From a virus, in IMG/VR virus record IMGVR_UViG_3300030328_001352, positions 332 to 23,592 of that record: a stretch of 23,261 nucleotides of DNA. One strand, 5' to 3'. Positions 1-23,261 of the stretch are shown here, in pieces (the stretch's first letter is position 1; the number at the start of each line of letters is the position of its first letter). Below the pieces are notes generated by a model. That model saw only the letters and a list, made by a program, of their open reading frames with translations. It had not been told where the DNA came from and did not search any database. A program made the position numbers and the translations under genes.

Positions 1-275
1 CCATATAAAAACTTTATGCGTGTGCTTGATGTAAGGGATGCACGTTCTTTATCTGAATTAATATTATACCATAGCTGCCTATCTGGTTTACCTATTTGTG
101 ACAGCCTTAACTTTTTATCTACAGGCTCTTCGTCGTATAAGAATTTTTTAGTATGTAACTTAACCATCTCTCCAAACTCTTCGACATACTTATCAACTTC
201 TTCTTCAGACATATCAATAGCACAAAGATTAAAGAGATTGTAGATGTCTTCAACTAATGTGTTAATATTTTTCAT
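1..275 (-). CDS. Probable nuclease, N-terminal part (gene runs off the left edge)
   Basis: An open frame runs from ATG at 275 to the window edge (91 codons, no stop), so only the N-terminus is seen. It has an acidic helical start (MKNINTLVEDIYNLF) and near residues 58-72 the segment LRLSQIGKPDRQLWYN. That kind of segment begins the nuclease domain in phage RecB-like PD-(D/E)XK exonucleases that sit next to polA and ssb. The catalytic residues would lie outside the window, so the function is inferred from this segment and from position. It is the last visible gene of the leftward replication module, about 60 bp downstream of ssb and separated from it by a strong terminator (281-318). Confidence 0.6.
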   Translation of the reverse strand, partial: MKNINTLVEDIYNLFNLCAIDMSEEEVDKYVEEFGEMVKLHTKKFLYDEEPVDKKLRLSQIGKPDRQLWYNINSDKERASLTSSTRIKFLY

Positions 276-280
276 GTGAT

Positions 281-318
281 AAAAAAGAGGGGAACAGCCT
301 GATAACTATTCCCCTCTC
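281..318 (-). terminator. Intrinsic terminator after ssb
   Basis: On the - strand a perfect 9-bp stem (AGAGGGGAA with TTCCCCTCT, + positions 286-294 and 309-317), with a 14-nt loop, is followed at once by a run of T (+ strand A281-A286). It lies 17 bp beyond the ssb stop. It should end or attenuate transcription from the strong ssb promoter before the downstream nuclease gene. Confidence 0.85.
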
Positions 319-334
319 TATCTCCTACGTTAAA

Positions 335-796
335 TTAAAATGGAACTGCATCAGTCTCTTGGACGTATCCACCATCTACGGGGGCGAAGTCCTGCTGATT
401 TCCAGCGTACTCAATGAAATCTACAATCTGTATAGCAGCAAGGTCAGCGGATATTCCTGACTTTCCAGCATAGTCCCATTCGTAGGGGATTGCCTTTACA
501 TTAACGGTACTACCGTTAGCAATCTTCTTGTCGTTATTCCAACGATTATTCTGTGAGTCCATTACAATCGGTGCATTACGTTGCGTACCATCTTTGCGGT
601 GAACCTTACGTTTGATAGTTACAAAGTCTCCTCGTTCATCTCCTTTATTAGCAACTTTTAAACCAGACTTCTCAACAACCTCACGGTTGTCATCATTAAT
701 CTCTACTTGTATTGACCATACTGGATCGAACTTGGTGTTCGGCTCAGTGATGGAAGCATAGTGGCACTTACCAGTAATGTAAACGGGATCATTCAT
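335..796 (-). CDS. ssb: Single-stranded DNA-binding protein
   Basis: A 153-aa protein, the usual size for phage ssDNA-binding proteins of the T7 gp2.5 / OB-fold type. The central part (residues about 5-130) is beta-rich and basic, with several Trp/Tyr/Phe residues suited to stacking on bases (VWSIQVEI, RWNNDKK, YEWDYAG). The C-terminus ends in ETDAVPF, which resembles the SSB C-terminal tip (acidic residues then Pro-Phe) that recruits replication and repair partners. Position next to polA fits. The Shine-Dalgarno site AAAGGAGAAAT lies before the ATG. The gene has its own strong promoter (886-915), an operator-like palindrome and a hairpin-rich leader, and it ends at an intrinsic terminator, so it can be transcribed separately from the rest of the module. 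The exact family is not proven from sequence alone. Confidence 0.75.
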   Translation of the reverse strand: MNDPVYITGKCHYASITEPNTKFDPVWSIQVEINDDNREVVEKSGLKVANKGDERGDFVTIKRKVHRKDGTQRNAPIVMDSQNNRWNNDKKIANGSTVNVKAIPYEWDYAGKSGISADLAAIQIVDFIEYAGNQQDFAPVDGGYVQETDAVPF

Positions 797-883
797 ATTC
801 TATTTCTCCTTTAAAATCCGCACCATTGCGGCACTGTGTGGGATCATTCCCAAGTTTTCGTTGTCTACTACTAACAACAAAAC
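797..883 (-). promoter_or_regulatory. Structured 5' leader of ssb
   Basis: Three hairpins lie between the promoter and the ssb ribosome site. The first has arms 854-864 and 874-883 (10 bp with one bulged base). The second has TGGGA 839-843 with TCCCA 848-852 and a 4-nt loop. The third has CCGCA 818-822 with TGCGG 827-831 and a 4-nt loop. The third ends about 5 nt before the AAAGGAG site. This density suggests mRNA protection or translational control. T4 gp32 represses its own translation through leader structure, which is a precedent only. Confidence 0.55.
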
Positions 884-885
884 GA

Positions 886-915
886 ATTATAGCACAGGTA
901 ATGTGCTAGTGTCAA
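886..915 (-). promoter_or_regulatory. Consensus sigma-70 promoter of ssb with internal palindrome
   Basis: On the - strand there is a perfect -35 TTGACA (910-915), an 18-bp spacer and a perfect -10 TATAAT (886-891) preceded by TGC (extended -10). An inverted repeat TAGCAC-7 nt-GTGCTA (890-908) fills the spacer, placed where a bound repressor would block polymerase. The predicted start of RNA is near 879. The promoter begins 6 bp after the polA stop. Confidence 0.85.
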
Positions 916-920
916 GTACT

Positions 921-2552
921 TTAATGTGTTTCTGCCCAATTATTTCCAACTTTATAATCAGAGTCAAGCTCACACCTAAAGTTAAATGTTTTCTGTGTAT
1001 GGTACATAGCATCTTTAGTAATCTGTGTAAAGCGTTTAACATCAGGCTTGGCTACCTCAAACTGATACTCATCGTGTACTGAGGCTACAAGCCTAGCATC
1101 AAGCCCAGTCTTACGTATCCTATTGTTCATCTCTACAAGCCACTGCTTACACACAATAGCACCAGCACCCTGCAACAGTGTGTTTAGTGCAGCATGTTCT
1201 GATCTAATGTGTAGTCTTCTACCATCAAGACCTGGAATACTACCAGACTGTGCAGCCTCCTGTACATTAGAACGTAGCTTCTTGAGGGCTGGCATGTTCT
1301 TTAAAAATTTCCATATAAGCTTTTGTCCATCATGAGCAGAACCACCAACAACTTTACCAATCTTGGCTGGACCTGCACCATAAAGAAAAGCATAGATAAA
1401 AGTCTTTGCTTGATCTCTGGTCTTCAGCCCTGCTGCTTGTTGGTTGGCAGTGTGTACATCACCAGTAAGAACCTCTTGTGTAAAAGCAGCGTCATTCATG
1501 TAATGTGCAAGACATCTAAGCTCAAGACCAGAGGCATCAGTACCTACAAGATTGTGTGTCTCTGGATTAGATACTGTCCACAGGCGACGACATTCTTTAC
1601 CGTAGGGACTATACACGGCTGGTACTTGTGCCATGTTAGGACTGTTATGTGCCATGCGTCCAGTGATTGTGCGTAGAGTAAGAACCCTGCCACGTACACG
1701 TAGGTCTTCATCGCACTCCTGTATCCATGACTTGAGAAGACCAGTTCTTTTTTGAAGAAGAAAGTAGCGACTAAACATCTGTGCCTCTGGCATGTTTATT
1801 TTAGCTAAGATTTCCTCACTAACAATGACGTTACCTTTCTCTGTCAATCTTTGTGGTTTCCATCCACGATCCATCAGACGTTCAGCTATTTGCTTACGAC
1901 TTGCTATATTGAATGGTATCTCTTTTGTCTTGGTCTTTAGTTCTATAATCGTAGGTTCAAACTCTTTCTCAGCATCGCTCTCTAACTGGTGTTGTTCGTC
2001 TTCAAGTTGGGCTAGAAGTATCTGTGCCTCTTTAAGATCAAAAGCAAAACCATTACGTTGCTGCTTGTCTAATATAATTCTAATGTTACGCTCAAGATTA
2101 TAACAGGCATCAGAGAAACCTTTGCTTTCTTCTTCTAGTTTCTGTGCTACCTTATGGGTAAGGTCAACGTCTCGCTTACAGTACTCTAACATCTCAGGTG
2201 TGTAGTACTCAAAGTCATGGTAGTCTATCTTTGGAAATCCAAAGCGTTCTCCCCATGACTGTAGTGAGTGACCGCCATCACGTACAGGATTGAATAGCTG
2301 TGACTCAATAAGAGTGTCACGTACCTGTGCAGGTGCAATAGCAGAGCCTGTCAGCCTGTTAAGAATGGGAGCATCAAAGCTAATACCATTGTGCATAATG
2401 AACTTTGATATACGCTTTGACCACTCACCAAACTCTTTACATTGATCACCAATCCACTGACGCATCTCTCCTGTTTGATAGTGTTTAGCTACGATGCAAT
2501 GTATGATGCTTGCATCTAAGTCATCAGTCTCAATGTCTACAATTGCTTCCAT
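921..2552 (-). CDS. DNA polymerase, family A (with 3'-5' exonuclease)
   Basis: The replicative polymerase, 543 aa, a little shorter than T7 gp5. Exonuclease domain: motif I D6-x-E8, motif II HNGISFD around 54-60, motif III Y124-xxx-D128. Polymerase domain: TGRMAHNSPNMAQVP 297-311, motif A TDASGLELR with catalytic D339, motif B (O helix) R379-xxx-K383-xxx-Y387-xxx-Y391, and motif C HDE 493-495. All key residues are present, so both activities are probably intact. The residue matching E. coli Pol I Phe762 is Tyr387; Tyr or Phe there is reported to go with fast, virulent-type phages, while Leu goes with temperate ones. It lies just downstream of a PD-(D/E)XK gene (10-bp gap) and before ssb. No strong Shine-Dalgarno site is seen, so it may be translated by coupling. 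Confidence 0.97.
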   Translation of the reverse strand: MEAIVDIETDDLDASIIHCIVAKHYQTGEMRQWIGDQCKEFGEWSKRISKFIMHNGISFDAPILNRLTGSAIAPAQVRDTLIESQLFNPVRDGGHSLQSWGERFGFPKIDYHDFEYYTPEMLEYCKRDVDLTHKVAQKLEEESKGFSDACYNLERNIRIILDKQQRNGFAFDLKEAQILLAQLEDEQHQLESDAEKEFEPTIIELKTKTKEIPFNIASRKQIAERLMDRGWKPQRLTEKGNVIVSEEILAKINMPEAQMFSRYFLLQKRTGLLKSWIQECDEDLRVRGRVLTLRTITGRMAHNSPNMAQVPAVYSPYGKECRRLWTVSNPETHNLVGTDASGLELRCLAHYMNDAAFTQEVLTGDVHTANQQAAGLKTRDQAKTFIYAFLYGAGPAKIGKVVGGSAHDGQKLIWKFLKNMPALKKLRSNVQEAAQSGSIPGLDGRRLHIRSEHAALNTLLQGAGAIVCKQWLVEMNNRIRKTGLDARLVASVHDEYQFEVAKPDVKRFTQITKDAMYHTQKTFNFRCELDSDYKVGNNWAETH

Positions 2553-2562
2553 AATATTTCTT

Positions 2563-3039
2563 TCAAATATTTTCTTTTCTTAATTGATCTTGTTTTAATC
2601 CATAACCATCACCATGACCTAAATTTACTATATTTTTAGGATTTATAAGCTCATCTTTAGTTGCCCATCCTCTGATAGTAAACTTAGGATAGTCTGTGGT
2701 TACTAAAACAAAAGCATCTATATCTTTATAAGATGTGTTTATTTTTGCAAGTAACATACCTGTTTTATATTTTGTAGTTTTAACATCTATATTAATACCT
2801 GAGTGACTTACTAAATCAACTCCACCCTGCCTAGCATATATAGTTAAATCTGGATAAACATTTAACCACCTAGCTGTAGCAAGCTCACCTCCTAATCCTA
2901 GAAGATCAGTTTCTTTATTACTTTGCGGTCCAATCTTTCCATTACTAACTCCTGATGTACGTGCTACATTGTAGCGCATCTCTGAACCTTCTGTACAAAG
3001 TTTTTGTTCCAGATCAGTTAATGTATATTCATACATCAT
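2563..3039 (-). CDS. PD-(D/E)XK nuclease-like protein
   Basis: A 158-aa protein with the residue order of a PD-(D/E)XK nuclease core: E52 in GGELATARWL, D75 in QGGVDLV, and D85-V-K87 in NIDVKTTKY. The following strand (AFVLVTTDY) and a late Trp also fit. The likely role is an endonuclease or exonuclease in phage recombination or host DNA breakdown, comparable in place (not in family) to T7 gp3. The ATG overlaps the stop of the upstream gene (ATGA), so translation is coupled. Family assignment rests on motif spacing only. Confidence 0.6.
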   Translation of the reverse strand: MMYEYTLTDLEQKLCTEGSEMRYNVARTSGVSNGKIGPQSNKETDLLGLGGELATARWLNVYPDLTIYARQGGVDLVSHSGINIDVKTTKYKTGMLLAKINTSYKDIDAFVLVTTDYPKFTIRGWATKDELINPKNIVNLGHGDGYGLKQDQLRKENI

Positions 3040-3503
3040 ATTTCTATGTCCACTATATATCCATCTTTAGTTTGAAGGTGAAAGAACCTCTCACCTTTTT
3101 GAATGTTACGATTAGATACTTCTTTAACTTCAGAGTTAAGAACAGAATCCCCATCAAAGAACCATGCTTGTTTACAGTCTTCTCTGAAGACAACAAATGT
3201 TAGTAGATCATTATAATTATCTTTCTTCCATTTGTCAAGAAGTCTTTTCTTTCTGTATGGTATACGTATATCTTTCCATGATCTAGGCCAGTCACCTTTC
3301 CAAGAATATTTTATCTCCACCTCATAGAAGTGTCGTGGTAGATCAGGATTTATACTACATGTAATATCAAAATAAGTATCTTCTTTCATATTAATATCTG
3401 TTGAGTTTGTATTTTTCTCAAGCCATTTAATCATAACCTCTTTGGCTTTCTTGTCAGCAACATCATAGAGAGCCTTGTCAAATTTCTTTTTAACTGTTTG
3501 CAT
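3036..3503 (-). CDS. Second PD-(D/E)XK nuclease-like protein
   Basis: A 155-aa protein from the ATG at 3503, which overlaps the upstream stop (TAATG) and has AAAGAG about 9 nt before it. A start 45 nt further upstream is open but would lie deep in the previous gene. Candidate catalytic residues are D46 (TYFDITCS) and E63-I-K65 (YEVEIKYSW), followed by a basic patch (RKKRLLDKWKKD). The pattern matches restriction-endonuclease-like folds, with less certainty than for its neighbour. It shares ATGA-type overlaps on both sides and so belongs to a tightly coupled cluster with the next and previous genes. Confidence 0.5.
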   Translation of the reverse strand: MQTVKKKFDKALYDVADKKAKEVMIKWLEKNTNSTDINMKEDTYFDITCSINPDLPRHFYEVEIKYSWKGDWPRSWKDIRIPYRKKRLLDKWKKDNYNDLLTFVVFREDCKQAWFFDGDSVLNSEVKEVSNRNIQKGERFFHLQTKDGYIVDIEI

Positions 3504-3958
3504 TACATTATCTCTTTCTTGTAGCCTTGTGATTTTAACTGTATCCACTTATTAACATATTGTTTAATTTCGTTTTTAGGTTTTAATGTCCTACCCTCTC
3601 CCTGACATATTGCACACCATCCTCCTGATTCAAATTCTCCATCACCATCACACATAGAACAGTCTTTATATAGTGTACAATTGCTGTAAGTGGTGCTTCC
3701 AGATGGTAAATCTGGAACCTCTCTAAGCCCACGATTCCAGTGTTCCACAGCGTCCCACATCCATGATTTAATATGATCATGAGGCAACCAATAACCAGGA
3801 ATAGGACTACCGTACTCATCAACACCAGCATTGTATTCTTTATAATAATCATCATCATCAAAAATCCAATTAAATCCTTGGTGATAACAAGCTGTTCGCA
3901 TATCTGACCAACTAAAAATAAAATCTACTTGTTCTTTTGTTACCTTTATCTTAGACAT
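3503..3958 (-). CDS. Protein with DnaJ-type zinc motif
   Basis: A 151-aa protein. Residues 100-107 and 115-122 are two CxxCxGxG units (CSMCDGDG and CAICQGEG), the zinc-binding signature of the DnaJ central domain. There is no J domain (no HPD). The N-terminal 95 residues are acidic and rich in Trp and Tyr. It lies between two nuclease-like genes close to polA. As I recall, the polymerase of the SAR116 phage HMO-2011 carries a partial DnaJ central domain; here the motif is on a separate protein. A role in nuclease or replisome assembly is inference. Its stop overlaps the next start (TAATG). Confidence 0.6.
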   Translation of the reverse strand: MSKIKVTKEQVDFIFSWSDMRTACYHQGFNWIFDDDDYYKEYNAGVDEYGSPIPGYWLPHDHIKSWMWDAVEHWNRGLREVPDLPSGSTTYSNCTLYKDCSMCDGDGEFESGGWCAICQGEGRTLKPKNEIKQYVNKWIQLKSQGYKKEIM

Positions 3959-4254
3959 TAATTTTCTCCTACATCGCTATAGAATATTTTTATTTTTGGA
4001 TAGTTATTTTTTTCAAGATTGTTGTTTAATTCTTTTTGTTTAGAAGAAAGGATTCTGTGAATTTTAGAACCATCACTACGTTTTGCCAATGATTTACATT
4101 CTATAAATTGAACATCACCTTCCATATTCATAGCTATAAAATCTACTGGTCCTTGATTTGTCTCATCAAAAATATAATATCCTTTTGATACAAAATATTC
4201 CATAGCTTTTAGCTTTGCTTGTAAACCAATCCTATGTTTGACGACACTACTCAT
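3958..4254 (-). CDS. Small PD-(D/E)XK nuclease (Holliday resolvase-like)
   Basis: A small (98-aa) protein with a compact core: a helix (GLQAKLKAMEYFVSKGYYI), then GPVDFIA with the acidic D, then a strand ending in IECKS (E-x-K). This layout is seen in archaeal Holliday junction resolvase-like and other minimal PD-(D/E)XK enzymes. A plausible role is junction or branch cleavage during replication, as with T7 gp3. Start choice: GGAGG lies directly against an ATG at 4260 but 6 nt from the ATG at 4254, so 4254 is preferred. It overlaps the end of the primase-helicase gene. Confidence 0.6.
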   Translation of the reverse strand: MSSVVKHRIGLQAKLKAMEYFVSKGYYIFDETNQGPVDFIAMNMEGDVQFIECKSLAKRSDGSKIHRILSSKQKELNNNLEKNNYPKIKIFYSDVGEN

Positions 4255-5881
4255 TGTCATCCTCCATGAATGGGTTGTCTACCTGTGTCATACGACCAGT
4301 GTCACGGTCATAGTGTAGGTAACATGATACACCTGTCTCACCAGTGTATCTGTTCTTGAGTATACGTACCGTGGTAGTGTTAGCTTCTACGTCATCCTCT
4401 GCTTGTTGGTTACGCTCCAGTCCAATGACTGCATCAGATAGGTGTGCGATAGATGCAGAGCCACGTAGGTGCGAGAGTGATACCTCACGGCCATCCTCAT
4501 GACCACGATCACCCCCAGGTCTACGTAGATGGCTAACAAGTAGCAAGCCTATGTTAGTCTCCTCAACCAGTGATCGTAGCTTGGTCATTAGTATGTCAAT
4601 AGACTTACGCTCATCGCCGTTGTCCTCTTGACCTGATACAAGGATAGATAAGTGATCAAGGATAACCCACTTACAGTCAAGTGCCTTTGCCATGTAGCGT
4701 ACACGATCCAGTATCTCATCGTTCTCAATGCTACCAAAGTGATCGAAGGCAAAGAACCTGCCGCTACCAAGCGTAGCATCTTGCCATACCTTGAGTTGCT
4801 CTGGTGTATACTGCTCACGTATCTCTTTGATGTACAGCCTAGCGTTAGCCTCAACACTCATGATATTGAAGGCAGTATTCTTTGTGCTTTCTTCAAGAGC
4901 AAGAACACCAATGTTAGCTTCTGTATTCTGCATGATATGATGCATAAGCTCACGCATGATACTGGACTTACCCATACCTGCACCAGAGGTGAACGTCACA
5001 AGCTCACCAGTACGCATACCGTAGGTCTTCTCATTCATCTTAGGCCAGGGATAGTGACAAGTCTCGTTGATCTTCTCGTCGTATAGAGAAGAGCCAAGGT
5101 CAGCTAGGTTTATAATACCTGCTGGTGTGTAGGTACGTGCGTTCCACCATGACTGTACAAACTTCTCACGCTGTCCTGTCTTGAGATACTCATTAGCATC
5201 CTTGAGATCAAGGCTCACGATCTTACACTTGTTAGGTTCAAACAACTGTGCGACCTGTTGCTCTGCTAGTTTACCTTGCTCGTCGTTGTCAAAGCATACA
5301 ACCACGGTATCAAACTTATTGAGGTAGTCAAAGGATTGCTTGCAGTTCTTGAGGGCAGATGCTGCACCGTTCTTGATAGATACAACAGGCCACTTGGAAC
5401 CAAGCAACTCGTATGCACTCATAGCATCAAGCTCACCCTCACATACTGTTATGTACTTACCACCTTGATTGAATACATTCTGTCCAAACAAACCAGCCTG
5501 AGATAGCTGACCCTCTGACCAGAACTCTTTGTCACTGGTACGCCGATACTTACATGCAACCTGACCACCATCCTTATCATAATATTTATATTGATGTTCA
5601 GTAATCATGGAGCCAGATTTAGCTACCATAACATTATACTTTTTACATGTTTCTTGTGTAATTTTTCGGTCGTCTATTGCTGATATAGTATAATTAGTTT
5701 TAGGGTTACGGTTAATAGGTACTACCTGTTCTGTTTGCATATCTTGGTTCGCTCCTACAGTTATGTGACAACTAAAACAATACGTATGACCATCATCATA
5801 GAGGCTGTTGGCATCGCTTGATCCACAGTTCTCACAGGCCATATGTTTTATGAACTTACTATCAGTAAAATGTTGATTCAT
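4247..5881 (-). CDS. Primase-helicase (T7 gp4-like)
   Basis: A 544-aa bifunctional replication enzyme, close to T7 gp4 in length. In order: a zinc-binding domain with C16, C19, C35 and C38; a TOPRIM primase fold with E148 (VCEGELDA) and D198-N-D200 (VCFDND); and a RecA-like hexameric helicase with Walker A SGAGMGKSS (299-307), a catalytic-Glu strand LALEES (328-332), Walker B VILDH with D409, motif H3 LLVSHLR (448-453) and motif H4 HEDGREVSLSHLRGS (461-475). All key residues are present. The ribosome site AAGGAAGGGG precedes the ATG. It should unwind the fork and prime for the family A polymerase encoded 1.7 kb downstream. Confidence 0.96.
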   Translation of the reverse strand: MNQHFTDSKFIKHMACENCGSSDANSLYDDGHTYCFSCHITVGANQDMQTEQVVPINRNPKTNYTISAIDDRKITQETCKKYNVMVAKSGSMITEHQYKYYDKDGGQVACKYRRTSDKEFWSEGQLSQAGLFGQNVFNQGGKYITVCEGELDAMSAYELLGSKWPVVSIKNGAASALKNCKQSFDYLNKFDTVVVCFDNDEQGKLAEQQVAQLFEPNKCKIVSLDLKDANEYLKTGQREKFVQSWWNARTYTPAGIINLADLGSSLYDEKINETCHYPWPKMNEKTYGMRTGELVTFTSGAGMGKSSIMRELMHHIMQNTEANIGVLALEESTKNTAFNIMSVEANARLYIKEIREQYTPEQLKVWQDATLGSGRFFAFDHFGSIENDEILDRVRYMAKALDCKWVILDHLSILVSGQEDNGDERKSIDILMTKLRSLVEETNIGLLLVSHLRRPGGDRGHEDGREVSLSHLRGSASIAHLSDAVIGLERNQQAEDDVEANTTTVRILKNRYTGETGVSCYLHYDRDTGRMTQVDNPFMEDDNE

Positions 5882-5901
5882 ATTCGCCCCTTCCTTTATA
5901 C

Positions 5902-6681
5902 CTAAATGGTATGCTGGATTTGTTTAATAGATTTTAATACATGTTCAAAGTCTTTAAGGTGTAATATATTAGGGCCGTCACTTGGTGATCTGTCTGGGTC
6001 TTCATGCACCTCCATAAAAAAGTTTTCTACACCCACTGCTGCGGCGGCACGTAGCATATAGGGGACATACATTCTATTACCACCAGAAGACTGTCCCAAC
6101 CCTCCTGGTTTTTGTACACTATGTGTACCATCAAAAACAATAGGCACACCATGCCCATGTTGATATTCTTTTATCATATAAACTAATCCAGTAAAGTCAA
6201 CTACCAGATTATTATATCCAAAACATGACCCACGTTCTGTGATCATGACATTTTCCATACCTGTCTTTGATAAGATACCTGATACATCCCACGGTGCAAG
6301 GAACTGACCCTTCTTTATATTAACAATCGCACCAGTAATCATTGCTTCTTTTATTAAGTCAGTCTGTCTGCATAAAAAAGCTGGTATCTGTATGATGTCA
6401 GGGGTTTTGCCCCATTTGAATATAGTTTTTATTTGTCGTATATCATGGAAGTCTACACAAGTTTTAACTTTGGCTACTTCAGATACGGTTTGTATAGCAC
6501 TGGTTCCTAATACAAAACCCATGCCACGCTCCCCACTTGCATGTGATCTGTTGGCTTTATCAAAGGATGCCTTGAAATAATAGTCATACCCTAGACCATT
6601 ACATATTTTACTACAGTGTTCCGCTATTCTTACACCCTGATCTATATCTTCAATCTGACAGGGACCAGCTATAATTCTCAT
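5902..6681 (-). CDS. kdsA: 3-deoxy-D-manno-octulosonate 8-phosphate synthase
   Basis: Joins phosphoenolpyruvate and arabinose 5-phosphate to make KDO 8-phosphate, the first committed step to the KDO sugar of the LPS core. The 259-aa protein covers the whole TIM barrel: AGPCQIE (5-11), FKASFDKANRS (37-46), PAFLCRQTDL (100-109), NIKKGQFLAPWD (121-132), ERGSCFGYNNLVVD (149-162), FDGTHSVQ (183-190), PGG-SGG (192-201), FMEVHEDP (222-229), SDGPN (234-238). C8, H187, E224 and D235 match the metal ligands of the metal-dependent (Aquifex-type) class. It begins straight at the first barrel strand, so it lacks the short N-terminal hairpin of bacterial enzymes. Its ATG overlaps the stop of the 56-aa gene before it. 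It is an auxiliary metabolic gene inside the replication operon. Confidence 0.95.
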   Translation of the reverse strand: MRIIAGPCQIEDIDQGVRIAEHCSKICNGLGYDYYFKASFDKANRSHASGERGMGFVLGTSAIQTVSEVAKVKTCVDFHDIRQIKTIFKWGKTPDIIQIPAFLCRQTDLIKEAMITGAIVNIKKGQFLAPWDVSGILSKTGMENVMITERGSCFGYNNLVVDFTGLVYMIKEYQHGHGVPIVFDGTHSVQKPGGLGQSSGGNRMYVPYMLRAAAAVGVENFFMEVHEDPDRSPSDGPNILHLKDFEHVLKSIKQIQHTI

Positions 6682-6848
6682 TGAATATACTCCAAAGTAT
6701 AAACATTATCTTTACCTGTCAAGTGATGCGTTAATTCTTTTCTATTAAGAAGAAAATCTTCTGCTTCTCTTCTTGTTTTAAATGAAGCAATTTCTACATG
6801 ACCTATTTCTTTATGTAGTATTACTCTCCATTTATTTTTTAATTCCAT
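6678..6848 (-). CDS. Small conserved-looking ORF, 56 aa
   Basis: Encodes MELKNKWRVILHKEIGHV followed by a charged helix (FKTRREAEDFLLNRKEL) and a short C-terminal strand ending in VYTLEYIQ. The pattern (strand, helix, strand) suggests a small alpha/beta protein. No function can be assigned. It starts inside the end of the preceding 51-aa gene and its TGA overlaps the kdsA ATG, so it is coupled on both sides, which supports a real gene. Confidence 0.75.
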   Translation of the reverse strand: MELKNKWRVILHKEIGHVEIASFKTRREAEDFLLNRKELTHHLTGKDNVYTLEYIQ

Positions 6849-6994
6849 TTTCGTAACTCCGCATAAGCCGCATCCATGTTTCCTCTATACACTTCTTCCT
6901 TTAACTGTAGCAAGGCTGTAGTCACACCTATTTCTTGACTATCGTATTGTTTTTTAATTCTTTTTTTAATCTCATCAGTTTCTTTAATTTTCAT
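6839..6994 (-). CDS. Small ORF, 51 aa
   Basis: A charged, probably helical protein (MKIKETDEIKKRIKKQYDSQ...LLQLKEEVYRGNMDAAYAELRKWN). Its ATG lies 11 nt inside the end of thyX and its stop overlaps the next gene by 10 nt. Function unknown. Confidence 0.7.
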   Translation of the reverse strand: MKIKETDEIKKRIKKQYDSQEIGVTTALLQLKEEVYRGNMDAAYAELRKWN

Positions 6995-7664
6995 TAGTCA
7001 ATACCTTCCATGATATAGGAAACAGTTCATTCATTTCATTAGAGATAAGCTGTGCTACCTCTCTTGTTTCTTTCTGAGAGTCTTCGCTCATTCTTAGATT
7101 ACATACTCTAGCAAATGCAGATAGTGTACCAGACCAGTACCACTCTGTGTAGAGTGACTGAGGTAGGATCGTCCTTGCTTGCTCTGGACATACACCTTTA
7201 TCTAACATAAGATTATAAGTGTCAGTACAATGTCGTATAGTTTCTCTATATACATAGGATATGGTATCATTTTCTTTTATCACCTGATTAGATGATCCTT
7301 GTTTCTTATCATCAGCCACCTCTCGCCACTCACTGGCTCTCCAAAACTTAGGCGAATCGCTGACATAACGTCTACTAACTTCGTTCCACACCAGACCTAC
7401 CTGATGCTTAACTAACTGTCTTGCTACAAATATAGGGGCTGATATCCTGAACTGTGCAGAGCAGTGACCAAAGGGTGTCCAATGATTATGTTTAGCTAGA
7501 TAGCTAATTAGCTTTTTATCTTTGTCTTTCATATAAGATTTAACTAAGTCAGCATCTTCTCTATCTCGCCAGTAGTTCCAATCACTTTGTTTATTAAAGC
7601 TAACCCTCGCTGAATTAACAACAGTAAGATCCGTACCCATGTGATCTACAAGATCAACCTTCAT
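6984..7664 (-). CDS. thyX: Flavin-dependent thymidylate synthase
   Basis: Makes dTMP from dUMP with FAD, methylene-tetrahydrofolate and NADPH, supplying dTTP for phage DNA. Numbering from the ATG at 7664 (226 aa; GGGAG lies 8 nt upstream, while an ATG at 7694 would overlap the previous gene by 41 nt): LAKHNHWTPFGH (56-67), the signature region KHQ (86-88) then NEVSRRY (94-100), LPQSLYTEWYWSGTL, and NLRMSEDSQKETREVA near the C-terminus. The usual signature is RHR-x7-S; here it is KHQ with one extra residue before the NExSxRY part. The protein is full length and otherwise typical. Confidence 0.93.
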   Translation of the reverse strand: MKVDLVDHMGTDLTVVNSARVSFNKQSDWNYWRDREDADLVKSYMKDKDKKLISYLAKHNHWTPFGHCSAQFRISAPIFVARQLVKHQVGLVWNEVSRRYVSDSPKFWRASEWREVADDKKQGSSNQVIKENDTISYVYRETIRHCTDTYNLMLDKGVCPEQARTILPQSLYTEWYWSGTLSAFARVCNLRMSEDSQKETREVAQLISNEMNELFPISWKVLTNEN

Positions 7665-7839
7665 CGTAACTGCTCTCCCATATGTCAGACACAAAGTCTT
7701 CCTTGTCTAACATAACCTCATCTGCTTCCTGCTTTGCAAGTTTTCTGGCTTCTTTTTTATTGTACCCTTCTTCTTCATATTGAGATACTAAATCTTTAAA
7801 GATTGTATTACGGTCACGTTGCCAAAAGTTTTTAGACAT
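7654..7839 (-). CDS. Small charged ORF, 61 aa
   Basis: Starts at the ATG at 7839, which has a clear GAGGAG 4-5 nt upstream; an ATG at 7878 lies inside the previous gene. The protein (MSKNFWQRDRNTIFKDLVSQYEEEGYNKKEARKLAKQEADEVM...) is helical, basic in the middle and acidic at the end. Overlaps thyX by 11 nt and the previous ORF by 8 nt. Function unknown. Confidence 0.7.
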   Translation of the reverse strand: MSKNFWQRDRNTIFKDLVSQYEEEGYNKKEARKLAKQEADEVMLDKEDFVSDIWESSYDEG

Positions 7840-7996
7840 TGTTCTCCTCATATTCTGCCCAAGTGTTGCGATTAGCATAGTCCTTCTTGTACTGTGCTAA
7901 TTCTTTTCTTAAATTTTTAATTACATTCTCTTTCTCATCAACTAATCTGGTTAGTTTTAATACATGAGAATGTAATCTTTCTCTTTCAGTCATCAT
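7832..7996 (-). CDS. Coiled-coil ORF, 54 aa
   Basis: MMTERERLHSHVLKLTRLVDEKENVIKNLRKELAQYKKDYANRN... has a clear heptad pattern over residues 5-40 and so a likely coiled coil. A perfect promoter (7998-8026) ends 1 nt before the first ATG, and no Shine-Dalgarno site is seen, so transcripts from that promoter would have almost no leader. Overlaps the next gene by 8 nt. Function unknown. Confidence 0.6.
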   Translation of the reverse strand: MMTERERLHSHVLKLTRLVDEKENVIKNLRKELAQYKKDYANRNTWAEYEENNV

Positions 7997-7997
7997 A

Positions 7998-8026
7998 ATT
8001 ATAATCCTATTTAGCTTTAGTGTCAA
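7998..8026 (-). promoter_or_regulatory. Perfect consensus sigma-70 promoter (thyX/kdsA direction)
   Basis: On the - strand TTGACA (8021-8026), exactly 17 bp, then TATAAT (7998-8003). The -35 box lies within the last codons of the wall hydrolase gene. It is well placed to drive the small ORFs, thyX, kdsA and perhaps the replication genes. Confidence 0.75.
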
Positions 8027-8498
8027 GATAAAATATATGACTACCAAGTTGGTATAACCTTTTAAATCTAGGACTAGTAGCCCAGAATGGTTTAACATAC
8101 TGTGCATGGTAGTGTGTAGCATTATATATATTTTTTATTGTTACTCCACTCAAGGCAAGTTTAGATATAAACAAACTTAATTCATATGCATTATGATCTG
8201 TTATTCTTTCTGGCTTACCATCACACCAGTAAGAAAACATACATTTGTTTCGTATTGGATTACCCTTCCATAATTTACTTTGATGTACTACATCACAGAG
8301 ATTGGATGGATAGTCATTTAGACTAGCCCTATTTAATACAACAATAGCCACACCTAGCTGAGACAGTAGAGTTTCAGACCGTGCCTCAAAGTACACCGCT
8401 TCTGCTAGACAGGCTATCTCTTTCTCTTCTGCGCTAACTTGCTTACCATGTAAGTGTAAAAATAGTAATGATAAAATAAATGTACATAATAACTTCAT
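8007..8498 (-). CDS. Exported cell wall hydrolase (SleB/CwlJ family)
   Basis: A 163-aa protein with an N-terminal signal sequence (hydrophobic residues 3-16, predicted cut after VSA at 21-23), then a Hydrolase_2 domain: CLAEAVYFEARSE (30-42) with the conserved acidic residues E33/E38, GVAIVVLNRA (49-58), CDVVHQ, CMFSYWCDGK (86-95), ATHYHAQYVKPFWA (127-140) and a final LGSHIFY. This family cuts peptidoglycan. The likely role is the phage endolysin, secreted by the host Sec system. No holin or spanin is adjacent; candidate membrane proteins lie 5 kb away at 13.6-13.8 kb. Its ATG overlaps the stop of the 65-aa ORF before it. Confidence 0.88.
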   Translation of the reverse strand: MKLLCTFILSLLFLHLHGKQVSAEEKEIACLAEAVYFEARSETLLSQLGVAIVVLNRASLNDYPSNLCDVVHQSKLWKGNPIRNKCMFSYWCDGKPERITDHNAYELSLFISKLALSGVTIKNIYNATHYHAQYVKPFWATSPRFKRLYQLGSHIFYLDTKAK

Positions 8499-8692
8499 TG
8501 AACCCTCTGTATCCTGATGTTAAATGGAAAGACTCCACTCTGTGGATAGATGCCGTCATTGATTAAGTATAACTCTGCTTCTTGAAGAGAAGAAAACATT
8601 TTCATTTTTTCGGATACTTCATCTACCATAACATCTATTTCTTTGAGGTCTACTATCATATTACAATCTGACTGTGTAATAATATATGACAT
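8495..8692 (-). CDS. Small ORF, 65 aa
   Basis: Frame MSYIITQSDCNMIVDLKEIDVMVDEVSEKMKMFSSLQEAELYLINDG...IRIQRVQ. A longer frame up to 8770 would overlap the 47-aa basic gene, so the ATG at 8692 is preferred although no strong ribosome site is seen. The strand-helix-strand pattern resembles other small phage alpha/beta proteins here (such as the 56-aa ORF at 6678). The stop overlaps the hydrolase ATG. Function unknown. Confidence 0.65.
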   Translation of the reverse strand: MSYIITQSDCNMIVDLKEIDVMVDEVSEKMKMFSSLQEAELYLINDGIYPQSGVFPFNIRIQRVQ

Positions 8693-8732
8693 CAAAATAC
8701 CAGAAGTAAAATTAGTATATCTAGAAGTACTA

Positions 8733-8876
8733 TCATTTCCCTTGCCCCCTATATCGTTTGAATGACGCACGTTTATGTTTGTTATTAGGCTTTGATCTTA
8801 CACTATTCCCAATAGATGTGCGCTTCTTAACTCTATTGAGTGATGGATCAAATGCGTTCTGTGTTTTCTTTGCCAT
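8733..8876 (-). CDS. Small basic protein, 47 aa
   Basis: MAKKTQNAFDPSLNRVKKRTSIG...NKHKRASFKRYRGQGK: about a third Lys/Arg, with an ordered-looking start and a basic tail that suggests nucleic acid binding, perhaps RNA. I have seen similar short proteins in marine podovirus genomes, but no function is known to me. Start supported by AGGAAA 6 nt before the ATG. A structured leader (8897-9006) lies just upstream. Confidence 0.75.
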   Translation of the reverse strand: MAKKTQNAFDPSLNRVKKRTSIGNSVRSKPNNKHKRASFKRYRGQGK

Positions 8877-8896
8877 GTTATTTCCTATAAAAAGTA

Positions 8897-9006
8897 AGAG
8901 AGATGTTGCCCCTACCAGCCTCTACGTAGAGTCGAAAGATAAAGCCTTTGTTGCATGAGGTATGATCACTCACCTACAGTGTAGGTTCCCTTCACAACAT
9001 CTCTCT
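8897..9006 (-). ncRNA. Structured leader element before the 47-aa basic gene
   Basis: A perfect 12-bp closing stem (8897-8908 with 8995-9006) encloses 86 nt. Inside lie a 12-nt perfect palindrome CTCTACGTAGAG (8920-8931) and a hairpin ACCTAC-AGT-GTAGGT (8972-8986). A second CCTAC (8911-8915) could compete for the same GTAGG (8981-8985), so two folds are possible. On the - strand the stem is followed by a short T-rich stretch and then the ribosome site of the 47-aa gene. No open frame covers it on the - strand. It could be a cis-regulatory RNA, an attenuator or an RNA processing signal. Strand is inferred from context. Confidence 0.5.
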
Positions 9007-9011
9007 ATTAG

Positions 9012-9185
9012 TTAAGCAACAAGTTCATTTCCCTCTGCTTCTTGTTCTTCAGCAGTCTCATAGCTAATAAGTTTTACTTTTATTCTGTCTTTGGGATCTC
9101 TATCTGTCATAATGAATCCGAAGTGTTCCCATAAAAAATCACACTCATCACCGTAAATCCAAGCCCACCCGTTACTCTTCTTCAT
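9012..9185 (-). CDS. Small acidic ORF, 57 aa
   Basis: MKKSNGWAWIYGDECDFLWEHFGFIMTDRDPKDRIKVKLISYETAEEQEAEGNELVA. A strong AAAGGAGAAAGAAG ribosome site precedes the ATG, which lies inside the end of the zinc-ribbon gene (14-nt overlap). Aromatic N-terminus and acidic tail. Function unknown. Confidence 0.8.
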   Translation of the reverse strand: MKKSNGWAWIYGDECDFLWEHFGFIMTDRDPKDRIKVKLISYETAEEQEAEGNELVA

Positions 9186-9327
9186 CTTCTTTCTCCTTTG
9201 GATAGTAGACTTCCACTAAGCTCTCACATTTAGGACAACTTAGGTTAGTGACCATGCTATAGTTCTCGTCTTCTATATCATGATCACCACCCCAGACCAA
9301 ATCTGTCTTGCAGTGCCAGCAGTTCAT
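9172..9327 (-). CDS. Small zinc-ribbon protein, 51 aa
   Basis: MNCWHCKTDLVWGGDHDIED...NLSCPKCESLVEVYYP: two CxxC pairs (C3/C6 and C30/C33) about 24 residues apart form a zinc ribbon, followed by an acidic tail. Proteins with this look are frequent in marine tailed phages, but their role is not known. Its ATG overlaps the DUF932 stop (ATGA), so translation is coupled. Confidence 0.8.
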   Translation of the reverse strand: MNCWHCKTDLVWGGDHDIEDENYSMVTNLSCPKCESLVEVYYPKEKEDEEE

Positions 9328-10280
9328 GCCGCCAGAAACCTAGCGAAACTAAATTCAGTAGCCATGTTCTTGTTTTCAAGATCAGTCCACTCATTAGAGT
9401 GCAACATCTTGCGAACACGATCCTCACGGTTAACCTTGACGTTATGGTCTGCACCACGCTTGCTGTTGGGATGCGAAGACCAGTATGTAGCAGAATTGTA
9501 TGCTGACCAGAGCGTACCGTTATCACGCTCACCATACGATTCATACAGCCCCTTACCATGCAAGTGACGGTTCTCTTCGTCAAAGATTTTCATAAGGTTA
9601 GATAGCATTACCTTATTGTGTTCTTTCTTACGTGTCACATTGTTGGTACGTACAGCCAGCGTTTTGGTAAATAGATTGATGGCTTCATCACGAGTGATGG
9701 TAGTATCATACCAGTCACGCATACGATCCAGTCCAGTGCCAGAGATAAACTCACCAGCCCTCTGTATCTTAGAGGCAAAGGCAGGGACATTGAAGTTCTT
9801 GGTGTGCCTACCATAGACATAGGCCAGCTTGTCACCACTGACCAGGGTATTGAAACAACTGTGTCTCCACAGTCCCATCATACCGTTGTTAGCCCATGTC
9901 CTGTTGTGACTGCTACGAAAGCAGAACTCAGGTTCAACAACATCTGACCCATCCCTCATAGACATGGCATGGGCAGGGAACTTGGCACGTAGTTCCAGTT
10001 TAGCACCACCATCATGTACCTTTGTGGTAAACTCTGCATCTGTGGTGTCTATCTGTGCTAATGCAAGTGCTTGCTCTACACCGTTCACAATCTCATCGTA
10101 CTGTGTGATAGCATAGTCCTCTGACACAATGCCAAGAACCTGCTTAGTATCCTTACGGCGTAGACCTACACCAATATCAGATGGCACTTTGTCTTGAGTG
10201 CTAAAGCCCTCGTAATCCTCATAGCTTTGGATGAGGGGAAACTTCTCTACTTTAAAGTCAATCTTTGTATGGTCAAACAT
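9324..10280 (-). CDS. DUF932 phage/plasmid-like protein
   Basis: A 318-aa protein of the DUF932 type (phage/plasmid-like, TIGR03299 group), recognised from its length and from the pattern VGLRRKDTKQVLGIVSEDYAITQYDE (about 38-63), FRSSHNRTWANNGMMGLWRHSCFNTLVSGDK (about 122-152) and the helical region with FTKTLAVR. The family is widespread on phages and plasmids; its biochemical role is unknown, with a DNA-related role suspected from context. AAGAAGGAATGACTA precedes the ATG, which overlaps the upstream stop. It is the largest gene in this accessory stretch and complete. Confidence 0.85.
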   Translation of the reverse strand: MFDHTKIDFKVEKFPLIQSYEDYEGFSTQDKVPSDIGVGLRRKDTKQVLGIVSEDYAITQYDEIVNGVEQALALAQIDTTDAEFTTKVHDGGAKLELRAKFPAHAMSMRDGSDVVEPEFCFRSSHNRTWANNGMMGLWRHSCFNTLVSGDKLAYVYGRHTKNFNVPAFASKIQRAGEFISGTGLDRMRDWYDTTITRDEAINLFTKTLAVRTNNVTRKKEHNKVMLSNLMKIFDEENRHLHGKGLYESYGERDNGTLWSAYNSATYWSSHPNSKRGADHNVKVNREDRVRKMLHSNEWTDLENKNMATEFSFARFLAA

Positions 10281-10450
10281 TAGTCATTCCTTCTTTGGAG
10301 TTCAGTTAATAGTTCATTAAGTTGGTTAATAGTTTCTGGTATTTCTTCACACTCTTTTAGTTTTACTTCTCCATTTAGTTGTATTTTACTTAGTATCTCC
10401 ATTGCATTTTCTACTGCATCAATATCGTTGATTATCAACATAATCTTCAT
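10280..10450 (-). CDS. Small ORF, 56 aa
   Basis: From ATG at 10450: MKIMLIINDIDAVENAMEILSKIQLNGEVKLKECEEIPETINQLNELLTELQRRND. GAGAGG lies just before this ATG; another ATG at 10441 is also possible. Helical with a C-terminal heptad pattern. Overlaps the upstream ORF by 32 nt and touches DUF932. Function unknown. Confidence 0.55.
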   Translation of the reverse strand: MKIMLIINDIDAVENAMEILSKIQLNGEVKLKECEEIPETINQLNELLTELQRRND

Positions 10451-10643
10451 AGCCTCTCTGTACGCTAGTGAGTTCATTTTCAATCCATCCATTAAGTTCT
10501 TCAACATCGAACTCCTCATCAAGAATAATATCACCTGCTATCATATCCATGTACTCCTCTACCATAGAGTAGTACCATGCATCACCACCAGTATGTAAAA
10601 ACTTTTTTACATCTTCGTATGTGTTAAACTCAGGCACGTTCAT
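10419..10643 (-). CDS. Small acidic ORF, 74 aa
   Basis: MNVPEFNTYEDVKKFLHTGGDAWYYSMVEEYMDMIAGDIILDEEFDVEELNGWIENELTSVQRGYEDYVDNQRY: very acidic, helical. AAAGGAG precedes the ATG and an extended -10 promoter lies about 20 nt before that, so the gene probably has its own transcript start. Small acidic phage proteins often mimic DNA or inhibit host enzymes, but nothing here proves such a role. Confidence 0.7.
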   Translation of the reverse strand: MNVPEFNTYEDVKKFLHTGGDAWYYSMVEEYMDMIAGDIILDEEFDVEELNGWIENELTSVQRGYEDYVDNQRY

Positions 10644-10822
10644 TGGCTTTCTCCTTTCATGTTATCTTCTATTATACCACAATCTTGGTCATCTTGAAAG
10701 TCTATATCAGGAATAATATCTTTCTTTTTATTAGGCATAATCTTCTGTTGATATTGCTTTAGTTCCAAAGACTTAGCAGAGGTGCTTCGTCTCCTTGCTA
10801 TACGCCTTTGTGATTTCGTCAT
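10640..10822 (-). CDS. Small ORF, 60 aa, basic N-terminus and acidic C-terminus
   Basis: MTKSQRRIARRRSTSAKSLELKQYQQKIMPNKKKDIIPDIDFQDDQDCGIIEDNMKGESQ. AAAGGAG is 7 nt before the ATG at 10822 (an ATG at 10828 is too close). Overlaps the previous gene by 50 nt in another frame. A promoter for the next gene is embedded near its 3' end. Function unknown. Confidence 0.65.
   Translation of the reverse strand: MTKSQRRIARRRSTSAKSLELKQYQQKIMPNKKKDIIPDIDFQDDQDCGIIEDNMKGESQ
10671..10699 (-). promoter_or_regulatory. Extended -10 promoter inside a small ORF
   Basis: On the - strand TGG-TATAAT (-10 at 10671-10676) with a weak -35 (TTTCAA, 10694-10699) at 17 bp. The 16-nt word TGTGGTATAATAGAAG (10666-10681) is identical to the one at the rightward promoter at 17644-17659. 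Predicted start near 10664, giving a 20-nt leader with a good ribosome site. Confidence 0.65.
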
Positions 10823-11012
10823 GCACATACTCCTTTAAAATAGTCAAGACCTCTTCGGCCACATCAAAAGCATCACCAAGTGTGAGAGTCTCATGGTTTT
10901 GGAAAGACATATACTCTCCTACCCTAAGACCCACACACCTAATGCTTTTGTCACGGTCCCAGATGATATCAAAGGTATCAAACTCAGACTGCCATGTGAC
11001 AAAGTTAATCAT
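10773..11012 (-). CDS. Small ORF, 79 aa
   Basis: MINFVTWQSEFDTFDIIWDRDKSIRCVGLRVGEYMSFQNHETLTLGDAFDVAEEVLTILKEYVHDEITKAYSKETKHLC. AGAGGAG lies before the ATG, which overlaps the upstream stop. A beta-rich first half and a helical second half suggest a small globular protein. Its last 50 nt overlap the next gene. Function unknown. Confidence 0.7.
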   Translation of the reverse strand: MINFVTWQSEFDTFDIIWDRDKSIRCVGLRVGEYMSFQNHETLTLGDAFDVAEEVLTILKEYVHDEITKAYSKETKHLC

Positions 11013-11166
11013 TGTTCTCCTCTAACTCCAGCTTATTGTCAGTGAATAAGGTTAGCTTATGTTCCTCACCATCTTTGGTGAAGACTGATACACTAACAGT
11101 TTGAAAAGTTTCAAACTCATTACGCTTAACTTGTATGTCAGATACTCTGTGAATGTCCATGTTCAT
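11005..11166 (-). CDS. Small ORF, 53 aa
   Basis: MNMDIHRVSDIQVKRNEFETFQTVSVSVFTKDGEEHKLTLFTDNKLELEENND: beta-strand-rich with an acidic tail. GGAG is 7 nt before the ATG. Overlaps both neighbours by a few nt. Function unknown. Confidence 0.7.
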   Translation of the reverse strand: MNMDIHRVSDIQVKRNEFETFQTVSVSVFTKDGEEHKLTLFTDNKLELEENND

Positions 11167-11312
11167 TCGCTTTCTCCTTCAATTACTTGGTCCCATTCCA
11201 ACGCTCTTACACGCATCTCAAGTTGTAATATCTCTTTACGCAACGTTACAAATTCATCATGCTTGCACAGTGCGTCTTCTATTTTTTCTTGAAGTTCAAC
11301 ATCGTCTATCAT
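11163..11312 (-). CDS. Coiled-coil ORF, 49 aa
   Basis: MIDDVELQEKIEDALCKHDEFVTLRKEILQLEMRVRALEWDQVIEGESE: continuous heptads over residues 5-43 predict a coiled coil. AAGGAGAAGGCC precedes the ATG, and the stop overlaps the next ATG (ATGA). Function unknown. Confidence 0.7.
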   Translation of the reverse strand: MIDDVELQEKIEDALCKHDEFVTLRKEILQLEMRVRALEWDQVIEGESE

Positions 11313-11533
11313 TGGCCTTCTCCTTCAGTTTCGGAATGAGTGGTTAATAATTCCAACAACTTACCTTTAATACCTGTCATTAAAATCTCTTTACCACTAC
11401 CACTTGAACTGGAATTAAGTGATGAGTAAAAAATGGTAATGTGATTAAAGTATTCACACATACCTATTAATTCATAGATATTTTTTATATCTACTTTAAT
11501 ATAATTTTTATCTATGTTACTCACAAGGCTCAC
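11309..11533 (-). CDS. Small ORF with GTG start, 74 aa
   Basis: Starts at GTG 11533 with GGAGAGG about 9 nt upstream, inside the end of the lipoprotein gene (17-nt overlap). A Ser/Gly-rich stretch (SSLNSSSSGSGK) lies in the middle. The stop overlaps the next ATG. Function unknown. Confidence 0.6.
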   Translation of the reverse strand: MSLVSNIDKNYIKVDIKNIYELIGMCEYFNHITIFYSSLNSSSSGSGKEILMTGIKGKLLELLTTHSETEGEGQ

Positions 11534-11768
11534 CAGTTACAACCTCTCCTGCTTTACCGTCATGGCCTACCTGTTTGAAGTGAAAGTAATTTCCAACAGT
11601 CAGGTCACTTCCAAATAAAGCAATCGCATATGCACCATTGACTGGGGTTTCTGTCACTACATGACAGCCTACCCAAACATACTCTGCCTTACCGTTTTTG
11701 TGGGCAGATTCCCACCCAGACGAACAGGCACTTAGTAATACTATTAAAGCTATTGATATTATTTTCAT
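11517..11768 (-). CDS. Small phage lipoprotein
   Basis: An 83-aa precursor with a typical lipoprotein signal: MKIISIALIVLLSAC with lipobox LSAC at 12-15. The cysteine at 15 would be lipidated, leaving a mature protein of about 69 aa in the host envelope. The mature part has a further Cys pair (C35 and C82) that could form a disulphide. Small phage lipoproteins made early often block receptors or DNA entry of a second phage (T5 Llp is an example). Another option is an outer-membrane spanin, but the protein is not Pro-rich and no inner spanin is seen. It has its own leader with twin repeats (11782-11816). Confidence 0.75.
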   Translation of the reverse strand: MKIISIALIVLLSACSSGWESAHKNGKAEYVWVGCHVVTETPVNGAYAIALFGSDLTVGNYFHFKQVGHDGKAGEVVTGEPCE

Positions 11769-11781
11769 ATAAAAACCCCTT

Positions 11782-11816
11782 AGTTACGTCTTAAAAAACC
11801 TTCTGAGTTACGTCTT
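11782..11816. repeat. Twin 11-bp direct repeat in the lipoprotein leader
   Basis: AGTTACGTCTT occurs at 11782-11792 and 11806-11816, 24 bp apart. On the - strand each copy is followed by similar A/G then T-rich sequence, giving an imperfect repeat of about 24 bp. One copy lies at the predicted start of RNA from the -10 at 11824-11829. A repressor site or RNA element is possible. Confidence 0.6.
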
Positions 11817-11823
11817 GATATTA

Positions 11824-11829
11824 ATTATA
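11824..11829 (-). promoter_or_regulatory. Possible -10 box for the lipoprotein gene
   Basis: TATAAT on the - strand in a short intergenic gap (11769-11896). No good -35 at 16-18 bp; TTGAAA is 20 bp upstream. Predicted leader about 50 nt holding the twin repeats. Weak support. Confidence 0.4.
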
Positions 11830-11896
11830 CTACCTCTTTCAGAATAACCTTTCAATCTGTCAAGAGATTTCTGGTAAAGTAATATTATAGTATTCA

Positions 11897-12085
11897 TTAA
11901 TCTATACTCCAATATCTTACTCTTTTACTTCTCATATAGTTATAGATATAAGAGTGAAGATCACCTAGACCTTCATTGTCCATCATCCAATCAACGTAAT
12001 CCTCTGCGTCAAAGTTAGATAGACCCATGTCAAGTGCTTCTTCAAACCAATTCTCTTTGGCTTGGTCGTTTAATAAATGGCTCAT
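11897..12085 (-). CDS. Small acidic ORF, 62 aa
   Basis: MSHLLNDQAKENWFEEALDMGLSNFDAEDYVDWMMDNEGLGDLHSYIYNYMRSKRVRYWSID: helical and acidic. AAGGAGATAACA precedes the ATG, and a good promoter (12139-12167) lies upstream with no gene between. Function unknown. Confidence 0.75.
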   Translation of the reverse strand: MSHLLNDQAKENWFEEALDMGLSNFDAEDYVDWMMDNEGLGDLHSYIYNYMRSKRVRYWSID

Positions 12086-12138
12086 TGTTATCTCCTTACC
12101 ATAATATTAAATGATTAATAGATACTATTATTGATAAT

Positions 12139-12167
12139 ATTATACCAATGATGCACGTAAAGATCAA
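12139..12167 (-). promoter_or_regulatory. Promoter for the 62-aa ORF and downstream genes
   Basis: On the - strand TTGATC (12162-12167), 17 bp, then TGG-TATAAT (-10 at 12139-12144). Same extended -10 word as several other promoters here. Leader of about 45 nt. Confidence 0.7.
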
Positions 12168-12180
12168 GGTATAAAATAAT

Positions 12181-12330
12181 TTATTTATCATTTCTTTTGT
12201 CTTCGATGCTTGATAGCCATTGGTCAAACAACTGCGCTAAATCGTCAGGCATATCGTAATAGACGGTTTCCATCTCCGAGTTATCATCCCATTGGACAAG
12301 AATTTTTGAAGCTACTATTGTATGTTCCAT
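12181..12330 (-). CDS. Small acidic ORF, 49 aa
   Basis: MEHTIVASKILVQWDDNSEMETVYYDMPDDLAQLFDQWLSSIEDKRNDK. GGAG precedes the ATG and its first base is the last base of the previous stop (TAATG). Strand-turn-strand then helix. Function unknown. Confidence 0.7.
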   Translation of the reverse strand: MEHTIVASKILVQWDDNSEMETVYYDMPDDLAQLFDQWLSSIEDKRNDK

Positions 12331-12527
12331 TAATTAATCTCCTCAATTAAAAAAGCTTTGGGGTAATTGCTTGCAATGTCTTCCATATCATGACCCCAGT
12401 CTTCATAGATATGAATACCTTTACCATCACAATCCTGACATTCTAACATTTTAGCTGAAGGCCAAGGGCCATGTTCCCTTATGCCCATTTCACAATCACA
12501 ATATTCTTTTATAATATAGTCTACCAT
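12330..12527 (-). CDS. Small protein with DnaJ-type zinc motif, 65 aa
   Basis: Contains C-D-C near residues 10-12 and CQDCDGKG (30-37), a CxxCxGxG unit as in the DnaJ zinc domain. The first pair is atypical (CxC), so the site may be a variant. It is the second protein in the window with this motif (the other is at 3503-3958). Start overlaps the stop of the 25-aa ORF (TAATG). A zinc-binding role is inferred. Confidence 0.65.
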   Translation of the reverse strand: MVDYIIKEYCDCEMGIREHGPWPSAKMLECQDCDGKGIHIYEDWGHDMEDIASNYPKAFLIEEIN

Positions 12528-12604
12528 TACCTACTTTCCTTTTGGTCGTCTCTTTTCTTTAGTTCTTCGTAAGCTTCCTCGAAGCTTTTAGTTGTACCGT
12601 TCAC
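12527..12604 (-). CDS. Very small ORF with GTG start, 25 aa
   Basis: MNGTTKSFEEAYEELKKRDDQKESR, from GTG 12604, with an excellent AAAGGAG about 8 nt upstream, filling the gap between its neighbours and ending in a TAATG overlap with the next gene. A single charged helix. It may act as a coupling leader or a tiny protein. Confidence 0.5.
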   Translation of the reverse strand: MNGTTKSFEEAYEELKKRDDQKESR

Positions 12605-12616
12605 GTTTACTCTCCT

Positions 12617-13378
12617 TTAGTCAATTACAAAACCAGATTGATCATGCTTTGCCTTACCCTTGGCATATAGCGCAACTACTACACCCTCTGGATCAAGAAA
12701 ACGCAGGTCATCTGCGTCCCCATTAATCACGGGACGGCCTAAGAATGTATCAGGTATCCTGTTTTTATCTCTGAATACCACAGCCAGATTAGTGTTATAG
12801 TTATTGGCATACTCTACCACCTTGTCCCTGTATTCATCATTAGCTTCTGAATAAGACAAGGTAAGGTGATAGTTGGTGGGCCAATTCTTTTTAACACGAT
12901 TATATACCTTACTATAATCATAGAATTGGATATCAGGATAATCTAGGATTACATCTTTCCAATTACGGTCAGATGTACCGTTAAGTCTGACAACTGGCTG
13001 TATATCACGCTTCTGACAATACTTCTGGAATTTATCTAGATCAGTTCTTAACAGATCAAAGAATAGTTCCGGTGTATCCCTCAGCATAACCGCCTTACGT
13101 ATACGGGCATTTTGTACCGTATTCATGACACCCCGTCCCGCACTATTAAGACACCCTGGCTTGCACCCTGCTGTCTCTGCCATTGGGCAAAGATTGATAG
13201 CAGTTGAACAGTACAATTCATCTGTAAAGTCTAGCTTGATAAGCTTTGACCCATCTAGAATATAACCTAATGCTAGATCGGCAGGTGCAAGATACAGAAT
13301 AGCGGTTAAGTATTCTGATCCATCACCTTTAACAGTCTTGGCATTGTTTCCAACGCCTATGAGTTTATAGTTTGACAT
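12617..13378 (-). CDS. Cysteine-cluster phage protein (Gp88-like)
   Basis: A 253-aa protein with a cluster C57, C64-P, C72 and C76 (ELYCSTAINLCPMAETAGCKPGCLNSAGRG), then an alpha/beta body (PVVRLNGTSDRNW, DIQFYDYSKVYNRVK, YHLTLSYSEAND, LAVVFRDK) that alternates strands and helices like a TIM-barrel fragment. This arrangement resembles phage Gp88-type proteins of unknown function. A bound metal or iron-sulphur cluster is plausible but there is no CxxxCxxC radical-SAM signature. Followed by the tiny GTG ORF. Confidence 0.6.
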   Translation of the reverse strand: MSNYKLIGVGNNAKTVKGDGSEYLTAILYLAPADLALGYILDGSKLIKLDFTDELYCSTAINLCPMAETAGCKPGCLNSAGRGVMNTVQNARIRKAVMLRDTPELFFDLLRTDLDKFQKYCQKRDIQPVVRLNGTSDRNWKDVILDYPDIQFYDYSKVYNRVKKNWPTNYHLTLSYSEANDEYRDKVVEYANNYNTNLAVVFRDKNRIPDTFLGRPVINGDADDLRFLDPEGVVVALYAKGKAKHDQSGFVID

Positions 13379-13394
13379 GATAATTTTTCCTTAT

Positions 13395-13583
13395 CTAAGA
13401 TAGTGGTAAATCTAAACCAGCATCATCCAACACCCATATTAAAAATCTTTTAGGTGGTTTATCTGTATCCATAATATACTCTACATATCTATCCCATTCA
13501 CCATTGTCAATACCTAACACCTTAGACACACGCCTAAGTTCAAAAGCTAGGTATCGCCTACGTTCTGCGTTGGTTACAAACAT
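13395..13583 (-). CDS. Small ORF, 62 aa
   Basis: MFVTNAERRRYLAFELRRVSKVLGIDNGEWDRYVEYIMDTDKPPKRFLIWVLDDAGLDLPLS: basic first half, acidic second half, probably all helical. AAAAGGAAATAAAACC precedes the ATG. Function unknown. Confidence 0.65.
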   Translation of the reverse strand: MFVTNAERRRYLAFELRRVSKVLGIDNGEWDRYVEYIMDTDKPPKRFLIWVLDDAGLDLPLS

Positions 13584-13587
13584 GGTT

Positions 13588-13683
13588 TTATTTCCTTTTC
13601 AAAGTGAAGTATGCCCATGCAACTATGCACAGGCACACAAATGACGCAATTAAATAGATTGAGGCTAGTATTATTCCTATCAT
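13588..13683 (-). CDS. Tiny single-span membrane protein, 31 aa
   Basis: MIGIILASIYLIASFVCLCIVAWAYFTLKRK: residues 2-28 form one membrane helix, followed by a basic tail, which predicts N-out/C-in. Its ATG overlaps the stop of the 55-aa membrane protein gene (ATGA), so the two are coupled. No strong ribosome site of its own. Candidate holin partner or membrane effector. Confidence 0.6.
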   Translation of the reverse strand: MIGIILASIYLIASFVCLCIVAWAYFTLKRK

Positions 13684-13847
13684 TTAAACACTGATCGAAT
13701 TGACATTGCAATAAATTGACTACCCGCTACAAGCGTGATCGGATCAATCCATCCTAATTCACCTACTATACTTTCCAATGAAACATATACCGCTATTGTC
13801 CCAAGTATAGCACAGATTATCGGCAATACTTTTTCTAGTTTATTCAT
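13680..13847 (-). CDS. Small membrane protein, 55 aa (holin candidate)
   Basis: MNKLEKVLPIICAILGTIAVYVSLESIVGELGWIDPITLVAGSQFIAMSIRSVFK: a clear membrane segment at 8-25 and a weaker one at about 36-52. The size and two possible spans resemble small class II holins. AAAAGGAAAAA precedes the ATG. It lies 14 bp after the terminator/leader region and begins the leftward small-gene run. The lysis role is an inference from size, topology and the absence of another holin in the window. Confidence 0.6.
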   Translation of the reverse strand: MNKLEKVLPIICAILGTIAVYVSLESIVGELGWIDPITLVAGSQFIAMSIRSVFK

Positions 13848-13881
13848 GGTAGTTTTTCCTTTTCAGTTTCAGTTATGGGTA

Positions 13882-13911
13882 TAAAAAGAGGGACTATCAG
13901 AGATAATCCCC
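13882..13911 (-). terminator. Intrinsic terminator after the 190-aa gene
   Basis: On the - strand a 10-bp stem (+ arms 13889-13898 and 13902-13911) with a 3-nt loop, two G.U pairs, then C and a run of five T. It starts 17 bp after the stop at 13928. The wobbles only form on the - strand, which fixes the direction. Confidence 0.8.
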
Positions 13912-13927
13912 TAATTTATAGCCACAA

Positions 13928-14500
13928 TTATCCAGTAACAGTAAGGAATTTTTCACTGTTAACTAGTTCTGAAATCATAGCAATTCTGGCTTCCATTATT
14001 TTTTGGTCGCCTGTAATAGTAACACTATCATTTTTAGATTTACGGGTGAAAGTATTAATATAATACTTTTCTACATCTTTGAATGGTTCAGTCTCGCAGT
14101 TCCAAACTGAGGGTTTTTCCTCTGATTTATTTGGTGTTACTTCATACCATTTTATGATGCGAAGCTTTTTAATTATCTTTGCAATATCTTGTTTTTTCCA
14201 AGATTTGCAGGTGAAAACGTACCGCTTACCATTGGAAACGAAAAAGTTATTAGTCCCTTTTTTAGCTTCTGATTTTTTTACATTAGTAAATTGTTGGATA
14301 GTCATAAGCATTTTATTTTTTGCCATACCGCTACCCATGCTATCTACCAAGCGGATCAAGTAATTAGTATCACCGTTTGTATAGGTGCGTATAACACAAT
14401 CAACCAAATATAGTTGATAATCATCCCGACGGGTTTGATTAGATTTTTTAGCACCAGAAATTTTATTTGTCAGTTGTTTGTTTGTGAATAATGTCTTCAT
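13928..14500 (-). CDS. Basic protein of unknown function, 190 aa
   Basis: Lys-rich (many KK pairs), with QTRRDDYQLYLVDCVIRTYTNGDTNYLIRLVDSM (22-55), VKKSEAKKGTNNFFVSNGKRYVFTCKSW (74-101) and DIAKIIKKLRIIKWYEVTP (105-123). Predominantly helical; DNA or RNA binding is plausible. I do not recognise a family. It is the first gene downstream (on the - strand) of the large structured region, has no Shine-Dalgarno site, and a good promoter-like sequence (TTAACA-17-TAGAAT, 14502-14530) ends 1 nt before its ATG. It is closed by an intrinsic terminator, so it forms a one-gene unit. Confidence 0.75.
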   Translation of the reverse strand: MKTLFTNKQLTNKISGAKKSNQTRRDDYQLYLVDCVIRTYTNGDTNYLIRLVDSMGSGMAKNKMLMTIQQFTNVKKSEAKKGTNNFFVSNGKRYVFTCKSWKKQDIAKIIKKLRIIKWYEVTPNKSEEKPSVWNCETEPFKDVEKYYINTFTRKSKNDSVTITGDQKIMEARIAMISELVNSEKFLTVTG

Positions 14501-14501
14501 G

Positions 14502-14530
14502 ATTCTAGTTTTTTAAGTATCCTATGTTAA
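14502..14530 (-). promoter_or_regulatory. Promoter-like sequence abutting the 190-aa gene start
   Basis: TTAACA (14525-14530), 17 bp, TAGAAT (14502-14507) on the - strand, each one mismatch from consensus. RNA would start within the first codons, so either the boxes are fortuitous or an alternative start is used. Confidence 0.4.
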
Positions 14531-14548
14531 AGTTAAAGTTACGTATTT

Positions 14549-14610
14549 ATGAACGCACAATTGCGCCCATATCTAATCAATTATTTCTAATCAATTAGAT
14601 ATGAACGCAA
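14549..14610. repeat. Direct repeat TATGAACGCA flanking a hairpin
   Basis: TATGAACGCA occurs at 14549-14558 and 14601-14610, on either side of the 36-nt hairpin 14568-14603; the core TGAACGC recurs at 14881-14887. Probably part of the structured region rather than an independent repeat. Confidence 0.5.
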
Positions 14611-15240
14611 TAGCAAGCCAAACATGAAATGCAATGTTTGGATGTTATCCTTTGCCCGTTGGCTATCATTTCATATTGTTTGGCTTGTTATCACAATAAA
14701 CATAAAAACCCCTATGGCATACGCCAGTAACCGTTTTCATTAACAAACACAGCAAATATAGCCTAGTTATTAGCTAGACTGTTAATTACTTAATTGCTTG
14801 GCTAGGGATTGTCGTGATCTATCGCTGACCACTATGCGCCATGTTTTTTGGAAACATTGGAAAACCACCCGATCACCTTGTGAACGCCAGTCGGTATTTT
14901 TAGCCGTTCATGTTTTACCCGCTTATGTTGCTAGTGTTAGATATTGGATTATTAAACCGCCATCCGTATCCTAGCATTGGAACAACGATAAAATCGAATT
15001 ACATTCCCGCCAGACATTATTGAGCTAAAAACCATTAGCTGACTTGGTTGAGAACGGGGCTTTTTCAACTCCTGAGAGTTACCCGTTTGTTGCCCCGTCT
15101 TACCTGCTACCACCTTGTGTTTATTTTCATCTGCCCGATTTATCTAACAGACTAGGCCATTAGAACGGGTTGGAATGAAGTAGTGTCAGAACAACATTTT
15201 TTAAGTTCGCCTTGTTAGGCTCCAATGGGGCGATACGCCC
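14549..15240 (-). ncRNA. Candidate large structured noncoding RNA (about 700 nt)
   Basis: No frame of note on either strand, yet dense complementarity (+ coordinates): 14568-14577/14594-14603 with inner 14580-14583/14588-14591; 14610-14623/14678-14691 continuing as 14624-14631/14667-14674 (22 bp, 3-nt bulge); 14814-14819/14871-14876; 14841-14846/14852-14857; 14881-14886/14905-14910; 14929-14934/14971-14976 stacked on 14940-14943/14967-14970 and 14946-14949/14962-14965; 15023-15028/15035-15040; 15054-15060/15092-15098 around 15067-15071/15076-15080; a nested arm 15104-15189 (15107-15110/15180-15183, 15126-15130/15175-15179, 15134-15137/15166-15169, 15143-15147/15160-15164); 15209-15212/15217-15220; 15228-15232/15236-15240. 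Three CA/CA mismatches on + become tandem U.G wobbles on -, and one loop becomes GAAA, favouring the - strand. Ends are approximate. Confidence 0.6.
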
Positions 15241-15432
15241 GAATTAAATTAGATAATTTTAATATCCTTTTCTGAAAACATTTGCCCTAAATAAATCAGG
15301 TAGAAAAAAAATACAACCCCTAATTGAAAATAAATTGAAAATTTTTTATAACTTATTGATAATAAACAAAACATTTTTTTAAATTAATCCTAGCTAGACC
15401 GTTATTTTGTACAGTCTAGCTAGGATATGGGG
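15241..15432. other. Very AT-rich stretch with a 13-bp inverted repeat
   Basis: 15241-15385 is almost all A/T with homopolymer runs and no gene. It is followed by a perfect inverted repeat ATCCTAGCTAGAC / GTCTAGCTAGGAT (15387-15399 and 15414-15426, 14-nt loop). The stem lies 6 bp beyond the stop of the 54-aa ORF. It could be a weak terminator on the - strand (the T-rich tract is interrupted), a protein site, or part of a replication origin. Its right arm is also complementary over 12 nt to 14771-14782 inside the structured region. Confidence 0.6.
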
Positions 15433-15597
15433 TTAATGTATCTGCCAAAAATCGTCTATGATTTCAGGGTGTTCAATCACTAGTTCTGCTAGTCTCAATA
15501 ACTCTTCATCATTAAGTTTGTTTGCTAGATCTTCGATCAAAACATCCCCAGATGCTTCAAAAGATATACGTATAGCCGTCGCTTTTAAGTTGGTCAT
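15433..15597 (-). CDS. Small ORF, 54 aa
   Basis: From ATG 15597: MTNLKATAIRISFEASGDVLIEDLANKLNDEELLRLAELVIEHPEIIDDFWQIH. A short strand then two acidic helices. A TTG at 15618 would be in frame but lies in the -10 box of the promoter at 15617-15644. No clear Shine-Dalgarno site. It is isolated at the right end of the leftward arm, and is possibly the first gene transcribed. Function unknown. Confidence 0.6.
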   Translation of the reverse strand: MTNLKATAIRISFEASGDVLIEDLANKLNDEELLRLAELVIEHPEIIDDFWQIH

Positions 15598-15616
15598 GTT
15601 AGGTAAGACGCAACTC

Positions 15617-15644
15617 AATATAAAATCTTACAATATCGTCACAA
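15617..15644 (-). promoter_or_regulatory. Promoter for the 54-aa ORF
   Basis: On the - strand TTGTGA (15639-15644), 16 bp, TATATT (15617-15622). The -35 matches the one used by the rightward promoter at 17626. RNA would start near 15611, about 14 nt before the ATG. Transcription from here could continue into the structured region. Confidence 0.55.
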
Positions 15645-15754
15645 AAAAAATTATAATTCATCATGTACATATAAATAACATCATAGATGAATTACATAAT
15701 TAATTTGTAGAATAGGGATAAACTACACAAAAACCAACGCTTCGGAGGGATTGC

Positions 15755-15805
15755 ATGGGTTTAGCATGGTGTACAATATCGGCATTATACAAGCGAGATG
15801 GATGA
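15755..15805 (+). CDS. Possible 16-aa leader peptide
   Basis: ATG 15755 with GGAGG about 7 nt upstream opens MGLAWCTISALYKRDG. The strong ribosome site is the only support; no promoter is obvious. It could be a chance ORF. Confidence 0.2.
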   Translation: MGLAWCTISALYKRDG

Positions 15806-15823
15806 AATAAATAGTATCACACT

Positions 15824-15870
15824 AGAATTATGTAGAATGTAAGGTATTCCCCACAAGAATTATGTAGAAT
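15824..15870. repeat. 15-bp direct repeat, 32-bp spacing
   Basis: AGAATTATGTAGAAT at 15824-15838 and 15856-15870, 32 bp start to start (about three helical turns), with a shortened copy AATTTGTAGAAT at 15702-15713. Same-face spacing fits cooperative protein binding. Confidence 0.7.
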
Positions 15871-16060
15871 AGAGAGATTTTACACATATACCCCGTACAA
15901 AAAAAATTGCCCATGTGTATTATATATATATAACACTCTCAAATATTTACAAAAATAACAGACCCTATCATCAATAACCATAGGTGTGACATAATTACCA
16001 CATCGGCCCTACTATTTAGTTACTATGATATATTTTTATTATATTTTTATAATATACCTA

Positions 16061-16089
16061 TTGTGTAACTTACTAATAAGTGTTATAAT
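16061..16089 (+). promoter_or_regulatory. Terminase promoter
   Basis: TTGTGT (16061-16066), 17 bp, TGT-TATAAT (-10 at 16084-16089). The -10 ends 6 nt before the terminase ATG, so RNA would begin at or next to the A of the start codon. Confidence 0.7.
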
Positions 16090-16095
16090 AGTACT

Positions 16096-17619
16096 ATGGA
16101 AAACTTAAATAGTAATCTACAGAGTAACTACATAGAGTCTTACATTAACCTTGAAGGCTTGTTGTCTCAACAGATAGAGCTACAATGTAATGATGACTTC
16201 TTATCCTTTGTACGTTTGGTCGCCCCTACTATTGTGTCTGACTTTAAGATGGGAAGACATATAGAAATAATATCAGAGAAACTACAACAGGTAGAAAATG
16301 GTGAGATAAAAAGACTGATGGTCTTCCTACCACCACGTTCATCAAAGTCTGTTGTCTGTTCCAAACTATTCCCTGCATGGTACATAGGTAGAAACCCCAG
16401 ACACGAACTATTAACTATATCGCACAGTGATCAGCTTGCCAGTGACTTTGGTAGGTCCGTCAGGGATATTGTTAATATGGAAATGTTTCAAAAGGTATTT
16501 CGTGCAGCAGGTAAGTGGAAGACAAACCATGAAGGAACATACTATGCGGCTGGTGTTAGATCACAGATAGCAGGACGAGGCGCACATGTAGCAATACTGG
16601 ATGATGCAATGTCTGAAGAAGATGCGATCTCCAGTGCAGGTAGAAGGTTTATCAAGGAATGGTATCCTGCTGGTCTGAGAACACGTATCATGCCAGACGG
16701 AGCTATTGTCATAATCAATACCAGATACCACTATGATGACCTGTGTGGCTGGCTCTTGAAGCAACAGGAGAACATGCCAGACTATGAGACAATACCGTGG
16801 GATGTAGTCAAGATACCTGCATGGCTTGATGACGATGCATCAGAACTACTGGACCTGCCTGTAGGTTCCAGCTACTTCCCTGAGTGGAAACCAGATCATA
16901 TTCTGAAGGTAGATGAAAATGAGATCAAGGCATCAAATGGAAGCAGATATTGGAACGCTCTATATATGCAAGACCCAACCCCCGAAGAGGGTGGCCTCAT
17001 TAAAAAGAAGTGGCTCCAGAACTGGGAGTATGACGAACCCCCAACATGTGATTTCGTTATACAAACATTTGACACAGCTTTCTCCACCTCCAACACAGCG
17101 GATTATAGTGTAATACAAACATGGGGTATATTTCACCTATACGATCAGAATGAAGAAGGATACGAAGACTATGCATCTAATCTTATATTGCTTGGGAATG
17201 TCAAGGGTAGATTTGAATATCCTGAACTAAGACGAATATCACAGAAGCTATACAATCAGCACAAACCTGATCTGTGCATGGTAGAAAAGAAAGCCAGTGG
17301 GCAGTCCCTCATACAGGATATGCGTAGGTCTGGCTTGCCTGTGTTGGAATACAACCCTGACAGGGATAAGGTATCCAGGGTCTACGCTGCCACACCCATG
17401 ATGGAGGCAGGTAGGGTATGGATACCAATGAACAAGAAGTGGGCAGATGATCTGGTGGAAGAGCTTATACGATTCCCCAATGCAGCCCATGATGACCAAG
17501 TGGATGCCTTAACAATGGCTGTTCATTACATGAAAGACTCCTGGCATCTAACACATCCTGATGATCCTGACTATGAAGAAGCACCCCGTAGTAAGAGAGC
17601 AACCTACTGGAATGTCTAA
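16096..17619 (+). CDS. terL: Terminase large subunit
   Basis: The DNA packaging motor, 507 aa. ATPase domain: Walker A in the variant form PPRSSKS (79-85), Walker B VAILDD (165-170) followed by acidic residues, and the coupling-type motif IINTR (206-210). Nuclease domain: D326 in TFDTAFS, E397 in MVEKKASG and the D466/D467-D470 cluster in HDDQVDA, the RNase H-like catalytic set. Complete and apparently active. It has no Shine-Dalgarno site and its promoter places the RNA start at the ATG, so the message may be leaderless. It is the first rightward gene. No small terminase subunit is recognisable in the window. Confidence 0.96.
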   Translation: MENLNSNLQSNYIESYINLEGLLSQQIELQCNDDFLSFVRLVAPTIVSDFKMGRHIEIISEKLQQVENGEIKRLMVFLPPRSSKSVVCSKLFPAWYIGRNPRHELLTISHSDQLASDFGRSVRDIVNMEMFQKVFRAAGKWKTNHEGTYYAAGVRSQIAGRGAHVAILDDAMSEEDAISSAGRRFIKEWYPAGLRTRIMPDGAIVIINTRYHYDDLCGWLLKQQENMPDYETIPWDVVKIPAWLDDDASELLDLPVGSSYFPEWKPDHILKVDENEIKASNGSRYWNALYMQDPTPEEGGLIKKKWLQNWEYDEPPTCDFVIQTFDTAFSTSNTADYSVIQTWGIFHLYDQNEEGYEDYASNLILLGNVKGRFEYPELRRISQKLYNQHKPDLCMVEKKASGQSLIQDMRRSGLPVLEYNPDRDKVSRVYAATPMMEAGRVWIPMNKKWADDLVEELIRFPNAAHDDQVDALTMAVHYMKDSWHLTHPDDPDYEEAPRSKRATYWNV

Positions 17620-17625
17620 GATGAT

Positions 17626-17654
17626 TTGTGAGAATGACAAAACTGTGGTATAAT
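17626..17654 (+). promoter_or_regulatory. Promoter before the 607-aa gene
   Basis: TTGTGA (17626-17631), 17 bp, TGG-TATAAT (-10 at 17649-17654), in the 65-bp gap after terL. It shares long blocks with the promoter at 22828 (both have ATGATTTG before the -35 and GGTATAATAG at the -10). Confidence 0.75.
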
Positions 17655-17684
17655 AGAAGCAGGATTTAAACTTGGGGAATCACT

Positions 17685-19508
17685 ATGGCAAATGATTATA
17701 TGGCAAAGTTAGCGGCTGATTTAGATGGTAATCTTATGGATAGACTGGCCTCTAAAGGTCGCTATGGCGATACGATGGTAGCACACATTAATCCCCAAGA
17801 AGCACAGATGCTCATGAAAGAAGGTGGCTCTGGTACAATCAATCCCATGACTGGTCTTCCTGAGTTTTTTGATTGGGCTGATGATTCAGGTGGTATGAGT
17901 TTTGATGAAAGTTCAGGTGATATAGATTATAGTGGTGGTATGGGTTTTGATGGTGGCGGTGATCTTGATTTTGATTATGATTTAGAAGAAGCTGCTGATG
18001 TATGGGAAGCAGAAACTGCTCCAGAAGTAGATTGGGAAAAAGGTTGGGGAGAGTTTGATCCAGGCGGTCCTACAAAGGAACAATCAGAACAAGCAGCAAA
18101 AGATTTTGCAGTATGGTCTGAGGCTATAGAGGTTGCTAAAAATAGAGACTATGATATCAAAAATCCAGAGTTTCTACAGAGGCTTGAAAACTCTATTAGA
18201 GGAAACACACAAGATTCAAAAGGAAATAATATAGGATTAACAACAGATGAAATAACGGATTTAAGTTACTACACAGATGATCTCAAGGACTCTCGCTTTG
18301 GTTCTTATCTTGGATACAATCAGCTTGTAGGTATTAATGCACCTAAAAGTTTGGATGAACATAATTTTAGAATAGAGACAGACTATCTAGAAGGGTTAAA
18401 CAAAGAGTTTAAAGATAAAGGTTTAGATGCCACAATTAGTCGTGCTAAAGATAGTATAGGTGGTTATACGTATAAAGGTAAAGATGCTACTAAAGCAGCA
18501 CTTGGAGAAATGGCTGGTGGTCTTTCAAGTCTAGTTGGCACTATGGGTAAAATGATGTATAATGCATCAAGTATGACTCCTACAAGAATAGCGTTTGATG
18601 CTCTTACTGGTGGTAAGTTAATGTCAATGGAAAAGGGTAAAGAAGGACCACTTTCTCTTGGCGGCTATCTAGGAAAACAAGTTTTTGATTCGCCACCCCT
18701 TGAAAGTCTTGGTAAGTCTATTAGGTCTGCTCTTGGTGTTGGAACTAAAAACGAAGCAGATGAGGTTACAGTAGATAAAGATGGTACTGTTACTTCAGCA
18801 TCAAAGGGAGGTAAAGATATTAGTGTGTCTGGTGTGCCATCAGCTGAACAAACAATAGATAATATTCTTAATCAAGATGCCATGATGACTCCTGATACAC
18901 CTGAAGCATACTTTGGTACTTCACCTCAAACTGGTCTTCCCACTGATGAAGAATTTCTTGATATGACTAGTGGAGATGTGCCAGCATATACTGTGGCTGA
19001 TTATGATGATCCTGCACAAAGGGCTGGACTTTCTGATACACCAAAGTTTGGTGATATAAGAGATGGATATAATATGGTTCTACAAGATAATATACAAAAT
19101 GATCCTGCTTTTAGAGAAGGTAGAACAGCACCAGATTATCAAGCATTAGCAGATGAAAGAAGAGATGATTATCTATCTACACTAGATTTAAATACTGCCT
19201 CTACATTGGTTGATCCTGCTACTGCTGCTACTGCTACTGCATTTGCTAATCAACCAGACAGGTTTGATGATGGAGGAGGCGACGTTCCTCTAGTACGTAG
19301 AAAACCAAGACCAGTAGTATCGCAAGCTATAGATGAAGCAGTTGAAGAAGAAAAACCCTCTTTTCCTCAAACACTCCTACCTAGACTAACAGAGGGTGGT
19401 TTAAAAACATTACAATATGTTTATAGGAATGATCCTGAAACACTACAAAATATTTATAATAAGTATGCATTACCTGAACAATACAGAGGAATGAAAGCAC
19501 TCGTATAA
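17685..19508 (+). CDS. Large structural-module protein of unknown function, 607 aa
   Basis: Lies between terminase and portal. Residues about 29-63 (GDTMVAHINPQEAQMLMKEGG then GSGTINPMTGLPEFF) form a motif I associate with marine phage virion-associated proteins, whose function is unknown. Residues 64-125 are rich in Gly, Asp and Trp and low in complexity. A small-residue helical stretch (ALGEMAGGLSSLVGTMGKMMYNASS, about 269-293) could interact with membrane. The C-terminus (about 560-607) is an ordered helical part (LLPRLTEGGLKTLQYVYRNDPETLQNIYNKYALPEQYRGM). A virion or ejection protein is possible. GGGGA precedes the ATG. The stop overlaps the portal ATG (TAATG). Confidence 0.7.
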   Translation: MANDYMAKLAADLDGNLMDRLASKGRYGDTMVAHINPQEAQMLMKEGGSGTINPMTGLPEFFDWADDSGGMSFDESSGDIDYSGGMGFDGGGDLDFDYDLEEAADVWEAETAPEVDWEKGWGEFDPGGPTKEQSEQAAKDFAVWSEAIEVAKNRDYDIKNPEFLQRLENSIRGNTQDSKGNNIGLTTDEITDLSYYTDDLKDSRFGSYLGYNQLVGINAPKSLDEHNFRIETDYLEGLNKEFKDKGLDATISRAKDSIGGYTYKGKDATKAALGEMAGGLSSLVGTMGKMMYNASSMTPTRIAFDALTGGKLMSMEKGKEGPLSLGGYLGKQVFDSPPLESLGKSIRSALGVGTKNEADEVTVDKDGTVTSASKGGKDISVSGVPSAEQTIDNILNQDAMMTPDTPEAYFGTSPQTGLPTDEEFLDMTSGDVPAYTVADYDDPAQRAGLSDTPKFGDIRDGYNMVLQDNIQNDPAFREGRTAPDYQALADERRDDYLSTLDLNTASTLVDPATAATATAFANQPDRFDDGGGDVPLVRRKPRPVVSQAIDEAVEEEKPSFPQTLLPRLTEGGLKTLQYVYRNDPETLQNIYNKYALPEQYRGMKALV

Positions 19509-22054
19509 TGGCAACAGAAAAAAATCCATATGATGTAATTCCAGAACAGGGTGCAGAAGTAGTACCTCTTAATATGGAAGATAATGATATACCTGCTACG
19601 TTTGAAATAGCAGATGATGGTGGTGTTATTGTAGACTTCTCTGGCTCTACAGAGATGGAAGCAGATGAAGCTGTTGCTGAATGGTACGGTAACATGGCTG
19701 AAGATATGGATAGTCAAGAACTTGAGGAAATTGCTGAAACTGTTATTAGTAATTATGAAGCAGACAAGGATTCCCGTTCTGAGTGGGAGGCTATGTTTGA
19801 AAGGGGCTTTGAACTTCTAGGTCTTAAACTACAGCAAGGCACAGAACCATTTGAAGGTGCGTGTACAGCAGTTCATCCACTCCTGATTGAGTCTGCTGTC
19901 AAGTTCCAATCAAAAGCATCCAATGAACTCTTTCCATCCAATGGTCCTGTCAAGGCACAGATACTGGGTGACTCAACCACAGAAAAAGAACAACAGGCCA
20001 ACAGGGTTCAGAACTTTATGAACTATCAGCTTACAGAGCAGATGCCTGAATACTTTGAAGAGTTTGAGCGGATGCTATTCCATCTACCACTGATTGGGTC
20101 TGCTTTCAAGAAAATGTACTATGATGCTACGGTCAAGCGTCCACGTTCAGAGTTTATTCCTATTGATCAGTTTTATGTATCCTATTATGCTTCTGATATT
20201 TCCAATGCAGAACGATACACACATGTTATCTATCGTAGTCCTGTTGAAATGAATAAAGATATCAATGCAGGTATATATCTAGATACTGAATTAGTTACGC
20301 CATCTGCTAATCCTGTAACAGGTTTTAGTGAAAAGATGGATACAATTATTGGATTGTCTCCTGACTATGATAACGATCCACAATACGTTCTTCTTGAACA
20401 ACACTGCTTCTTGGATATTGAAGAAGAGGAATCTTGTCCGTATATTGTTACGGTAGAAAAAGATTCTAGAAAAGTTTTGAGTATTCGTAGAAACTATAAA
20501 CAAGATGACAAGAACAAAGAGAAGATAAGCCACTTTGTGCATTATAGGTTTGTTCCTGGTTTTGGATTCTACGGACTTGGTCTTATTCACTTCTTGGGTA
20601 ATTTGACTATGAGTGCTACTGCCGCAATGAGATCATTAATAGACGCAGGGCAATTTGCAAATCTACCTGGAGGGTTTAAGGCAAAGGGGCTTCGGATGGT
20701 TGGAGACAACGAACCGATATCCCCTGGCGAGTTCAAGGAGGTTGAGGCAACTGGTGTAGATTTATCAAAGGCTATTATTCCCCTTCCTTATAAAGAGCCT
20801 TCCTCTGTTCTATTCCAGATGTTGAATTTCGTAACTGCTGCTGGTCAGAAGTTTGCGGATAGCACAGAACAAGTTATTTCTGATGCTGCCTCCTATGGAC
20901 CCGTTGGAACAACAATGGCCCTGCTAGAAGCATCTAGTAAGTTCTTTAGTGCTATTCATAAAAGAATACACAAGTCACAACGAGATGAATTTAAAATACT
21001 TGCCAGAATTGACTATGACTATCTTCCAGGTGAATATCCCTATGATGTGCCATTTGAAAGTCGTAGTATATTTAAGTCTGACTTTGATGGTCGTGTAGAT
21101 ATTGTTCCTGTATCTGATCCCAATATACCTAGCAACGCACACCGTATGATGCTTGCAAATATGGTTCTACAGATGGCACAGCAGTCTCCTCCTGGTATGT
21201 TTAATATGGAAGAACTTAATCGTACAATTCTTAATGCTACGAATATGCCAAACGTAGATAATATCATTCCACCAAAGATTACAGCACAGCCACTTGATCC
21301 TGTTTCTGATATAATGGCAGCAACGAAAGGTATGCCTATTGCTGCCTTCCCTGGTCAGAACCATGATGCTCATATACAGGTAAAGATGGCCTATATGCAA
21401 GACCCTGCTAATGGTGGTAATCCTATCATGCAACGTCTTGCTCCTATCCTTCAGGCCAATGTGCAAGAACATTCTGTAATGAAGTATCAAGAGCAGATGA
21501 ATGGTGTAGCACAGCAAATGCTTCAACAGGTTGATCCTTCTCAGGTTACACCTGCTGCTACAGAGATGGCACTGGCACAAGCAGCACAGCAGGTTATGAA
21601 CGCTAATATGGCTGCTGGTCAGGCACAATCACCAGAACAACAGCTTGTTGCGCTTGAACAAGCCAAGGTACAGCTTGAACAAACAAAGATACAATCACAA
21701 ACAGCATCTGATGCAGCAGAGCTTGAATTAAAGAATAAAGAACTTGAGATGAAAGAGACTGGTCAGATCATAGACATGCTTAAAGCTACAGCACAATCTG
21801 AATCTAGAGAAGACCAAGCCGAAGAAAATAGATTATCTAAAGAAGCAATTAAAGAAGCTGAATTACAAACTAAGTTAAAAATAGAAAAAGGAAAACTTGA
21901 TCTGGAAGATAAAAAAGAATATGTTAAAGTTCTTGTTGATATGTTAAAGAAACAACAAGACGATGATAAAGAGATGGATCAAGCTGCACTTGAGAATTTA
22001 ATTAAACTAGCAGACAGTCAATTTAAGGAGATGAGAAATGATGCAGAAGGGTAA
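19508..22054 (+). CDS. Portal protein
   Basis: An 848-aa head-tail connector, forming the ring through which DNA enters and leaves. Recognisable portal features of short-tailed phages: RSEWEAMFERGFELLGLKL (about 92-110), CTAVHPLLIESAVKFQSKASNELFPSNGPVK (about 119-149), a beta-rich clip/wing region, YGLGLIHFLGNLTMSATAAMRSLIDAG (about 357-383) and the helical KFADSTEQVISDAASYGPVGTTMALLEASSKFFSAIHKRIH. The last 200 residues are Gln-rich and then a long charged coiled coil (about 700-845), longer than in P22 or T7, which may form the barrel. Overlaps the gene before it by one base. Confidence 0.92.
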   Translation: MATEKNPYDVIPEQGAEVVPLNMEDNDIPATFEIADDGGVIVDFSGSTEMEADEAVAEWYGNMAEDMDSQELEEIAETVISNYEADKDSRSEWEAMFERGFELLGLKLQQGTEPFEGACTAVHPLLIESAVKFQSKASNELFPSNGPVKAQILGDSTTEKEQQANRVQNFMNYQLTEQMPEYFEEFERMLFHLPLIGSAFKKMYYDATVKRPRSEFIPIDQFYVSYYASDISNAERYTHVIYRSPVEMNKDINAGIYLDTELVTPSANPVTGFSEKMDTIIGLSPDYDNDPQYVLLEQHCFLDIEEEESCPYIVTVEKDSRKVLSIRRNYKQDDKNKEKISHFVHYRFVPGFGFYGLGLIHFLGNLTMSATAAMRSLIDAGQFANLPGGFKAKGLRMVGDNEPISPGEFKEVEATGVDLSKAIIPLPYKEPSSVLFQMLNFVTAAGQKFADSTEQVISDAASYGPVGTTMALLEASSKFFSAIHKRIHKSQRDEFKILARIDYDYLPGEYPYDVPFESRSIFKSDFDGRVDIVPVSDPNIPSNAHRMMLANMVLQMAQQSPPGMFNMEELNRTILNATNMPNVDNIIPPKITAQPLDPVSDIMAATKGMPIAAFPGQNHDAHIQVKMAYMQDPANGGNPIMQRLAPILQANVQEHSVMKYQEQMNGVAQQMLQQVDPSQVTPAATEMALAQAAQQVMNANMAAGQAQSPEQQLVALEQAKVQLEQTKIQSQTASDAAELELKNKELEMKETGQIIDMLKATAQSESREDQAEENRLSKEAIKEAELQTKLKIEKGKLDLEDKKEYVKVLVDMLKKQQDDDKEMDQAALENLIKLADSQFKEMRNDAEG

Positions 22055-22202
22055 AGGCTATCCGTCTCATGTAAAGGATACTGATAAAAGTTTTGGTGAT
22101 CCTTATAAGCAAGACGTTACGGGTGGTCGTAATATTCGTAGCGCACTTAATAAGTGGGACGAAAGCTCTTGGAAAATTTCGGATTCCAAAAAAAGTAAGT
22201 AA
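22038..22202 (+). CDS. Small basic ORF, 54 aa
   Basis: MMQKGKGYPSHVKDTDKSFGDPYKQDVTGGRNIRSALNKWDESSWKISDSKKSK. AAGGAG lies 7 nt before the ATG, within the end of the portal gene; the stop overlaps the next ATG (TAATG). Polar and probably flexible. Function unknown. Confidence 0.75.
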   Translation: MMQKGKGYPSHVKDTDKSFGDPYKQDVTGGRNIRSALNKWDESSWKISDSKKSK

Positions 22203-22393
22203 TGGAAATCTGGGATGAAATCGGGGCAGAGTTTAATCAAGAGATAGAAAGACTAAGAAGTACTCTTGGTGCAGGTATTGCAGAAGATTTCTGTCATTAC
22301 AGGCAAATAGTTGGCTCAATTCACGGTATCGAATGGGCTAGGGATAATTTAAGAGATATCGTTAAAAAACGATTACATATGGAGGATGACTAA
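22202..22393 (+). CDS. Small helical ORF, 63 aa
   Basis: MEIWDEIGAEFNQEIERLRSTLGAGIAEDFCHYRQIVGSIHGIEWARDNLRDIVKKRLHMEDD: two amphipathic helices. Its start overlaps the stop of the preceding ORF, giving coupled translation. I have seen similar proteins beside podovirus portal genes, but the function is unknown to me. Confidence 0.8.
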   Translation: MEIWDEIGAEFNQEIERLRSTLGAGIAEDFCHYRQIVGSIHGIEWARDNLRDIVKKRLHMEDD

Positions 22394-22397
22394 GTAA

Positions 22398-22826
22398 ATG
22401 CGACAAGTAGCTATGGGTGGGGCGATTAAAAATGATTTATGGGTTACAGATATAGAAGAGGTTCCTGATCCCTCTCCACTACCAGAACTACCAGGATATC
22501 ATGTCCTTGTTCGTCCTGTATCTGTTAAAAGTCAGACTAAAGGTGGAATATTTATTCCAGACTCAACTAAAGAAGATATGGCTTATCTTACAACTGTAGG
22601 ACAAGTCATTGCTCTAGGTGATCTAGCATATGCTGAGAAAGACAAGTTTCCTAATGGTCCTTGGTGCCAAACAGGAGACTATGTATGCTATGGTAAACAC
22701 ACTGGCACCAAGATGTTTTATAAAGGTGTTAGACTTATTCTTCTCTTTGATGATCAAATTATTATGAGAGTAGAAGACCCCAAAGACCTTGATCCTACAT
22801 TTAATCTAACAAAAGGGTCTGCATGA
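22398..22826 (+). CDS. GroES-like co-chaperonin
   Basis: A 142-aa protein with a GroES fold: PGYHVLVRPVSV (32-43) as the first strand, a mobile loop SQTKGGIFIPDST (45-57) with a hydrophobic I-F-I tripeptide for GroEL binding, TVGQVIALGD (66-75), GDYVCYGKHTGTKMFYKGVRLILLFDDQIIMRVE (93-126). It is longer than host GroES (about 97 aa), with a 30-residue N-terminal extension and a 15-residue C-terminal tail. Like T4 gp31, it probably replaces host GroES so that GroEL can fold the phage capsid protein, which fits its place before the head genes. GGAGG lies 12 nt before the ATG, a little far. Confidence 0.9.
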   Translation: MRQVAMGGAIKNDLWVTDIEEVPDPSPLPELPGYHVLVRPVSVKSQTKGGIFIPDSTKEDMAYLTTVGQVIALGDLAYAEKDKFPNGPWCQTGDYVCYGKHTGTKMFYKGVRLILLFDDQIIMRVEDPKDLDPTFNLTKGSA

Positions 22827-22827
22827 T

Positions 22828-22856
22828 TTGGGAAATTAACATTTTTATGGTATAAT
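22828..22856 (+). promoter_or_regulatory. Promoter of the scaffold/head genes
   Basis: TTGGGA (22828-22833), 17 bp, TGG-TATAAT (-10 at 22851-22856), located at once after the GroES-like stop. RNA would start near 22863. The leader has a 6-bp hairpin (22865-22879, 3-nt loop) and CGTT-AGC-AACG close to the ribosome site. Confidence 0.75.
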
Positions 22857-22905
22857 AGTAGTATAACGTAAAATACGTTTGTCTCGTTAGCAACGGAGAA
22901 AAGTA

Positions 22906-23261
22906 ATGGATAAAGATAATGATGGTTGGGAACAAGTAGATGTTCCTGAAAAACCAGAAGAACAGCAAATAGAATTTGAACTTGAAGAAGAACCAAAAGT
23001 AGAAGAGATTCAAGTAGAAGAACCTAAAGAAGAGCCTCAAGCCGAAGAAGCTCCTAAAGAATTAGAGGGTATAGAAACAAAGGGTGCTGAGAAAAGAATA
23101 CGTCAGTTAGTTCGTCAAAGAAAAGAACGAGAAGAAACCATTCAAACTCTTCTTGCTCAGAATGAAGAACTTAAAAATAACCTGAGTCAGAAAGATAAAG
23201 AAGTTGTTTCTATTACCAGTAATAGTTTAAATGCTAATGAACAATCATTAGAAAAAACTGT
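22906..23261 (+). CDS. Probable scaffolding protein, N-terminal part (runs off the right edge)
   Basis: 118 codons visible from ATG 22906 (CGGAG upstream). The first 60 residues are extremely acidic and Glu/Pro-rich (PEEQQIEFELEEEPKVEEIQ and similar), followed by a charged coiled coil (RIRQLVRQRKEREETIQTLLAQNEELKNNLSQKDKE). This composition and the place after portal and co-chaperonin are typical of phage scaffold proteins that precede the major capsid gene. The capsid gene itself would lie beyond the window. Confidence 0.75.
   Translation, partial: MDKDNDGWEQVDVPEKPEEQQIEFELEEEPKVEEIQVEEPKEEPQAEEAPKELEGIETKGAEKRIRQLVRQRKEREETIQTLLAQNEELKNNLSQKDKEVVSITSNSLNANEQSLEKT

Follow-up and report, generated by a model that had tools for sequence, protein, structure and literature searches.

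A hairpin-rich non-coding block beside a phrog_1448-family gene as a possible leader RNA of an exchangeable phage early cassette

Introduction

The early transcript of phage T7 carries long hairpins between its genes and is processed by RNase III. Larger phage RNAs have also been described, including GOLLD and ROOL, which are phage-encoded non-coding RNAs of 0.6-0.9 kb (PMC12286853).

We analyzed a 23,261-nt stretch of viral DNA (the window; positions 332-23592 of a 23.6-kb viral fragment, IMG/VR record IMGVR_UViG_3300030328_001352), in which a giant structured RNA had been proposed at 14549-15240. The locus resembles GOLLD and ROOL in its phage encoding, its size within 0.6-0.9 kb, and its non-coding nature. 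It differs from them in having no Rfam match, no tRNA genes in the window, and no multi-member covariation model. It shares with T7 an early operon with intergenic hairpins, together with a T7-like family A polymerase and primase-helicase. In contrast to the T7 intercistronic sites, the leader considered here is several hundred nucleotides longer, and its cleavage by RNase III is hypothetical.

Results

A non-coding block between the early and late genes

Minus-strand early genes occupy the left of the window (family A DNA polymerase, primase-helicase, ThyX, and GP88) and plus-strand late genes its right (terminase from 16096, portal from 19508). Between these arms, reading along the early strand, a 54-amino acid ORF (15433-15597, minus; ATG start, with a longer TTG form reaching 15618) is followed by a gene-free stretch and then by a 190-amino acid early gene (13928-14500, minus). 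The latter belongs to the phrog_1448 family (E 1e-12), whose function is unknown. The 54-amino acid ORF is 94% conserved in L062, a related locus described below. The gene-free block had been put at 0.9 kb. Indeed, the gap from the start of the 190-amino acid gene to the stop of the 54-amino acid ORF is ~0.93 kb, but the cassette portion of it, hereafter the block, covers only 787 nt (14501-15287, minus). Its left edge is the start codon of the 190-amino acid gene, and its right edge is defined by the loss of similarity to L062 at 15288.

The block contains no convincing gene, in agreement with the original prediction that it codes for nothing obvious. Its longest ORFs encode 53 and 58 amino acids with codon scores of -0.011 (ambiguous) and -0.130, respectively, and six-frame pieces of the block matched nothing among the Pfam and PHROG profiles. 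A coding remnant was rejected on the basis of these negatives and the codon scores.

Judged by the closest cultured relatives of its terminase, which are Pelagibacter phages, this uncultured phage is probably marine; no terminase relative was found in GTDB genomes. Elsewhere in the window, an intrinsic-terminator-like hairpin with a 16-bp stem and a U-tract (AGAGGGGAATAG...CTGTTCCCCTCTTTTTT; 284-319, minus) likely forms the end of an early transcript. A GroES-like co-chaperonin (Cpn10, E 1.4e-10) is encoded at 22398-22826 (plus), and HTVC023P and DSL-LC04 likewise have a GroES gene, located upstream of their capsid gene. The early region includes a DAHP-synthase-family gene (PF00793; 5902-6681, minus), likely a metabolic gene of host origin.

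Long hairpins on the early strand

Three long hairpins in and beside the block exceed chance. The longest stem of the window is an uninterrupted 24-bp hairpin with a 4-nt loop at 14560-14611 (minus). Four of its pairs are G-U wobbles when read on the minus strand, whereas the plus strand has A-C mismatches there, such that the stem is continuous solely as minus-strand RNA; the longest uninterrupted short-loop stem of the plus strand in this region has 10 bp. In shuffled sequences, the longest stem averaged 8.9 bp and did not exceed 18 bp (n=100). Adjoining this hairpin is an 18-bp helix (10+8; 14614-14687, minus), in which 14614-14631 pairs with 14667-14687 around a 3-nt bulge at 14675-14677. 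The third, a 16-bp hairpin just after the 54-amino acid ORF (15387-15426, minus), is retained in L062, where two compensatory (double) changes and two of G-U type separate the two sequences compared. Like the helix at 14560, it is complete only with minus-strand G-U pairs. Apart from the equal 16-bp terminator-like stem at 284-319, the 24-bp and 16-bp helices are the longest stems in the window. Double-stranded hairpins are thus present between early-strand ORFs at both 14560-14611 and 15387-15426.

Folding energies were compared with those of shuffled sequences. The whole block was more stable than its shuffles, and more so on the minus strand (z -7.3 minus, -3.9 plus; 20 shuffles each), as looked for in a structured RNA. 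Values for 14549-15240 were -5.5 (minus) and -4.0 (plus). Most of the signal came from 14545-14744 (-6.1 minus, -6.5 plus), and 14521-14760 gave -8.9 (minus) and -4.4 (plus). By sub-region MFE z the strand difference was small, with the 3' domain about equal on both strands. The middle of the block (~530 nt; 14745-15287, minus) was weakly structured (z -2.0 minus, -2.5 plus). Its ensemble diversity on the minus strand was below that of all shuffles (0/40), compared with 8/40 on the plus strand, and this well-defined ensemble is a weak hint of real structure.

These results support the prediction of long helices, located here at 14560-14611 and 14614-14687, while the hairpin at 15387-15426 falls outside the interval that had been claimed. 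The helix described as 22 bp with a 3-nt bulge exists with its bulge, but is 18 bp long. The more than a dozen helices that had been drawn carry little weight as evidence, since the middle reaches only z ~-2 and the signal comes mostly from 14545-14744. An ornate fold over the full 0.7 kb is likewise unsupported, the middle being only marginally structured.

Between the hairpins and the start codon of the 190-amino acid gene lies the motif ACGTAACTTTAACTT (14530-14544, minus), and a motif much like it follows intercistronic hairpins ahead of genes in the related locus L060. Inspection of the cassette revealed no clear Shine-Dalgarno sequence and no perfect promoter. Hairpins arranged as in the window also stand before several early genes of L060. 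Of the hairpins before early genes within L060 3950-5750, two lead into ACGTAACTTAAACT and a Shine-Dalgarno sequence. Fold z-scores in L060 are strong on both strands over 2 kb.

Apparent exchange of the cassette among relatives

Searches with terminase and GP88 yielded 104 loci, none of which carries the block. The similarity of L062 to the window breaks off at the stop codon of the 190-amino acid gene and again at 15288. The interval enclosed by these edges is occupied in L062 by another phrog_1448-like gene, only distantly related, and by a distinct block of 0.5 kb. The same alternative block and gene occur in L066 and L120, and a third alternative cassette occurs in L002 and L069; the L002 block is no more stable than expected by chance (z -1.6). 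The family profile that recognizes the 190-amino acid gene also finds L062, L066, L120, L002, L069, and phiKMV ORF3. In the loci with a profile match and upstream sequence, the phrog_1448-like gene follows a non-coding stretch 0.48-0.79 kb long. Judging from these junctions rather than from an observed transfer, block and gene appear to move as one unit.

Homologues of the block were found neither by blastn in 50,697 phage records, nor in 47 related viral records, nor by nhmmer over the relatives' loci. Scans of IMG/VR with 16-mers returned just isolated matches, the longest about 20 nt, and a 17-mer scan of GTDB genomes established no homologue, its matches falling in mutually unrelated hosts. 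The block consequently provides no covariation of its own. Peptide-pattern searches of IMG/VR and tblastn against phages recovered no relative of the 190-amino acid protein, and its AlphaFold model (pLDDT 53) was too poor for use.

No Rfam family matched at the gathering threshold, and weak matches up to E 10 were scattered. The GOLLD and ROOL covariance models gave no gathering-score match and were absent among the matches listed to E 10. HEARO and group I/II introns also had no Rfam match, and the flanking genes had no endonuclease match. GOLLD often lies near tRNA genes in phages and prophages, whereas the 23-kb window, from a record that is itself a fragment, contains none. Together, these negatives leave the suggested link to GOLLD and ROOL without support.

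A covariation-supported sister RNA in the same slot

In L062 (3429-3945, minus), L066 (4930-5412, minus), and L120 (1-216, plus), the same slot holds a sister block, absent from Rfam, that is a genuine covariation-supported structured RNA. Comparison of L062 with L066 revealed 13 compensatory pairs, whereas 200 nulls gave 3.5+-1.8 and at most 9; the alifold energy was -125.5, compared with -91+-8 in the nulls. With the last hairpin removed, 8 compensatory pairs remained against 2.1 (maximum 6, 200 nulls). The adjoining gene showed no excess (3 pairs, 4.7 expected). As these tests use two to three sequences and a structure taken from the same alignment, the counts are to be read against their nulls. 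Folding of the sister block favors the gene strand (-125.5 vs -114.3), and the 5' half of this block gave no covariation signal.

The last sister hairpin pairs over the Shine-Dalgarno sequence of the gene and co-varies in all three phages. The ribosome-binding site therefore lies inside the structure in L062, L066, and L120; in the window, the start codon is ~60 nt beyond the 24-bp hairpin. Directly upstream of the sister RNA in L066 is a perfect sigma-70-type promoter, TTGACA-19-TATAAT (1 found, 0.04 expected). It is the only perfect TTGACA-N15-20-TATAAT in 13.5 kb, and the sister block begins ~5 nt past the TATAAT. A possible lysine/arginine-rich ORF of 52-58 amino acids lies within the 5' half of the sister block (L062 3678-3836, minus, and the L066 equivalent), and its early differences between the two phages are mostly synonymous by eye.

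The sister RNA and the block are alike in slot, gene family, and structured strand, but differ in sequence, with no detectable sequence or covariance-model similarity. Searching the window, 59 loci, and 30 viral records with the sister covariance model returned its own members and one antiparallel self-match of the L062 hairpin. With its fold already supported, the sister RNA is a better target than the block of the window.

Gene-free leaders ahead of phrog_1448 genes in cultured phages

The phrog_1448 family was found in 379 phage records by tblastn, with relatives near the early-operon start in phiKMV-like, Acinetobacter, Brevundimonas, Vibrio, and P. putida phages. In six annotated podophages, ~0.35-1.4 kb is gene-free before the phrog_1448 homologue or before small genes just ahead of it. 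phiKMV, Brevundimonas phage AA, and the P. putida vB_PpuP phages share with the window this gene family near the early-operon start and the gene-free stretch ahead of it. In contrast to the block, their leaders show little structural signal, and they have no sequence similarity to it. Alignment folding of nine P. putida phages indicated that a ~1.1-1.3 kb stretch is mostly unstructured, with one hairpin-like window near column 701 (z ~-3.8 on both strands). An unannotated conserved stretch of ~1.1-1.3 kb also precedes the phrog_1448 homologue in PP496447.1 (624-1858) and 24 further P. putida phage records. Because a long gap is usual ahead of phrog_1448 genes, the gap itself is no evidence for a giant RNA, and the 700 nt of non-coding sequence held to need a function is not surprising by its length alone.

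Discussion

Our data suggest, with a probability of about 0.5, that the block is the non-coding leader of a swappable early cassette composed of early signals, structured RNA, and a phrog_1448-family gene, and that it acts mainly in cis. The non-coding block, its hairpins, the exchange of the cassette, and the covariation and promoter of the sister RNA in the same slot are directly supported. The leader reading is favored because the 24-bp and 16-bp helices are whole on the minus strand only, and because the hairpin at 15387-15426 is maintained in L062 by compensatory and G-U changes. It is further favored because the corresponding slot of L062, L066, and L120 holds an RNA with covariation that its adjacent gene lacks, with a last hairpin that covers a Shine-Dalgarno sequence and co-varies in three phages and, in L066, a perfect promoter directly upstream. 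The sharp edges at which block and gene change together, and the hairpins of like layout before several early genes of L060, argue in the same direction. Counted against it are the middle, which is barely above shuffles, the similar MFE z of the 3' domain on both strands, the lack of a block homologue, the missing clear Shine-Dalgarno sequence and perfect promoter in this cassette, and the chance-level fold of the L002 block (z -1.6).

In the proposed model, the early operon would open with minus-strand transcription of the block and run to the apparent terminator at 284-319. The end hairpins (15387-15426 and 14560-14687) most likely act in cis. They would mark sites of processing or protection of this transcript, like the RNase III hairpins of T7 early RNA, and would set translation of the 190-amino acid protein. 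Action in cis would be through processing, stability, or translation. Of the structured RNA originally envisaged, a protein-free, hairpin-rich early-strand sequence with no Rfam match stands, backed by the sister covariation; the ornate fold and the kinship with GOLLD or ROOL do not. The evidence is better matched by a simpler reading, in which the early operon begins with a structured 5' leader and promoter region, than by an ornate giant RNA.

The block may instead be a plain early promoter or leader spacer, with two or three processing hairpins and filler without selected structure for the remainder. The gene-free leaders of the six podophages, the mostly unstructured P. putida stretches, and the z of ~-2 in the middle are what such a spacer would predict. 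We nevertheless regard it as rather unlikely, given that covariation in the sister block extends beyond its last hairpin and that promoters are likelier beyond the 54-amino acid ORF than within the block. A large non-coding RNA of a new class, cut out of the early transcript between the hairpins at its two ends to work in trans (perhaps in host take-over or counter-defence, with the 190-amino acid protein as a possible partner), appears somewhat less probable again. Its ~0.8 kb size, the absence of an Rfam match, the well-defined minus-strand ensemble of the middle, and the hairpins near both ends are compatible with this idea, as are the sister RNA's own promoter and the exchange together with one gene family. 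Yet the middle folds weakly, the block is conserved in no phage searched, the separate transcript is itself conjectural, and the ribosome-binding site concealed in the sister RNA points to action in cis.

A function at the DNA level, such as a replication origin or a packaging site next to the terminase, might account for the position of the block between divergent early and late genes, with hairpins around a very AT-rich tract (15301-15400; 19% GC) that is highly conserved in L062. This is very unlikely, because the helices at 14560 and 15387 need minus-strand G-U pairs to be complete, the sister block is better folded on its gene strand, and close relatives swap the block for unrelated sequence, which is unexpected for an essential origin. 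Least credible is a decayed gene or mobile-element remnant: orphan sequence in a hypervariable slot and the ambiguous codon score of the 53-amino acid ORF could be so explained, but no frame matched Pfam or PHROG and no group I/II intron or other Rfam family was recovered.

Returning to the leader in its cassette, a bolder extension is that such cassettes encode an undescribed class of fast-changing 0.5-0.8 kb phage RNAs, each paired with a phrog_1448-family protein, exchanged with it between related phages, and acting with or on it in early infection. We offer this only as speculation that is probably wrong. Should the block prove to be just a leader, it would serve as a caution that gene-free gaps in phage genomes need not mean giant RNAs. 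The sister RNA of L062, L066, and L120 is in any case a concrete, testable RNA new to Rfam. If the cassette reading is true, early operons carry interchangeable RNA-plus-gene cassettes in which the RNA part evolves almost past recognition, and phrog_1448, a family without known function, would have a possible regulatory partner beside it.
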